From Paracoccus sp. S-4012 (GTDB taxonomy: Bacteria > Pseudomonadota > Alphaproteobacteria > Rhodobacterales > Rhodobacteraceae): a stretch of 64,000 nucleotides of DNA. The stretch lies in assembly GCF_009674885.1 (NCBI RefSeq), contig NZ_WKKA01000001.1:310001-374000 (forward strand). Direction: 5' to 3'. The stretch's first letter is position 1; every line of letters starts with the position of its first letter. Under the pieces are notes generated by a model that saw only the letters and a program-made list of their open reading frames with translations, made no database searches and was not told where the DNA came from. Positions 1 through 64,000 of the stretch are shown here, piece by piece. The translations under genes were made by a program, and so were the position numbers.

Positions 1-543
1 GATCAGCGCCAGCCCGAGATGGGTGGCAAGGGCGGCCCAGCTCGCGGACCAGGGCAGGCCGACCTGCCCCACCCGCGGCGGACGGCCGAACTCGACATAG
101 GCAAGCCCGGTCCCGAGAAACAGCACCGAGATCGCCACCATCTGCGCCGTGGTCTTCCATTTGGAAAGCTGCGTCACCTTCAGCTTGCCCGCATCCGCGC
201 CGAGAAACTCGCGCAGGCCCGAGACGAACACCTCGCGGAAGAGGATCACCGTCACCGGGATGATGAGCCAGGGGTTCATGCCCGAATAGCCGGTGATGAC
301 CACGAGCGCGATGATGACCATCGCCTTGTCGGCGATCGGGTCCATGGCGGCGCCGAAGCGGCTCTCCTGACCCCAGGCACGGGCCACGCGGCCGTCGATC
401 CAGTCGGTCGCGGCCGCGACAAGAAACAGCGCGAGCGCCGCCCAGTCGGCCCATGGCCGCCAGAAGAAGAGGAACATCAGCGGCACGCCCGGCGCGGCGA
501 GGAGCCGCAGCACGGTCAGCACATTGGGGAGGTTCCAGCGCAT
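1..543 (-). CDS. pgsA: CDP-diacylglycerol--glycerol-3-phosphate 3-phosphatidyltransferase (3' end cut by window)
   Basis: Transfers a phosphatidyl group from CDP-diacylglycerol to glycerol-3-phosphate, the first committed step to phosphatidylglycerol in the inner membrane. Reading from the ATG at 543 gives 181 codons open to the window edge, starting MRWNLPNVLTVLRLLAAPGV. The CDP-alcohol phosphatidyltransferase signature is complete: DGRVAR, eight residues, then G-x3-D-x3-D (GAAMDPIAD). Several hydrophobic helices flank it. The C-terminus lies outside the window. It sits downstream of uvrC and an MFS gene on the same strand; uvrC-pgsA proximity is common in this order. Confidence 0.93.
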   Translation of the reverse strand, partial: MRWNLPNVLTVLRLLAAPGVPLMFLFFWRPWADWAALALFLVAAATDWIDGRVARAWGQESRFGAAMDPIADKAMVIIALVVITGYSGMNPWLIIPVTVILFREVFVSGLREFLGADAGKLKVTQLSKWKTTAQMVAISVLFLGTGLAYVEFGRPPRVGQVGLPWSASWAALATHLGLALI

Positions 544-588
544 GGCCGCAAGGTAAGTGTCCGCCGCGGGAAGGGGAAGGGGCGCGCG

Positions 589-1782
589 TCAGGCGGGATG
601 CGCTGCCGGTGCGCGGTCGCGGATGCCCAGCATCAGCGGCAGGGCAAGCGCATAGACCGCCGCCGCGGCCAGCCAGACCGTGCCGAAGAAGGCGTCCCGC
701 GTCAGCATGTAGATCCCGGTGAAGAACAGCGGCCCGGCGACGGCGGTCAGACTGCCGAGACTCGCCAGCACGCCCTGCAGCTGCCCCTGATGCGCGGCGT
801 CCACCTTGGCGGTGATGAGCGCCTGGAAGGCCGGAAAGCCGATCCCGCCCAAGGCGAAGGCGGGCGCGAGCGCGAAGAGCAGCCAGCCCTGCGAGGCGAA
901 GGCGATGGCGACGATCCCGGTGATTTCGAAACCGGCGCCGAGCAGCATGGAGCGCCGCTCTCGCAGCCGGGCGACGATCGGGCCGGTCAGGAAGATCTGC
1001 GCGGCGGCATGGCAGAGGCCGAAGGCCGCCAGCGACAGCCCGATCATGGTCATGTCCCAGCCGTAGCGGTCGGCGCCGTAAAGCACCCAGACCGAGCCGT
1101 AGACCTGCCCGACGAAGTAGAGGATCATGTTGATCGCCAGCAGCGGCACGAGCGCGCGGAAGCGCAGCGCCCAGACCAGCGGCAGGAACGGGTTCAGCGC
1201 CTTGGCCTCGAACCGGAGCCCGCGGTCGCTCGGCCGCGATTCGGGCAGCACGAGAACCGCCACTAACGCGTTCAGCCCGTTCAGCGCCGCCGCCAGCAGG
1301 AAGGGCGCGCGAACCCAGGCGTCGCCCAGCACGCCGCCCAGCGCCGGGCCGATGATGAAGCCGATCCCGAACATCGCGTGGAAATAGCCGAAGCGACGGG
1401 CGCGCTCCTCTTCGGGGGTGATGTCGGTGATGTAGGCCGTAGCCACCGCCATGTTCGCCGCCGTCGCGCCGGCGATGGCGCGGCCGAGAAAGAGCATCCA
1501 CAACTCGGGCGCGAAGGCCATGAACAGATAGTCGATCGCTGCCCCCGCGAGCGAGCCGATCAGCACCGGCCGCCGACCGTAGCGGTCGCTGAGGACGCCC
1601 AGCACCGGCGCACACAGGAACTGCATCGCCGCGTAGAGCGCGATGAGCCCGCCATAGGCCAGCGTGATATCGCCCGCATGCGCCACCTCGCGCAGCAGCG
1701 AGGGCAGGATCGGCATGATCAGCCCGATACCGATGGCGTCCAGCGTCACCGTGGCGAGGATGATGAGCAGCGGGCGCGGCAT
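589..1782 (-). CDS. MFS transporter, TetA-like drug exporter family
   Basis: A 397-residue major facilitator protein with about twelve hydrophobic segments. It probably exports a small hydrophobic compound by proton antiport. The N-terminus (LDAIGIGLIMPILPSLL) and the motif-A loop GVLSDRYGRRPVL at residues 62-74 are typical of the TetA/TCR subgroup. Substrate cannot be read from sequence, and many chromosomal members confer no tetracycline resistance. It lies between uvrC and pgsA on the same strand, about 106 bp after the uvrC stop, so it may be co-transcribed. No start conflict was seen. Confidence 0.85.
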   Translation of the reverse strand: MPRPLLIILATVTLDAIGIGLIMPILPSLLREVAHAGDITLAYGGLIALYAAMQFLCAPVLGVLSDRYGRRPVLIGSLAGAAIDYLFMAFAPELWMLFLGRAIAGATAANMAVATAYITDITPEEERARRFGYFHAMFGIGFIIGPALGGVLGDAWVRAPFLLAAALNGLNALVAVLVLPESRPSDRGLRFEAKALNPFLPLVWALRFRALVPLLAINMILYFVGQVYGSVWVLYGADRYGWDMTMIGLSLAAFGLCHAAAQIFLTGPIVARLRERRSMLLGAGFEITGIVAIAFASQGWLLFALAPAFALGGIGFPAFQALITAKVDAAHQGQLQGVLASLGSLTAVAGPLFFTGIYMLTRDAFFGTVWLAAAAVYALALPLMLGIRDRAPAAHPA

Positions 1783-1798
1783 GGGGCGGGGTCCGAGC

Positions 1799-1841
1799 GG
1801 TCCCGCGGGCCGGGACCTGAGGCTGCGGCATCTAGCCGCAG
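1799..1841 (-). terminator. Two small hairpins after uvrC, weak terminator candidate
   Basis: Between the uvrC stop and the MFS start there are two stem-loops. One is GGTCCC/GGGACC (1799-1816). The other is CTGCGGC-ATCTA-GCCGCAG (1823-1841), a perfect 7-bp stem. Neither is followed by a T-tract on the minus strand, so rho-independent termination is doubtful; an attenuating or mRNA-protecting role is equally possible. Confidence 0.3.
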
Positions 1842-1888
1842 GCGGTCGCGCTGTCTATCGCGACGATGCGTCCGCCGAAGGTGTTGCC

Positions 1889-3754
1889 TCACCCCTTCTC
1901 ATGAAAATGGTCATGCACCTTCTTCGCCATGCTGGCGCTGATCCCCTCCACCGCCAGCAACTCCGCCACGCTCGCCCGCGACACCGCCTTGGCGCTGCCG
2001 AAGTGCGACAGCAGCGCGCGCTTCCGTGCGGCCCCGACGCCCGCGATCTCGTCCAGCGGCGAGGCCCCGATCGCCTTGGAGCGTCGCGCCCGGTGGGTGC
2101 CGATGGCCCAGCGATGCGCCTCGTCGCGCAGGCGCTGCACGAAGTAGAGGACGGGGTCGTTCATCCTCAGCGAGAAGGGGCGGCGGCCGGGGCGGTGGAA
2201 CTCCTCCTTGCCCTGGTCGCGGTCGATGCCTTTCGCCACACCGACCACGGGGATGTCCTCGACGCCGAGGTCAGCGAGGATGCCCGCCACAGCCGAGACC
2301 TGCCCCGCGCCGCCGTCGATCAGCAGCAGGTCGGGCCAGGTGCCGCCCTCGCGGTCGGGGTCCTCGGCCATCAGGCGCTTGAAGCGGCGGGTCAGGACCT
2401 CCCGCATCATGCCGAAGTCGTCGCCCGGCGCGATCTCGGTGCCCTTGATGTTGAACTTGCGATACTGCGACTTGATGAAGCCTTCGGGTCCCGCGACGAT
2501 CATGCCGCCGACCGGGTGGCTGCCCTGGATGTGGCTGTTGTCAAAGACCTCGATCCGGCGCGGGGGGCCGGGGAGCTCGAACGCCTCCGCCAGCCCGTCC
2601 AGCAGCCGCGCCTGGGTCGCGCTCTCGGCCATGCGGCGGGCGAGGCTCTCGCGGGCGTTCCGGTGGGCGTTCTCGACCAGCTCCGCCTTCTCGCCCCGTT
2701 GCGGCACGCCCAGCGTCACCTTGCGCCCGGCGCGCTGCGACAGCAGCTCGGCCATCAGGTCGGGGTCGTCGGGCGACTGGCTGAGCAGGATCAGGCGTGG
2801 CGGCACCTTGTCGTCGTAGAACTGGGCGAGGAAGGCCTCCATCACCTCGGGCGGGCCGGCGCCCTCGCCGGTGCGAGGATAGAAGTCGCGGTTACCCCAG
2901 CTCTGGTTGCCGCGGATGAAGAACACCTGCACGCAGGCCTGCCCGCCCTCCATCGCGAGCGCGATCACATCTGCCTCGGCCACGCCCTTGGGGTTGATCG
3001 CCTGCACCGACTGCACTGCGGTCAGCGCCTTGATGCGATCGCGCAAGGCCGCCGCGCGCTCGTATTCCATCGCCTCGGCCGCCTCGGCCATCTCGGTCGC
3101 GAGGCCGGCCTGGATGCGGGTGCTGCGGCCCTTCAGGAACAGCTCGGCATCGGCCACGAGGTCGGCATAGTCGTCCTCGCTGATGCGGCCGACGCAAGGG
3201 GCGCTGCAACGCTTGATCTGGTGCAGCAGGCAGGGCCGCGTGCGCGCCGCGAAGGTCGCGTCGGTGCAGGAGCGCAGCAGGAACACCCGCTGCAACTGCG
3301 TCAGCGTCCGGTTCACCGCCCCCGCCGAGGCGAAGGGGCCGTAATAGTCGCCCGGCTCGGACTTGGCGCCGCGGTGCTTCTTGATCTGCGGGAAGGGGTG
3401 CGCCTTGGCGACGAGGATGTTCGGGAACGACTTGTCGTCGCGCAGCAACACGTTGTAGCGCGGCTTCAGCTGCTTGATGAGGTTCTGCTCCAGCAGCAGC
3501 GCCTCGGTCTCGGTCCGCGTCGTCAGGAACATCATCGAAGCGGTGTCGCGGATCATTCGGGCGATTCGCGGCGAATGACCGTAGTCGCGGGCATAGGCCG
3601 AGACCCGGGCCTTCAGGTTGCGTGCCTTGCCGACGTAGAGGACCGCCCCCTGCGCGTCGAGCATCCGGTAGACGCCGGGCGAGGAGTCCAGCCGCTTGAG
3701 GTGATCGGCGATCACCGCCTGACCGGTGCGCCGGGCCGGGGATTCGAGGGTCAT
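1889..3754 (-). CDS. uvrC: Excinuclease ABC subunit C (UvrC)
   Basis: Makes the dual incisions of nucleotide excision repair after UvrAB damage recognition. The 621-residue product has the GIY-YIG nuclease near residues 25-105 ([18 protein letters not shown]), a UVR motif ([16 protein letters not shown]), the RNase H-like C-terminal nuclease ([18 protein letters not shown]) and a terminal double helix-hairpin-helix ([26 protein letters not shown]). I chose the ATG at 3754. A TTG at 3808 would add 18 residues of unlikely composition ([18 protein letters not shown]). Length agrees with the family. The preceding gap is AT-rich and carries a consensus DnaA box. Confidence 0.96.
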
Positions 3755-3808
3755 GATACACGCATAAGGAGAGTCGGCCAGATAGGGCCGCCGCAGGGGG
3801 GAATGCAA

Positions 3809-4053
3809 GCCTTAAAGCGTCCACGGAAGCTGTGGATAACCCTGTGGGCGCGCTCGGGGCGGCGATGCTCCCGGCCAGCGACGGCAGGCCCCCGGAGGGT
3901 TTGCACAAGATTTAGGCAAAACCGCAAGCCTTTGAAAGTGCTATGAAAGTTTTTCAGACGTCTCACTTCTGTGACTAAGACCTTCATTTTGGTCAGGCTT
4001 TTGTGAAGTCAGCGGCGGGTTGAGCGGCGGGTGGACAACTTGCCGCGTGCTCC
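3809..4053. other. AT-rich intergenic region upstream of uvrC
   Basis: This gap between uvrC and the SDR gene is clearly less GC-rich than its surroundings, especially about 3900-4015, which has runs such as GAAAGTTTTTC and TTCATTTTGG. It should contain the uvrC promoter on the minus strand. No open frame in it is convincing. A perfect DnaA-box match lies at 3831-3839. Confidence 0.5.
3831..3839 (-). promoter_or_regulatory. Consensus DnaA box (TTATCCACA)
   Basis: The plus strand reads TGTGGATAA, the exact reverse complement of the 9-mer TTATCCACA. It lies beside the AT-rich stretch upstream of uvrC. A single box can occur by chance or regulate a promoter, and I see no cluster of further exact boxes nearby, so function is unproven. 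Confidence 0.35.
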
Positions 4054-4830
4054 TCAGCCCGCGCCCCGCACGTCCCGCGTCTGCCACAGCAGATGCTGCC
4101 CGCCATCGACGCAGATCAGCTGCCCGGTGACGGCCCTCGCCTCCAGAAGATAGCCGAAGGCAGCCACCACGTCAGCCTCGTCCGCCCCGCGTTCCAGCAG
4201 GGTGGCGGCGCGTTGCCGGGCGAAATGCGCCGCACTCTGCCGGGTGGCGCGCAGGGTCGGCCCGGGGCCGATGGCGTTCACGCGGATGCGCGGAGCGAGG
4301 GCCTGCGCCGCGGTGCGGGTGAAGGACCAGAGCGCCGCCTTGGCGAGCGAGTAGGTCATGAACTCGGGCGTCGGTTTCAGCACCCGCTGATCGACCATGT
4401 TGACGACGAGACCCGAGGCCAGCGGCTCGCCGGCGTCCTCGCGCGCCGGCGGGCATTGCGCGGCGAAGGCCTGGGTCAGCACGAAGGGCGCGCGCAGGTT
4501 GCTGCCGAAGTGACGGTCCCAGTTTTCGCGGGTGGCGGTGTCGAGGCGGTCGTGCTCGAAGATCGAGGCGTTGTTGACGAGGACCGTGAGCGGGCCGAGC
4601 GCTTCCGCCGCGGCCGGAACCAGCCCGGCGAGCGCGTCCTCGTCCAGCAGGTCGGCGCCGAGCGCCACCGCCTTCACGCCATGCCCGCGCGCTTCGGCCG
4701 CCACCGCCTCGGCCGCCTCGGCCGAGTTGTGATAATGGATCGCCACGGCGAAGCCCCGCGCCGCGAGGTGCAGCGCCATGGCCCGGCCGAGGCGCTGCCC
4801 GGCGCCGGTGACGAGAGCCGCCTCAGCCAC
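4054..4830 (-). CDS. SDR family oxidoreductase, pteridine-reductase-like
   Basis: A 258-residue classical short-chain dehydrogenase/reductase. The cofactor loop TGAGQRLG (8-15), with Arg at the position seen in pteridine reductases and FolM, suggests NADPH use. NNASIFE follows at 86-92, and the catalytic Tyr160-x3-Lys164 lies in TYSLAKAAL. Reduction of dihydropterins is a reasonable inference, not shown. The start is GTG at 4830, overlapping the last codons of the 37-residue membrane peptide by 8 nt. The unit therefore reads S49 peptidase, small peptide, SDR with both junctions overlapping. That suggests translational coupling rather than a shared pathway. Confidence 0.85.
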   Translation of the reverse strand: MAEAALVTGAGQRLGRAMALHLAARGFAVAIHYHNSAEAAEAVAAEARGHGVKAVALGADLLDEDALAGLVPAAAEALGPLTVLVNNASIFEHDRLDTATRENWDRHFGSNLRAPFVLTQAFAAQCPPAREDAGEPLASGLVVNMVDQRVLKPTPEFMTYSLAKAALWSFTRTAAQALAPRIRVNAIGPGPTLRATRQSAAHFARQRAATLLERGADEADVVAAFGYLLEARAVTGQLICVDGGQHLLWQTRDVRGAG

Positions 4831-4936
4831 CGCCGAACCCCAGCAGCCGGCGCAGGAAGCGCCGGAACCCCGGCCCGGTCAGCAGCGCGACGGCGACGAA
4901 GAGGATCAGGAACAGCGTGACGATCTTGAACAGCAT
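4823..4936 (-). CDS. 37-residue single-span membrane peptide
   Basis: A short frame encodes a hydrophobic helix (MLFKIVTLFLILFVAVALLT) followed by a strongly basic tail (FRRFLRRLLGF) and a Gly-rich end. Its ATG at 4936 overlaps the stop of the S49 peptidase as TGATG, and its own end overlaps the GTG start of the SDR gene. The tight coupling on both sides and the credible membrane topology (positive-inside tail) argue that it is a real gene. I do not recognise a family. It could anchor or regulate the adjacent peptidase, but nothing in the sequence shows this. Confidence 0.65.
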   Translation of the reverse strand: MLFKIVTLFLILFVAVALLTGPGFRRFLRRLLGFGGG

Positions 4937-5739
4937 CAGCCAACCCCGAACCGCGCCCAGGCCGCGCGGTCGTCGGCTGCGGCCATCACCGCGTCGGCGG
5001 AAAAACCCAGCCGCCGGAACCACGGCACCCGCATCCCGTAGCCCAGGAAGCGGACCTTCTCGCCATGCACCTGTTTCATCCGCGGGACCAGATGGCCGAT
5101 CCCGTCCGCAAGGCCGAGGGCAACGGCCTCGCGCCCCGCCCAGACGTCGCCGGTAAAGAGGTCGCGGTCGGTCGCCAGCCGCGCGGCCCGCCGTGCCTCC
5201 ACCTGAGCCTTGAAAGCGTCGTGGATCGGCTCCAGCAGGCGCCGCAAACGCTCGACATCCTCGGGCTTCTGCGGGCTGAACGGATCGAGCAGCGACTTGG
5301 AGCGCCCGGCGGTATGGATCCGACGCTCGATCCCCCAGCGGTGCAGAAGCTCGTGGAAGCCGAAGCCGGCCGCGATCACCCCGACCGAGCCGACGAGCGA
5401 GCTTTCGTCCACCCAGATGTCATCCGCCGCCGTGGCGAGCCAGTAGCCGCCCGAGGCCGCCACGTCCTCGACGAAGGCGTGGACCGGCATCCTGCGCTCC
5501 TCCGCCAGCCGCCGGATGCGAGCCGCAATCAGCGAGGACTGCACGGCCGAGCCGCCGGGCGAGTTGATGACGAGCGCCACCGCGACCGGCCGCTTGCGGC
5601 GGAAGGCGCGTTCGAGCACGGGGGCGAGGCCCGCATCCGAGAGGCCGCTGCCCCCGGGCCGTCCCGCCGCGCCGATCGTTCCGGCGAGGCGGACCACGGC
5701 GACCACCGGCGGACGGGGCGAGAAGAAGGGGATGCGCAT
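4936..5739 (-). CDS. S49 family serine peptidase (SppA/SohB-like)
   Basis: A 267-residue ClpP-fold peptidase of family S49, which degrades signal peptides or membrane fragments. The sequence has INSPGGSA (oxyanion/substrate region), the nucleophile segment EDVAASGGYWLA with Ser in SGG, SLVGSVGVI, and the general-base Lys in TAGRSKSLLDPFSP. The start at ATG 5739 gives MRIPFFSPRPPVVAVV. Longer upstream frames are antisense noise over the neighbouring plus-strand gene. Unlike SppA there is no N-terminal membrane helix, so this protein looks cytoplasmic or depends on the coupled membrane peptide for localisation (inference). Confidence 0.92.
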   Translation of the reverse strand: MRIPFFSPRPPVVAVVRLAGTIGAAGRPGGSGLSDAGLAPVLERAFRRKRPVAVALVINSPGGSAVQSSLIAARIRRLAEERRMPVHAFVEDVAASGGYWLATAADDIWVDESSLVGSVGVIAAGFGFHELLHRWGIERRIHTAGRSKSLLDPFSPQKPEDVERLRRLLEPIHDAFKAQVEARRAARLATDRDLFTGDVWAGREAVALGLADGIGHLVPRMKQVHGEKVRFLGYGMRVPWFRRLGFSADAVMAAADDRAAWARFGVG

Positions 5740-5844
5740 GGTCCGCAGATAGGCGCGGGCGCGGCCACGGGCAAGCCGCGGTGGCCGCTTGCCCTGACTG
5801 CCGGTGCAAGCCAGACAGGACGACAATCGACGGAGCCGCCGCCC

Positions 5845-6369
5845 ATGATCCGCCCCGAACTGGCCGCCCGCCTCGCGCCCTGGCGCCCCGCCGCTGCCGC
5901 CTCGACGACGGCGGTCCTCGGCGCGTGGCTCTTCACGCTCGGCGGCTGGATCCTCTGGCCGGTCGGCGCGATCCTCGCGGCCGTCGGCGTGATCTGGCTC
6001 GGGGTCGAGCTGAACCACCTGCGCCTGCGCGGCGGCGCGGATGGGCAGGGTCTCGTCGAGATCGAGGAGGGCGCGGTGCGCTATTACGCGGCCCGCGCGC
6101 TCGGCGGCGAGGTGGCGCTGCGCGACCTGGCCGAGATTCGCATCCTGCGCCTCGGCGGACGGCCGCATTGGCGGCTGCGGACCCGCGAGGGCGAGGCGCT
6201 GCTGATCCCCGCCGATGCGGCAGGGGCGGGGGCGCTCGCCGACGGCTTCGCGGCGCTGCCCGGCGCCGATCTCGGCCGCCTCGCCGCCGCCCTCGAACGC
6301 GCGGCGGCGGGCGGGCCTTCGGTGCAGACGGTCTGGACCGCGCCGCATAGGGGCCCAAGCTCGCCTTGA
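5845..6369 (+). CDS. Hypothetical membrane protein
   Basis: A 174-residue protein I do not recognise. After a short cytoplasmic start ([20 protein letters not shown]), two adjacent hydrophobic segments (about residues 20-55, AVLGAWLFTLGGWILWPVGAILAAVGVIWLG) form a hairpin. A soluble beta-rich tail follows (VEIEEGAVRYYA, LAEIRILRL) with a pleckstrin- or YdbT-like feel, which is only an impression. It is transcribed divergently from the S49 peptidase across a 105-bp gap and followed 55 bp later by gshA, so the two plus-strand genes may share a transcript. Confidence 0.75.
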   Translation: MIRPELAARLAPWRPAAAASTTAVLGAWLFTLGGWILWPVGAILAAVGVIWLGVELNHLRLRGGADGQGLVEIEEGAVRYYAARALGGEVALRDLAEIRILRLGGRPHWRLRTREGEALLIPADAAGAGALADGFAALPGADLGRLAAALERAAAGGPSVQTVWTAPHRGPSSP

Positions 6370-6424
6370 CTCGCCCGGCGCCGCGCGCCACCTGTCCCGC
6401 GCACGGGCGTCGAGAGGATCAGCC

Positions 6425-7795
6425 ATGTCCATTCCCCAGCAGGGCGGCGGTCTCATCGAGGGGCGCGCGCAACTGGTCGAATACGTCGCCTCGGGCGAGA
6501 AGCCGCGCACGGACTGGCGCATCGGCACCGAGCACGAGAAGTTCGGCTATCTGCGCGACAGCCTCGAGCCGCTGCCCTATGACGGCCCGCGCTCGATCAA
6601 GGCGATGCTCGAGGGCATGGCGGACCGCTTCGGCTGGACCCCGGTGCTGGAGCAGGACAACATCATCGGGCTCAGCCGCGACGGGGCCAGCGTCTCGCTT
6701 GAACCGGGCGGGCAGTTCGAGCTGTCGGGCGCGCCTCTGGAGACGATCCACCAGACCTGCGACGAGGTGCATCAGCATCTGGCCGAGGTGAAGGCCGTGG
6801 CGGACGGGATCGACACCGGCTTCATCGGTCTCGGCGCGGCGCCGATCTGGAGCCAGGAGCAGATGCCGATGATGCCCAAGGGGCGTTACCGGCTGATGAC
6901 CGACTACATGGGCCGGGTCGGCACCCTCGGCACGCAGATGATGTATCGCACCTGCACCGTGCAGGTGAATCTCGACTACGGCTCCGAGGCCGACATGGTG
7001 AAGAAGCTGCGCGTGGCCCTCGCGCTGCAGCCGGTCGCCACGGCGCTGTTTGCCAATTCTCCCTTCCTCGACGGCAAGCCGAACGGGATGAAGTCGTGGC
7101 GCAGCCATATCTGGCAGAACCTCGACGACGACCGTACGGGCCTGCTGCCCTTCGTCTTCGAGGACGGCTTCGGCTATGAGCGGTGGGTGGACTACATCCT
7201 CGACGTGCCGATGTATTTTGTCTACCGCGACGGGAAATACATCGACGCCCTCGGGCAGAGTTTCCGCGATTTCCTCGACGGCCGCCTTCCCGCGCTGCCG
7301 GGCGAGCGGCCGACGCTCTCGGACTTCGCCGACCACATGACCACCGCCTTCCCCGAGGCGCGGGTGAAGAAATTCATCGAGATGCGCGGCGCCGACGGCG
7401 GCCCCTGGTCGCGCCTCTGCGCGCTGCCGGCGCTGTGGGTCGGGCTGACCTATGACGACGCGGCGCTCGATGCCGCCTGGGATCTGGCGAAAGGCTGGGA
7501 CCACGAGACCCGCGAGGGCCTGCGCCGCGTCGCCGCCCGCGACGCGCTGCAGGGCGAGGCGAACGGATTGAAGCTGCACGACCTCGCCCGCGAGGTGGTG
7601 GCGATCGCCCGCGCGGGGCTGAAGGCGCGCGCCCGGCCGAGCTGGAATGGCATGACCCCGGATGAGACTGGCTTTATCGAGGCGCTCGAGGAGAGCGTCG
7701 AGACCGGCCGCGTGCCCGCCGACGAGCTGCTGGAGAAATACCACGGCGAATGGCAGGGCGACCTCAGCCGCATCTACGCCGAGTATTCCTACTAG
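6425..7795 (+). CDS. gshA: Glutamate--cysteine ligase (alphaproteobacterial/plant type)
   Basis: Joins glutamate and cysteine in the ATP-dependent, rate-limiting first step of glutathione synthesis in the cytoplasm. The 456-residue product belongs to the GCS2-related type shared by alphaproteobacteria and plants. Landmarks are [12 protein letters not shown] near residue 36, [12 protein letters not shown] (substrate-binding Glu and Gln), and [12 protein letters not shown]. The start is ATG 6425, with GAGAGGATCAGCC just upstream. Its last codon TAG lies inside a CTAG palindrome that also supplies the stop of the convergent cupin gene. Confidence 0.96.
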
Positions 7796-8187
7796 GCGCC
7801 GTAGTCTGCGTCCGAGACCTTCTCGAGCCAGTCCGCCGTCACGCCGTCCAGGGCCTCCTGCAAGGCGATATGCGTCATCTCCACGTCGGGCGCGGCCCCG
7901 TGCCAGTGTTTCTCGCCGGGCGCGAACCAGACGATGTCGCCCGGCCGCAACTCCTCCACCGGCCCGCCTTCGCGGGCGCAGCGGCCGAGGCCGGCGGTCA
8001 CGATCAGCGTCTGGCCCAGCGGATGCGTGTGCCACGCGGTTCGCGCGCCCGGCTCGAAACTGACGGTGGCACCGCGGAGGCGCGCGGGCGCGTCGGTCTG
8101 GAAAGCGGCGTCGAGGCGGACGCGGCCGGTGAAGTAGTCCTCGGGGCCGGGTTTCGATGGCAGGCTGCCGGCGCGGGTGATCTTCAT
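7792..8187 (-). CDS. Cupin-domain protein
   Basis: A 131-residue single-domain cupin. Metal-ligand motif 1 is HTHPLGQ (His53, His55, Gln59) and motif 2 is GEKHWHG (His94, His96). The strand order and [11 protein letters not shown] segment resemble COG1917 cupins of the carboxymuconolactone/mandelonitrile-lyase-associated type. The reaction cannot be assigned. It is the last gene of a minus-strand set with rluA and the methionine sulfoxide reductase, 12 bp after rluA. It ends in the CTAG shared with gshA, so the two convergent genes overlap by 4 bp. Confidence 0.85.
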
Positions 8188-8199
8188 GGGCGTGACTCC

Positions 8200-8856
8200 T
8201 CAGAAGGGGGCGGGGGAGGAAAAAGTCATGTGCCGCCCGCCGTCCGGGTGGCGCAGCCGCAGGCTCTCGGCATGCAGCATCAGCCGCGGGTGGTCGTCGC
8301 GCGCGGGTCCCTCGGCATAGAGCGGATCGCCGAGGATCGGATGCCCGAGGCTCTGCATATGCACGCGCAACTGGTGGCTGCGCCCGGTGAGCGGCATCAG
8401 CCGGACCCGCGTTTCGTCGTCCGTCGCGCGGACCACGCGCCAGTCGGTCCGCGCCGGTCGCCCGCGCTCGTGATCGATCATCTGCTTCGGCCGGTTCGGC
8501 CAGTCCACGATCAGCGGCGCCTCGACTGTCCCGGTCGCGGGTTCCAGCCGCCCGGCGACGCGGGCGACATAGGTCTTCTTCACATGCCGCCGCTCGAACT
8601 GGAGGCCGAGATGGCGCTGCGCGTGGGGCGTCAGCGCGAAGACCATGACGCCGGAGGTGTCGAGGTCGAGACGGTGGACCAGCAGCACCTCGGGGAAGGG
8701 GCCGCGCAGCCGGGCGATCAGGCAGTCGGCGCGGTCCTCGCCCTTGCCGGGCACCGAGAGCAGCCCGGCGGGCTTGTCCACGACCAGCAACTCATGGTCG
8801 TGGTGAATGATGCGGGGCGCTTCCTCGGTCGGGCGATAGACGAAAGGCGCGCTCAT
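8200..8856 (-). CDS. RluA-family pseudouridine synthase
   Basis: Isomerises uridine to pseudouridine in rRNA or tRNA. The 218-residue protein lacks an N-terminal S4 domain and so resembles RluA rather than RluC/D. The catalytic motif HRLDLDTSG has its Asp at residue 64. KKTYVARVAG and the C-terminal GRSHQLRVHMQSLGHPILGDPLY are family hallmarks. The start ATG overlaps the stop of the upstream free-methionine sulfoxide reductase as ATGA. The target nucleotide is inferred only from size class (23S U746 and tRNA U32 in E. coli RluA). Confidence 0.92.
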   Translation of the reverse strand: MSAPFVYRPTEEAPRIIHHDHELLVVDKPAGLLSVPGKGEDRADCLIARLRGPFPEVLLVHRLDLDTSGVMVFALTPHAQRHLGLQFERRHVKKTYVARVAGRLEPATGTVEAPLIVDWPNRPKQMIDHERGRPARTDWRVVRATDDETRVRLMPLTGRSHQLRVHMQSLGHPILGDPLYAEGPARDDHPRLMLHAESLRLRHPDGGRHMTFSSPAPF

Positions 8857-9308
8857 GGCAGCGCGCCGAAGGTCTCGGCAAGGATGGCGGCGAGGGCGTC
8901 GGCGTCCTCGGCCGTGAAGGCATCGGGCCGGTCGCTGTCGATGTCGAGAACGGCCATAAGCCGCCGGCCGGCCGCGAAGACCGGCAGCACCAGTTCCGAG
9001 CGGGTCGAGGCGGCGCAGGCGATGTGGCCGGGGAAGGCCTCCACGTCCGGCACGATCTGCGCCTCGCCGGTCCGCGCGCAGGCGCCGCAGACGCCGCGGT
9101 CGAACGGAATCGTCAGGCAGCCGTGGCCGCCCTGGTAGGGGCCGATCTTCAGCAGCCGCGGGGCCACGACGCGGTAGAAGCCGGTCCAGTCGAAGCGGTC
9201 ATCGGCGTGGTGGATCTCGCAGGCGAGGGTCGCCATCAGGGCGACCTCGTCGCGCTCGCCCTCGGTCAGGGCGCGGAGGCGGGCGGCGAGGGCGGCATAA
9301 TCGGCCAT
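8853..9308 (-). CDS. msrC: Free methionine-(R)-sulfoxide reductase (GAF fold)
   Basis: Reduces free L-methionine-(R)-S-oxide, part of oxidative-stress repair in the cytoplasm. The 151-residue GAF-domain protein carries Cys64, Cys74 and Cys98. The 10- and 24-residue spacing equals that of the three functional cysteines of E. coli fRMsr (84, 94, 118). They lie in GHGCLTIPFDRGVCG and FPGHIAC. The first of two possible starts (9317) lacks a ribosome site; I prefer MADYAAL at 9308, preceded by GGAG. It heads the msrC-rluA-cupin set and follows a terminator. Confidence 0.9.
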   Translation of the reverse strand: MADYAALAARLRALTEGERDEVALMATLACEIHHADDRFDWTGFYRVVAPRLLKIGPYQGGHGCLTIPFDRGVCGACARTGEAQIVPDVEAFPGHIACAASTRSELVLPVFAAGRRLMAVLDIDSDRPDAFTAEDADALAAILAETFGALP

Positions 9309-9325
9309 GCTCTCCATCGGCCACG

Positions 9326-9354
9326 AAAAAGCCCCGGCCGCAAGGCCGGGGCTT
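9326..9354 (-). terminator. Rho-independent terminator of the Thr-rich protein gene
   Basis: On the minus strand a perfect stem GCCCCGGCC/GGCCGGGGC (9331-9352, four-base loop), extended by AA/TT pairs, is followed by five Ts. It lies 18 bp after the stop of the upstream minus-strand gene and just before msrC, so it separates two transcription units. Confidence 0.9.
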
Positions 9355-9371
9355 GAGATTGGCGCGTCGGA

Positions 9372-9905
9372 TCAGTTGGTGGTCGCGGGCGCGGTCGTAT
9401 CGGTGGCCGGCGCCGTGTCGGTCGTCGTCGCCGCCGCATCGTCGGTAGCGGCCGCATCCGTCGAGGCCGTGCCGTCCAGCGGCACCGTGGTCACGGTCGT
9501 GTTCGTGTCCGCATCGGCCGCCGTATCGGTGGCGGCATCGGTCGCGGCCGCGCCGCCGGCTGCGGTATCCGTCACCGGCACGGTGGTGGTTTCCGTGGTG
9601 GTGTCGGTCGTCGCGCTGTCCGTGTCGGTCGTGGTGACGGCGGTCGCGGGCGCTTCGGCGGTCGCGGGCTCGGTCGTGGTGGTCGTCGTCACGGCCGCGG
9701 GCTCGGTGGTGGTCACTACGGTGTCGTCGCCGCTCGGCCTCAGCAGCCACCAAGCGAGCGCGGCCGCCACCAGCAGCGCGAGAATGATCCACAGCAGCGA
9801 ACCTCCGCCGGTCCTCTCGGCGGCGGCACCGACCGGACGCTCGGTCACGACGGTGCGGTTCGTGGTGGTCGTGGTGTTGTGGGGATCGGGGTTGCGATCG
9901 GACAT
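9372..9905 (-). CDS. Single-pass membrane protein with Thr/Ala/Asp-rich exported tail
   Basis: A 177-residue protein of unknown function. A polar N-terminus (MSDRNPDPHNTTTTTNRTVV) is followed by one membrane helix at about 36-56 (SLLWIILALLVAAALAWWLL). About 120 residues of low-complexity Thr, Ala, Asp and Val follow (for example VTTTEPAAVTTTTTTEPATAEA), with no cysteine. The tail would be periplasmic if the N-terminus is inside. A Shine-Dalgarno-like AGAGGGAAC precedes the ATG at 9905, and a clear terminator follows, so it is a monocistronic unit. The composition suggests an extended spacer or a glycosylation-like surface; that is inference. Confidence 0.75.
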   Translation of the reverse strand: MSDRNPDPHNTTTTTNRTVVTERPVGAAAERTGGGSLLWIILALLVAAALAWWLLRPSGDDTVVTTTEPAAVTTTTTTEPATAEAPATAVTTTDTDSATTDTTTETTTVPVTDTAAGGAAATDAATDTAADADTNTTVTTVPLDGTASTDAAATDDAAATTTDTAPATDTTAPATTN

Positions 9906-10050
9906 GCGTCAGTTCCCTCTAGGATAAGCGTTACCTGCCTGCCGCAGGCCGAACCAGTGTGGGGTGCCAACGCCGGGCTTTCGCGCCGGTTCCAAAGGGC
10001 TGCGATCTGGCGGCGAAATCCTGCAAGCCAGCGGAAATCAGGCAAAAATG

Positions 10051-10668
10051 TCACAACCCTGCCGCGAGCCTGCGCTCTGCCAGGGCGAGGTCCGCGAGAG
10101 TGTTCACGTTGAAGAAGGGCTCGTCGCCCGGAAAGGCGACCTCGACGAGGCCGCCCGCCTCGGCCACCTCGCCCACCCGCCGCCGCCCCGCGGCGAGCGC
10201 CTCGCGCAGCCTCGGGCGCATGGTCACGGCCCACCAGGCGAAAGTCGGATGGCGGCGGACGCCGTCGGGCGTGGCGCCAGTGGCCAGGGCCACCGGGACG
10301 CGCGCCTCGGCCGCCGCGGCGGCAAGGCGGACGGCGCAGTCGCGCGGGAAGAATGGCGTGTCGGCGGCGGCGGTGACGATCCCGTCCGCGCCCTGCGCGG
10401 CGGCCCAGTCAAGACCCGCGAGCACGCCTGCGAGCGGCCCCGGATGGCCGGGCAGCGTATCGGGCAGGACCGGCAGACCGAAGCTGGCGAAGCGCGCCGG
10501 ATCGCCATTGGCGCTGATCGCCCGCGCGCAGCCAAGCCGCTCGATCACATGCCCGATCAGCGGCCGACCGCCGAGCAGGGCCAGGGGCTTGTCGATCCCG
10601 CCCATGCGCCGGCCGAGACCGCCGGCCAGCACGATGCCGATCAGGGGAGAGGGGCTCATGATGGCCAT
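10051..10668 (-). CDS. mobA: Molybdenum cofactor guanylyltransferase (MobA)
   Basis: Attaches GMP to molybdopterin to make the MGD cofactor used by DMSO-reductase-family enzymes. The 205-residue product has the nucleotide-binding start LAGGLGRRMGGIDKP and a conserved PDTLPGHPGPLAGVLAGL, then AADTPFFP, then FFNVNTLADL. ATG 10668 (MAIMSPSP) and ATG 10659 (MSPSP) are both possible. It diverges from DUF2478 and tusA-like genes, both linked elsewhere to molybdenum-enzyme maturation. Confidence 0.93.
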   Translation of the reverse strand: MAIMSPSPLIGIVLAGGLGRRMGGIDKPLALLGGRPLIGHVIERLGCARAISANGDPARFASFGLPVLPDTLPGHPGPLAGVLAGLDWAAAQGADGIVTAAADTPFFPRDCAVRLAAAAAEARVPVALATGATPDGVRRHPTFAWWAVTMRPRLREALAAGRRRVGEVAEAGGLVEVAFPGDEPFFNVNTLADLALAERRLAAGL

Positions 10669-10758
10669 CAAAGCCCCGTCGCGGCGGTGCGGCAAGGGCG
10701 CATGTTGCGCGGCGCGGCGGTCGCCTTATGCTTCACGCTTCGAGGCGAGGGACAGGCG

Positions 10759-11262
10759 ATGCTCGGATACATCCTGCGGCCGGAAGGGGCTCAGAGCGCG
10801 GCGGTGGACCAGCTGCTCGATGCGCTCGCGCAGGCGCTCGGGGCGGAGGGCGTGGCCCTCGGCGGCGGGGTGCAATCGGCTGGCCAGGGCCCCGGCTGCC
10901 GGGCCGAGATGCGGTTGCGCCTGCTCGGCTCGGGCGAGGAGCGGGTGATCTCGCAGCCGCTCGGCAGCGGCGCTGAGGGCTGCCGCCTCGATTCGGGCGC
11001 GCTCGAACTGGCCGTCGAGGCGATGTCGCGGCGGCTGCCCGCGGCGCGGCTGGTGATCCTCAACAAGTTCGGCAAGCAGGAGGCCGCCGGACGGGGCGTG
11101 CGCCCGCTGGTCGCCCATGCGATGGTGTTGGGGCTGCCGGTCCTCCTCTCCGTCTCGCCTGAGGTGTTGGACGAGTTCCGCAGCTTCGCGGGCGGCCTCG
11201 CCGAAGCCGTGGCGCCCGAGGGCGCCGAGGCCTGGTGCCGCGGGGCCATGGCCGCCGCATGA
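10759..11262 (+). CDS. DUF2478 protein, putative molybdenum-linked NTPase
   Basis: A 167-residue protein starting MLGYILRPEGAQSAAVDQLL, matching the DUF2478 family as I recall it. Members often sit near molybdate transport or Moco genes and are sometimes called nucleoside-triphosphatases; the biochemical role is not settled. It contains ALGGGVQSAG, a conserved SGALELAVEAM segment, and ILNKFGKQEAAGRG. The last resembles a nucleotide-binding NKxG element. The start is ATG 10759, after GAGGGACAGGCG. The stop overlaps the tusA-like start as ATGA. The divergent partner is mobA. Confidence 0.8.
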   Translation: MLGYILRPEGAQSAAVDQLLDALAQALGAEGVALGGGVQSAGQGPGCRAEMRLRLLGSGEERVISQPLGSGAEGCRLDSGALELAVEAMSRRLPAARLVILNKFGKQEAAGRGVRPLVAHAMVLGLPVLLSVSPEVLDEFRSFAGGLAEAVAPEGAEAWCRGAMAAA

Positions 11263-11492
11263 GCGACGCCACCGAGATCGACGCCCGCGGCCTCCTCTGC
11301 CCGCTGCCGGTATTGCGCCTGCGCAAGCGCCTGCTGGCCCTGCCCGCAGGCGCCGAGGCGGTCCTGCTGGCGACCGACGCCGCCGCTGCCCTCGACGTGC
11401 CGCATTTCTGCGGCCAGGCGGGCCACGACTATCTCGGCGCCGAACCCCGCGATGACGGCGCTACGGCCTATCGCGTCCGCCGCGGCGGCTGA
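11259..11492 (+). CDS. TusA-family sulfurtransferase
   Basis: A 77-residue sulfur carrier of the TusA/YedF/SirA family. The persulfide-forming Cys14 lies in the invariant CPLPVLRLRK motif, and the two-layer alpha/beta length is normal. TusA proteins pass sulfur to tRNA thiolation, Moco and other acceptors. Here, coupled by ATGA to DUF2478 and next to mobA, a role in sulfuration of a molybdoenzyme or Moco is the best contextual guess. A second cysteine (HFCGQAG) is present. Confidence 0.88.
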   Translation: MSDATEIDARGLLCPLPVLRLRKRLLALPAGAEAVLLATDAAAALDVPHFCGQAGHDYLGAEPRDDGATAYRVRRGG

Positions 11493-11496
11493 CGCG

Positions 11497-12333
11497 TCAC
11501 TCCACCAGCGTCGCCGTCACCTTCATCGTCTGCCCGCCCACCTCGTAATCCGCCTCCAGCTCCACCCCCGGCGCGGCGGGCGTCAGCGGGCTGAGCGAGC
11601 CGAGCGAGATCAGGTCGCCGGCCTTCAGCGCCGCGCCGTCCTCGACCAGCCACAGCACCACGTCCAGCGGATGCCCCAGCAGCATCTCGCCGGTCCCCTG
11701 CGCCACTTCAGCACCGTTCGAGTCCAGCTTGACGGTCAGCGCGGCGAGGTCGGCCACCGGATCGGCGAGATCGGCGATCTTGACGCCCGCGCCCATCACC
11801 CCGCGCCACGGCGTGACGCCATAGGCGGTCATCAGCGCGCCCGTGGGCGCCACGCCCTCGACGAAGGCGAGGTCCGGCAACTCGATGAAGGGCCGCACCT
11901 CCTCCAGCGCGGCCGCCGCAGCCTCCCGCGTCGTGGCGGCGGCGAGGGCGTCGGGGTCGGCCACGGTGACGATCAGATCGGCCTCGTAGAAGGGCGTCCG
12001 CGTGCCGGTCAGGCTGACGCTCGCCCCGTCCTCGAGGATCATCGGCGCGAAGAGAGCGCCGGCGACCGGGCCGGGCACGCCGAATCGCTCCTGCGCGGGT
12101 TTCGAGGTGAAGCCGACCTTCCAGCCGACCGGTTCCCCGAACTCGGCCTCGAGAGCGGCGCGCCAGCCGTCATAGGCGCAGCGCGCCTCCTCGGGCGAGG
12201 CGAGCTCGAGGTCGGGGATGGTGCCGCCTGCCGCCCATGCGCGGGCATGCTCGGCCATTTCGGCCGGGGGCGGGCAGGCGGCGAAGGCGGGGGCGGCGGT
12301 GATGAGGGCGAGAATCGTGGTTCGGATGAGCAT
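11497..12333 (-). CDS. Exported 2-keto-4-pentenoate hydratase/FAH-like protein
   Basis: A 278-residue protein with a clear signal peptide (MLIRTTILALITAAPAFA). The mature domain resembles MhpD-type 2-keto-4-pentenoate hydratases: GWKVGFTSKPAQERFG, a metal-ligand-like FYEADLIVTV, ELPDLAFVE, and LGHPLDVVLWLVE. Those enzymes are normally cytoplasmic and act in aromatic meta-cleavage. Secretion is unusual, and the true substrate is unknown. It ends 4 bp after the tusA stop (convergent) and diverges from imuB across about 100 bp. No catabolic partner genes lie nearby. Confidence 0.75.
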   Translation of the reverse strand: MLIRTTILALITAAPAFAACPPPAEMAEHARAWAAGGTIPDLELASPEEARCAYDGWRAALEAEFGEPVGWKVGFTSKPAQERFGVPGPVAGALFAPMILEDGASVSLTGTRTPFYEADLIVTVADPDALAAATTREAAAAALEEVRPFIELPDLAFVEGVAPTGALMTAYGVTPWRGVMGAGVKIADLADPVADLAALTVKLDSNGAEVAQGTGEMLLGHPLDVVLWLVEDGAALKAGDLISLGSLSPLTPAAPGVELEADYEVGGQTMKVTATLVE

Positions 12334-12436
12334 GGCGAGGTCCTCCCGCGGATCAGGATGAAGCCACGCCCTGCGTGCGGCAAGCGCCGCGTGAGGGCTG
12401 GACTCGGGCAGGCTACGGCAGAAACATTAAGGGAAC

Positions 12437-13951
12437 ATGCACACCCGAGTCGCCCGCCGAATCGTCGCCGTCTGGCTGCCCCGTCTCGCGGTCGAGACGG
12501 CCGCCCGGCATGTGCCCGAGGCCTCGCTGCGCCCCTTCGCGCTCGTCACCCGCAGCGGCAGCGCCGACCGGCTGGCGGGCGTGACCCTGCTTGCCGCGAA
12601 GGCCGGGCTTCGGGCGGGGATGAACCTCGCCGATGCCCGCGCGCTGCAGCCGGAACTGGCGACGCGGCCGCACGATCCCGAGGCCGAGGCCCGGGCGCTG
12701 ACCGCGCTCACCCGCTGGGCCGGGCGCTTCAGCCCTTGGGTCGGGCGCGAGGCGGACGGGCTGGCCCTCGACCTCACCGGCAGCGCGCATCTCTTCGGCG
12801 GCGAGGTGGCGGCGATGGAGCGGATCGGCCTCGGCCTCGCCCGCGCCGGCCTCACCGCGCGGCTGGCCGCGGCGCCCACCCGCGGCGCGGCCCATGCGCT
12901 TGCGCGATTCGGCCCGCCCGGCGCCTCCGTGGACGACCTGGCAGACCTGCCCGCGGCCCTCGGCCCCTTGCCGCCCGCCGCCCTGCGCCTCGCGCCCGAG
13001 ACCTGCGAGCGCCTCGCGCGGCTCGGCCTCGACCGCATCGCGCAACTGCTGGAGATGCCGCGCGGCCCGCTCGCCCGGCGCATGGGGCCGGAGCTGATAC
13101 TGCGGCTCGACCAGGCCCTCGGCGCGGTGCCCGAGCCGGTGACGCCCGAGGCGCTGCCGCCGGTCTTCGCCGCGCGGCTGACGCTGCCGGAGCCGATCGG
13201 GCTTCTCGCGGACCTCGCCGCGGGCCTCGAGCGGCTCCTCGCGCGGCTTTGCGAGCGGCTCGAGGCGGCCGAGCGTGGGGCGCTGACGCTGGTTCTGGAG
13301 GCGCGGCGGGTGGACGGCTCGCCCGAGCGGGCCGCGATCCGGCTGGCGCGACCGATGCGCGATCCGGCGGCGCTCGCGCGGCTGATGGCGCCGAAGCTGG
13401 ACGGCATCGAGGCCGGCTTCGGCATCGACGCGCTGCGGCTCTCGGCCCCCCAGACGGGGGCGCTGAGGGCGGTGCAGGCAGAGGCGGCGGGCGAGGCGGC
13501 AAAAGGGGAGGCGCTCGCCGATCTCGTCAGCCGCCTCGGCAACCGGCTGGGTTTCGAGGCAGTCACGGCCTTCCGCCCGGCGGCGAGCCATCTGCCCGAC
13601 CGCAGCTTCCAGATCGTCGAGGCCCGCTTCGCCCCGCCGCCCGAGCCCTGGCACCTGCCCGCACCCCGCCCCCTGCGCCTCTTCCCGCCCGAGCCGGTGC
13701 TGGAACCCGACACTGCGCGCCAGCCCACGGAGCCGCCGGTTCCAGCGCGGTTCCGCTGGCGGCGGATGGTGTTCAGCACCGTCGCCGCCTCCGGCCCGGA
13801 GCGGATCGCCCCCGAGTGGTGGTTCGACCTTCCGGTCTGGCGGACGGGGCCGCGCGACTATTGGCGCGTGGTGACGGAAGAGGGACGGATGCTGTGGCTC
13901 TACCGCGCTTTGGGAGAGCCGGGATGGTGGGCGGAGGGGGAGTTCGGGTGA
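12437..13951 (+). CDS. imuB: Y-family polymerase-like protein ImuB
   Basis: A 504-residue ImuB, the non-catalytic Y-family adaptor that recruits DnaE2 to the beta clamp for damage-induced mutagenesis. The N-terminus IVAVWLPRLAVETA shows the family fold. It lacks the first catalytic Asp of active Y polymerases, as expected for ImuB. LVTRSGSADRL, LADARALQPEL and DGLALDLTGSAHLFGG follow the palm order. Normally imuA precedes and dnaE2 follows it in one operon. Here neither is adjacent: upstream is the divergent hydratase-like gene, and downstream is a gene-poor 450 bp. Confidence 0.9.
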   Translation: MHTRVARRIVAVWLPRLAVETAARHVPEASLRPFALVTRSGSADRLAGVTLLAAKAGLRAGMNLADARALQPELATRPHDPEAEARALTALTRWAGRFSPWVGREADGLALDLTGSAHLFGGEVAAMERIGLGLARAGLTARLAAAPTRGAAHALARFGPPGASVDDLADLPAALGPLPPAALRLAPETCERLARLGLDRIAQLLEMPRGPLARRMGPELILRLDQALGAVPEPVTPEALPPVFAARLTLPEPIGLLADLAAGLERLLARLCERLEAAERGALTLVLEARRVDGSPERAAIRLARPMRDPAALARLMAPKLDGIEAGFGIDALRLSAPQTGALRAVQAEAAGEAAKGEALADLVSRLGNRLGFEAVTAFRPAASHLPDRSFQIVEARFAPPPEPWHLPAPRPLRLFPPEPVLEPDTARQPTEPPVPARFRWRRMVFSTVAASGPERIAPEWWFDLPVWRTGPRDYWRVVTEEGRMLWLYRALGEPGWWAEGEFG

Positions 13952-14348
13952 GGGGGGCGGCACACCGAGCGCATGGCCTTGCGGCTGCGTCCCGCCTGTC
14001 AGCCCAAGCAGACCGATCTGTCCGGGATCAAGCGGGATTGCACCCCGTGCTCAATCCCTCGCGCTGAACACCACGCAGCACGAAGCCAGTGATTCCGTGT
14101 CGCCCGTCACTCTCTACCGTGACCCCGGCGCCACTCAGCAAGACTCCGCCGGCCGGGCAAATGGAACTTGCACTTCCTGCTCCCCGTTCTCCGGTCGAAC
14201 GAAACTCGGGCGGCACCCCAACGACCGCTCCGCGAAGGAACCAGTCAGGGGCCCTGCGAGCGTCATCATCAACCTGGGCTTCGGCCTCGGGCTAGCCCTC
14301 GGATCGGCGCTGCTGCTCGTCTTGTAAGCCGCCAGTCCTGAGACGGAT
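13952..14348. other. Gene-poor gap after imuB
   Basis: About 400 bp with no recognised gene. I saw no start of dnaE2, which would be expected after imuB in many relatives. The only candidate is a 76-codon plus-strand frame at 14097-14327 ending in a hydrophobic segment just before a strong terminator. Confidence 0.5.
14097..14327 (+). CDS. Possible small protein with C-terminal membrane segment
   Basis: A GTG-started frame of 76 codons. The first 50 residues are polar and look random (TLYRDPGATQQDSAG). The last 21 (VIINLGFGLGLALGSALLLVL) form a clean hydrophobic helix that ends 20 bp before a strong terminator hairpin. The terminator supports plus-strand transcription. A shorter start inside the frame is not evident, since no ATG or GTG lies just before the helix. 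It may be a real tail-anchored micropeptide or chance. Confidence 0.3.
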   Translation: MSPVTLYRDPGATQQDSAGRANGTCTSCSPFSGRTKLGRHPNDRSAKEPVRGPASVIINLGFGLGLALGSALLLVL

Positions 14349-14349
14349 C

Positions 14350-14387
14350 AACGAAAACCCCCGGTCCTGCGACCGGGGTTTTTCGTT
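14350..14387. terminator. Bidirectional terminator between imuB side and ftsH
   Basis: A 17-bp stem with a single mismatch (AACGAAAACCCCCGGTC pairing across CTGC with its near-complement at 14371-14387) carries A-runs on one side and T-runs on the other. It can therefore stop transcripts from both strands. It lies 16 bp from the ftsH stop. Confidence 0.88.
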
Positions 14388-14402
14388 GTCCGGGGCGAAG
14401 CG

Positions 14403-16301
<1,899 letters not shown>

Positions 16302-16383
16302 GGGCGGTTCCTCCGAAGGAAGGGGATTGGTGCGAAGATAGGGCTTTCGGGGCGGGGTTCAATGCGACGGAACGGGCCGACGG

Positions 16384-17622
16384 TCAAGAACCGCCGAGAT
16401 GGCGGAGGAAGTCGGGGAGTGCGCGGGCGGCGGTGAGGCGGATGCCGTGCGGCGGAACGGGCAGCAGCGGGGCGATGAGTTGCCCGCCGCGCCAGAGGCC
16501 GGGGGAGCACTCGGCGGCGGCGCGCGACATTTTCAGGACGCGGCGGTCGAGAGCAGGGGCCGCGGGGCCGAGCGCGCGAATCTCGGTGCCGGGGGGCAGG
16601 CCGGAGATGATCCAGCGGCGGTCCCAGACGCCGTCTGCCGTCAGCGGCGGCGCCTTGACGGCGGCGGCGGGTTCGCGCTCCACCCGGAGCGTCGTCGAGG
16701 TGAGGCGCAGCAGCGCGCCGCCGGCAGCAGCGCCGCGGCCGCTAGCCAGTGCAGCGAGCGTGGCGGCAAGGGCATCGCGGCGCGGCGGATAGTCCTCGCC
16801 GGTGACGCAATGCAGCGCCGCCTTCAGCAGCAGCCGCCGCAACTCGGGATGCGCGGCCTCGAAGGCGACGCGCGGCAGATGCAGCGAGCCGTGGTGCCAA
16901 CGGGCACCCTGGGCCGCCGCAACGGCAACCGCGCCAAGCGCCTCCCGCGCGGCCCGCAGATGCGACGCGCTCTCGGCCAGCCGCGCCGGATCGAGGCCGA
17001 GCGCCGCAATCGCCTGCCGCGCCCGCGTCCGTTCCTGCGAGGGATCGTCGTTGGTCGGGTCGTCGGCCCAGCCGATCCCGCGCGCCGAAAGCCAGCCGCG
17101 CAACTCGGCCCGGCCCAGCCCCAGCATCGGCCGCAACCAGACCATCCCCTCGGCTTCGCGGCGCTCCGCCATCGCCGAAAGCCCGTCCAGCCCCGCGCCG
17201 CGACCCAGCCGCATCAGCAGCGTCTCACCCAGATCGTCGCGGGTGTGGCCGAGAAGGACCGCGCCCAGTCCCTCGTCCCGCGCCCATGCGCCGAGCAGCC
17301 GCAGCCGCGCAGCGCGGGCGGTCGCGGGCAGGTTGCCGCCCTCGTGAGGATGCTGCCAGGGCAGCGTCTGGTGGGCGATGCCCAGAGCCGCGGCCGCCGC
17401 CCCGGCCTGCGCGGCTTCTGCCCCCGATTCCGGCCTCAGCCGATGATCCACCGTCGCCGCGGCAAGGCGAATCCTCCGCCCCTGCGCCCACGCGGCCGTG
17501 AAATGCAGCAGCGCCGTCGAATCGCCGCCGCCCGAGAGCGCCACCCCCAACGCCGCCTGATCCCCGGCCAGCCGGTCGAGCGCCGCGAGGGCCCGTGCCT
17601 CGGGGTCAGCCGCCCCCGGCAT
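16384..17622 (-). CDS. tilS: tRNA(Ile)-lysidine synthetase
   Basis: Converts C34 of the tRNA-Ile CAU anticodon to lysidine so that it reads AUA. The 412-residue protein has the PP-loop ATP motif SGGGDSTAL near residue 29, HTRDDLGETLLMRLGRGAG, and LRPMLGLGRAELRGWL. WADDPTNDDPSQERTRAR is the tRNA-contacting segment. I chose ATG 17622. An upstream extension to 17700 is Arg-rich and lies inside the cpoB gene. The start overlaps the cpoB stop by 17 bp. Confidence 0.94.
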   Translation of the reverse strand: MPGAADPEARALAALDRLAGDQAALGVALSGGGDSTALLHFTAAWAQGRRIRLAAATVDHRLRPESGAEAAQAGAAAAALGIAHQTLPWQHPHEGGNLPATARAARLRLLGAWARDEGLGAVLLGHTRDDLGETLLMRLGRGAGLDGLSAMAERREAEGMVWLRPMLGLGRAELRGWLSARGIGWADDPTNDDPSQERTRARQAIAALGLDPARLAESASHLRAAREALGAVAVAAAQGARWHHGSLHLPRVAFEAAHPELRRLLLKAALHCVTGEDYPPRRDALAATLAALASGRGAAAGGALLRLTSTTLRVEREPAAAVKAPPLTADGVWDRRWIISGLPPGTEIRALGPAAPALDRRVLKMSRAAAECSPGLWRGGQLIAPLLPVPPHGIRLTAARALPDFLRHLGGS

Positions 17623-18499
17623 CGTCCGGGACCGCGCCGCCCTCGCAGCCCAGGGCCGCCGCCCGATTCTCCGCCTCGGTTGCGGAGGGCGAACCGGCAT
17701 AGCGCAAGCCGACCTCCGCGAGGAAGGTGCAGGCCTCGGCCTGGCGCCCGCCCGCCGCGATCACCCCGGCGACCCCGATCAGCGCCGGTGCCGCGCGCGG
17801 CCCCTCCGGGGCGGCGGTGTAGGCGGCGAGCCAGGCCTTCCCCGCGCCGGTGCCGTCGCCCGCCGCGGCGAGCGCCTCGCCCTGCAGATAGAGGGCCTCG
17901 GGGACCAGCGGACTCTGCGGATGGGCCGTCGCGAAAGCCGCGAACTGCGCCGCCGCGCCTGCCGGATCGGCGGTGTTCATCGCCTCGACCGCGCGGCTGA
18001 AATCGGCCTGCTCGGCCGGGTTCTGCGCCGGGGCGGCGGCCGGCACGGGCGCGGGCATCGCCAGCACCTCCATCCCCGAGCCGCCCTGCATCTGCGCCGT
18101 GGTCAGCGCGCCGAGGTCGCAACCGGGGTCGATCTCGCAGAGCCGGAACTCGATATCGCCCGCGCGGTTCGTGGCCTCCGCCAACGCGGTCTCGACGCGC
18201 TGCCCGAGCCGCTCGACCTCGCCCGTGAGGCGGGCGATTTCCGCCTCCATGGCGTCCATCCGCTCGATCGCGCCGGGCCCACCGGCGATCTCGTAGCCCT
18301 GCGGGCCGGCGGCCACCATCTCGGCCCGCAACGCCGTCACCGCCTGGCTCATGGCCGCTAGGTCGGCGCGAATCTGCGCCAGGGTTTCGGGCGCGACCGC
18401 CCCGGCCGGCGGCGCGTCGAGCGCGATATCCAGCCCCTGCGCCGGCGCCGCGCCCGTCATCGCCGCCAGCAGCGGCAGCGCGAGGGCAAGCGCGCGCAT
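17606..18499 (-). CDS. cpoB: Tol-Pal system protein CpoB/YbgF
   Basis: Periplasmic coordinator of peptidoglycan synthesis and outer-membrane constriction. The 297-residue protein has a signal peptide (MRALALALPLLAAMTGAAPAQG) and an N-terminal coiled coil (MDAMEAEIARLTGEVERLGQRVETAL). After an Ala/Pro linker, a TPR-like C-terminal domain includes PQSPLVPEALYLQGEALAAAGD. The start at ATG 18499 overlaps the pal stop (TGATG). The position after pal is canonical. Two cysteines in CEIDPGC could form a disulphide. Confidence 0.93.
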   Translation of the reverse strand: MRALALALPLLAAMTGAAPAQGLDIALDAPPAGAVAPETLAQIRADLAAMSQAVTALRAEMVAAGPQGYEIAGGPGAIERMDAMEAEIARLTGEVERLGQRVETALAEATNRAGDIEFRLCEIDPGCDLGALTTAQMQGGSGMEVLAMPAPVPAAAPAQNPAEQADFSRAVEAMNTADPAGAAAQFAAFATAHPQSPLVPEALYLQGEALAAAGDGTGAGKAWLAAYTAAPEGPRAAPALIGVAGVIAAGGRQAEACTFLAEVGLRYAGSPSATEAENRAAALGCEGGAVPDDAGGG

Positions 18500-19065
18500 C
18501 AGACCCCGGCGCCGGCCGGCGAGACCACCGTCACCGCGCGACGGTTGCGCTCGAAGCAGGCCTCGTCGGTGCAGGCCTCCAGGGGCCGCTCGTTGCCGTA
18601 GCTCACCGTCGAGATGCGGCCCGGATCGATCCCGCGCGCGACCAGATGCTGCTGCACCGAGGCCGCCCGCCGCGCGCCGAGGGCGAGGTTGTGCTCGCGC
18701 GTGCCCTGCTCGTCGGCATGGCCCTCGATGACGGCGCGGAAGTCGCGGTGGCGGGTCAGCCACTCGGCCTGCCGGGCGACGATCAACTGTGCCTCGGCGG
18801 TGAGGACGACCTGATCGGCCGGGAAGGTCACGGTATCGCCGGCCATCGCGGCGAAGGCCTGCGGCGTCGGTGTGCCCGGCAGCACCGCCTGCGTTGCGCC
18901 CACGGTCACGTCGCCCGCATAGCGCGCCCCGCCGCCGGGCAGGTCCACATAGGGATCGACCACAAGGCTCCCCGGCGTCGCTTGCGGCGCATCGGTGCAG
19001 CCCGCCGCCAGCAGCAGTCCGGCCGTGGCGCAGGCCCCCATCAGCATTGCCGGCAGCCGAGCCAT
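18499..19065 (-). CDS. pal: Peptidoglycan-associated lipoprotein Pal
   Basis: Outer-membrane lipoprotein that grips peptidoglycan and binds TolB. The 188-residue precursor begins MARLPAMLMGACATAGLLLAAGC, where LAAGC is a good lipobox, giving a mature N-terminal Cys. The C-terminal OmpA-like domain has VVLTAEAQLIVARQA and IEGHADEQGTREHN, which bind diaminopimelate. An AAGGAG site 8 nt before ATG 19065 fixes the start over the upstream Met at 19086. It is between tolB and cpoB. Confidence 0.96.
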   Translation of the reverse strand: MARLPAMLMGACATAGLLLAAGCTDAPQATPGSLVVDPYVDLPGGGARYAGDVTVGATQAVLPGTPTPQAFAAMAGDTVTFPADQVVLTAEAQLIVARQAEWLTRHRDFRAVIEGHADEQGTREHNLALGARRAASVQQHLVARGIDPGRISTVSYGNERPLEACTDEACFERNRRAVTVVSPAGAGV

Positions 19066-19082
19066 TCCGACGCTCCTTCCCC

Positions 19083-20405
19083 TCACGGCAGCAGTGGTCC
19101 CCAGTCCGGGTCCGAGGCCGCCGCCTTCAGCTCGACAGGTCGCATGTCGCGCCCGGCGATGTCCACCGCATGGAGGCGCGCGCGCCCGTTTTCGGCCCGC
19201 TCCTGTCGCGTGAAGACCACGACGCGGCCGTTCGGCGACCAGCTCGGCCCCTCGTCATGCGGCCCCTCGGTCAGCAGCCGCTCGCCGGAGCCGTCGGGGC
19301 GCATGACGCCGATCATGAAGCGGTCGCCGACTCTGCGTGTGAAGGCGATCAAATCGCCCGTGGACGACCATGCGGGGGTTGAATAGCGCCCCTCGCCGAA
19401 GCTGATCCGCTGCGCCTCGCCGCCGCCGTCCAGCTGCATCAGGTAGAGCTGCTGCGCGCCCGAGCGGTCGCTCTCGAACACCATCGCGCTGCTGTCGGGC
19501 GCGAGGCCGGGCGCGGTGTCGATCCCCGCGCCGGTCACGAGCGCGCGGGCGAGGCTGCCGGTGGCGTCGGTCTGCCAGATATCGGTGTCGCCGTCGCGCG
19601 AGCGGGAATGGACGAGCCAGCGGCCGTCGCGCGAGGGGCGCGGCGCGAAGGCCATGACGCCCGGCTCGGAGGGCAGCAGCCGCGGCGGGCCGCCGTCGAG
19701 CGCGATCTCCGCCAGCCGCGGCGCGCCGCCCGCGAAGCTGACGAAGACGATGCGCCGGCCATCGGCCGAGAAGCGCGGCGACAGGACCAGTTCCGCCCCG
19801 TCGGTCAGGTAGCGGACGTTCTCGCCGTCCTGGTCCATCACCGCGAGGCGCTTGATACGGGCGGTGCGCGGGCCGCTCTCGGCCACGAAGGCAATGCGGC
19901 TGTCGAAATAGGGGTCCTCGCCGGTCAGGCGGGAATAGACCCGGTCGGCCAGCTTGTGGCCAAGCCGCCGCCAGCCCTCGGGCGGACCGTCGAAGCTCAG
20001 CCCGTCGCCGAGCGGGCGAGCGGCGAAGATGTCGTAGAGGCGGAAGCTGACATGCAGCTTGCCCGCGTCCATGCGCGCCGCGCCGAGGACCAGCGCCTGC
20101 GCGTCGGCCGCGCGCCACTCCTGCCACGCGGGCGCCGCATCGATGCCCTGCCCCTGTGCGGGCATGGTCCCGGTCGCGATCTCGCGGAAGAGGCCGGTCC
20201 CGGTCAGGTCGCGCGCCACGAGGTCGCGCAGGGCCCGGGTCTGTTCCGCCGCGCCGCCCTCGTCGAGGAAGGGCGGGATGGCGATGGTCATGGGCTCGCT
20301 CACGCCCTCGGTGATCTCGATTCGCAGCGGCTGCGCGGCGGCTGGCCGGGCCAGCAGCGGCAGGGTCGCGCCGAGGGCGAGGAGGCTGCGGCGGGAGAGG
20401 GTCAT
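19083..20405 (-). CDS. tolB: Tol-Pal translocation protein TolB
   Basis: Periplasmic beta-propeller that shuttles between Pal and TolA. The 440-residue precursor has a signal peptide MTLSRRSLLALGATLPLLA with a twin-arginine-like SRRSLL, though Sec export is the family norm. An N-terminal domain (ITEGVSEPMTIAIPPF) precedes six blades with repeated SPRFSADGRRIVF / PGLAPDSSAMVF / APAWS-type motifs. Its ATG overlaps the tolA stop as ATGA. Confidence 0.96.
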   Translation of the reverse strand: MTLSRRSLLALGATLPLLARPAAAQPLRIEITEGVSEPMTIAIPPFLDEGGAAEQTRALRDLVARDLTGTGLFREIATGTMPAQGQGIDAAPAWQEWRAADAQALVLGAARMDAGKLHVSFRLYDIFAARPLGDGLSFDGPPEGWRRLGHKLADRVYSRLTGEDPYFDSRIAFVAESGPRTARIKRLAVMDQDGENVRYLTDGAELVLSPRFSADGRRIVFVSFAGGAPRLAEIALDGGPPRLLPSEPGVMAFAPRPSRDGRWLVHSRSRDGDTDIWQTDATGSLARALVTGAGIDTAPGLAPDSSAMVFESDRSGAQQLYLMQLDGGGEAQRISFGEGRYSTPAWSSTGDLIAFTRRVGDRFMIGVMRPDGSGERLLTEGPHDEGPSWSPNGRVVVFTRQERAENGRARLHAVDIAGRDMRPVELKAAASDPDWGPLLP

Positions 20406-22279
20406 TGCAGTTCCAGCAGCCCCTCGGGGTGGAAGTTCATGACCACGTCGCTCCAGCGGTCCCAGCGGTCACGGGGCAGCGGATAACCGGTCTCCCCCGC
20501 ACAGCGCATCACCGCGCGGCGGCCGGCGTCGAAGGCCTGCTCGGCCACCTCGGCGGAGACCGGCAGCCCATCCGCCCCGATCGCCGCCTCAAGCATGATC
20601 GAATCGTAGATCGGTTGCGCCGCGGGCGTCATGGCAAGCCGCATCGTGACGGTCGTGCCGCGCGCTTCCATCGACAGCGGCCGCAGGTTCCAGCAGGGCG
20701 CGACCTGATCGCGGAACGCGGCGATCTCCGCCGCCGAGAGGCCCGGCCCGGAGCCTGTCCCGTCCCGGTTGCCGCCGCCCTCGCCGGTAGTGATGGTCAA
20801 CGCCTGCACGAGTGCTTCGGCCAGCGGGTCGCCGCCCGGCGTCGGGTCGTCGCTGCTGGCATCGGCGGGCATGGGGCCTTCGGCCATCTCGCCCTCGGGC
20901 GGCAGCGCGTCGGGGTCCGTGGCCAGCGCCTCGGCCAGCGCCTCGGCCAGCTCGTCCGCCTCGCCGACCGGCGTGATGCCGGGGTCGAGCGGGGTGACGC
21001 TCTGCGTCGGGTCGATGATCGGGCTTTCGAAGGTCGGATCGAGCGGATTGGAGAAGGGATCGGGCGTCGGCGACGGGTCGGCAGGCACCGCCCCGGCGAG
21101 CGCGTCGGCCAGGGGATCCGCCTGAGCGAGCCGCTCGGCCTCGGCCGCGGCGGCGGCGAGCGCGCGCTCTTCCGCGGCGGCGGCTTCGGCGGCGGCGCGC
21201 TCCTCGGTCTCGGCCTGAAGGGCGCGGGCCAGTTCCTCGGCCTCGCGCTGCCGCTGCTCCTCCTCGAGGCGGGCCAGTTCCGCCTGCCGCTGCGCCTCGG
21301 CTTCGGCTGCCGCACGGGCGGCTTCGGCCTGCCGCGCTTCGGCCTCGGCAGCGACGCGGGCTGCTTGCGCTTCGGCCTGCCGTTGCGCCTCGGCTTCCGC
21401 CGCGACCCGCGCGGCTTCGGCCTCCGCCCGACGCTGCGCTTCGGCTTCTGCGGCCAGCCGCGCCGCCTCCGCGTCTGCCCGCCGCTCGGCCTCGGCCTCG
21501 AGCTGCTCGGCTTCCGCCTGCCGCTCGGCTGCAGCCGTTGCGGCAAGGCGGGCCGCTTCGGCGTCCTGCGCCGCCTGCCGTTCGGCGGCGAGCCGCGCGA
21601 CCTCCGCCGCCTCGGCCTCGGCCGCGATACGAGCCGCCTCGGCCTCCGCGATCCGGGCCTGCTCCGCCGCCGCGGCCTGCGCGAGCGCCGCCTGGGCCTC
21701 CGCCCGCGGGCGCGGCGGGGCGGAGGTCTGAATCGCCGGAGCCGCGGGCGCGGCGTCCGGGGCGGCGGGTGCCGGGGCGAGGGCGCCTGGAAGCGATGGG
21801 GCCGGGCTGATCGCGGTCGTTTCGGCGGCCGGGGCCGAGGGCGCCTCGGGCGGCGCATCGGCCTCGGCAACGCCGGGCAGCGAGCCGGGCGATACGCTCG
21901 CCACCGCCACCGGTGGCTGGACGCGGTTGAAGTCGCTGAGGTCCGGGGCGCTCTCGGGCGGGGGCGTGCCGGCGGAAGGGGGCGGCGCGACCGGCTCCGG
22001 CGGCGTGTCGGCCTCGGGCGCGCTCGCCCCGCCACCACCGGCAGCGGGCGTGGCGGGCTGCGAGGGCGACGCGTCGCCGCCGGGTGCCACCGGCCCGGCG
22101 CCGCGGGCGGCGGCGGCGATGGTCTGGAACTCGGCCTCGGTCATGGTCGAGACCTCGGCCGCGCGCAGCGCCTCGCCCGGCTGCGGCCGGAACAGCGCGC
22201 CGCCCAGGATCGCCCAGAGCAGCACGGCCAGATGCACGCTGCCCGACACCCAGGCGCCGGTGCGCCGCGCGCGGTCCAT
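20402..22279 (-). CDS. tolA: TolA-like protein with long Ala/Glu coiled coil
   Basis: Links the inner-membrane TolQR motor to TolB-Pal. The 625-residue protein has one N-terminal membrane helix (SGSVHLAVLLWAILGGALF), a Pro/Ala-rich stretch and about 220 residues of Ala/Glu/Arg/Gln coiled coil (repeats such as EAEAQRQAEAQAARVA). A Pro/Asp-rich spacer follows, and then a C-terminal domain with FRDQVAPCWNL and MRCAGETGYPLP, whose two cysteines match the TolA domain-III disulphide. It is long for TolA, mostly through the spacer. It lies 3 bp after tolR. Confidence 0.92.
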   Translation of the reverse strand: MDRARRTGAWVSGSVHLAVLLWAILGGALFRPQPGEALRAAEVSTMTEAEFQTIAAAARGAGPVAPGGDASPSQPATPAAGGGGASAPEADTPPEPVAPPPSAGTPPPESAPDLSDFNRVQPPVAVASVSPGSLPGVAEADAPPEAPSAPAAETTAISPAPSLPGALAPAPAAPDAAPAAPAIQTSAPPRPRAEAQAALAQAAAAEQARIAEAEAARIAAEAEAAEVARLAAERQAAQDAEAARLAATAAAERQAEAEQLEAEAERRADAEAARLAAEAEAQRRAEAEAARVAAEAEAQRQAEAQAARVAAEAEARQAEAARAAAEAEAQRQAELARLEEEQRQREAEELARALQAETEERAAAEAAAAEERALAAAAAEAERLAQADPLADALAGAVPADPSPTPDPFSNPLDPTFESPIIDPTQSVTPLDPGITPVGEADELAEALAEALATDPDALPPEGEMAEGPMPADASSDDPTPGGDPLAEALVQALTITTGEGGGNRDGTGSGPGLSAAEIAAFRDQVAPCWNLRPLSMEARGTTVTMRLAMTPAAQPIYDSIMLEAAIGADGLPVSAEVAEQAFDAGRRAVMRCAGETGYPLPRDRWDRWSDVVMNFHPEGLLELQ

Positions 22280-22282
22280 GGC

Positions 22283-22768
22283 TCAGCCGCCTCCCGGCGG
22301 CGCTGTGGTCGCGGGAACCGGAGCGCCGCCCATGTCGGGGCCGCCGCCCTCCGTCACCAGAACGAGATCGTTGATCCCGGCGGCGTTCAGCGCCCCCATG
22401 ACCTGCATCACCCGGCCATAGGGCAGCCCCGCGTCGGCGCGCAGGAACACGCGCTGCGACTGCCGTTCGGTCAGCAGCGCCTGCAGGCTGGGGATCAGCT
22501 GAGCCTCGGCCACCTCGCTCTCCATCAGCACGAGCGGTCCCTCGCGGGTGATCGACAGCGTCACCGGCTCCTGCGGCTCGCCCGGGACGGCCTGCGCGGC
22601 GGTCTGAGGCAGTTCCAGCGGCACGCCCACGGTCAGCAGCGGTGCTGCGACCATGAAGATGATGAGCAGCACCAGCATCACATCCACGAAGGGCGTGACG
22701 TTGATCTCGGCCATGGGCCGGTTGTGGCGCTTGCGGCGCATCGGCTTGCGGGGGGCGGCGCTGTCCAT
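22283..22768 (-). CDS. tolR: TolR/ExbD-type motor protein
   Basis: Proton-channel partner of TolQ in the Tol motor. The 161-residue protein has one membrane helix in INVTPFVDVMLVLLIIFMVA, where the Asp of FVDVML is the proton-binding residue. A periplasmic ExbD domain follows (VFLRADAGLPYGRVMQVMGAL) with a Gly/Pro-rich tail. It lies 3 bp after tolQ and 3 bp before tolA, a single operon. Confidence 0.96.
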   Translation of the reverse strand: MDSAAPRKPMRRKRHNRPMAEINVTPFVDVMLVLLIIFMVAAPLLTVGVPLELPQTAAQAVPGEPQEPVTLSITREGPLVLMESEVAEAQLIPSLQALLTERQSQRVFLRADAGLPYGRVMQVMGALNAAGINDLVLVTEGGGPDMGGAPVPATTAPPGGG

Positions 22769-22771
22769 GCC

Positions 22772-23467
22772 TCAGTCCCCCTCGAGCTGCCGCGACAGGA
22801 GCGTGGCGAACTCGTCGGCAAATCCCTCGTAGCCGCCGGCGATGCGGTCGGCGTCGGCGGCGAGCTTGTTGTAGAAGATCACCGCCGGAATCGCGGCCAG
22901 AAGCCCGAGCGCGGTCGCCAGCAGCGCCTCGGCGATGCCGGGCGCGACGACGGCCAGCGAGGTGTTCTGGCTGATGGCGATGCCCTCGAAGGCGGTCTTG
23001 ATGCCCCAGACAGTGCCGAAGAGGCCGATGAAGGGCGCGGTCGCGCCGACCGTGGCGAGCAGCGTGAGGCCGCGGGTCAGCCGGTCCTCCTCGCGGTTGA
23101 CGACGATCCGCATGGCGCGGTCGATGCGGGCGCGGGCGCCCGCGATCACGCCGCCGTCGTCGCGGTGGCTGCGCCGCCACTCGCCCATGCCGGCGGCGAA
23201 GACGCGCTCGGCCGCGCCTGCGGGGCGGTCACCGATGCGGTCGTAGAGGTCGTCGAGCGGCTGGCCCGACCAGAAGGCGCGGTCGAAGCGGGCCGCGTCA
23301 CGGCGGGCGGCGGCGAAGACGATCAGCTTCTGGATGATGACCGCCCAGGCCCAGAACGACGCCAGCACCAGCACCACCATAGTGATCTGCACCGTCAGCG
23401 ACGAGCGCAGGAACAGGCCCACGAGTGTGAAGTCGAGCGGCTGGCCGTTGGCGGCGAGGGTTTCCAT
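22772..23467 (-). CDS. tolQ: TolQ motor protein
   Basis: Inner-membrane proton channel of the Tol-Pal system. The 231-residue protein has three membrane helices. The first is near residue 30 (ITMVVLVLASFWAWAVIIQ); the conserved TolQ/ExbB/MotA segment GATAPFIGLFGTVWGIKTAFEGIA follows, then a helix in APGIAEALLATALGLLAAIPAVIFYN. Upstream is ybgC after about 106 bp, so a promoter could lie in that gap. Confidence 0.97.
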   Translation of the reverse strand: METLAANGQPLDFTLVGLFLRSSLTVQITMVVLVLASFWAWAVIIQKLIVFAAARRDAARFDRAFWSGQPLDDLYDRIGDRPAGAAERVFAAGMGEWRRSHRDDGGVIAGARARIDRAMRIVVNREEDRLTRGLTLLATVGATAPFIGLFGTVWGIKTAFEGIAISQNTSLAVVAPGIAEALLATALGLLAAIPAVIFYNKLAADADRIAGGYEGFADEFATLLSRQLEGD

Positions 23468-23573
23468 GTCAGTGCCTCAAATCCGTTTCATGCCGCAGTT
23501 CCGCGGGCTTGTAGCAAGAAGCGCGTCGCGGGGTCAGGCGCAAGGCCAACACAATGCCGTGCGGCCCGGCCCG

Positions 23574-23975
23574 TCAGCCGTCCCTTGCCGGGTTCGGGAG
23601 GGAGGCCAGCCCCGCAGGCAGCCGCACCGGCCGCCCTGCCGGGCCGAGCGCGACGACGGTGACGGCGGCGCGGAACAGCAACGCTTCGCCGCGCCGCACC
23701 TGCTGGTCGAGGGTCAGCCGCGCGGGAGTGGCGGCGGCGAGCGTGGTCTCGGCGGTAAGCAGGTCGTCGAAGCGGGCCGGGGCGAGGTAGTCGGCCTCGA
23801 TCCGACGCACGGCGAAGACGGTGCCCGCCTCCTTCATCGCCGCCTGGTCGAAGCCCATCTCGCGCAGCCATTCCGAGCGCGCCCGCTCGATGAAGCGCAG
23901 GTAGTTGGCGTAATAGACGATCCCGGCGAGGTCGGTGTCCTCGTAATAGACCCGGATGGGCCAGCGATGCGTCAT
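23574..23975 (-). CDS. ybgC: Tol-Pal-associated acyl-CoA thioesterase YbgC
   Basis: Hotdog-fold thioesterase acting on short acyl-CoA or acyl-ACP, encoded at the head of tol-pal operons in most proteobacteria. The 133-residue protein has the catalytic segment YYEDTDLAGIVYYANYLRFIERARSEW, with the conserved Asp in EDTD. Its start overlaps the stop of the upstream unknown gene (ATGA), and tolQ follows about 106 bp later. Confidence 0.95.
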   Translation of the reverse strand: MTHRWPIRVYYEDTDLAGIVYYANYLRFIERARSEWLREMGFDQAAMKEAGTVFAVRRIEADYLAPARFDDLLTAETTLAAATPARLTLDQQVRRGEALLFRAAVTVVALGPAGRPVRLPAGLASLPNPARDG

Positions 23976-24529
23976 GCAAGCCTCGCGCCGAGGCGCAGCG
24001 CATGCGAGGCGTCGGTGGCCACGGCGGGCAGGACCGGGTCATAGGCGGCGCGGATGAGCGCGGCGAGGTCGGGCGAGGGCGTGACCTCGCGAGCGAATGT
24101 GAGCAGCGCGTTGACGGCGAGGGATTCGGCGAGTGCCGCGGGATGCTCGTCGGTGACGCGCACGAAGGTCAGGCAGGCGCGGATGGCGCCCTCGGCGTCG
24201 AAGCGGAACAGGCGGTAGCGCGCGACGCCCTCGGCCGCGAGGCGCGCGGGCAGGTCGGGGAAGCCGGTGAGCTGGTCGAGGTCGGGGAAGCCCTCGAGCT
24301 CGGCCCAGTCGCGCAGGAAGAAGCCCATGAGGTTCGCGCCGGTCTCGGGGTCGGTCTCGGCCATCGGGATGCGCGCGTCGGCAAGGACGGCGGGGATCGC
24401 GGACTGGAACACGGCGAGGGAGTCGTCGGCCAGCCCGAACATCACCGGGACGATGGGCCGCGCCCAGCGGGAGCAGAGGAAGCGGTCGTCGCGGGTGAAG
24501 AGGGCGGCGATGTCGTCGGAGGTGAGCAT
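23972..24529 (-). CDS. Conserved hypothetical protein upstream of ybgC
   Basis: A 185-residue soluble protein I cannot place in a family. It starts MLTSDDIAALFTRDDRFLCSRW at ATG 24529; an upstream extension reads through the repeat elements and is unlikely. It contains VMFGLADDSLAVFQSAIPAVL and ETGANLMGFFLRDWAEL, and ends in an Ala/Leu-rich helix. The ATGA overlap with ybgC implies co-translation with the Tol-Pal cluster. No membrane segment or metal motif is evident. Confidence 0.7.
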   Translation of the reverse strand: MLTSDDIAALFTRDDRFLCSRWARPIVPVMFGLADDSLAVFQSAIPAVLADARIPMAETDPETGANLMGFFLRDWAELEGFPDLDQLTGFPDLPARLAAEGVARYRLFRFDAEGAIRACLTFVRVTDEHPAALAESLAVNALLTFAREVTPSPDLAALIRAAYDPVLPAVATDASHALRLGARLA

Positions 24530-24576
24530 GGGGCGGGGGCATAGGCGCGCGCGGCCCGGCCGTAAAGCCCGTGGCG

Positions 24577-24630
24577 AAGCCGGGGGCTTTGCGCCCCCGG
24601 ACCCCCGCAGGATATTTGGATCAAGGCGAA
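24577..24630 (+). repeat. Interspersed hairpin repeat, family A, copy 1
   Basis: GAAG, then an 8-bp stem CCGGGGGC-TTTGC-GCCCCCGG (24580-24600), then ACCCCCGCAGGATATTTGG and ATCAAGGCGAA. The same layout recurs at 41021-41076 (same strand) and 30641-30690 (opposite strand). Elements of this form are frequent in Rhodobacterales intergenic DNA as I recall. It lies upstream of the ybgC-side gene and downstream of the CoA-transferase start region. Confidence 0.75.
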
Positions 24631-24662
24631 AAAGCGGCCGCAGCGCCGCTGTCGGCCGCGGC

Positions 24663-24690
24663 GTAGGGTGCGTGGTTTCCACGCACCATG
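24663..24690 (+). repeat. Interspersed hairpin repeat, family B, copy 1
   Basis: A perfect 9-bp stem GGTGCGTGG-TTT-CCACGCACC (24667-24687) flanked by GTAG and ATG. It is identical at 27 of 28 positions to 46501-46528 near the tRNA-Leu gene. It lies within the same gap as family A copy 1. No coding role is seen. Confidence 0.75.
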
Positions 24691-24710
24691 TTGCGGCGGG
24701 GCCGCCCGCG

Positions 24711-25355
24711 TCAGTTGACGATCGTCGCCTCGGTCGCCGCCCGCAGCTCGTCCTCGGTCACGCCGTCCGCGGTCTCGACGATCTTCAGCCCGCCCTCGAC
24801 CACGTCCAGCACGCCGAGATTGGTGATGATGCGGTCCACCACGGCCTTGCCGGTCAGCGGCAGGGTGCAGTCCTTCAGCACCTTGCTCTCGCCCGCCTTG
24901 TTGGTGTGATCCATCACTACCACCACGCGGCCGACGCCGGCGACGAGGTCCATGGCCCCGCCCATGCCCTTGACCAGCTTGCCGGGGATCATCCAGTTCG
25001 CCAGGTCGCCGTTCTCGGCCACCTCCATGGCGCCGAGGATCGCCATCGCGATCTTGCCGCCGCGGATCATGGCGAAGCTGGTGGCGCTGTCGAAATAGGC
25101 CGAATGCGGCAGCTCGGTGATGGTCTGCTTGCCGGCGTTGATGAGGTCGGGATCCTCATCACCCTCGAAGGGGAAGGGGCCCATGCCGAGCATCCCGTTC
25201 TCGGACTGGAGGGTGACGTGCACGCCCTCGGGGATGTAGTTCGAGACCAGCGTCGGGATGCCGATGCCGAGGTTGACATACATGCCGTCCTCGAGCTCCC
25301 GCGCAGCCCGCGCCGCCATCCGGTTGCGGTCCCAACCCTTTGTTTCGGCGGCCAT
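24711..25355 (-). CDS. scoB: 3-oxoacid CoA-transferase subunit B
   Basis: With the A subunit it moves CoA between succinyl-CoA and a 3-oxoacid such as acetoacetate, feeding ketone bodies or PHB breakdown into the TCA cycle. The 214-residue protein has the active-site glutamate in SENGMLGMG, plus [15 protein letters not shown] and [19 protein letters not shown]. The start ATG 25355 overlaps the scoA stop as TGATG. Acceptor specificity cannot be read. Confidence 0.93.
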
Positions 25356-26059
25356 CAGGCGGTCTCCCTCTTGCGAACGGTGCGCTGTTCGATGCGCTTC
25401 TCGTGCTCGCCCTGCACGATGCGGTGGACGTAGATGCCGGGCAGGTGGATGCCGTCGGGGTCGAGCGAGCCGGCCTTCACGATCTCCTCGACCTCGACCA
25501 CGCAGACGCGGCCGCAGGTGGCGGCGGGGACGTTGAAGTTGCGCGCGGTCTTGCGGAACACGACGTTGCCGGTCTCGTCGGCCTTCCAGCCCTTCACGAT
25601 GGCAAGGTCCACGACCAGCCCGCGCTCGAGGATGTAGGTCTCGCCGTCGAACTCCTTGTGCTCCTTGCCCTCGGCGATGACGGTGCCTACGCCGGTCCGG
25701 GTGTAGAAGCCCGGGATGCCCGCGCCGCCGGCGCGCATGCGCTCGGCCAGGGTGCCCTGCGGGTTGAACTCCAGCTCCAGCTCGCCCGAGAGATACTGGC
25801 GCATGAACTCCGCGTTTTCGCCCACATAGGAGGAGATCATCTTCTTGATCTGCTTGGTATCGAGCAGGATGCCCAGCCCGAATCCGTCCACGCCGCAGTT
25901 GTTGCTGGCGATGGTCAGATCCTTCGTTCCCGCCTCGCGGATGGCGTCGATCAGCAGCTCCGGGATGCCGCTGAGGCCGAAGCCCCCGGCGGCGATGCTC
26001 ATGCCGTCGCGGAGCAGCCCGTCGAGCGCCTCCGCGGCGGTGCCATAGACTTTCTGCAT
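25355..26059 (-). CDS. scoA: 3-oxoacid CoA-transferase subunit A
   Basis: Alpha subunit of the SCOT-type CoA-transferase. The 234-residue protein has the CoA-binding loop [30 protein letters not shown], and [23 protein letters not shown] strong ribosome site (AAGGGGGA) precedes ATG 26059. It is coupled to scoB. Upstream lies the unrelated ggt gene after 64 bp. Confidence 0.94.
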
Positions 26060-26123
26060 GCACGGTCCCCCTTGTCGCCTGCTTCTATTGGCCGAAGCGG
26101 CGACGGGCTGTCAACGCAGGCGG

Positions 26124-27860
26124 TCAGTAGCCGACAGTGGCCGCGTCCGAGCGCCGCGGGTCGGAGGCGCCGAAGAGGTAGCCGCTCGCGGGGTCGCGCA
26201 GGATCGACTGGGTCGAGCCCATCGCCTCGCGCACGACGATGGTGTGGCCCTTGGCTTCCAGCAGGCGGATGGTGTCGGGGCTGATGCCCTCCTCGATCCG
26301 CAACTCCTCGGGCAGCCACTGGTGATGGATGCGCGGCTCGGTGCTGGCCTGGGCCACGTTCATGCCGTGGTCGATCACGTTCATGACGACCTGCAGCACG
26401 GTCGTGATGATCCGCGCGCCGCCGGGCGAGCCGGTGACGAGGAACACCTCCCCGTCCTTGGTCACGATGGTCGGCGTCATGGACGAGAGCGGCCGCTTGC
26501 CCGGCTCGACCGCGTTCGCGTCGCCGCCGATCAGGCCATAGGCGTTGGGCACGCCCGGCTTGGCCGAGAAGTCGTCCATCTCGTTGTTCATCAGCACGCC
26601 GGTGCCGTCCGCGACCAGCCCCGAGCCGTAGGAGAAGTTGATCGTGTAGGTGTTCGAGACCGCATTCCCGTCCGCGTCGATGATCGAGAAATGCGTGGTC
26701 TCGTTCGACTCGTAGGGCGAGAGGTCGGCGGGCCGGATCAGCGCCGAGGGCGTGGCGAAGTCGCCGTCGATCTTCTGACGCATGGCGGCGGCGTATTCCT
26801 TGGCCGTCAGCGCCTCGACCGGCACGTCCACGAAATCAGGATCGCCCAGGTATTCCGAACGGTCGGCATAGGCGAGCTTCATCACCTCGGCCATCAGGTG
26901 GATGGTGTTCGCCGCATTCGGGCCGAGGGCGCCGATCGGATAGCCCTCAATCGCGTTCAGCATCTGGATCAGGTGCACCCCGCCGGAGGACGGCGGCGGC
27001 ATCGAAATGACCTCATGCCCGCGATAGATGCCGCGCACCGGCTCGCGCTCGACGGCCTCGTAGGCGGCCATGTCCTCGACGGTGATGCGCCCGCCCGCGG
27101 CCTGCACGGCGCTCGCGATCGCCTCGGCCACCGGGCCGCGGTAGAAGCCGTCGGGCCCGTCATTGGCGATGCGTTGCAAAGTCTGGGCGAGGTCGGCCTG
27201 CACCAGGCGCTCGCCCGGCTGCCAGAAGCTGCCGTCGGGCTTGTAGAAGATCGCGGCGGCGGAGGGGTACCGGGTCAGGTCCTCGTGCGAATCCTCGAGG
27301 CTGTCGGCGAGGTCCGGCGTGACGGTGATCCCCTCCTGCGCGAGCCGGATCGCCGGGGCGATCACCACCGGCCAGGGCATGGAGCCGAAGCGGTCGAGCG
27401 CCAGCTTCATGCCCGCCACGGTGCCCGGAACCCCGGTCGCGAGGCCTGAGTAACGCGACTTCTCGCTGTCCGCCTCGCCGGCGTCATTCAGAAAGATGTC
27501 CCGCTCGAACGATGCGGGCGCGGTCTCGCGGTAGTCGATGGCGTGGGTGGTGCCGGTCTCGGCGTCATGGACCAGCATGAAGCCGCCGCCACCCAGGTTG
27601 CCCGCCCGCGGCAGCGTCACGGCGAGCGCGAAGGCCACCGCCACCGCCGCGTCCACGGCGTTCCCCCCTTGGGCGAGGATGTCGCGCCCGATCTCGGCCG
27701 CGATCCGCTCCTGCGCCGAAACCATGCCGTTCGCGGCCCAGACCGGATGGACCCGGTCCATCTCGGAGAAGATCGCCACCTCCTGCGCGGCGGCAGGCGT
27801 CGCGAGCGCGACGAGCAGCGAGACGGCGCAGCCGCGCCGCAGTCCGGTTGCAAGCGTCAT
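26124..27860 (-). CDS. ggt: Gamma-glutamyltransferase
   Basis: Periplasmic enzyme that hydrolyses glutathione and other gamma-glutamyl amides or transfers the glutamyl group. The 578-residue precursor has a signal peptide (MTLATGLRRGCAVSLLVALATPAAAQ). Its self-processing site THFSIIDADGNAVSNT provides the catalytic N-terminal Thr of the small subunit. PPPSSGGVHLIQMLN and VTGSPGGARIIT are further family motifs. GGGGAG before ATG 27860 supports the start. The window also holds gshA, though not nearby. Confidence 0.95.
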   Translation of the reverse strand: MTLATGLRRGCAVSLLVALATPAAAQEVAIFSEMDRVHPVWAANGMVSAQERIAAEIGRDILAQGGNAVDAAVAVAFALAVTLPRAGNLGGGGFMLVHDAETGTTHAIDYRETAPASFERDIFLNDAGEADSEKSRYSGLATGVPGTVAGMKLALDRFGSMPWPVVIAPAIRLAQEGITVTPDLADSLEDSHEDLTRYPSAAAIFYKPDGSFWQPGERLVQADLAQTLQRIANDGPDGFYRGPVAEAIASAVQAAGGRITVEDMAAYEAVEREPVRGIYRGHEVISMPPPSSGGVHLIQMLNAIEGYPIGALGPNAANTIHLMAEVMKLAYADRSEYLGDPDFVDVPVEALTAKEYAAAMRQKIDGDFATPSALIRPADLSPYESNETTHFSIIDADGNAVSNTYTINFSYGSGLVADGTGVLMNNEMDDFSAKPGVPNAYGLIGGDANAVEPGKRPLSSMTPTIVTKDGEVFLVTGSPGGARIITTVLQVVMNVIDHGMNVAQASTEPRIHHQWLPEELRIEEGISPDTIRLLEAKGHTIVVREAMGSTQSILRDPASGYLFGASDPRRSDAATVGY

Positions 27861-27932
27861 TGGAAACTCTCCCCTGATCCGTGGAGCAGAGGGTAGCAGG
27901 CAAGCGGCCTGCGACAAAGCGCGGTTGTGAGG

Positions 27933-30563
<2,631 letters not shown>

Positions 30564-30640
30564 GGTGGTGACTTTCGGCAGGGATGGCCGCGGAACATGG
30601 TCGCCGAGGCCGGGGCTGTCAACCGCAGGTCGGCGGGGCT

Positions 30641-30690
30641 TCTTCTGTCCGAAAATATCCTCCGGGGGTGCGGGGGTGGAAAACCCCCGC
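30641..30690 (-). repeat. Interspersed hairpin repeat, family A, copy 3
   Basis: On the minus strand a stem GCGGGGG-TTTTCCA-CCCCCGC (30670-30690) is followed by ACCCCCGGAGGATATTTTC and GGACAGAAG. This is the same stem, ACCCCCG, GGATATTT layout as the copies at 24577 and 41021, with a diverged 3' end. It fills the gap between the dprA stop and the topA start. Confidence 0.65.
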
Positions 30691-30700
30691 CGTCGCAGCG

Positions 30701-31909
30701 TCAGGTCAGGGCGATCCGCCCGCCCGCCGCGCGGGTGATCCGCCCGTCGAGTTCCAGCGCGACAAGCGCCGGGGCCAGCGCCGCGGCCGTGAGGCCGAGA
30801 TCGCGCAGGAGCATGGTCTCGTCGGTGGGGCTGCGGCCGAGGAGCGAGAGGATGCGGCCCTCGAGGTTCACGGGCCCGCCGGCATCCCGCAGGCGCGGCG
30901 GCGGCCGCGGGATCTCGGGGGCGCGGGGCAGGCCCCCGTGGCGCGGCGGGCTGCGTCCGGCGAGGGTTGTCGCGATACGATCCTGGGCGCCGGGCGCTTC
31001 GATCAGGGTCGCGGCCGGCGCCGGTTCGATCCCCAGCGCCGCCAGCACATCGGCCGCGCTGCGGACCAGCGTGGCGCCGTCGCGGATCAGCGCGTTGCAA
31101 CCTGCGGCGCGAGCGTCCATCGGGTGCCCCGGCACCGCCAGCACCTCGCGGCCCTGATCGAGCGCGCAGCGCGCGGTGATGAGCGTGCCCGAGCGATGCG
31201 CCGCCTCGACCACCACGACGCCGCGCGTGAGGCCGGAGACGATGCGGTTCCTGAGCGGAAACAGCCGCGCCACCGGCTCGGTCCCCGGCGCCTGCTCGGA
31301 GATGAGCGCGCCGGTCTCGCAGATCGCCTCGGCCAGCGCGCCGTTCTCGGAAGGATAGATCCGGTCGAGTCCGCCGGCGAGGACCGCGACGGTGCCGCGG
31401 GCGCGGCTGCCCTCATGTGCGGCGGTGTCGATGCCGCGCGCGAGGCCGGCGGCGACGGTGACGCCCGCCTCCGACAGCGCGGCTGCCATGCCATGCGCCA
31501 TCCGCAGCCCCAGCGAGGAGGCGTTGCGGGCGCCGATCACCGCGACGGCATCGCGCGCCAGGCAGGCCGGATTGCCACGCAGCCACAGGACTGGCGGCGC
31601 GTCGGGCAGGTCGAGCAGCGTGGCGGGATAGCCGGGGCCGTCCCAGCGCAGCAGGCGCCAGCCCGCGCGGCGGCCGGCGGACAGTTCCGCCTCGGCGACG
31701 CCGATGGGGCAGGGCGCATAGCCTTCCACCCCTGCGGAGGCGGCGATGCGCGGCAGCGCCTCCAGCGCGGCTTCGGCCGAGCCTTCCTCGGCGATCAGGC
31801 GGTGAAAGGTCGTGGCGCCGACGCGGCGCGAGCGGATGAGGCGCAGGACGGCGAGATCGTCTTCCCTCGTGGTGGTTGGGGTGGGGGTGCCGAAAGAAAA
31901 CATCCGCAT
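30701..31909 (-). CDS. dprA: DNA-processing protein DprA
   Basis: Loads RecA on incoming single-stranded DNA during natural transformation, and is widely conserved even in non-competent species. The 402-residue protein has a SAM-like N-terminal region and a Rossmann core (AVIGARNASSLG, AAGLARGIDTAAHEG, AVLAGGLDRIYPSEN, RNRIVSGLTRGVVVVEA). A C-terminal winged helix (SPTDETMLLRDLGLTAAAL) completes it. ATG 31909 is preferred: AGGA lies 8 nt upstream, whereas a GTG at 31915 would be too close. Family A repeat copy 3 follows the stop. Confidence 0.94.
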   Translation of the reverse strand: MRMFSFGTPTPTTTREDDLAVLRLIRSRRVGATTFHRLIAEEGSAEAALEALPRIAASAGVEGYAPCPIGVAEAELSAGRRAGWRLLRWDGPGYPATLLDLPDAPPVLWLRGNPACLARDAVAVIGARNASSLGLRMAHGMAAALSEAGVTVAAGLARGIDTAAHEGSRARGTVAVLAGGLDRIYPSENGALAEAICETGALISEQAPGTEPVARLFPLRNRIVSGLTRGVVVVEAAHRSGTLITARCALDQGREVLAVPGHPMDARAAGCNALIRDGATLVRSAADVLAALGIEPAPAATLIEAPGAQDRIATTLAGRSPPRHGGLPRAPEIPRPPPRLRDAGGPVNLEGRILSLLGRSPTDETMLLRDLGLTAAALAPALVALELDGRITRAAGGRIALT

Positions 31910-31986
31910 CGCCACGTTCCTCGCCTCATCCGGGGATGTTCATGCCCCGGAAAGATTAAGGAAAGGTTGATGCGGCTGCGGAAATC

Positions 31987-33405
31987 TCAGGCGGCCGAGC
32001 CGCCCACCGTCAGCCCGCCGATCATCAGCGTCGGCAGGCCCACGCCAACCGGCACCCATTGCCCCTGCTTGCCGCAATTGCCGATGCCGGGATCGAGCGC
32101 GAGGTCGTTGCCGATGGCGCGAATCTGCCGCAGCGCGGTCGCGCCGTCGCCGATCAGCGTCGCCCCGCGGATCGGGTCGCCGACGGTGCCGTCCTTCACC
32201 CGGTAGGCCTCGGTGCAGGAGAAGACGAACTTGCCGTTGGTGATGTCCACCTGGCCGCCGCCGAAGCCGACCGCATAGATGCCATCCCTGAGGTCGGCGA
32301 GGATCGCCTCGGGTGCGGCATCGCCGCCCAGCATGAAGGTGTTGGTCATGCGCGGCATCGGGGCATGGGCGAAGCTCTCGCGGCGGCCGTTGCCGGTGGG
32401 CTCCACGCCCATCAGCCGCGCCGACTGGCGGTCCTGCATGTAGCCTGTCAGCACCCCGTCCTCGATCAGCACGTTGCGGGCCGGCGCGGTACCCTCGTCA
32501 TCGACGCTGATCGAGCCGCGGCGGCCTGGGATGGTACCGTCGTCGATCACCGTCACGCCCGGCGCGGCGACCCGCTGGCCCATCAGCCCGGAGAAGGCCG
32601 AGTGCTTCTTGCGGTTGAAATCCGCCTCCAGCCCGTGGCCCACCGCCTCGTGCAGCAGGATGCCCGGCCAGCCGGGGCCGAGGACGACGTCCATCACCCC
32701 CGCGGGGGCCGGGACCGCGCGCAGGTTCACCCGCGCGATCCGCAGCGCCTCGCGCACCTGCGCCTGCCAGTGCTCCGGCGCGATCAGCGCGTCCAGCGGC
32801 CCGCGGCCGCCGCCGCCGGTCGAGCCGGTCTCGCGCCGGGCGTTGTCCTCGAGGATGACCGAGACGTTCAGCCGCGCCATGGGCCGCGCGTCGGTGACGA
32901 GCCCGCCCTCGGGGCGGAGGATGGCAATCTCCTGCAACCCGCTGGCCAGGGTGGCGCTGACCTGGACCACCCGCGGGTCGAGGTCGCGGGCGTAGGCGTC
33001 AATTTGTCGCAGCAGTTCCACCCGGCGGGCGAAGGAGATGCCCTCGGCCGGGTCGGTGTCGGGATAGAGGGCGGGGCCGCGCGGCGGCGGGGCAGGCCCG
33101 AGGCGGCCGCCGCCCGCGACCGCGAGGCGCACGGTCTCCGCGGCCTGGCGCAGCGCGGCTTCGTTGATCTCGGTCGAATGCGCGTAGCCCGTCACCTCGC
33201 CCGAAATCGCGCGCAAACCGAAGCCCTGGCTGGCATTGTAGCTCGCCGTGCGCAGGCGCCGGTCGTCGAAGACGAGCGCCTCGGCGCGGGCGCGTTCGAG
33301 GAACAGCTCGCCGTCCTCGGCGCCGTCCAGCGCGGCGCGCAGGATGGTCAGCGCGCGGTCGCGGTCGATCAGATCCTCGAAGGGTGAAAAGCTGGGCTCT
33401 GGCAT
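31987..33405 (-). CDS. tldD: TldD metalloprotease
   Basis: Zinc protease subunit that, with TldE/PmbA, degrades unfolded peptides and matures some modified peptides. The 472-residue product has the HExxxH motif in LLHEAVGHGLEADFNRK and the conserved C-terminal GQWVPVGVGLPTLMIGGL. GGAGGG upstream of ATG 33405 supports the start. No tldE lies in the window. It diverges from ctaC over 151 bp. Confidence 0.94.
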   Translation of the reverse strand: MPEPSFSPFEDLIDRDRALTILRAALDGAEDGELFLERARAEALVFDDRRLRTASYNASQGFGLRAISGEVTGYAHSTEINEAALRQAAETVRLAVAGGGRLGPAPPPRGPALYPDTDPAEGISFARRVELLRQIDAYARDLDPRVVQVSATLASGLQEIAILRPEGGLVTDARPMARLNVSVILEDNARRETGSTGGGGRGPLDALIAPEHWQAQVREALRIARVNLRAVPAPAGVMDVVLGPGWPGILLHEAVGHGLEADFNRKKHSAFSGLMGQRVAAPGVTVIDDGTIPGRRGSISVDDEGTAPARNVLIEDGVLTGYMQDRQSARLMGVEPTGNGRRESFAHAPMPRMTNTFMLGGDAAPEAILADLRDGIYAVGFGGGQVDITNGKFVFSCTEAYRVKDGTVGDPIRGATLIGDGATALRQIRAIGNDLALDPGIGNCGKQGQWVPVGVGLPTLMIGGLTVGGSAA

Positions 33406-33556
33406 CTGGAGGCCCTCCGAAGGCGCGGGACAAGAGGTCCGCGACGGCTTGTCGCGGTGGCCGGTCGGCTCTACAACCCAGTGACAACGGCAGCGGCGCG
33501 GCGTCAACCGCCCGCCCGCGCAGCATGGGCGCCGCGCAGGGGAGTGAAGGACACAG

Positions 33557-34477
33557 ATGCTGAAGGCGATGACAGGCCGCGCGGCGGCAGTGATGACGGC
33601 AATCGCGGTGCTTGGCCTCGGCGGGGCCGCGGCGGCGCAGGAACTGGAAGTGCTGGGCGACCTGCCGCATATCGGCAAGCCGGTGAACGGCGCCATCCAT
33701 TTCCAGCCGGGCGTGACCTCGATCGCGCATGACCAGATCTGGCTGGACAACTTCGTCCTTATCATCATCACCGCGGTCTGCGTGCTGGTGATCGGGCTGC
33801 TCCTCTTCGCCGCGGCGCGCTTCAACGCCCGCGCCAACCCGACGCCGGCGCGTTTCACCCATAACACCGCGCTGGAGCTGACCTGGACGCTGATCCCGGT
33901 CCTGCTGCTGCTGGTGATCGGCATCTTCTCGCTGCCGATCCTGTTCCGCAGCCAGGAAATGCCGAACGACCCCGACATGGTCATCAAGGCCATCGGCAAC
34001 CAGTGGTACTGGTCCTACGAATACCCCGAGGAGGGGCTCGTCTTCGACGCGGTGATGCTCGAGCGCGAGCAGCTGGCGGAATACGGCTACATGGAGGACG
34101 AGTACCTGCTGGCGACCGACAACTCGGTGGTGGTGCCGGTCGGCGCGCAGGTGCTGATGCAGTTCACCGCCAACGACGTGATCCATGCCTGGGCCATGCC
34201 CGCTTTCGCGATCAAGCAGGACGCCGTTCCCGGCCGTATCTCGCAGGCCTGGTTCACGGTCGAGCAGGAAGGCGTCTATTTCGGCCAGTGCTCGGAACTG
34301 TGCGGCATCAACCACGCCTACATGCCCATCGTCGTGAAGGCCGTCTCGCCCGAGCGTTATGCGGCCTGGGTCGAGGCGGCGCAGACGAACTTCGCGGCCG
34401 CGCCCGGCGCCCCCGCGACCGTGCAGACCGCCGCGGCCGACGCCGCCTCGCCGGTCCGCGTCGCCGCGGCGGAGTGA
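33557..34477 (+). CDS. ctaC: Cytochrome c oxidase subunit II
   Basis: Carries the CuA centre that takes electrons from cytochrome c in the aa3 oxidase. The 306-residue precursor has a signal peptide ([12 protein letters not shown]), two membrane helices (about 60-82 and 107-130), the aromatic motif [10 protein letters not shown], and the CuA ligands [12 protein letters not shown]. The C-terminal tail is Ala-rich. AAGGACACAG precedes ATG 33557. It starts the ctaC-ctaB-small ORF-ctaG-ctaE operon; subunit I is separate at 42979. Confidence 0.98.
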
Positions 34478-34481
34478 ACCG

Positions 34482-35402
34482 GTGAGCGACGTCCCCCACA
34501 GCACCAGCGCGACCGGCGAGGCCGGGTTCGGCGACTATGTCGCGCTGCTGAAGCCGCGGGTGATGTCGCTGGTCGTCTTTACCGCCTTCGTCGGCCTCTG
34601 GGTCGCGCCGGTGCCGATGAACCCCTTCCTCGCTTTCTGCGCGGTGCTGTTCATCGCGCTCGGCGGCGGGGCCTCGGGCGCGCTCAACATGTGGTATGAG
34701 CGCGACATCGACGCGCTGATGCGCCGCACCCGCAACCGCCCGCTGCCCGCCGGGCTGATCGAGCCCGACGCGGCGCTCGGCATCGGCCTCGGCCTCGGCG
34801 GCTTCGCGGTGATGCTGCTGGGCCTTGCGGCCAACTGGTTCGCGGCCGGGTTCCTCGCCTTCACCATCTTCTTCTACGCCGTCGTCTATACGATGTGGCT
34901 CAAGCGCTCGACGCCGCAGAACATCGTCATCGGTGGCGCGGCCGGGGCCTTCCCGCCCATGATCGGCTGGGCCTGCGCCACCGGCGGCCTCGGGGTCGAG
35001 CCGCTGCTGATGTTCGCGCTGACCTTCTTCTGGACGCCGCCGCATTTCTGGGCGCTCGCGCTGTTCGTCAAGGATGACTACTCGAACGCGGGCGTGCCGA
35101 TGCTGACGGTGACGCATGGCCGCCCGGCCGCGCGCCGCCAGATCTTCGCCTATACGCTGCTGCTGGTCCCGGTTGCCCTCGGCCTCGGGCTGACCTCGAT
35201 CGGCGGGCCGGTCTACATGACGGTGGCGATCGTGATGAACGCGCTCTTCCTGCGCGGCGGCTGGCAGATCCTGCGCCGCACCGACGCCGAGTCCGAGGCC
35301 GACCGCCACGCGGCCGAGCGCGGGTTCTTCAAGCTGTCGCTCTACTACCTCTTCGCGCATTTCCTCGCGCTTCTGGTCCAGAGCGGGTTCGGGGGATGGT
35401 GA
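34482..35402 (+). CDS. ctaB: Protoheme IX farnesyltransferase (heme O synthase)
   Basis: Adds a farnesyl group to protoheme, the first step to heme A for the oxidase. The 306-residue UbiA-family protein has about nine membrane helices. The prenyl-diphosphate motif is [19 protein letters not shown], and a second conserved loop reads [13 protein letters not shown]. The start is GTG 34482, 4 bp after the ctaC stop, with GGAG upstream. No ATG near the expected N-terminus exists. Confidence 0.96.
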
Positions 35403-35404
35403 GC

Positions 35405-35602
35405 ATGGCGCCTCGGGTCGAGCATGATCTCCACCGCCGCCGCCGCTCGCGGAACCTCGGGCTGCTGGTGGTGCTGCTGGCGCTGGTCGCCCTCATCATC
35501 GGCATGACGATGGTGCGGGTGAGCCAGGGCAACATGATGAAGGGCTTCGATCACCGGATGGGCGACCTGCCGCCGCCGGTGGTGCAGGAGGGCCAGCGAT
35601 GA
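35405..35602 (+). CDS. Small membrane protein of the cta operon
   Basis: A 65-residue single-span protein: basic N-terminus ([11 protein letters not shown]), membrane helix [20 protein letters not shown], then a short outside tail ([19 protein letters not shown]). It lies between ctaB and ctaG, where relatives also carry a small ORF of similar length, so a role in oxidase assembly is plausible but unproven. I chose ATG 35405, spaced 8 nt after GGGGGA, over ATG 35396, which lies inside ctaB. The stop overlaps the ctaG start as ATGA. Confidence 0.75.
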
Positions 35603-36186
35603 CCACCGCCAGCGACCGCTCGAACAGCCGCACCCTCGCGATGCTCGTCGGGGTGATCGTCTTCATGGGCGCCGCCGCCTGGGCCGCGGTGCCCTTCTAC
35701 GACTGGTTCTGCCGCGTCACCGGCTATGCCGGAACCACCATGGTCGCCGATGGCGAGAGCGACGTGATCCTGGACGAGTTGATCACCGTGCGCTTCGACG
35801 CCAATGTGGACCGCGACATGGGCTGGACCTTCCGCCCGGTCGAGCGCGAGATGAAGATCCGCATCGGCGAGACCGGCCTGGCCTTCTACGAGGCGGTCAA
35901 CACCACCGACGAGACCATCATCGGCACCGCCTCCTACAACGTCGCGCCGCCGACCGCCGGCTACTTCTTCGAGAAGATCGAGTGCTTCTGCTTCACCGAG
36001 CAGACGCTGGCCCCGGGCGAGCGGGTCGAGATGCCGCTGAGCTTCTTCGTCAGCCCCGACCTCGTCGAGGACCGCGACGCCGGCCGCGTTCGCAGCATCA
36101 CGCTGAGCTATACCTTCCACCGGACCGAGCCGAAGCAGCAGGTCGAGGCGCGGCTGGACACCGCCGCGGCCGCTGCGGTGAACTGA
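35599..36186 (+). CDS. ctaG: Cytochrome c oxidase assembly protein CtaG (Cox11)
   Basis: Delivers copper to the CuB site of subunit I. The 195-residue protein has one N-terminal membrane helix ([32 protein letters not shown]) and a periplasmic Ig-like domain with the copper-binding CFCF motif in [12 protein letters not shown] third conserved Cys is in WFCRV. The start ATG 35599 overlaps the small ORF, and ctaE follows after 49 bp. Confidence 0.97.
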
Positions 36187-36235
36187 GGCCAGAACAGTCC
36201 AGAGCAACGAAGAACGTCCGACCGGGAACCTGAAG

Positions 36236-37036
36236 ATGGCGCACGCGAAGAACCACGACTACCACATCCTGCAACCGTCGATCTATCCGTTCATCGGCGC
36301 GATCGGCGGCTTCACCATGCTCTCGGGCGGGGCCTTCTGGATGAAGGGATCGACCCCGGTCGCCTTCTTCATCGGCCTGGCGATCGTCCTCTTCACCATG
36401 TTCGGCTGGTGGCGCGAGGTGGCGCATGAGGGCAACACGGGCGACCACACGCCGGTCGTCCAGATCGGCCTGCGCTACGGGATCATCCTGTTCATCGTCT
36501 CCGAGGTGATGTTCTTCGTCGCCTGGTTTTGGGCCTTCTTCAAGCACGCCCTCTACCCCATGGGACCGGAGAGCCCGCTGCGCGACGGCGTCTGGCCGCC
36601 CGAGGGGATCGTCACCTTCGACCCTTGGCACCTGCCCTTCATCAACACGCTGGTCCTGCTGCTCTCGGGCGTGGCCGTGACCTGGGCGCACCATGCCCTC
36701 GTCCACCACGACGACCGCAAGACCGCGATCCGCGGCACCGCCGTCGCGGTGATCCTCGGCGTCGGCTTCACCATCCTGCAGGCCTACGAATACAGCCACG
36801 CGGCCTTCGGCCTTTCGGACACGGTCTATGGCGGCGTGTTCTTCATGGCGACCGGCTTCCACGGCTTCCACGTCATCATCGGGACGATCTTCCTCTTCGT
36901 CTGCCTGGTGCGGCTCATGCGCGGCAACATGAACCAGGAGCAGCATGTCGGCTTCGAGGCGGCAGCCTGGTACTGGCACTTCGTGGACGTGGTCTGGCTG
37001 TTCCTGTTCTTCGCCATCTACGTCTGGGGCCGCTGA
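36236..37036 (+). CDS. ctaE: Cytochrome c oxidase subunit III
   Basis: Structural subunit of aa3 oxidase with seven membrane helices. The 266-residue protein starts [20 protein letters not shown]. It contains [27 protein letters not shown] and [16 protein letters not shown], and ends in [21 protein letters not shown], all conserved from mitochondria. A strong terminator 18 bp after the stop ends the operon, with surf1 beyond it. Confidence 0.98.
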
Positions 37037-37053
37037 CGCCCGTCCTCGGCAGC

Positions 37054-37085
37054 AAGCGCGCGGGGCCGCCCCCCGCGCGCTTTTT
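37054..37085 (+). terminator. Terminator after ctaE
   Basis: Stem AGCGCGCGGGG / CCCCGCGCGCT (37055-37081, five-base loop) followed by TTTTT. It lies 18 bp after the ctaE stop and 20 bp before the surf1 start, so surf1 may depend on read-through or its own promoter. Confidence 0.9.
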
Positions 37086-37105
37086 CGTTCAAGGGGGCGT
37101 CGGCG

Positions 37106-37777
37106 ATGCGCCGCTACCTGTTTCCCGCGATCCTCGGCCTTGCCGGGGTGGCGATCCTGCTGAGCCTCGGCTTCTGGCAGCTGCGCCGGCTGGAATGGAA
37201 GACGGCGATGCTGGCCGAGATCCAGCAGGGCATCGAGGCCCCGCCGCAGGCGCTGCCCGCCACGCCCGAGCCGGGGATGAAATACCTGCCCGTCGAGATC
37301 GCCGGCCACACCCTTGGCCCCGAGGTGCTGGTCCTCGGCGGCAGTCGCGAGACCGGCGGCGGCTATCTCGTGATTTCCGCCTTCGAGACCGATGACGGCC
37401 GCCGCGTCATGGTGCAGCGCGGCTTCATCCCCGAGGGCGCCCGCCATGCCGAGCGCCCGCCGGTCGAGCTGCGGATCGAGGGCAACCTGCACTGGCCGCA
37501 GGAGACCACCTCATCGACGCCGGCTCCGAACCGGACCGAGAACATCTGGTTCGCCCGCGATGTGCCGCTGATGGCCGAGGCGCTCGGGACCGAGCCGGTG
37601 CTGGTCGTCGCGCGCCGCATCCAGGGCGACCTGCAGGGGATCGACCCGGTGCCCGTCGCCATTGCCGGGATCCCGAACAATCACCTCGAATACGCCTGGA
37701 CCTGGTTCATGCTGGCGGTGGTATGGGGGGGCATGACAGCCTATCTGATCTCGCGTATCAGACGCCGTTCCTACTGA
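37106..37777 (+). CDS. SURF1-family oxidase assembly protein
   Basis: Heme A chaperone for insertion into subunit I (Shy1/Surf1). The 223-residue protein has the usual hairpin topology: an N-terminal helix (LFPAILGLAGVAILLSLGFWQLRRLEWK), a periplasmic domain (VMVQRGFIPE), and a C-terminal helix (YAWTWFMLAVVWGGMTAYLI). NNHLEYAWTWF is the family signature. AAGGGGG precedes ATG 37106. It lies between the oxidase operon and thrC. Confidence 0.95.
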   Translation: MRRYLFPAILGLAGVAILLSLGFWQLRRLEWKTAMLAEIQQGIEAPPQALPATPEPGMKYLPVEIAGHTLGPEVLVLGGSRETGGGYLVISAFETDDGRRVMVQRGFIPEGARHAERPPVELRIEGNLHWPQETTSSTPAPNRTENIWFARDVPLMAEALGTEPVLVVARRIQGDLQGIDPVPVAIAGIPNNHLEYAWTWFMLAVVWGGMTAYLISRIRRRSY

Positions 37778-37789
37778 AGGCCCCTGCCC

Positions 37790-39178
37790 ATGCGCTATGT
37801 CTCGACCCGCGGCTCCGCCCCCGTCCTGCCCTTCGACGAGGCGATGCTGACCGGGCTGGCGCGGGATGGCGGCCTCTATGTGCCGGAGGCGGTGCCGACC
37901 CTCTCGCCGAAGCAGATCGCCGGGCTTGAGGGGCTGCCCTACGAGGAAGCGGCCTATCTCGTGCTCGCGCCGTTCATCGGCGACAGTTTCACGCGGGCCG
38001 AGATCACCGGCGCGATCGAGCGCGCCTATGCTGGTTTTGCCCATGCCGCCCGCGCGCCGCTGGTCCAGCTCGGCCCCGGCCATCACCTGCTGGAGCTGTT
38101 CCACGGCCCGACGCTGGCCTTCAAGGACTTCGCCATGCAGCTGATCGGGCAGCTGTTCCAGATCGCCCTCGCGCGCACCGGCCGCCGCATCACCATCGTC
38201 GGCGCGACCTCCGGCGACACCGGCTCGGCCGCCATCGAGGCGTTCCGCGGGCTGGAGAATGTCGATGTCTTCATCCTCTACCCGCATGGACGGGTCAGCG
38301 AGGTGCAGCGCCGCCAGATGACCACGCCTTGCGAGGCGAATGTCCACGCCCTCGCCATCGACGGGACCTTCGACGACGCGCAGGCGCGTCTGAAGGACCT
38401 GTTCAACGACCACGGCTTCCGCGACGAGGTGGGCCTTGCCGGGGTCAACTCGATCAACTGGGGGCGGGTGCTGGCGCAGGTGGTCTATTACTTCACCTCG
38501 GCCGTCTCGCTGGGCGCCCCGCATCGCGAGGTCGCCTTCACCGTGCCGACCGGCAATTTCGGCGATGTCCTCGCCGGGTCGGTGGCCAAGCGCATGGGCA
38601 TGCCGGTGGCGAAGCTCGTGGTGGCCACGAACCAGAACGATATCCTCCATCGGGTGCTGACGACCGGCGAATACCGGCCCGCCACGGTCGCGCCGTCGCT
38701 CTCGCCGAGCATGGACATCCAGATCAGCTCCAACTTCGAGCGCGCCCTGTGGTGGGCCCACGACTGCGACGCCGCGGCGGTGTCGCGCCTCATGGCCGAA
38801 CTCGGCGCCGGCGGGTTCACTGTCAGCCAGGGCGCGTTCGAGGCCCTGCGGGAGCTTTACGCCTCCGGCCGTGCCTCGGAGGAGGAGACGCTGGACACCA
38901 TCCGCCGCACCCGCGACGAGACCGGCGAAATCCTCTGCCCGCACAGCGCGGTGGCCGTGAAGGTCGCGCAGGAGCACCTTCAGCCCGGCGTGCCGATGAT
39001 CACCCTCGCGACCGCGCACCCGGCCAAGTTCCCCGCCGCGGTCGAGCGCGCGACCGGCCTGCGCCCGAAACTGCCGCCGCATCTGGCCGACCTCATGGGC
39101 CGCCCCGAGCGCATCACCGAGGTCGCAAACGATGTCGCCGCCCTTCAGGCGTTGATCCGCGAACGGAGGACGGCATGA
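37790..39178 (+). CDS. thrC: Threonine synthase
   Basis: Converts O-phosphohomoserine to threonine with PLP. The 462-residue enzyme has the Schiff-base Lys in HGPTLAFKDFAMQ, the phosphate-binding GATSGDTGSAA, and the N-terminal MRYVSTRGSAPVLPFDEA typical of the proteobacterial long form. Its stop overlaps the M16 peptidase start (ATGA), a pairing seen across Rhodobacterales. Confidence 0.97.
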   Translation: MRYVSTRGSAPVLPFDEAMLTGLARDGGLYVPEAVPTLSPKQIAGLEGLPYEEAAYLVLAPFIGDSFTRAEITGAIERAYAGFAHAARAPLVQLGPGHHLLELFHGPTLAFKDFAMQLIGQLFQIALARTGRRITIVGATSGDTGSAAIEAFRGLENVDVFILYPHGRVSEVQRRQMTTPCEANVHALAIDGTFDDAQARLKDLFNDHGFRDEVGLAGVNSINWGRVLAQVVYYFTSAVSLGAPHREVAFTVPTGNFGDVLAGSVAKRMGMPVAKLVVATNQNDILHRVLTTGEYRPATVAPSLSPSMDIQISSNFERALWWAHDCDAAAVSRLMAELGAGGFTVSQGAFEALRELYASGRASEEETLDTIRRTRDETGEILCPHSAVAVKVAQEHLQPGVPMITLATAHPAKFPAAVERATGLRPKLPPHLADLMGRPERITEVANDVAALQALIRERRTA

Positions 39179-40443
39179 GCGGGCGCGTTCAGATCTCGAC
39201 CCTGCCGAACGGGTTGCGTGTCGTCACCCATGCGATGCCGGGCCTGCATTCGGCCAGCATCGGCGTCTGGGTGAACGCAGGCGGGCGCGACGAGCGGATT
39301 GAGCAGAACGGCATCGCCCATTTCCTCGAGCACATGGCCTTCAAGGGCACCGCCACCCGCAGCCCGTTGCAGATCGCCGAGGCGATCGAGGACGTGGGCG
39401 GCTACATCAACGCCTACACCTCGCGCGACGTCACCGCCTATTACGCGCGGGTGCTGGCCGGGGACACCGGCCTGGCGCTGGATGTCATTTCCGACATTGT
39501 GCTGAACCCGGCCTTCGACGCAAGCGAGATCGAGGTCGAGCGTGGCGTGATCCTGCAGGAGATCGGGCAGGCGCTCGACACGCCCGACGACATCATCTTC
39601 GACTGGCTGCAGGAGGCCGCCTATCCCGGCCAGCCGATGGGCCGCACGATCCTCGGCCCGGCCGAGCGCGTGCGCGCCTTCTCGCGGGGCGACCTCGCGG
39701 GGTTCGTCGCCGAGCATTACGGCCCGGGCGAGATGATCGTCGCCGCCGCGGGCGCGGTGGACCACGACCGGATCGCTCGCCAGGCCGAGGCCGCCTTCGG
39801 CCACCTGCCCGCGCGCCCTGTCGCCCCGCGCGAGCCCGCCCGCTGGACCGGGGCCGAGCAGCGGCGCGAGAAGCGGCTGGAGCAGGTGCATTTCGCCCTC
39901 GCGCTCGAAGGCCCCGGCTATCTCTCGCCCGACTACTTCGCGGCGCAGATCTGGACGTCGGCCTTGGGCGGCGGCATGTCCTCGCGCCTGTTCCAGAAGA
40001 TCCGCGAGGAGCGCGGCCTCTGCTATTCGATCTTCGCGCAGTCGGGCTTCCATGAAGATACCGGCATGGTGACCATCTATGCCGGCACCTCCGCCGCCGA
40101 CATCGGCGACCTCTCGCGCCTGACCATCGACGAGATTCGCCGCAGCGCCGACGACCTGACCGAGGCCGAGATCGCGCGCGCCAAGGCGCAGCTGCGCGCC
40201 TCGATGCTGATGGGGCTCGAGAGCCCCTCGGCGCAGGCCGAGCGGATTGCGCGGTCGCTGGCGATCTGGGGCCGGGTGCCGGACGCGACGGAGGTGGCCG
40301 AGCGAATCGCCGCGGTGACCGCGGACGAGGTGCGCGACCATGCCCGGCGGCTGATCGGCGCGGCGCGGCCGGCACTGGCGCTTTACGGCCCGGTGGGGCG
40401 GGCGCCCTCGCGCGACGAACTGGCAGAACGCCTCGCCGCATGA
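39175..40443 (+). CDS. M16 family zinc peptidase (processing-peptidase-like)
   Basis: A 422-residue insulinase-fold protease related to the mitochondrial processing peptidase beta subunit. The inverted zinc motif is HFLEH in GIAHFLEHMAFKGT, with the third ligand in VERGVILQEIGQ. The C-terminal half carries EQVHFALALEGPGY and GGGMSSRLFQKIREERGLCYSI. The active motif is intact, so this is the catalytic type. The native substrate is unknown. The start ATG 39175 overlaps thrC, and its stop overlaps the GNAT start. Confidence 0.95.
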   Translation: MSGRVQISTLPNGLRVVTHAMPGLHSASIGVWVNAGGRDERIEQNGIAHFLEHMAFKGTATRSPLQIAEAIEDVGGYINAYTSRDVTAYYARVLAGDTGLALDVISDIVLNPAFDASEIEVERGVILQEIGQALDTPDDIIFDWLQEAAYPGQPMGRTILGPAERVRAFSRGDLAGFVAEHYGPGEMIVAAAGAVDHDRIARQAEAAFGHLPARPVAPREPARWTGAEQRREKRLEQVHFALALEGPGYLSPDYFAAQIWTSALGGGMSSRLFQKIREERGLCYSIFAQSGFHEDTGMVTIYAGTSAADIGDLSRLTIDEIRRSADDLTEAEIARAKAQLRASMLMGLESPSAQAERIARSLAIWGRVPDATEVAERIAAVTADEVRDHARRLIGAARPALALYGPVGRAPSRDELAERLAA

Positions 40444-41024
40444 TGTTCGGCCGCCGCCGTCCGCTCCAGATCGAGACCGAGCGGATGGTCCTCCGCCTGC
40501 CCGCGCATGGCGACGCGCGGGCCTGGGCGGCGCTGCGGGACACCAGCCGGGACTTCCTGACACCCTGGGAGCCGATCTGGGCCGACGACCACCTGACGCA
40601 GAAATCCTTCGCCCAGCGGGTCTACTGGGCCGGCCGCGCGCAGCGCAGCGGGACCGCGCTGCCGCTGTTCCTCGTGCGCCGTGACGGCGTGCTGCTGGGC
40701 GCGATCACGATGGACAACATCCGCCGCGGTCCGGCGATGGCGGCGACCATCGGCTACTGGATCGGCGCCCCCTTCGCGCGCCAGGGCTACATGCACGAGG
40801 CGATCCTCGCCCTCGTCCACCACGCCTTCAGCGCGATGGAGCTGAGCCGGATTGAAGCCGCCTGCCTGCCCGAGAACACCGCCAGCCGCGGCGTGCTGGA
40901 GAAGGCGGGGTTCAAATACGAGGGCGTGGCGCAGAGCTATCTGCAGATCAACGGCCGGTGGCGGAACCACGTGCTTTACGCCAACCTGCGCAGTGACCGG
41001 CGCGGGCGCAGCGATGCGCGGTGA
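40440..41024 (+). CDS. GNAT N-acetyltransferase, RimJ/RimL-like
   Basis: A 194-residue acetyltransferase resembling the ribosomal-protein N-acetyltransferases. It begins with LQIETERMVLRLPAHGDARAWAAL. IGYWIGAPFARQGYMHEAI is the acetyl-CoA loop, and AACLPENTASRGVLEKAGFKYEG is typical of the subfamily. The target may be a ribosomal protein or another amine. It overlaps the M16 stop by 4 bp. Its TGA is followed immediately by family A repeat copy 2. Confidence 0.92.
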   Translation: MMFGRRRPLQIETERMVLRLPAHGDARAWAALRDTSRDFLTPWEPIWADDHLTQKSFAQRVYWAGRAQRSGTALPLFLVRRDGVLLGAITMDNIRRGPAMAATIGYWIGAPFARQGYMHEAILALVHHAFSAMELSRIEAACLPENTASRGVLEKAGFKYEGVAQSYLQINGRWRNHVLYANLRSDRRGRSDAR

Positions 41025-41076
41025 AGCCGGGGGTTTCCACCCCCGGACCCCCGAGGATATTTGGATCAAGGCGAAG
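41021..41076 (+). repeat. Interspersed hairpin repeat, family A, copy 2
   Basis: It begins at the GNAT stop and reads GAAG, then stem CCGGGGG-TTTCCA-CCCCCGG (41027-41046), then ACCCCCGAGGATATTTGG and ATCAAGGCGAAG. The tail from GGATATTT to GGCGAA is identical to copy 1. It ends at 41076, immediately before the ATG of the FAD dehydrogenase, so it fills the whole intergenic gap. Confidence 0.8.
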
Positions 41077-42477
41077 ATGCTGAATGATGCCGACGAGACC
41101 CTTGCCGCGCGGTTGCCTGTTGGCGTCGTGCGGGCGGTCGCCCCTCGGCTCTTGGAGGAGCCGCGAGGGCGGTGGAAGGGCCGCGCCGGGGTCGTGGCCG
41201 CGCCGCGCAATGTCGAGGAGGTCGCCGGAGTGGTCCGCGCCTGCGCCGAGGCGCGGGTGGGGATCGTGCCCTGGGGCGGCGGCACTGGGCTGGTCGGCGG
41301 GCAGGTGATGCACGAGGGCGCGGTGCCGCTGGTCCTGACACTCGAGCGCATGGCTGCCGTTCGCGCGGTCTATCGGGAGGAGAACGTCATCGTCGCCGAG
41401 GCCGGCGCCACGCTGCAGGCGGTGCGCGATGCGGCGGTCGCGGCGGGACGGCAGTTTCCGCTGGCGCTCGCCTCGCAGGGGACGGCGACCATCGGCGGGG
41501 TGCTGGCAACGAATGCGGGCGGGACGGGCGTGCTGCGGTGGGGCAATGCCCGCGAGCTGTGCCTCGGGGTGGAGGCGGTGCTGCCGGATGGGTCGGTCAT
41601 GCGCACGCTGACGCGGCTGCGGAAGGACAATACCGGGTATTCGATCCGCGACCTGCTGGTCGGGGCCGAGGGGACGCTCGGGATCATCACCGCCGCTAGC
41701 CTTCGGCTCGCCCCGGTCCCGGCGGGGCAGGGGACCGGGTTTCTGGTCGTGCCCGACCCTGCGGCGGCCTTGACGCTGCTCGCCCGCGCGCAGGCCCGGT
41801 TCGCGGGCGGCGTGACAGGGTTCGAGCTGATCTCGGGCGAAGGATTGAGGTTCCTCGCGGAGGTCATGCCCGAGGTGCGGCTGCCCTTCGATCCCGCGCC
41901 CGCCTGGCTCGTGCTGATGGAGGTCGGGCTGCCCGCCGGGATGGACCCCGAGGCGGCGCTGTCGGGACTGCTGGAGGAGGCGGTCGAGGCCGGGCTGGTC
42001 GAGGACGCGCTGCTGGCGCAGTCGGGCGCGCAGGCGGCGGCCTTCTGGGCCGTGCGGGAGTCGATCCCGGATGCCAACCGAAGGATCGGCGCGGTGGCCA
42101 GCCACGACGTCAGCCTGCCGCTGTCCGAGGTGCCGGGCTTCATCGCCGAGGCGGGGGCCATGCTGGGGCGGATGGCGCCGGAGCTCAGGATCAACTGCTT
42201 CGGCCATCTCGGCGACGGCAACCTGCATTACAATCTGTTCCCGCCGTTCGGCGGCAGCCGCTCGGATCATGCCGGGGCTGCGCCCGCCCTCTCTCTCGCC
42301 GTGCATGAACTGGTCGTCGCCCGCGGCGGCAGCTTCTCGGCCGAGCATGGCATCGGCCGCGCCAAGACCGCCGATCTCGCCCGCTGGGCCGATCCGGCGC
42401 GGCTGGCGGCGATGCGGGCGGTGAAGGCGGCGCTCGACCCGCTGGGGATCATGAATCCGGGGGCGGTGCTGGCCTGA
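41077..42477 (+). CDS. FAD-linked D-2-hydroxyacid dehydrogenase
   Basis: A 466-residue flavoprotein of the FAD_binding_4/FAD-oxidase_C type (GlcD, D-lactate or D-2-hydroxyglutarate dehydrogenases). FAD contacts appear in VPWGGGTGLVGG and GGVLATNAGGTGVLRWGNAR. The metal-binding C-terminal motif is GHLGDGNLHYNL, and FSAEHGIGRAKT follows. The electron acceptor is unknown. Start ATG 41077 abuts a family A repeat whose AAGGCGAAG acts as the only ribosome-site-like sequence. Its end overlaps the convergent DUF2244 gene by 29 bp. Confidence 0.92.
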   Translation: MLNDADETLAARLPVGVVRAVAPRLLEEPRGRWKGRAGVVAAPRNVEEVAGVVRACAEARVGIVPWGGGTGLVGGQVMHEGAVPLVLTLERMAAVRAVYREENVIVAEAGATLQAVRDAAVAAGRQFPLALASQGTATIGGVLATNAGGTGVLRWGNARELCLGVEAVLPDGSVMRTLTRLRKDNTGYSIRDLLVGAEGTLGIITAASLRLAPVPAGQGTGFLVVPDPAAALTLLARAQARFAGGVTGFELISGEGLRFLAEVMPEVRLPFDPAPAWLVLMEVGLPAGMDPEAALSGLLEEAVEAGLVEDALLAQSGAQAAAFWAVRESIPDANRRIGAVASHDVSLPLSEVPGFIAEAGAMLGRMAPELRINCFGHLGDGNLHYNLFPPFGGSRSDHAGAAPALSLAVHELVVARGGSFSAEHGIGRAKTADLARWADPARLAAMRAVKAALDPLGIMNPGAVLA

Positions 42478-42978
42478 GCCGCAGGTCGGCGAGGCGGCGG
42501 CGCAGTTCGAGTTCGAGGGCACGCCGCTCCTCGGGGGCGAGGAAGGCGCCGAGTTCGACCTCGCGGCCCTCGCCCCTGAGCGTCAGGTAGCTCTCGACCG
42601 GGCCGGGACGCAGGACCACCTGCACCCAGTAGGGGTTGGCGTCGAAGCGGCGCGGTTCGCGGCCGGGATCGTGCCGCGTCAGTTCCAGCCGGTCAGCGTC
42701 GAAGCGCAGCACCTCGCGGGTCTGCTCGGCGCGGCGATAGCTGCGGTCGATGGCGTGCCAGAGGCCCCAGACCGTCACCACGATGAAGGGCAGCAGCCCC
42801 CAGAGGACGGCCGAGCCGACCACCGCCAGCAGCGGCAGCGCCACAAAGCCGGCGGTAATGGCGATGAACCACACGAAGCCGCGCCGCGGCAGCGAGCGGT
42901 GCGGCCAAGCGACCAGCTCATGAAAAACGGCCCCGAAATGATCCGGGGCCGCCTGATGGTCACGCCACTGGTAGGGCA

Positions 42979-42979
<1 letters not shown>
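42449..42979 (-). CDS. DUF2244 membrane protein coupled to ctaD
   Basis: A 176-residue protein of the DUF2244 family. It starts MPYQWRDHQAAPDHFGAVFH, then has two membrane helices (FVWFIAITAGFVALPLLAVV, LWGLLPFIVVTVWGLWHAI) and a soluble tail (LELTRHDPGREPRRFDANPYWVQVVL). The start ATG 42979 overlaps the ctaD stop as TGATG, so translation is coupled to oxidase subunit I. This pairing recurs in relatives, suggesting an oxidase-related role that is unproven. Its last 29 bp overlap the convergent dehydrogenase gene. Confidence 0.88.
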
Positions 42980-44861
<1,882 letters not shown>

Positions 44862-44890
44862 GAAAAACCCCCGGCGCGGGGCCGGGGGTT
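44862..44890 (-). terminator. Terminator of the cytochrome c gene
   Basis: On the minus strand AACCCCCGGC and GCCGGGGGTT (44866-44890, five-base loop) form a perfect stem followed by TTT. It lies 35 bp after the cytochrome c stop and uncouples it from ctaD. Confidence 0.88.
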
Positions 44891-44924
44891 CTGGCAGGTC
44901 ACGGCGCCGGGGGCGCGGGGGAGG

Positions 44925-45488
44925 TCAGTTCGCGGCAGGCGCCGCGGCGGCACCGGCCGGAGCGGCCTCGGCCGGGGCCGCATCGGCGGCGGCCGCGTCA
45001 CCGCCGGGCTCGGCCGGGCCGGTGTCGCCGTCGGCCTCGGCCACGTTCGCCGGGGCGTCGGGCGAGTGCTCGAGCAGGAAGGCGACCACGTCTGCCTGGT
45101 TGCGCGCCATCTTGAAGGTCATCTTCGACTTGGCGCTCGGGTCGGTGCCGTGCTCGTCAACCCAGGGGGTCGGGTCGGTGATGTAGGCGGTCAGCGCCTC
45201 GACGTCCCAGGTGCCGCCGGGATGGGCTTCCTTCACGCCGAGGATGCCGTCACCGTACTTGAAACCCTCGACCGAGGCGATCTCGCGGCCTAGAACCCCG
45301 TAGAGGTTGGGCCCGGTGCGGCCGCCCTTCACGATGTCCTCGCCGTCGGGCGCCTGGATCATGTGGCAGGCCTTGCACTTGTTGTATTCCTTCATCCCGG
45401 CCGCGGCGTCGCCGACCTCCTGGGCGAAGGCGGGCGCGGCAAGAGCCAGCATCGAGGCGGCGAATGCGGTGGTCAGCTTGATGGTCAT
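44925..45488 (-). CDS. cycA: Cytochrome c-550-like periplasmic cytochrome c
   Basis: Soluble class I cytochrome c that shuttles electrons from bc1 to aa3 oxidase. The 187-residue precursor has a signal peptide (MTIKLTTAFAASMLALAAPAFA), the heme motif CKACH, GRTGPNLYGVLGR, and a methionine ligand in SKMTFKM. A C-terminal Ala/Pro/Glu-rich extension of about 45 residues (AEADGDTGPAEPGG onward) follows the heme domain. ATG 45488 is favoured over 45494, because AGGGGA is then six bases away. Paracoccus also has cycA next to ctaD. Confidence 0.94.
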   Translation of the reverse strand: MTIKLTTAFAASMLALAAPAFAQEVGDAAAGMKEYNKCKACHMIQAPDGEDIVKGGRTGPNLYGVLGREIASVEGFKYGDGILGVKEAHPGGTWDVEALTAYITDPTPWVDEHGTDPSAKSKMTFKMARNQADVVAFLLEHSPDAPANVAEADGDTGPAEPGGDAAAADAAPAEAAPAGAAAAPAAN

Positions 45489-45555
45489 GTTCATTCCCCT
45501 GGTCTGCGGGCGAGGCCCGGCGACAGACCCCTGTTCTAGCATGGATTGCCCGGCC

Positions 45556-46236
45556 TCAACCACCGAGTAGTGATTTGGTGCCATACCCTTGCACAAAAAA
45601 CACCGTGAATTGGGCGTGCAAGGCGTGATCGAGGTCGGCCATGCCGACGGGAAGCCCTAGGTCCACGAGGCTGGTCACGCCATGCGTGCGGATGCCGCAG
45701 GGAATGATGGCCTCGTAATGGCGCAGGTCCGGCTCGACGTTGATGGCGAGCCCGTGGAAGCTGACCCAGCGGCGCAGGCGGATGCCGATGGCCGCGATCT
45801 TGTCCTCGCGCAGGCTGCCGTCGGGCAGGGGCGGCTTCTCGGGACGGGTGACCCAGACGCCGACGCGGCCCTGGCGCGCCTCGCCGCGGATGCCGAACTC
45901 GGCCAGGGTGGCGATGACCCAGGCTTCGAGTTGCGCCACGAAGGCGCGGATGTCGCGGCCGCGGCGCTCGAGGTCGAGCATGACATAGACCACCCGCTGG
46001 CCGGGGCCGTGATAGGTGAACTGCCCGCCGCGGCCGCTGCGGAAGACGGGGAAGCGCGCCGGATCGAGGAGGTCCTCGTCGCGGGCGGAGGTCCCGGCGG
46101 TGAGCAGGGGGGGATGCTCGACCAGCCAGACAACTTCCGCTGCGGTGCCCTCGCGGATCGCGGCGGCGCGCGCCTCCATGGCGGCGACGGTCTCGAGATA
46201 GGGCGAGAGGCCCGGAAGGACGGTCCATTCGATCAT
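45556..46236 (-). CDS. lipB: Lipoyl(octanoyl) transferase LipB
   Basis: Moves octanoate from octanoyl-ACP to the lipoyl domains of 2-oxoacid dehydrogenases and GcvH. The 226-residue protein has [17 protein letters not shown] (substrate pocket), the catalytic Lys in [15 protein letters not shown], and the catalytic Cys in [17 protein letters not shown] 46236 is used; an upstream start at 46272 would add [12 protein letters not shown] and is less likely. It is upstream of cytochrome c by about 70 bp. Confidence 0.95.
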
Positions 46237-46339
46237 GGCCGCGGGCGTAGCGCGCCCGTTGCGCCGCAGCAACGCAGCGTCGCGATTTTCCCCCTTTTCA
46301 CCCGCGGCGGGCTCGGCTATCAGGCGGCCCTGCCCGGAT

Positions 46340-46426
46340 GCGGTCGTGGCGGAATTGGTAGACGCGCAGCGTTGAGGTCGCTGTTCCTTAACCGGAGTGG
46401 AAGTTCGAGTCTTCTCGACCGCACCA
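46340..46426 (+). tRNA. tRNA-Leu (GAG anticodon)
   Basis: An 87-base type II tRNA. Acceptor GCGGTCG pairs with CGACCGC (46416-46422), the discriminator is A46423, and CCA (46424-46426) is encoded. The anticodon stem CAGCG/CGCTG encloses loop TTGAGGT, so the anticodon GAG is at 46364-46366, reading CUC and CUU. A long variable arm and GTTCGAGT T-arm are present. A T-run follows the CCA and may terminate transcription. Confidence 0.95.
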
Positions 46427-46468
46427 TTTTTCCTTTATTTCAGGCATGGGCGCGGATCGCCTGCACGC

Positions 46469-46489
46469 GGTGCGTGCAGAGCACGCACC
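46469..46489 (+). repeat. Family B-like hairpin, diverged copy
   Basis: A perfect stem GGTGCGTGC-AGA-GCACGCACC, sharing GGTGCGTG and CACGCACC with family B. It lies 15 bp before a full family B copy, giving two tandem hairpins downstream of the tRNA-Leu gene. Confidence 0.6.
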
Positions 46490-46500
46490 CTGCGGCTCCG

Positions 46501-46528
46501 GTAGGGTGCGTGGTTCCCACGCACCATG
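46501..46528 (+). repeat. Interspersed hairpin repeat, family B, copy 2
   Basis: A perfect 9-bp stem GGTGCGTGG-TTC-CCACGCACC (46505-46525) with the same GTAG and ATG flanks as copy 1 at 24663, differing at one loop base. Confidence 0.78.
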
Positions 46529-46657
46529 CGGCGCGGTGCCGGTTTAACCCTCCGCCATCGCGCGACGCCCCGGAGCGATGTCCGGGGGTTGCGCCGCGCC
46601 CCACCCTCGGCAAAGGTGGCCGTGGCCTCGGGGAGGAGGCCGCGGAAGGGGGGATGG

Positions 46658-47431
46658 ATGACGGCTGATCTGGCCGAGCCCGCAGCGAGGCCCGCGGGAC
46701 TCAGCGCCGACCCGATCCTCGCCCTCGAGCATGTGACCGTGCGCTTCGGCGGCCTCGTGGCCAATGACGACGTCAGCCTCACCTTGGGCGAGCGGCGCTC
46801 GTTGGCGCTGATGGGGCCGAACGGGGCGGGCAAGACGACGCTCTTCAACGTCGTCGCGGGATCGGTGCGGCCGACCTCGGGGCGGGTGGTCTTCGCGGGG
46901 CAGGACATCACCACCGCCCCCGCCTCCGAGCGCAGCCGCCTCGGCATCGCCCGGACCTTCCAGATCACCCAGCCGTTCAGCACCCTCACCGTGCGCGAGA
47001 ACGTCATGGTCGCGCTGACCGCCGCCGGGGCGTCGATGAAGGACGCCCATGCGCGGGCGCGGGACTATGTCGATTTCGTCGGCCTGGGCCTCAAGCTCGA
47101 CGATCCCTCCTCGACCCTCAGCACCGGGCAGCGCAAGCGCCTGGAACTGGCCCGCGCGCTCGCCACCCGGCCCCGTCTGCTGATGCTGGACGAGGTCACG
47201 GGCGGCGTGGATCGGCCTTCGATCCCCGGCATCATCGACACCATCCACCGCCTGCGCGACGAGCGCGGCATCACCCTGATCGTGGTCGAGCACCACATGG
47301 ACTTCCTGCGCGCACTGGCCGACGAGGCGCTGTTCCTGCATCGGGGACAGGTGGTCGTCGGCGGCCCGATCGAGACGGTCGCGGCGCATCCGACGGTGCG
47401 GAACATCTATCTCGGGGATGCCGATGACTGA
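46658..47431 (+). CDS. Branched-chain-type ABC transporter ATPase (LivG-like)
   Basis: A 257-residue ATPase of the HAAT family. Walker A is GPNGAGKTT, the signature LSTGQRKRLELARAL (a diverged LSGGQ), and Walker B LLMLDEVTGGVD. The C-terminal NIYLGDADD is LivG-like. ATG 46658, with AAGGGGGGA just upstream, is chosen; longer upstream frames are Arg-rich. It overlaps the next ATPase start. The substrate is unknown; it is not necessarily leucine, as this family also moves amides, urea and aromatics. Confidence 0.93.
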   Translation: MTADLAEPAARPAGLSADPILALEHVTVRFGGLVANDDVSLTLGERRSLALMGPNGAGKTTLFNVVAGSVRPTSGRVVFAGQDITTAPASERSRLGIARTFQITQPFSTLTVRENVMVALTAAGASMKDAHARARDYVDFVGLGLKLDDPSSTLSTGQRKRLELARALATRPRLLMLDEVTGGVDRPSIPGIIDTIHRLRDERGITLIVVEHHMDFLRALADEALFLHRGQVVVGGPIETVAAHPTVRNIYLGDADD

Positions 47432-48152
47432 GCCGCTGCTGGCGCTCGACGCCATCGACGTGCGCTACGGGCCGACGCAGGTGCTGTGGGGCGTGACGCT
47501 GCGGGTGGAACCCGGCGAGGTCGTGGCGGTCATGGGGCCGAACGGCTCGGGCAAGTCAACGGTCCTGAAGGCCGCGATGGGGCTCAAGGGCGTCTCCGGC
47601 GGGCGCGTCATGTTCCGCGGCGAGGACATGACCCGCCGCCCGGCCACCGCGCGGCCGGGCGCCGGCATGTCCATCGTGCTCGAGCGGCGGCGGCTGTTTC
47701 CCTTCATGTCCGTGCGCGAGAACATCGAGCTTGGCGCCTATGCCCGCAGGCTCTCCCGCGCCGATCTCGCGCGCAGCTTCGACGAGGTGCTGGCCCTCTT
47801 CCCCGAGATCGCGGGCCACCTCGATGCCACCGCCGCCCGCCTCAGCGGTGGCCAGCAGCAGATGGTCGCCATCGCCCGCGGGCTGATGGGCGACCCGCAG
47901 CTGCTGCTGATGGACGAGCCGCTGCTCGGCCTCTCGCCCGCGCTGCAACGGCATGTGATCGACCTCATGGGCCGCATCAACCAGCGGGGCGTGGCGATCC
48001 TCTTCAACGAGCAGAATGCGAAGCTTAGCTTCGGCCTCAGCCACCGCGGCTACCTGCTGGAGAGCGGGCGCGTGGTCCTCGAAGGCTCGGGCGTCGAGAT
48101 GCTGGACCATCCCGAGGTGCGCCGGGTCTATCTGGGGGAGGAGGCCGCATGA
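47424..48152 (+). CDS. Branched-chain-type ABC transporter ATPase (LivF-like)
   Basis: Second ATPase of the transporter, 242 residues: GPNGSGKST, LSGGQQQMVAIARGLMGD and LLLMDEPLLGLSP, with C-terminal VRRVYLGEEAA. ATG 47424 has GGGGA five bases upstream; ATG 47418 is too close to it. It overlaps the LivG-like stop by 8 bp and the permease start as ATGA. Confidence 0.93.
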   Translation: MTEPLLALDAIDVRYGPTQVLWGVTLRVEPGEVVAVMGPNGSGKSTVLKAAMGLKGVSGGRVMFRGEDMTRRPATARPGAGMSIVLERRRLFPFMSVRENIELGAYARRLSRADLARSFDEVLALFPEIAGHLDATAARLSGGQQQMVAIARGLMGDPQLLLMDEPLLGLSPALQRHVIDLMGRINQRGVAILFNEQNAKLSFGLSHRGYLLESGRVVLEGSGVEMLDHPEVRRVYLGEEAA

Positions 48153-49027
48153 CCGGCACCTTGCTGGCCGAGTCGCTCATCAACGGCCTCATCACCGGCG
48201 CGATCTACGCCCTCGTGGGCGCGGGCGTGGCGCTGATCTACGGCACCATGCGGGTGCTGAACTTCGCGCATGGCGAGATGATGATGCTGGGCGCCTATTT
48301 CGCTTGGATGGGCGTCGCGGTCGCCGGCTTGCCGGTGCTGCTGGCCTTCGCCCTCGCGCTGATCGGCGTGATGATCGTCGCCGCGGTGATCCAGCGCGCC
48401 GTCGTCGCGCCGGTGCTGGCGCGCGAGGACTGGTCCTTCCGCGTCATCGCCGCCACCATCGGCCTCTCGGTCGCCCTGCAGAGCGCGGCGCAGCTGATCT
48501 GGGGCGAGAAGTTCAACGCGCTGCCCTATTTCCTCGACGGCGTGGTGCAGATCGGGCCGATGCGGCTGCCTTGGCAGCGCGCGGCGATCCCGATCGTGGC
48601 CTTCGTGGCCCTCGGCCTCTCGGCGCTGCTGCTCTACCGCTCGCGCTTCGGCCAGATGATCCGCGCCACCGCGCAGGATGCCGAAGCCGCGCAGGCCGTG
48701 GGCATCCCCGCGGGTCTGGTCCACACGGCGGTGTTCGCGCTCTCGGCCGGCCTCGCCGCCATCGCCGCGATCATGCTGGCGCCGATCATGTCGGTGAACC
48801 CGTGGATGGGGCTGCCCTATATCCTCAAGGCCTTCGCGGTGGTGATCCTCGGGGGCTTGGGCAACTTCGGCGGCGCGATCGCGGCGGGGCTGCTGCTGGG
48901 CCTCGTCGAATCGTTCGGCGTCATGGTCACCTCGAGCGAGTGGCGCGACGTGATCTCCTACGGGCTGCTGATCGCGATCATCTGGGTGCGGCCCTACGGC
49001 CTCTTCGGCGGGCGGGAGGCGGCCTGA
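48149..49027 (+). CDS. Branched-chain-type ABC permease (LivH-like)
   Basis: A 292-residue permease with about eight helices. LINGLITGAIYALVGAGVALIYGTMRVLNFAHGEM is the LivH N-terminus. The coupling loop is SRFGQMIRATAQDAEAAQAVGI, and ILGGLGNFGGAI is conserved. Its stop overlaps the LivM-like start as TGATG. Confidence 0.95.
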   Translation: MTGTLLAESLINGLITGAIYALVGAGVALIYGTMRVLNFAHGEMMMLGAYFAWMGVAVAGLPVLLAFALALIGVMIVAAVIQRAVVAPVLAREDWSFRVIAATIGLSVALQSAAQLIWGEKFNALPYFLDGVVQIGPMRLPWQRAAIPIVAFVALGLSALLLYRSRFGQMIRATAQDAEAAQAVGIPAGLVHTAVFALSAGLAAIAAIMLAPIMSVNPWMGLPYILKAFAVVILGGLGNFGGAIAAGLLLGLVESFGVMVTSSEWRDVISYGLLIAIIWVRPYGLFGGREAA

Positions 49028-50034
49028 TGCGTTCGGTCCTCGGCTCCCGTCCGTGGCTCACGCTGGCGCTGATCGCTCTCGTGCTGGCGGCGATGCCGTT
49101 CGTGATCGACGACAACTACCTGCTGCACATCCTGATCCTGTTCCTGATCTTCGCGGTCTTCGCCACCGGCTGGAACCTGACCCTCGGCATCCTCGGCCAG
49201 AAGACGCTGGGCCATCACGCCTTCTTCGCCATCGGCGCCTATACCACGGCGCTGCTGTCGGGGACGGTCGGCCTCTCGCCCTGGCTGACGCTGTGGCTGG
49301 GGGTGCTGGCGGCGGCGCTTGCGGGCGGGCTGATCGGCATCCCGATCCTCCGCATCCGCTCGATGCCGCACGTCGCCATCGTGACGCTGGCCTTCGCCGA
49401 GATCGTCAAGCTGCTGCTGGCGAACTGGAAGGACGTGACACGGGGAGAGCTTGGCCTCTGGGGCATCCCGCCCTTTCCGGCAATCGAGATCGGCGGCACA
49501 ACGATCCGCTTCGGCGCGGGCCAGATCGCGGGCAGCTTCGCGCTCGCGCTGCTGGCCTTCGTGGCCGTCCACGCGCTCGTGCTGTGGCTGCTGCGCGGCC
49601 GCTTCGGCCTCACCATGGTCGCCATCCGCGACAGCCAGCTCGCGGCCGAGAGTCTGTCCATCGACCTCACCCGCAGCAAGCTCGCGGCCTTTGCGCTCAG
49701 CGCCGCCATCGTCGGCCTCTCGGGCGGGCTCTATGCGCATTACCTGCAGATCCTGACGCCCACCTCGACCGCGGGGCCGGAAATGCTGGTGACGCTGCTC
49801 GCGATGATCATCCTTGGCGGCGTCGGCACCTTCTTCGGCCCGATCTTCGGCGCCCTCGTGCTCACGGCGCTGACCGAATACCTGCGCGAATACGGCGACC
49901 TGCGGATGCTGATCTATGGCGCCACGGTGACGCTCTTCGTGATCCTGCTGCCGCGCGGGGTGGCGGGGCTGCTGACACGCCGCGGCCGTCCGGCCGCCGC
50001 GGGCGACGAACCGGCCACGGCGCCGGAAACCTGA
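49027..50034 (+). CDS. Branched-chain-type ABC permease (LivM-like)
   Basis: A 335-residue permease with about nine helices. It contains NLTLGILGQKTLGHHAFFAIGAYTTALL. The coupling loop is RFGLTMVAIRDSQLAAESLSID, and MIILGGVGTFFGPIFGA follows. The start is ATG 49027. The substrate-binding protein follows after 22 bp with a good GGGGAGAGAG ribosome site. Confidence 0.95.
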   Translation: MRSVLGSRPWLTLALIALVLAAMPFVIDDNYLLHILILFLIFAVFATGWNLTLGILGQKTLGHHAFFAIGAYTTALLSGTVGLSPWLTLWLGVLAAALAGGLIGIPILRIRSMPHVAIVTLAFAEIVKLLLANWKDVTRGELGLWGIPPFPAIEIGGTTIRFGAGQIAGSFALALLAFVAVHALVLWLLRGRFGLTMVAIRDSQLAAESLSIDLTRSKLAAFALSAAIVGLSGGLYAHYLQILTPTSTAGPEMLVTLLAMIILGGVGTFFGPIFGALVLTALTEYLREYGDLRMLIYGATVTLFVILLPRGVAGLLTRRGRPAAAGDEPATAPET

Positions 50035-50056
50035 ACCAACCGGGGAGAGAGACCAG

Positions 50057-51283
50057 ATGACCATCCGCAGGACACTGATGAGCGCCGCCGCTACCGCCCT
50101 CGCGCTCGGCGCGGGCGCGGCCTCGGCGGAGGAGATCGTGCTCGGCGCCACCGCGCCGCTGACCGGGCCGGCCGCCAACAGCGGCGAGGCGCACCGCCAG
50201 GGCATGGAACTCGCGGTGAAGGAGTGGAACGAGGGCCGCGGCGACTACGTCAACGAGGGCGGCGAGCATCCCACCTTCCGCCTGGTGATCGAGGACCAGA
50301 ACTCCAAGCCCGAGGTCGCGGTCAGCGCCGTGCAGCGCATGGTCACGCGTGACGGGATCAAGCTGCTGCTGGGCGACACGCTCCACAGCCACGTCACCAT
50401 GGCGCTGATGGAGCTGAGCCCGCAGTTCAACCTGCCGATCCTGTCGATCGAGCCGGTCTCGACCTTGATCGCCGACAAGGTCGTCTCGGACCCCGAGAAA
50501 TACGCGATGTACTGGAAGGGCAACTACAACAGCGAGGGCTACGGCAATGCCGTGGACCAGTTCGTCGAATGGGCGACCGGCAAGGGCCTCCTCGATCCCG
50601 GCGAGAAGAAACTCGCCTTTGTGATCGAGGACACCGACTACGGCCATGCCAATGCCGACACGATCATCGACCTTCTGGGCGCCGACGGCTGGACCCATGC
50701 GACGACCGAGACGCTGCCGGCGGGCAGCACCGACTTCTACCCGGTGCTGACGAAGCTGCGGGCCGAGGACCCGGACCTCACGGTCTCAGTCTTCACCGCC
50801 GTCAACAGCGGCGTGGCCCTCGTGCGGCAGATGCAGGAGCAGGCGATCCCCGGCCGGCATCTGGCGATCTACTATCCCACCAAGACCGAGTTCGTGGAGC
50901 AGGTCGGCGACGCCGCCGAGGGGCTGGTCTGGGCCTCGCTGCAATACGCCCCCGAGCTGTCGGAGGCGCACAAGGCCTTCGACGACAAGATCGTCGCCGA
51001 ATACGGCAACCCCTCGACCTACAGCCAGGCCCAGGCCTACTGCATCACGATGCTGGGGATGCGCGCGATCGAGCAGGCCGGGGCCGACGACCCCAAGGCG
51101 ATCTCAGACGCCATCGGCGCCAGCGACTACGAATGCCTGACCGGCAGGCTCGTGTTCAACCCCGAGAATCACACCGTCATCGACGGCGAGGGTTACATCC
51201 CGATCCCGGTGGCGCAAATCCAGGACGGGCACAACCAGATCATCTGGCCGGAATCGTCGGCCTCTGCCGAGATGGTCCAGTAA
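50057..51283 (+). CDS. Branched-chain-type substrate-binding protein (LivJ-like)
   Basis: Periplasmic receptor of the transporter, 408 residues. A signal peptide (MTIRRTLMSAAATALALGAGAASA) precedes EEIVLGATAPLTGPAANSGEAHRQGMELAV. The ligand hinge region includes LLGDTLHSHVTMALMEL and SIEPVSTLIADKVV, unlike the SSTSPAAT-type motifs of leucine binders, so the ligand may be different. A 9-bp hairpin follows the stop. Confidence 0.93.
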   Translation: MTIRRTLMSAAATALALGAGAASAEEIVLGATAPLTGPAANSGEAHRQGMELAVKEWNEGRGDYVNEGGEHPTFRLVIEDQNSKPEVAVSAVQRMVTRDGIKLLLGDTLHSHVTMALMELSPQFNLPILSIEPVSTLIADKVVSDPEKYAMYWKGNYNSEGYGNAVDQFVEWATGKGLLDPGEKKLAFVIEDTDYGHANADTIIDLLGADGWTHATTETLPAGSTDFYPVLTKLRAEDPDLTVSVFTAVNSGVALVRQMQEQAIPGRHLAIYYPTKTEFVEQVGDAAEGLVWASLQYAPELSEAHKAFDDKIVAEYGNPSTYSQAQAYCITMLGMRAIEQAGADDPKAISDAIGASDYECLTGRLVFNPENHTVIDGEGYIPIPVAQIQDGHNQIIWPESSASAEMVQ

Positions 51284-51292
51284 GCGGACGCG

Positions 51293-51318
51293 GGCGGCGG
51301 GGCAGGTGTCCCGCCGCC
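51293..51318 (+). terminator. Hairpin after the LivJ-like gene
   Basis: A perfect 9-bp stem GGCGGCGGG / CCCGCCGCC with an 8-base loop, followed by GTTCTAT. It lies between the transporter and the flavoprotein gene. The weak T-run suggests partial termination or mRNA protection. Confidence 0.5.
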
Positions 51319-51341
51319 GTTCTATGCATGAAGGGACGGGA

Positions 51342-51956
51342 ATGGAGTTCATCGACAGCGAGGCCAAGCTTGAGTCGCTCTATGGCGAGGTGAGCATGGC
51401 CGCGATCACAAAGGTCGCGAATCACATCACGCCGACCTATCGCCGCTGGATCGAGCAGGCGCGCTTCTGCGTCGTCTCGACCGTGGGGCCGGGCGGCACC
51501 GACGCCTCGCCCCGTGGCGACGACGGCCCGGTGGCTCGGCTCCTGGACGAGCGGACCTTCGCGATCCCCGACTGGATCGGCAACAACCGCATCGACAGCC
51601 TGCGCAACCTGATGCACGACCCGCGCATCTCGGTGATGTTCATGGTCGCGGGCTCGGGCAACGTGGTGCGGGTGAACGGCCTCGCGCGCGTCACCGCCGA
51701 CGAGGCCTTCCGCGAGAGCTTCGCGCGGCACAACAAGGCCGGCGCGCTGCTGCCGCGCACGGTGATGATCGTGCAGGTGGGCGAGATCTACATGCAGTGC
51801 TCGCGCGCGCTGATGCGCTCGCGCATCTGGGGCGGGCAGGCGGCGCCCGAGGGCCTGCCGACCCAAGGGCAGATGATCGCCGGGCAGTCGGAAACCTTCG
51901 ACGTGAAGAGCTATGACGAGGGCTGGGCGATCCGGGGGCCGGCCAACCTCTGGTGA
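51342..51956 (+). CDS. PPOX-class FMN-dependent flavoprotein
   Basis: A 204-residue split-barrel protein of the pyridoxamine-5'-phosphate-oxidase-like class. It contains ARFCVVSTVGPGGTDASPRGD (phosphate/FMN contacts), IPDWIGNNRIDSLRNLMHDPRISVMFMVAG, and the C-terminal SYDEGWAIRGPANLW, like the MSMEG_1061 type. ATG 51342 has a GGGACGGGA site. It is 58 bp from the LivJ-like gene across a hairpin, so a shared substrate is plausible. The reaction is unknown. Confidence 0.85.
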   Translation: MEFIDSEAKLESLYGEVSMAAITKVANHITPTYRRWIEQARFCVVSTVGPGGTDASPRGDDGPVARLLDERTFAIPDWIGNNRIDSLRNLMHDPRISVMFMVAGSGNVVRVNGLARVTADEAFRESFARHNKAGALLPRTVMIVQVGEIYMQCSRALMRSRIWGGQAAPEGLPTQGQMIAGQSETFDVKSYDEGWAIRGPANLW

Positions 51957-52054
51957 GGGGCCTTCCGCCTCAACTTTCCTGAAGGACCGGGAAGGTGTTC
52001 GGTCTTCGCGGCAAGACGGGACGGGCGGGCCCGGTTCCCGGAAAATCTCCGCGG

Positions 52055-52094
52055 CTGTCATAAAACATACATGTTCCTGCCGCACAGGTGTCAC
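52055..52094 (+). promoter_or_regulatory. Tandem Pho-box array upstream of pstS
   Basis: Four 7-mers occur at exact 11-bp steps: CTGTCAT (52055), CATACAT (52066), CTGCCGC (52077) and GTGTCAC (52088). The first pair with AAAA between matches the PhoB consensus CTGTCAT-N4-CTGTCAT. It lies 60-100 bp before the pstS ATG, as expected for phosphate-starvation control by the downstream phoB product. Confidence 0.75.
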
Positions 52095-52156
52095 GGGACC
52101 GCGTTACTCCCCGCGCGTCAACATCCCATCGTTGGCCACACCAGTGGAGCATTCAC

Positions 52157-53191
52157 ATGACCCCCGCCAAGATCACCGTCTCGGCCCTCGCGCTGCTGGC
52201 GGCTTCGGCCGCCACCGCCGCGGCGCAGGAGCAGATTCAGGTTGCCGGCTCGTCGACCGTCCTTCCCTACGCGACCATCGTGGCGGAGGCCTTCGCCGAG
52301 AACACCGACTTCCCCGCGCCCGTGGTCGAGGGCGGCGGCAGCGGCGCCGGCCTCAAGCAGTTCTGCGCCGGTGTGGGCCAGAACACCATCGACGTCGCCA
52401 ACGCGTCGCGGCCCATCAAGGCCTCGGAACTCGAGGAGTGCCGGGCCAACGGCGTCGAGAACGTCATGGAGGTCCAGTTCGGCTATGACGGGATCGTCTT
52501 CGCCTCGTCGATCAACGGCCCGGACTTCGTGCTGACGCCGGCCGACATCTACCGCGCGCTGGCCGCCGAAGTCGTCATGGACGGCGCCACGGTCGCCAAC
52601 CCGGCCATGACCTGGGCCGACGTGAACCCCGCGCTGCCCGCGCAGCAGATCACCGTCTTCGTCCCCGGCACCAAGCACGGCACCCGTGAAGTGTTCGAGG
52701 AGAAGGTCATGGCCGCCGGCTGCGAAGCTTCGGGCGATCTCGAGGAGATGACCGGGCTGGCCGATGCGGACACCGCCGAAGCCGCCTGCACGGCGCTGCG
52801 CACCGATGGCCGCTCGATCGACATCGATGGCGACTATACCGAGACGCTGGCGCGCATCAACAGCGACCCGAATGGCATCGGCGTGTTCGGCCTCTCCTTC
52901 TACGAGAACAACACCGACAAGCTGAAGGTCGCGACCATCGACGGCGTGGCCCCCTCGGTCGAGACCGTCGCCTCGGGCGAGTACCCGGTGTCGCGTCCGC
53001 TGTTTTTCTACGTCAAGAAGGACCACTTCGGCACCGTTCCGGGCCTGAAGGAATACGCCGAGTTCTTCGTCGCCGACGCGATCGCCGGCCCCGGCGGCCC
53101 GCTGGCCGACTACGGCCTGGTCCCCGACCCGGAACTGGCCGCGGTCCAGTCGGCCATCGCCGACGAGACCGTCCTCTCGGCGGCGAACTGA
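52157..53191 (+). CDS. pstS: Phosphate-binding protein PstS
   Basis: Periplasmic high-affinity phosphate receptor. The 344-residue precursor has a signal peptide (MTPAKITVSALALLAASAATAAAQ). VAGSSTVLPYATIV and EGGGSGAGLKQFC line the phosphate site, followed by SRPIKASEL and GTKHGTREVFEE. It contains more cysteines than most PstS (at least four). It is preceded by a Pho-box array and followed by a perfect palindrome before pstC. Confidence 0.95.
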   Translation: MTPAKITVSALALLAASAATAAAQEQIQVAGSSTVLPYATIVAEAFAENTDFPAPVVEGGGSGAGLKQFCAGVGQNTIDVANASRPIKASELEECRANGVENVMEVQFGYDGIVFASSINGPDFVLTPADIYRALAAEVVMDGATVANPAMTWADVNPALPAQQITVFVPGTKHGTREVFEEKVMAAGCEASGDLEEMTGLADADTAEAACTALRTDGRSIDIDGDYTETLARINSDPNGIGVFGLSFYENNTDKLKVATIDGVAPSVETVASGEYPVSRPLFFYVKKDHFGTVPGLKEYAEFFVADAIAGPGGPLADYGLVPDPELAAVQSAIADETVLSAAN

Positions 53192-53206
53192 TCCGCCAGG
53201 AACGAC

Positions 53207-53232
53207 CGGGCAGGCCGCATGCGGCCTGCCCG
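53207..53232 (+). other. Perfect 26-bp intercistronic palindrome pstS-pstC
   Basis: The 13-base arm CGGGCAGGCCGCA is followed directly by its exact reverse complement. As RNA it forms a stem of about ten pairs with a short loop and no T-run. It sits 15 bp after the pstS stop. Such hairpins often protect the 5' message end and let the receptor be made in excess over the permease. Confidence 0.7.
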
Positions 53233-53280
53233 AACCCGGTTGCCTCCCGCGCTCCCCGTCATCTTCGCAGGCGAGTATAA

Positions 53281-54486
53281 ATGTCCCCCTTCTGGACCAT
53301 CGTTGCGATCCTTGCGCTTGCCGCCCTGGGCTACGGCCTCGGCCGCCGCCGGGCGATGTCGCTGGCGCAGGGCAACCCCCGCAGGCTGCACTCGCGGCCG
53401 AACTATTACGGCTGGAACGTGGCCCTGTTCGCGGCCGTCCCGGCGCTGCTGCTGCTCGTGCTCTGGGCGCTGGCCCTGCCGCTGCTGCCCCACGGCGCCG
53501 CATCCTCGCGAGCCGCCGGTATCCTCGCGATCATCATCGCCGTCGCCGGGCTGGCGGTCGCCGTCCGCCGCACCACGCCCGAGTTCCGCGCCCGCAACGC
53601 CGTCGAGCAGATGATTCGCGGCCTCCTGATCCTGTGCTCGCTGATCGCCATCGCCACGACCGTGGGCATCGTGCTGTCGCTCGTCTTCGAATCGCTGCAC
53701 TTCTTCAGGCTCTACCCGTGGCAGGACTTCTTCTTCGGCACCGAATGGACGCCGCGTTTCGGCGGCGGCTCTCGCCTCGGCATCCTGCCGCTGCTCTGGG
53801 GCACGCTCTACATCTCGTTCATCGCGCTTCTGGTGGCGGTGCCGGTGGGCCTCTACGCGGCGATCTACATGTCGGAATATGCCACCCCGCGGGTCCGCTC
53901 CTTGGTGAAGCCCGCGATCGAGGTGCTGGCCGGGATTCCCACCATCGTCTACGGCCTCTTCGCGCTGGTCACGGTCGGCCCGCTGCTGCGCGACTGGATC
54001 GCGCAGCCGCTGGGGCTGGGCAACAGCGGCTCCTCGGTGATGACGGCGGGGCTGGTGATGGGCATGATGCTGATCCCCTTCGTCAGTTCGCTGTCCGATG
54101 ACATCATCAACGCGGTCCCGCAGACGATGCGCGACGGCTCGCTCGCGCTCGGCTCCACCCATTCCGAAACCATCCGCCAGGTCGTGATCCCCGCCGCGCT
54201 GCCGGGCATCGTCGGCGCGATCCTGCTGGCCGCCTCGCGCGCGATCGGCGAGACCATGATCGTGGTCATGGGCGCCGGAGCCATGGCGACCATCAGCGGC
54301 AACCCGTTCGAGGCGATGACGACGATCACCGTCAAGATCGTCTCGCAGCTGACCGGCGACAACGATTTCTCCTCGCCCGAGACGCTGGTCGCCTTCGCGC
54401 TCGGCCTCACGCTGTTCGTCATCACGCTCGGGCTCAACATCTTCGCGCTCTACATCGTCCGCAAGTATCGGGAGCAGTACGAATGA
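53281..54486 (+). CDS. pstC: Phosphate ABC permease PstC
   Basis: Inner-membrane permease, 401 residues. Extra N-terminal helices (MSPFWTIVAILALAALGYGLG, YGWNVALFAAVPALLLLVLWALAL) make it longer than E. coli PstC. The core has LGILPLLWGTLYISFIALLVAVPVG, the coupling loop TMRDGSLALGSTHSETIRQVVIPAALPGI and GAGAMATI. The stop overlaps the pstA start as ATGA. Confidence 0.94.
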   Translation: MSPFWTIVAILALAALGYGLGRRRAMSLAQGNPRRLHSRPNYYGWNVALFAAVPALLLLVLWALALPLLPHGAASSRAAGILAIIIAVAGLAVAVRRTTPEFRARNAVEQMIRGLLILCSLIAIATTVGIVLSLVFESLHFFRLYPWQDFFFGTEWTPRFGGGSRLGILPLLWGTLYISFIALLVAVPVGLYAAIYMSEYATPRVRSLVKPAIEVLAGIPTIVYGLFALVTVGPLLRDWIAQPLGLGNSGSSVMTAGLVMGMMLIPFVSSLSDDIINAVPQTMRDGSLALGSTHSETIRQVVIPAALPGIVGAILLAASRAIGETMIVVMGAGAMATISGNPFEAMTTITVKIVSQLTGDNDFSSPETLVAFALGLTLFVITLGLNIFALYIVRKYREQYE

Positions 54487-55832
54487 GCGACGTGGCCCCG
54501 ACTCCATCCCGCCCGACCCCGGCGCGCTCGCTGCTGGTCGAGGATGCGCGGACCAGGCGGCGCAATGCGGCCGAGCGGCGTTTCCGCGCCTATGGCGTCA
54601 TTGCCATCGCCATCGCCGTGGCCGGCCTCGCCTTCCTGCTCTTCACCATCTTCCGCGACGGCTCGTCGGCCTTCGTGCAGACCTACGTCAAGATCCCGGT
54701 CGCGATCGAGGCCTCGGTCGTGGACCCCGAGGGCAACGGCGATCCCGCCGAGATGCAGAAGATCCTGACCATGAGCTATGGCAGGCTGCTGGAGAATGCG
54801 CTGGCCCGGCACATCGCCCGCAACGACATCCAGATCGAGGGGCTGGAAGACGCCGACCTCTCGACCTTCTTCTCGAGCCAGGCGCGCGCCGATCTGCGGC
54901 GCGCGGTGCTGGCCGATCCTTCGCTGGTCGGCACGGTCGTCGAGCATCCGGTGATGACCTCGTCGCGTGTGGACGGCATGTTCAAGGGCCGCGTCAGCCG
55001 CGCCTCGGCCGCCATCGACGCCAAGACCTCCGCGGCGCAGTATGATCTGGCGATGGCCCTCGGGGCGCGGGACGATGTCAGGACCACGTTCAACTGGAAC
55101 TTCATCATCTCGACCGACAGCTCGGACAACCGTCCCGAGGCGGCGGGCCTCGGGGTGGCGATCATCGGCTCGTTCTACATGATGCTGATCGTGCTGGTCC
55201 TCGCTGTGCCCATAGGCGTCGCGACCTCGATCTACCTCGAGGAATTCGCGCCGCAGAACAGGCTCACCGACGTGATCGAGGTGAACATCTCGAACCTCGC
55301 CGCGGTGCCGTCGATCGTCTTCGGCATCCTCGGTCTCGCGGCCTTCATCAACTTCATGGGCCTGCCACGCTCGGCCCCCATCGTCGGCGGGCTCGTGCTG
55401 ACCTTGATGACGCTGCCGACGATCATCATCTCGACCCGAGCGGCGCTGAAGGCGGTGCCGCCCTCGATCCGCGAGGCGGCACTCGGCGTCGGCGCGTCGC
55501 GCATGCAGATGGTGTTCCACCACGTCCTGCCGCTGGCGATGCCGGGCATCCTGACCGGCACCATCCTCGGGCTGGCGCAGGCGCTGGGCGAGACCGCGCC
55601 GCTGATGCTGATCGGCATGGTCGCCTTCGTGACCACCTATCCGGCCGCGCCGCCGGAGGGCTTCTTCGACCCGGCCTCGGCGCTGCCGGTGCAGGTCTTC
55701 AACTGGACGCAGCGCGCCGATCCGGCCTTCTTCGAGCGGGCCTCGGGTGCGATCATCGTGCTGCTGGCCTTCCTGCTGGCCATGAACCTCCTTGCGATCT
55801 ACCTGCGCCGCAAGTTCGAGCGCCGCTGGTGA
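54483..55832 (+). CDS. pstA: Phosphate ABC permease PstA with N-terminal periplasmic insert
   Basis: A 449-residue permease, long because a predicted periplasmic domain of about 130 residues ([22 protein letters not shown] to [16 protein letters not shown]3333 type) follows the first helix. The core has [41 protein letters not shown] and [26 protein letters not shown] 54483 overlaps pstC. Confidence 0.94.
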
Positions 55833-55855
55833 GCGCGACCGGAAAGGCTGAAACC

Positions 55856-56656
55856 ATGGACGATGTGAGACTGGCGGAGCGCGGCGTGGACGCGGACGCG
55901 AAGGTCAAGTTCGAATGCCGCGGCGTGCAGGTCCACTACGGCGAGAAGCAGGCGCTGAAGGATGTCGACGCGGACATCCTCGACCGAACGGTCACGGCCT
56001 TCATTGGCCCGTCGGGCTGCGGGAAATCCACTTTCCTGCGCTGCCTGAACCGGATGAACGACACCGTGGCGAGCGCGCGGGTCGATGGCCGGATCCTGCT
56101 GGAAGGCGAGGACATCTATGACGCCCGCGTCGATCCGGTGCAGCTTCGCGCCCGTGTCGGCATGGTGTTCCAGAAGCCGAACCCGTTCCCGAAATCCATC
56201 TACGACAACGTGGCCTACGGCCCGAAGATCCACGGCATGGCCCGCAACAAGGCCGAGCTGGACGAGATCGTCGAGCGCGCGCTGCGCGGCGCCGCCCTCT
56301 GGAACGAGGTCAAGGACCGGCTGGGCGAGACCGGCACCGGCCTCTCCGGCGGCCAGCAGCAGCGCCTCTGCATCGCGCGCGCCGTCGCCACCGCGCCCGA
56401 GGTGCTGCTGATGGACGAGCCCTGCTCGGCCCTCGACCCGATCGCCACCGCCCAGGTCGAGGAGCTGATCGACGATCTGCGCGAGAGCTATTCGGTCGTC
56501 ATTGTCACCCATTCGATGCAGCAGGCCGCGCGGGTGAGCCAGCGGACCGCCTTCTTCCATCTCGGCAACCTCGTCGAATACGGCGACACCGAGCAGATTT
56601 TCACCAATCCGCAGGACCCGCGGACAGAGAGCTACATCAGCGGCAAGATCGGCTGA
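55856..56656 (+). CDS. pstB: Phosphate ABC transporter ATPase PstB
   Basis: ATPase of the Pst system, 266 residues. Walker A is GPSGCGKST, with [39 protein letters not shown] and [22 protein letters not shown] all highly conserved in PstB. ATG 55856 has GGAAAGG upstream. A GTG at 55829 overlapping the pstA stop would add nine residues and is less likely. Confidence 0.96.
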
Positions 56657-56683
56657 GCCGGCTGCGCGAATGCGGAGAGAGAC

Positions 56684-57409
56684 ATGAAGCTGGATCAGCG
56701 CCATATCGTTTCGGCCTTCGACCGGGACCTCGAGACCGTCCAGGCCCTCGTCGTGAAGATGGGCGGCATGGTCGAATCGGCGATCAGCGACGCCGCGACC
56801 GCGCTCGAGCGGCGCGACGAGGAACTGGCCGAGGAGGTCCGCCGCCGCGACCGCGCGATCGACGAGCTTGAGTTGCAGGTCAACCACGAGGCGGCGCGGC
56901 TGATCGCGCTGCGCTCGCCGCGCGCCACCGACCTGCGGATCGTCCTCTCGGTCATCAAGATCGCCGCCGCGCTCGAGCGGGTGGGGGACTACGCCAAGAA
57001 CATGGCCAAGCGCAGCCATGTCCTGCTGAGCCTGCCGCAGATCGAGGGCGCCGGACCGTCGCTGCGGCGCATGACCGCGACGGTCGAGCGGATGCTGAAG
57101 GACGCGCTCGACAGCTACATCCACCGCGACGCCGAACTCGCCGCGGATGTCCGCGCGCGCGATGTCGAGGTGGACCAGATGTACAACGCGCTGTTCCGCG
57201 AGTTCGTGACCCACATGATGGAGGACCCGCGCAACATCACCGCCTGCATGCACCTGCATTTCATCGCCAAGAACATCGAGCGCATGGGCGACCACGCCAC
57301 CGGCATCGCCGAGCAGGTGATCTATCTCGTGTCGGGCGAGCTGCCCGAGGACAGCCGGCCCAAGGACAACGCCCTGCGCGCGGAGGCGGACGAGGCCAAG
57401 GAGGACTGA
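56684..57409 (+). CDS. phoU: Phosphate-signalling protein PhoU
   Basis: Negative regulator that couples the Pst transporter to PhoR-PhoB signalling. The 241-residue protein has two three-helix PhoU repeats, with metal-binding E/DxxxD motifs (ALERVGDYAKNMAKRS, NIERMGDHATGIAEQV). GGAGAGAGAC precedes ATG 56684. phoB follows after 4 bp. Confidence 0.96.
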   Translation: MKLDQRHIVSAFDRDLETVQALVVKMGGMVESAISDAATALERRDEELAEEVRRRDRAIDELELQVNHEAARLIALRSPRATDLRIVLSVIKIAAALERVGDYAKNMAKRSHVLLSLPQIEGAGPSLRRMTATVERMLKDALDSYIHRDAELAADVRARDVEVDQMYNALFREFVTHMMEDPRNITACMHLHFIAKNIERMGDHATGIAEQVIYLVSGELPEDSRPKDNALRAEADEAKED

Positions 57410-57413
57410 CACC

Positions 57414-58103
57414 ATGACCTCAAACCAGCCCAGCGTCCTGATCGTCGAGGACGAGAGCGCGCAGCGCGAGGTGCTCAAATACAACCTCGAGGCCGAGGGC
57501 TTCGAGGTGGTGATGGCCGAGAACGGCGACGAGGCGCTGCTTCTCGTGCGCGAGGAGAACCCGGACCTGATCGTGCTGGACTGGATGCTGCCCAACGTCT
57601 CCGGCATCGAGGTCTGCCGCCGGATCAAGGCCGACCCCGAGACGCGCGGCATCCCGATCGTGATGCTCTCGGCCCGCGGCGACGAGGGCGACCGGGTGCG
57701 CGGGCTCGAGACCGGCGCCGACGACTATGTCGTCAAGCCCTATTCGGTGGTCGAGCTGATGGCCCGCCTGCGCACCCAGCTGCGCCGCACCCGACCTACG
57801 ACGATGGGCGAGCGGCTGGTCCATGACGACATCGTCCTCGATTCCGCCGAGCACCGCGTCTTCCGCGATGGCGAGCCCCTGCATCTCGGCCCGACCGAGT
57901 TCAGGCTCCTCTCCACGCTGATGGAGAAGCCCGGCCGCGTCTGGACCCGCGAGCAGCTGCTGGACCGGGTCTGGGGCCGCGACATCTATGTCGACATGCG
58001 CACGATCGACGTCCATGTGGGCCGCTTGCGCAAGGCGCTGATGGCGAATGGCGGCTCGAACCCGGTCAGGACGGTGCGCGGGACCGGCTACGCCCTCGGC
58101 TAG
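57414..58103 (+). CDS. phoB: Phosphate regulon response regulator PhoB
   Basis: OmpR-type activator, 229 residues. The receiver domain has the phosphoacceptor Asp56 in LIVLDWMLPNVSG, acidic pair Glu12-Asp13 and the Lys in DDYVVKPYS. The DNA-binding winged helix includes HLGPTEFRLLSTLMEKPG, LLDRVWG and RTIDVHVGRLRKAL. AAGGAGG precedes ATG 57414. It should bind the Pho boxes before pstS. No phoR lies in this cluster. Confidence 0.96.
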   Translation: MTSNQPSVLIVEDESAQREVLKYNLEAEGFEVVMAENGDEALLLVREENPDLIVLDWMLPNVSGIEVCRRIKADPETRGIPIVMLSARGDEGDRVRGLETGADDYVVKPYSVVELMARLRTQLRRTRPTTMGERLVHDDIVLDSAEHRVFRDGEPLHLGPTEFRLLSTLMEKPGRVWTREQLLDRVWGRDIYVDMRTIDVHVGRLRKALMANGGSNPVRTVRGTGYALG

Positions 58104-58453
58104 GCGCGGTCGGCGCTGTTTATCGGGTGATAAGATCAACCAGTTAACCTGCGAGCCCTCAACGGGTCATACGCCGTATGACAGGCGGACCACAGGGCAA
58201 ACACAAACCCTGGCGGTACCAGGTGGAAGCTGATGCCAGCTCAGGTCGCGGAGCTAAGAACGTCGGCAACCGCACTCAGGCTTCCGTCCGTCGCTGTGAA
58301 GAAACAGGGCAGCGTTCGAAAGCGGGGCCAGAGGCACTCCACGGCAGGTTTCTACCGATGAGCGGCAGGTCCAGTACGGCAATGGCAAGATTGCAGTTGC
58401 TGAAAGGAAAGAAAAGCCCGTCAAATGGCAATTTTATCGTTGGCTCTGCACCC
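58104..58453. other. Lower-GC gap between phoB and the GS-like gene
   Basis: A 350-bp convergent gap with visibly lower GC, notably 58385-58445 (GAAAGGAAAGAAAAG, GGCAATTTTATCG). No protein frame is persuasive: a plus-strand frame from 58178 reads MTGGPQGKHKPWRYQVEAD but runs into antisense of the next gene. The gap holds a perfect 17-bp palindrome at 58166-58182. No clear terminator for either flanking gene was found. Confidence 0.5.
58166..58182. promoter_or_regulatory. Perfect 17-bp palindrome, operator-like
   Basis: GTCATACG-C-CGTATGAC, eight-base arms about one central base. It lies 62 bp after the phoB stop and far from any annotated start. The form suits a dimeric regulator (GntR- or TetR-like), but the bound protein and target gene are unknown. 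Confidence 0.4.
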
Positions 58454-59785
58454 CTAAACCGTGTCCAGATACAGCTCCACCGTCTCCTCGTCCGACAACT
58501 CCGCCATGTAGTGCAACTCCTGCCGCTTGGTCATGACGTAGTTCTCGATCAGATGGGCCGGGAAGATCCTTCCGATCTCGGGGCTTTGCGCGAAGGTCGA
58601 GATGGCTCCGGACCAGCTGCCAGGCAGTTGTGCGAGGGCCTTGTCGTAGGCGTTGCCCTCGAACGGGTCGGGGCAGGAGGCGCGGGACTGCATGCCGTCC
58701 AGCGCGGCGCCGAGGATTGCGGCGAGGGACAGGTAGGGGTTCACGTCGCCCCCCGCCACGCGGTGCTCGATGCGCCGGGCCGATGGTCCTGAGGCGGGGA
58801 TGCGGATGGCGGCGGTGCGGTTCTCGTAGGCCCAGCCGATGCCGGTCGGTGCGTGCTGGTTCGGCACCAGCCGGTCGTAGCTGTTCTCGTGCGGGGCGAA
58901 GACCAGGGTCGAGCCGGGCATCGCCTGAAGGCAGCCGGCCACGGCGCAGCGCAGCGCCTCCGAGCCCTTCTCGCCGCCGTCATCGAAGATGTTGCGGCCC
59001 GCCGCGTCCAGCACCGAGAAATGGACATGCATGCCGCTGCCGTTCCACTCCTCATAGGGTTTGGCCATGAAGCTGCCAGCGAAGCCGAAGTTGCGGGCGA
59101 GGCCCTTGACCAGCATCTTGAAGAGCCAGGCGTCGTCCGCGGCTTTCAGCAGGTCCGGCTGGTGCATCAGGTTGATCTCGAACTGGCCCGGCGCGGCCTC
59201 GGAGATCGCGGTGTCGGCGGGAATGTCCATCGCCTCGCAGGCGTCGTAGAGGGCGGTGAAGAACTTGTCGAAAGTGTCGAGCGCCCGCAGGCTCAGCGTC
59301 TCGGCCCCGGTGCGGCGCTTGCCCGAGCGCGGCGAGCGCGGAGCCTGCAACTGCTTGCCGGAATCGTCGATGAGGAAGAACTCCAACTCGGTCGCCACCA
59401 CGGGCGTCAGCCCGGCGTCGCGGTAGCGCGCCGCGATCAGCGCGAGCGCTTGCCGCGGGTCGCCGTCATAGGGGCGGCCGTCGGTGTGGAACATCCACAG
59501 CGGCAGCAGCGCCGTGGGGGCCGCGAGCCAGGGCATCGGCATGAAGCCGCGCTCGGTCGGCAGCAGCAGCCCGTCCGGGTCGCCGGCCTGGAAGACCAGC
59601 GGACTGCCCTCGATGTCCTCGCCCCAGATGTCCATGTTGAGGACCGAATAGGGGAACCGGGTCCCCTCGCTCATCAGCTTCTCGGCGAAGCGGGCGGGCA
59701 CGCGCTTGCCGCGGGGAACGCCGTTGAGGTCCGAGGCCGCCACGCGGATCGTCTTCACTTCGGGATGCTCGCGCAGCCATTCCAT
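58454..59785 (-). CDS. Glutamine synthetase-like enzyme, gamma-glutamylpolyamine/amine type
   Basis: A 443-residue member of the GS superfamily that ligates glutamate to ammonia or an amine with ATP. GMHVHFSVLD, ELEFFLIDDSG, GQFEINLMHQPD and NRTAAIRIPASGPSARRIEHRV are the active-site motifs. The length and NPYLSLAAILGAALDGMQ resemble PuuA-type gamma-glutamylputrescine synthetases more than GlnA. ATG 59785 has AGGTGA upstream; a GTG at 59794 is an alternative. It follows two amino-acid permease genes with only 5 bp between, so the imported compound may be its substrate. Confidence 0.88.
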   Translation of the reverse strand: MEWLREHPEVKTIRVAASDLNGVPRGKRVPARFAEKLMSEGTRFPYSVLNMDIWGEDIEGSPLVFQAGDPDGLLLPTERGFMPMPWLAAPTALLPLWMFHTDGRPYDGDPRQALALIAARYRDAGLTPVVATELEFFLIDDSGKQLQAPRSPRSGKRRTGAETLSLRALDTFDKFFTALYDACEAMDIPADTAISEAAPGQFEINLMHQPDLLKAADDAWLFKMLVKGLARNFGFAGSFMAKPYEEWNGSGMHVHFSVLDAAGRNIFDDGGEKGSEALRCAVAGCLQAMPGSTLVFAPHENSYDRLVPNQHAPTGIGWAYENRTAAIRIPASGPSARRIEHRVAGGDVNPYLSLAAILGAALDGMQSRASCPDPFEGNAYDKALAQLPGSWSGAISTFAQSPEIGRIFPAHLIENYVMTKRQELHYMAELSDEETVELYLDTV

Positions 59786-59790
59786 ATCGT

Positions 59791-60615
59791 TCACCTGATA
59801 AGCCGGGGCCGGAAGCGCAGGCGCGTGGCGGAACCCGGAAGATGCCGGTTCAACCGGCGGTTCGCCACCCCGAAGAGCGCGGTGAGCGCCAGTGTCGCGA
59901 GGATGAAATAGGCCGCGACCAGGGGGTAGGCGACGAAGGGGTTGAAGGTCTTGCCGACGATGTAGCTGGCGTAATAGAGCGCGTCGCCCGACTGCCGGAA
60001 GGCCGGGAAGCTGGAGAAGAAGACCAGCGTCGTGGCGTGAAAGAGGAAGATCGCCTCGTTGGTGTAGGCGGGCCAGGCGAGGCGCATGGCGGTCGGCCAG
60101 ACGATGCGGCGAAAGCGCGCCCAGCCGGCGAGGCCGTAGGCGTCGGCCGCCTCGACCTCGCCCTTTGGCACCTGCATCAGCGCGCCGTGGAAGATCTGCG
60201 CCGAATAGGCCGCGGTGTTCAGCGTCAGCACGATCAGCGCCCCGAGCCAGGCCTTGCTCAACGTGGAGGTCGGCAGGGTGAAGGCTCCGAGGTCGATCCC
60301 GTCGCGCGGCAGCAGCACCACGGCCGAGTAGAACAGGAAGAACTGGATGAAGAGAGGCGAGCCGCGGAAGAGGAAGATGAACCCCTCCGCCGGGCGGCGC
60401 AGCAAGGCGCGCGGCGAGGTCTTGGCGAGGGCGAGTCCGGTCGCCAGAACGAAGCCCGCGGCGAGCGAGAGGGCGGCGAAATAGACGTTCCAGATCAGAC
60501 CCGAGCCGATCAGCACCACCTGCTCGCAGAGGGTGAAGTCGGTCGTCGGCAGCCGCCGCTCGCCGATGCCGATGGCGCGGAGGCCGTAGTCCTGCAGCGT
60601 CTGCGCGCAACTCAT
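59791..60615 (-). CDS. Polar amino-acid ABC permease (HisM-like)
   Basis: A 274-residue permease. AALSLAAGFVLATGLALAK, GFIFLFRGSPLFIQFFLFYSAV (the typical RGTPLLVQ loop) and KGEVEAADAYGLAGWARFRRIVWPTAMRLAWPAYTNEAIFLF (coupling loop) are clear. The start ATG 60615 overlaps the first permease stop as ATGA. The very basic C-terminus (SATRLRFRPRLIR) precedes the GS-like gene. Confidence 0.93.
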   Translation of the reverse strand: MSCAQTLQDYGLRAIGIGERRLPTTDFTLCEQVVLIGSGLIWNVYFAALSLAAGFVLATGLALAKTSPRALLRRPAEGFIFLFRGSPLFIQFFLFYSAVVLLPRDGIDLGAFTLPTSTLSKAWLGALIVLTLNTAAYSAQIFHGALMQVPKGEVEAADAYGLAGWARFRRIVWPTAMRLAWPAYTNEAIFLFHATTLVFFSSFPAFRQSGDALYYASYIVGKTFNPFVAYPLVAAYFILATLALTALFGVANRRLNRHLPGSATRLRFRPRLIR

Positions 60616-61487
60616 GCCCAGGCCCCCTGCGCGGCGCCGGCGACGGTCGCCTGTCCGCGGGCGAAGCGGCGGCTCAGGCGGGTGATCACCCGCTCGGAGA
60701 TCGCGGTCATGGCGAGGTAGAAGCAGAGGATCACAAGGAAATACCACAGCCGCCAGTCGCCATGCGGATAGGCATAGGTCGAGGTCTTGGAGCCGCCGAG
60801 CTCGCGCGCCCAGTAGACGATGTCCTCGATCCCCAGCAGGAACAGCAGCGGCGTCGCCTTGATGAGGATCATCCACAGGTTCGAGAGGCCCGGCAGCGCG
60901 AAGGTCCACATCTGCGGGATCAGGACGCGCCGGTTCACCTGGCCGGGCGTCATGCCATAGGCCTCGGCCGCCTCCAGCTGGCCGTGCGGCACCGCGCGCA
61001 TGGCGCCGTAGAGGACATTCGCCGCGAAAGCGCCGAAGACGATCGCGAAGGCGAGGACCGCGAGGCCGAAGGCGTAGATGTCATGCACCCAGGGCGCAGC
61101 GGTCGACTGCGGCAGCTTGGCCGCGGCGCAGACGACGAACTCGTTGCCCTGCCGCACCGGGACCGAAGGATCGCAGAGCGCGCGCGAGCGCAGCCATTCG
61201 AGGCCCTGGTCCACCGCGATCGGAACGAACAGGAAGAACACGATGTCGGGGATGCCCCGCACCATCAGCGTGTAGAGCTTGCCGATCCAAGCCAGCGGCG
61301 CGATATGCGAGCGCGCCGCCATCGCCGCCGCGAAGCCGAAGGCGAGCGCGACGGGGGCCGTGATCGCCAGCAGCAGCAACACCGTGCCGAAGCTGGCGTA
61401 GAAGCTCAGATGCGTGCCGGTCGTGAGGTAGCAAGCCAGCCACGGCAGGCGCTCGAGCGTCGAGGGGTCGGAGCAGAACTCGAACAT
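60612..61487 (-). CDS. Polar amino-acid ABC permease (HisQ-like)
   Basis: A 291-residue permease with KLYTLMVRGIPDIVFFLFVPIAV, an unusual insert containing cysteines (RSRALCDPSVPVRQGNEFVVCAAAKLPQS), and the coupling loop HGQLEAAEAYGMTPGQVNRRVLIPQMW. ATG 61487 is used; a GTG at 61523 adds 12 residues and neither has a strong ribosome site. It is 48 bp after the binding-protein gene. Confidence 0.92.
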   Translation of the reverse strand: MFEFCSDPSTLERLPWLACYLTTGTHLSFYASFGTVLLLLAITAPVALAFGFAAAMAARSHIAPLAWIGKLYTLMVRGIPDIVFFLFVPIAVDQGLEWLRSRALCDPSVPVRQGNEFVVCAAAKLPQSTAAPWVHDIYAFGLAVLAFAIVFGAFAANVLYGAMRAVPHGQLEAAEAYGMTPGQVNRRVLIPQMWTFALPGLSNLWMILIKATPLLFLLGIEDIVYWARELGGSKTSTYAYPHGDWRLWYFLVILCFYLAMTAISERVITRLSRRFARGQATVAGAAQGAWA

Positions 61488-61535
61488 CGGGCGGTCCGCG
61501 CCCGGCGCATGCGCGCCCGGCACGGCCGGGACCGG

Positions 61536-62255
61536 TCAGAAGATCAGCGCTTCCTCGCCAAACCACTTGCGGATCAGCTCGTTCAGGCTGCCATCGGCCT
61601 TCATCGCCTCGATGACCGCATCCACCTTGGCCTTCAGCTCGGTGTCGGAGGGGCGCAGGCCCATGCCGATGCCCTCGTCGAGCGCGATGGTGTCGCCCAC
61701 GAAGACCAGCTCGCCGCCGCTCTCGGTCACGAAAGGCGCGAGGAAGTCGCGGTCGGCAAAGACCGCGTCGGCCTCGCCGTTGCGGACCGCGGCGATGGTC
61801 TCCTCGCCGGTGGCGAACTCGATCACGTCACCCGTCTCGGCGACGTGGCTGGCCTGAATGGTGCCGGTCTGGGCCGCGATCACGCCGCCTTCGAGGTCGG
61901 CGTCCTCCGACAGCGCGGCATAGGCCGAGAGCGCGGGCGGCAGGTAGGGCTCGCTGAACTGGATCGACTTGCGCCGTTCCTCGTTGATGCTCATGCCGGC
62001 CATGAAGGCGTCGTAGTTCCCGGACAGCAGGTTCGGGATCATCGTGTCCCAGTCGTTCTTGACCCAGGTGCATTCCAGTTCGGCGCGGGCGCAGATCTCG
62101 TCGCCGAGGTCCTTCTCGTAGCCGTCGATCTCGCCCTTGTCGTTGATGAAGTTGTAGGGAGGGTAGGCGCCCTCGGTGCCGATCCGCACCGTCTGTCCGG
62201 CACTCATGCCGGCGCTGAGGGCGACGGCCAGGGCGGCAAGCATCAGGTTCTTCAT
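61536..62255 (-). CDS. Polar amino-acid substrate-binding protein (HisJ-like)
   Basis: A 239-residue periplasmic receptor. A signal peptide (MKNLMLAALAVALSAGMSAGQ) precedes VRIGTEGAYPPYNFINDKGEIDGYEKDLGDEIC. DWDTMIPNLLSGNYDAFMAGMSINEERRKSI resembles lysine/arginine/ornithine, histidine or octopine binders. Two cysteines (EICARAELEC) match the HisJ disulphide. The ligand is probably a basic amino acid or amine. GGGAGAAAACG precedes ATG 62255. Confidence 0.93.
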   Translation of the reverse strand: MKNLMLAALAVALSAGMSAGQTVRIGTEGAYPPYNFINDKGEIDGYEKDLGDEICARAELECTWVKNDWDTMIPNLLSGNYDAFMAGMSINEERRKSIQFSEPYLPPALSAYAALSEDADLEGGVIAAQTGTIQASHVAETGDVIEFATGEETIAAVRNGEADAVFADRDFLAPFVTESGGELVFVGDTIALDEGIGMGLRPSDTELKAKVDAVIEAMKADGSLNELIRKWFGEEALIF

Positions 62256-62277
62256 TCTTCGTTTTCTCCCGTTGGAT

Positions 62278-63093
62278 TCAATGCACCCTGCTGGCGCTCA
62301 GGAACTGGCGCAGGCGGTCGCTGCGTGGCTCGCGGAACAATCGGGCGGGCGGCCCGGCCTCCTCGATGCCGCCTTGGTGCAGGAAGACGACGTGGTCGGA
62401 CACGTCCTCCGCCAGCCGCATGTCGTGGGTGACGAGGATCATGGTGCGGTGCTCGGCGGCGAGGTCCTTGATGACCCGCACGACTTCGTTCTGAAGCTCG
62501 GGGTCGAGCGCGCTCGTCGGCTCGTCGAACAGGAGCGCCCGCGGCTCCATGCACAGCGCGCGGGCGATCGCGGCGCGCTGCTGCTGGCCGCCCGAGAGCT
62601 GCGCCGGCCAGACGTCGGCCTTGTCGCCGATCCCGACCTTGTCGAGCAGACGCCGGGCGCGATCCTCGACCTCGGGTCTGGGCTGGCGCAGCACCGTCAG
62701 CGGCGCCTCCATGACGTTCTGCAAGACGGTCATGTGGGCCCACAGGTTGAACTGCTGGAACACCATCGCGAGATTCGTGCGGATGCGCGTCACCTGCGCG
62801 CGGTCGGCGGGCAGGCGGTCATGGCCCTCGCCGCGCCACAGGACCGGCTCGCCCTCGAAGAGGATTTCGCCCGACTGCGAGGGTTCGAGCAGGTTGAGGC
62901 AGCGCAGCAGCGTGGACTTGCCCGAGCCGGAGGAGCCGATGAGGCTGACCACATGCCCGCGCGGCGCCGCAAGGCTGACCCCGCGGATGACCTCCAGGGG
63001 GCCATAGGCCTTGTGCAGGTCGCGCACCTCGATCACCGGCGTTGCGGCGGCGGTGGCGGTGGCGGCGCTTGCGGGGGAGGGATCGGGCGTCAT
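62278..63093 (-). CDS. Polar amino-acid ABC ATPase (HisP-like)
   Basis: A 271-residue ATPase: Walker [51 protein letters not shown] and LLFDEPTSALDPELQNEVVRVI. An Ala/Thr-rich N-terminal lead precedes VIEVRDLHKAYGP. ATG 63093 is the best in-frame start; longer upstream frames are Arg/Gly-rich. It begins the operon ATPase, receptor, HisQ, HisM, GS-like. Confidence 0.94.
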   Translation of the reverse strand: MTPDPSPASAATATAAATPVIEVRDLHKAYGPLEVIRGVSLAAPRGHVVSLIGSSGSGKSTLLRCLNLLEPSQSGEILFEGEPVLWRGEGHDRLPADRAQVTRIRTNLAMVFQQFNLWAHMTVLQNVMEAPLTVLRQPRPEVEDRARRLLDKVGIGDKADVWPAQLSGGQQQRAAIARALCMEPRALLFDEPTSALDPELQNEVVRVIKDLAAEHRTMILVTHDMRLAEDVSDHVVFLHQGGIEEAGPPARLFREPRSDRLRQFLSASRVH

Positions 63094-63167
63094 GGCCGCG
63101 TCATCTGGCGGGATTCGCAGCGCGATTGCAACGGGTTTGGCCGCTGCGGGACAGGCGTGCCGTGCCG

Positions 63168-63623
63168 TCAGGCCTCGTCCTGCCGGGCCAGCACCGCCTG
63201 CCGCGCGAGGTTCGAATCGCGGTCGTTGACGCCGATCAACCCTGCCGCGAGGCGGACCATCGCCTCCTCCTCGGCATGGCGGTGGCCGTCGGAATAGACC
63301 ACCTCCCACATCGAGGCGATGATCTCGATGCGCTCCTCGAGCGGCACGAACTCCTTGATGCGCCGGGTCAGCCGCACGGTGTCCGGGGCCTCGGCCTCGA
63401 TCATCTCGGCCGCGGCGCGGCGGTCGGCGGCCTCGACGGAATCAAAGCCGCCCCGGCGGGCGAGGATTTCGTCGATCAGCGCCCGTTCGAGCCGGGTGTA
63501 ATGGTCATCCGACCGGGCAACCCGGACGAGCAGGGCGGCGATCGCCAGGTCGGCGTCACCGGGGCTGAGCGCGGCGGCGTCGGCGTCGTCACTCAGCAGG
63601 CGCGAGAGCAGGTTGCGGAACAT
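63168..63623 (-). CDS. TerB-family protein
   Basis: A 151-residue all-helical protein related to TerB/DjlA-type domains of unknown biochemical role. It starts MFRNLLSRLLSDDADAAALSPGDADLAIAALLVRVARSDDHYTRLERALID. SMWEVVYSDGHRHAEEEAMVRLAAGLIGV contains the family's acidic DG...E metal-like segment. No tellurite genes flank it. ATG 63623 is chosen over 63668. Confidence 0.85.
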   Translation of the reverse strand: MFRNLLSRLLSDDADAAALSPGDADLAIAALLVRVARSDDHYTRLERALIDEILARRGGFDSVEAADRRAAAEMIEAEAPDTVRLTRRIKEFVPLEERIEIIASMWEVVYSDGHRHAEEEAMVRLAAGLIGVNDRDSNLARQAVLARQDEA

Positions 63624-63683
63624 GCGGGCAGGATATTCCTTTCCGGGGGCGGCACAAGCTCCTAACATTGTTATGATCTGCCT

Positions 63684-63980
63684 CTATCCCTCGGCTACGC
63701 CCTCCACGATCACGAGGTCGATGACCGACGCCCCCTCCCGCATCGCCATCGCCTCGCGGTATTCGGCGGAGGCGTAGCAGTCGCGCGCCGCCTGCAGGGA
63801 CGGGAACTCCAGCACCACGGTGCGCGCGTGTGTCTGCCCCTCCACCACCTCCTGCGGCCCGCCGCGCACGAGGAAGCGGCCGCCGTATTTCGCGAAGGCG
63901 GCGCCGTTCGCGGCGCGGTAGGCCTCGTAGGCTTCGGGGTCGGTGATGGTCGTGAGCCCGACCCAGTATCCCTTGGGCAT
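63684..63980 (-). CDS. DUF1330 protein
   Basis: A 98-residue ferredoxin-like-fold (dimeric alpha/beta barrel) protein of the DUF1330 family. It starts MPKGYWVGLTTITDPEAYEAYRAANG and contains FLVRGGPQEVVEG, VVLEFPSLQAARDCYASAEY and VIDLVIVEGV. GGAGGACCAGGA precedes ATG 63980. No enzymatic role is known. It is next to the terB-like gene, about 60 bp upstream on the same strand. Confidence 0.92.
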   Translation of the reverse strand: MPKGYWVGLTTITDPEAYEAYRAANGAAFAKYGGRFLVRGGPQEVVEGQTHARTVVLEFPSLQAARDCYASAEYREAMAMREGASVIDLVIVEGVAEG

Positions 63981-64000
63981 TCCTGGTCCTCCAGTCAGAA

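Follow-up and report, generated by a model that had tools for sequence, protein, structure and literature searches.

The window, by which we mean the whole stretch of 64,000 nucleotides that was analysed, belongs to a draft genome of 3.80 Mb in 50 contigs, and contains an imuB gene flanked by a hydratase-like gene and by ftsH (Table 1). An earlier note on this DNA had given 12437–14348 for an orphan imuB next to 400 bp without a recognised gene; the start is correct, but the gene ends at 13951 and position 14348 falls in the gap. The gap itself exists, lying between the convergent imuB and ftsH genes, although it is not featureless and contains a two-way terminator-like hairpin; four terminator-like sites are present in the scanned stretch, compared to a mean of 0.6 in shuffles. 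A small open reading frame (14097–14327, + strand, 76 aa) with a hydrophobic tail and no Pfam match is also located in this gap, 3′ of imuB. An RNA gene was considered for the same interval and rejected, as the six Rfam matches lie on the terminator and all score below their gathering scores. On the other side of imuB, the intergenic region shared with the divergent hydratase-like frame is 103 bp long, and a pattern scan found no sigma-70-like promoter upstream of imuB. The hydratase-like frame matches NCBIfam hydratase models and PF01557, all under their cut-offs, and its signal-peptide-like N-terminus is odd for hydratase-type enzymes, which are generally known as cytoplasmic.

Table 1. Features of the imuB region, with positions numbered from the first nucleotide of the window.
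Feature	Position	Strand	Description
Hydratase-like gene	11497..12333	-	Open reading frame, 278 aa, signal-peptide-like N-terminus; divergent from imuB
Candidate LexA box of imuB, AAACATTAAGGGAAC	12422..12436	+	One mismatch to GAACN7GAAC; abuts the imuB ATG
imuB	12437..13951	+	Open reading frame, ATG start, 504 aa; Y-family protein without two of three catalytic residues
Two-way terminator-like hairpin	14359..14378	.	Pattern scan, both strands; between imuB and ftsH
ftsH	14403..16301	-	TIGR01241 828.9 bits, cut-off 600; convergent with imuB; no functional link assumed

ImuB contains both of the Y-family domains, IMS (PF00817, 42.8 bits, above the cut-off of 23.2) and IMS_C (PF11799, 28.1 bits, above the cut-off of 20.7). 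A search of NCBIfam with ImuB gave no model at cut-off, and the five weak matches are DNA polymerase IV models. When ImuB is used as a query against its own genome the sole match is imuB itself, and one other IMS protein was found, an ordinary DinB (Pol IV) encoded on contig C49, with which ImuB has the Y-family domain in common. DinB retains the catalytic acidic residues and has the C-terminus QLKLFL, whereas in the alignment of the two proteins D20 is replaced by W and E115 by G in ImuB, with D114 kept as D, a loss of two of the three catalytic acidic residues. The same W/G/D pattern is seen in most of the nine other ImuB proteins in this alignment. In a broader comparison with 25 other ImuB proteins the identities are 46–54%, many C-terminal residues are invariant, and the C-terminal block GPERIAPEWW...RDYW is unchanged across all 26 and consists mostly of strands in the predicted model. 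The AlphaFold model (mean pLDDT 81.8, pTM 0.59) is weak at residues 346–358 and 378–415, and predicts a helix at 353–371, in the place where a RecA-NT-like motif would be expected. Compared to the PDB, the model matches Y-family polymerases (best E 3.7e-22), with loose superposition (rmsd 8.4–16.5 in the 50 rows listed).

The absence of imuA and dnaE2 from the immediate vicinity, as reported in the earlier note, is borne out: no dnaE2 match above 100 bits and no imuA match above 45 bits is present in the 10-kb region around imuB (G000:C11:318000-328000, G000 being the window's genome). A contig break is not the cause, because imuB lies far inside a contig of 677 kb, with approximately 322 kb of sequence on one side and 353 kb on the other. 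The note had suggested looking for imuA, dnaE2 and lexA throughout the genome and for a LexA box before imuB; all three genes are present, on contigs C47, C22 and C46, respectively, and a one-mismatch candidate box is found at 12422–12436. Its two options, that the cassette was broken up or that ImuB has partners elsewhere, both fit a single picture in which imuA and dnaE2 occupy two other loci.

The dnaE2 gene (C22:266197-269655) encodes the only DnaE2 over the family cut-off in the genome (NF004225, 1329 bits against a cut-off of 939), and its product matches the model at full length (3–1047 of 1047) with PHP, polymerase, finger, HhH and OB domains; by these sequence matches DnaE2 is evidently present. 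The ImuA-like frame on C47 (262 aa) scores 37.9 bits with NF033429, under a cut-off of 150 that was reached by none of 14 control genomes, and a Pfam search gave no match. As a query it nevertheless has matches at E ≤1e-4 in 109 of 148 other family genomes. It is homologous to the family imuA genes, with identities reaching 48% in the columns aligned for the tree, and we therefore count ImuA as present in the genome. LexA on C46 scores 187 bits (cut-off 111), and C47 also carries a RecA frame of 358 aa, with a match to TIGR02012 (E 1.5e-57) over a piece of 106 aa. The contiguity of imuA, imuB and dnaE2, which is usual although not required, is thus absent, with the three genes on three contigs of 255 to 677 kb and far inside each. 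Neither imuA nor dnaE2 has flanks in common with other loci beyond the genes and antisense frames, with one exception among the matches listed, an ABC-transporter-like frame adjoining imuA (28–41% among those matches), which is a common protein type. There is likewise no sign of a fixed imuB site, as tblastn searches with ftsH, the hydratase, tusA, mobA and tilS against the set of loci compared at that point revealed no neighbour common to another imuB region, the only flank match being a 35% ftsH-like match in L114.

LexA boxes were identified with the pattern GTTCN7GTTC / GAACN7GAAC. Exact boxes are present upstream of imuA (-31), dnaE2 (-86), lexA and recA, and genome-wide there are 74 exact GTTCN7GTTC sites compared to 36 for the reversed pattern. 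The candidate box of imuB overlaps the likely ribosome-binding site. One-mismatch sites are common by themselves (26 in the window, with 31.9 expected), and the imuB box was therefore scored with a matrix built from 111 exact boxes in the imuA and imuB promoters of other genomes, the window's genome being left out. It ranks first among the 127,960 positions of the window with 20.4 bits, the next reaching 13.2 bits; when the bases of the surrounding 103 bp were shuffled 20,000 times no shuffle scored as high, and the box is again first with smaller matrices, of 35 and of 17 sites, taken from stand-alone genes. Within this genome the imuB box is intermediate, below those of imuA (24.6 bits) and dnaE2 (23.2 bits) and above those of recA (18.6 bits) and lexA (18.3 bits). 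Part of its score is supplied by A-richness, which stands out in a window of 70% G+C and against which the local shuffles guard in part. The mismatch falls at a position that is G in all 111 training sites, these having been chosen as exact matches, and given this departure from an invariant base LexA binding may be weak or absent. Taken together, the box sequences predict LexA control of imuA and dnaE2, with exact boxes, and of imuB, with one mismatch. The window's only exact box, at 13739–13753, was rejected; it lies inside imuB, and 0.88 such sites are expected by chance per window. The second-best matrix site in the window, with the 13.2 bits given above, is at 62250 (- strand).

The arrangement in relatives was surveyed in a family sample of 149 genomes, with positions copied by hand from match listings and genes called adjacent within a limit of 1.5 kb that we set. 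Matches to imuB are present in 130 genomes, to dnaE2 in 126 (E ≤1e-220) and to the window's imuA query in 110 (E ≤1e-4); the linkage tally takes in 126 of the 130 imuB genomes, with G033, G087, G090 and G103 being too weak and left out. All three genes are listed in 99 of the 149, and among these imuB is beside both partners in 35, beside dnaE2 only in eight, and separated from each of them by more than 1.5 kb in 56, which makes full separation the most frequent arrangement. In a further 20 genomes imuB is beside dnaE2 and imuA was not found by the window's query, which misses divergent imuA genes, and in another seven dnaE2, imuA or both are absent from the listings. Draft contigs can inflate the count of 56, yet five genomes show the three genes apart on one contig, at 22 kb to 2.3 Mb; G013, G034, G045, G104 and G141 have them split within a single contig each, 3.3 to 4.3 million bases long. 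Neither partner is present in 19 of the 22 imuB regions that were read (7.0 to 17.4 kb, the window's included), the exceptions being G031 and G097, where dnaE2 is close on the other strand, and G004, where imuA is 10 kb away.

The genus presents a different pattern. Among the 61 genomes searched imuB is found in 51 and dnaE2 in 50, and in 47 of the 49 in which both are listed they are within 1.5 kb of each other; the exceptions are the window's genome and G023 (1,975 bp), and the window's genome is unusual for its genus in this linkage. Near-full-length ImuB matches in the genus are at most 55% identical to that of the window, with two short fragments at 56–57%. More than one imuB place is listed in 21 of the 51 genomes, some of these being fragments, and the multiple places hint at gene transfer. 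The oddity implied by the earlier note is thus not supported for the family, where 56 of 99 genomes have imuB apart, and a three-locus form with separate SOS boxes is already published for bacteria (PMC3901139). As to the synteny in sister species that it raised, relatives in the family are split likewise but genus mates mostly are not, and while the same arrangement does recur in the family, the fixed distant dnaE2 site that the note envisaged as a counter-case does not, the distances varying between genomes.

Of the 56 genomes in which imuB stands apart, promoters were read in 21 that were selected by us and not at random. An exact box is located within 250 bp of imuA in all 21, of imuB in 20 and of dnaE2 in seven. 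In a set of 18 genomes (L185, L189, L200-L215), composed of 16 of these 21 together with G031 and G097, an exact box lies within 120 bp of imuA and of imuB in all 18 and of dnaE2 in four. The reversed-pattern control matched no promoter in any promoter set scored by matrix, this one included. A box for each gene therefore does not seem to be general for dnaE2, unless the start codons chosen by the script are off. We also note a shortened DnaE2 match in 52 of the 56 genomes that have imuB away from its partners: it stops short of model position 1000 (of 1047), mostly near 938 and thus close to the beginning of the OB domain. Among these, G098 is cut by its contig, and the full length is kept in the window's genome, G004, G030 and G037.

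Trees of the three proteins are from quick searches with SH-aLRT values only and midpoint rooting, and have moderate supports; they use 23 of 70 named loci, with ImuB rows shorter than 300 aa, DnaE2 rows shorter than 700 and ImuA rows shorter than 150 dropped, and with G177 and G179 omitted. ImuB of the window pairs with that of G030 (SH-aLRT 95), which is cut by its contig end, inside the clade holding most of the cassette ImuB proteins. The window's ImuA also pairs with G030 (90), among stand-alone ImuA proteins (93) and away from the cassette ImuA proteins (97). This pairing is absent from the DnaE2 tree, where the window is sister to a clade of 17 rows, mostly from cassettes (90), and G030 pairs with G037 (91). 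By these three placements a cassette-type imuB and dnaE2 are combined with a stand-alone-type imuA here, as in G030 and G037.

The gene and operator-like sequences very probably reflect an intact, SOS-controlled ImuA-ImuB-DnaE2 mutasome that is encoded at three unlinked loci and co-regulated via LexA. Within a translesion mutasome of the standard type, ImuB would be the catalytically inactive Y-family member that serves as scaffold. In the undamaged cell LexA would occupy 12422–12436, a site that covers the likely ribosome-binding site and adjoins the start of imuB, and would also be bound to the boxes before imuA (C47), dnaE2 (C22), recA and lexA. Upon DNA damage, RecA-driven cleavage of LexA would release all of these genes jointly, after which a complex of ImuB with its two partners would form and the error-prone DnaE2 would be brought to the replication fork. 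The expectation of LexA binding, damage induction, complex formation and mutagenesis derives from the known families, and by the same analogy we predict damage-induced mutagenesis that requires all three genes. So far as sequence tells, imuB would be an orphan by position and not by function.

The systems for comparison are described here from the available text of the papers cited. Caulobacter crescentus has an imuA-imuB-dnaE2 cassette that constitutes an SOS mutasome (PMC1839093), with the same three gene families and LexA control, but in one operon compared to three unlinked loci here. The split form of Mycobacterium, with imuA′-imuB apart from dnaE2 (PMC6511836, PMC3901139), is similar in having unlinked parts under a common LexA, although it has two loci, ImuA′ in place of ImuA, and a different LexA box (PMC3323433). 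The multigene cassette is described as contiguous or split (PMC3919608), and nearly all configurations are reported to exist, among them one in which every gene has a separate locus and SOS box (PMC3901139, citing Erill et al. 2006). This last form is the arrangement observed here, although the available text names no organism, and the imuB box in the window has one mismatch and abuts the start. Rhodobacter sphaeroides and Paracoccus denitrificans are included in a LexA regulon figure (PMC3323433), a plasmid-borne cassette is described in Dinoroseobacter shibae (PMC9426580), and imuB and dnaE2 of Phaeobacter inhibens are termed one operon (PMC10883770); we found no description of the three-locus form in Rhodobacterales in the available text of the open-licence literature. 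The three-locus mechanism is thus ordinary and already published, and its evolutionary interest is modest. An orphan imuB need not signify a broken mutasome, and linkage looks dispensable where LexA can hold the parts in one regulon.

Other readings of the locus can be weighed against a co-regulated mutasome. The imuB box could have decayed, placing imuB outside of the SOS regulon such that ImuB is constitutive while ImuA and DnaE2 are still damage-induced. This would account for imuB being the only gene among imuA, imuB, dnaE2, lexA and recA without an exact box in this genome, and for the window's genome being the one imuB exception among the 21 dispersed genomes read. We nonetheless regard it as unlikely, as a dead operator is not expected to retain the remaining motif, and the site outscores every other position in the window as well as the recA and lexA boxes of the same genome.

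A relic ImuB, or one recruited by a different partner such as RecA or DinB, that does not cooperate with ImuA and DnaE2 from their distant loci is very improbable. The location of the genes on three separate contigs is compatible with such a fate, as are the long end branches of ImuB and ImuA in the trees, where the highest identity to any row is 57% over 373 columns and 48% over 193 columns, respectively. However, the imuB frame is open with residues conserved up to the C-terminus, DnaE2 is full length, LexA-box sequences are present at all three loci, and both the ImuB and ImuA trees, although not the DnaE2 tree, pair the window with the same genome, G030. We give almost no credence to the orphan imuB being an artefact of assembly; the genome is a 50-contig draft, but each gene is deep inside its contig, and the split state recurs on the single contigs of several million bases noted above.

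Of 68 linked imuA-imuB pairs, 57 have a LexA-box sequence within the imuA frame, at its 3′ end (e.g. L261, ∼2117–2131, + strand), and it encodes KNKxGT in 55 of the 57. The codons of the box are mostly rare: GGA, which makes up 6% of the Gly codons of the imuB and dnaE2 genes that were read, occurs in 56 of the 57, and ACA (7% of Thr codons) occurs in 43. The KNKxGT peptide was not found in 12 aligned ImuA proteins from genomes with imuA apart, and in 42 of the 57 pairs the 200 bp upstream of imuA lack an exact box. To judge from these sequences, the in-frame box looks like imuA laid over a pre-existing imuB operator, and is a candidate operator written within coding sequence. We suggest tentatively, and with more doubt than confidence, that the scattered state is old in the family and that the cassettes of the window's ImuB/DnaE2 clade were re-assembled from scattered genes, in which case the window's genome, G030 and G037 would retain the earlier state. 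Against re-assembly, the KNK peptide may itself be under selection, given five linked pairs that encode KNK without an exact box (L110, L174, L112, L113 and G017), and the cassette may have undergone several independent break-ups. With forms that range from contiguous through partly to fully split, the family provides a natural series for ordering the events of break-up or re-assembly.

Finally, ImuB of the genus-mate G023 (L254, 5607–8729, - strand) contains an in-frame insert of about 540 aa before the C-terminal region, composed in part of 189-bp tandem repeats (6391–7218).
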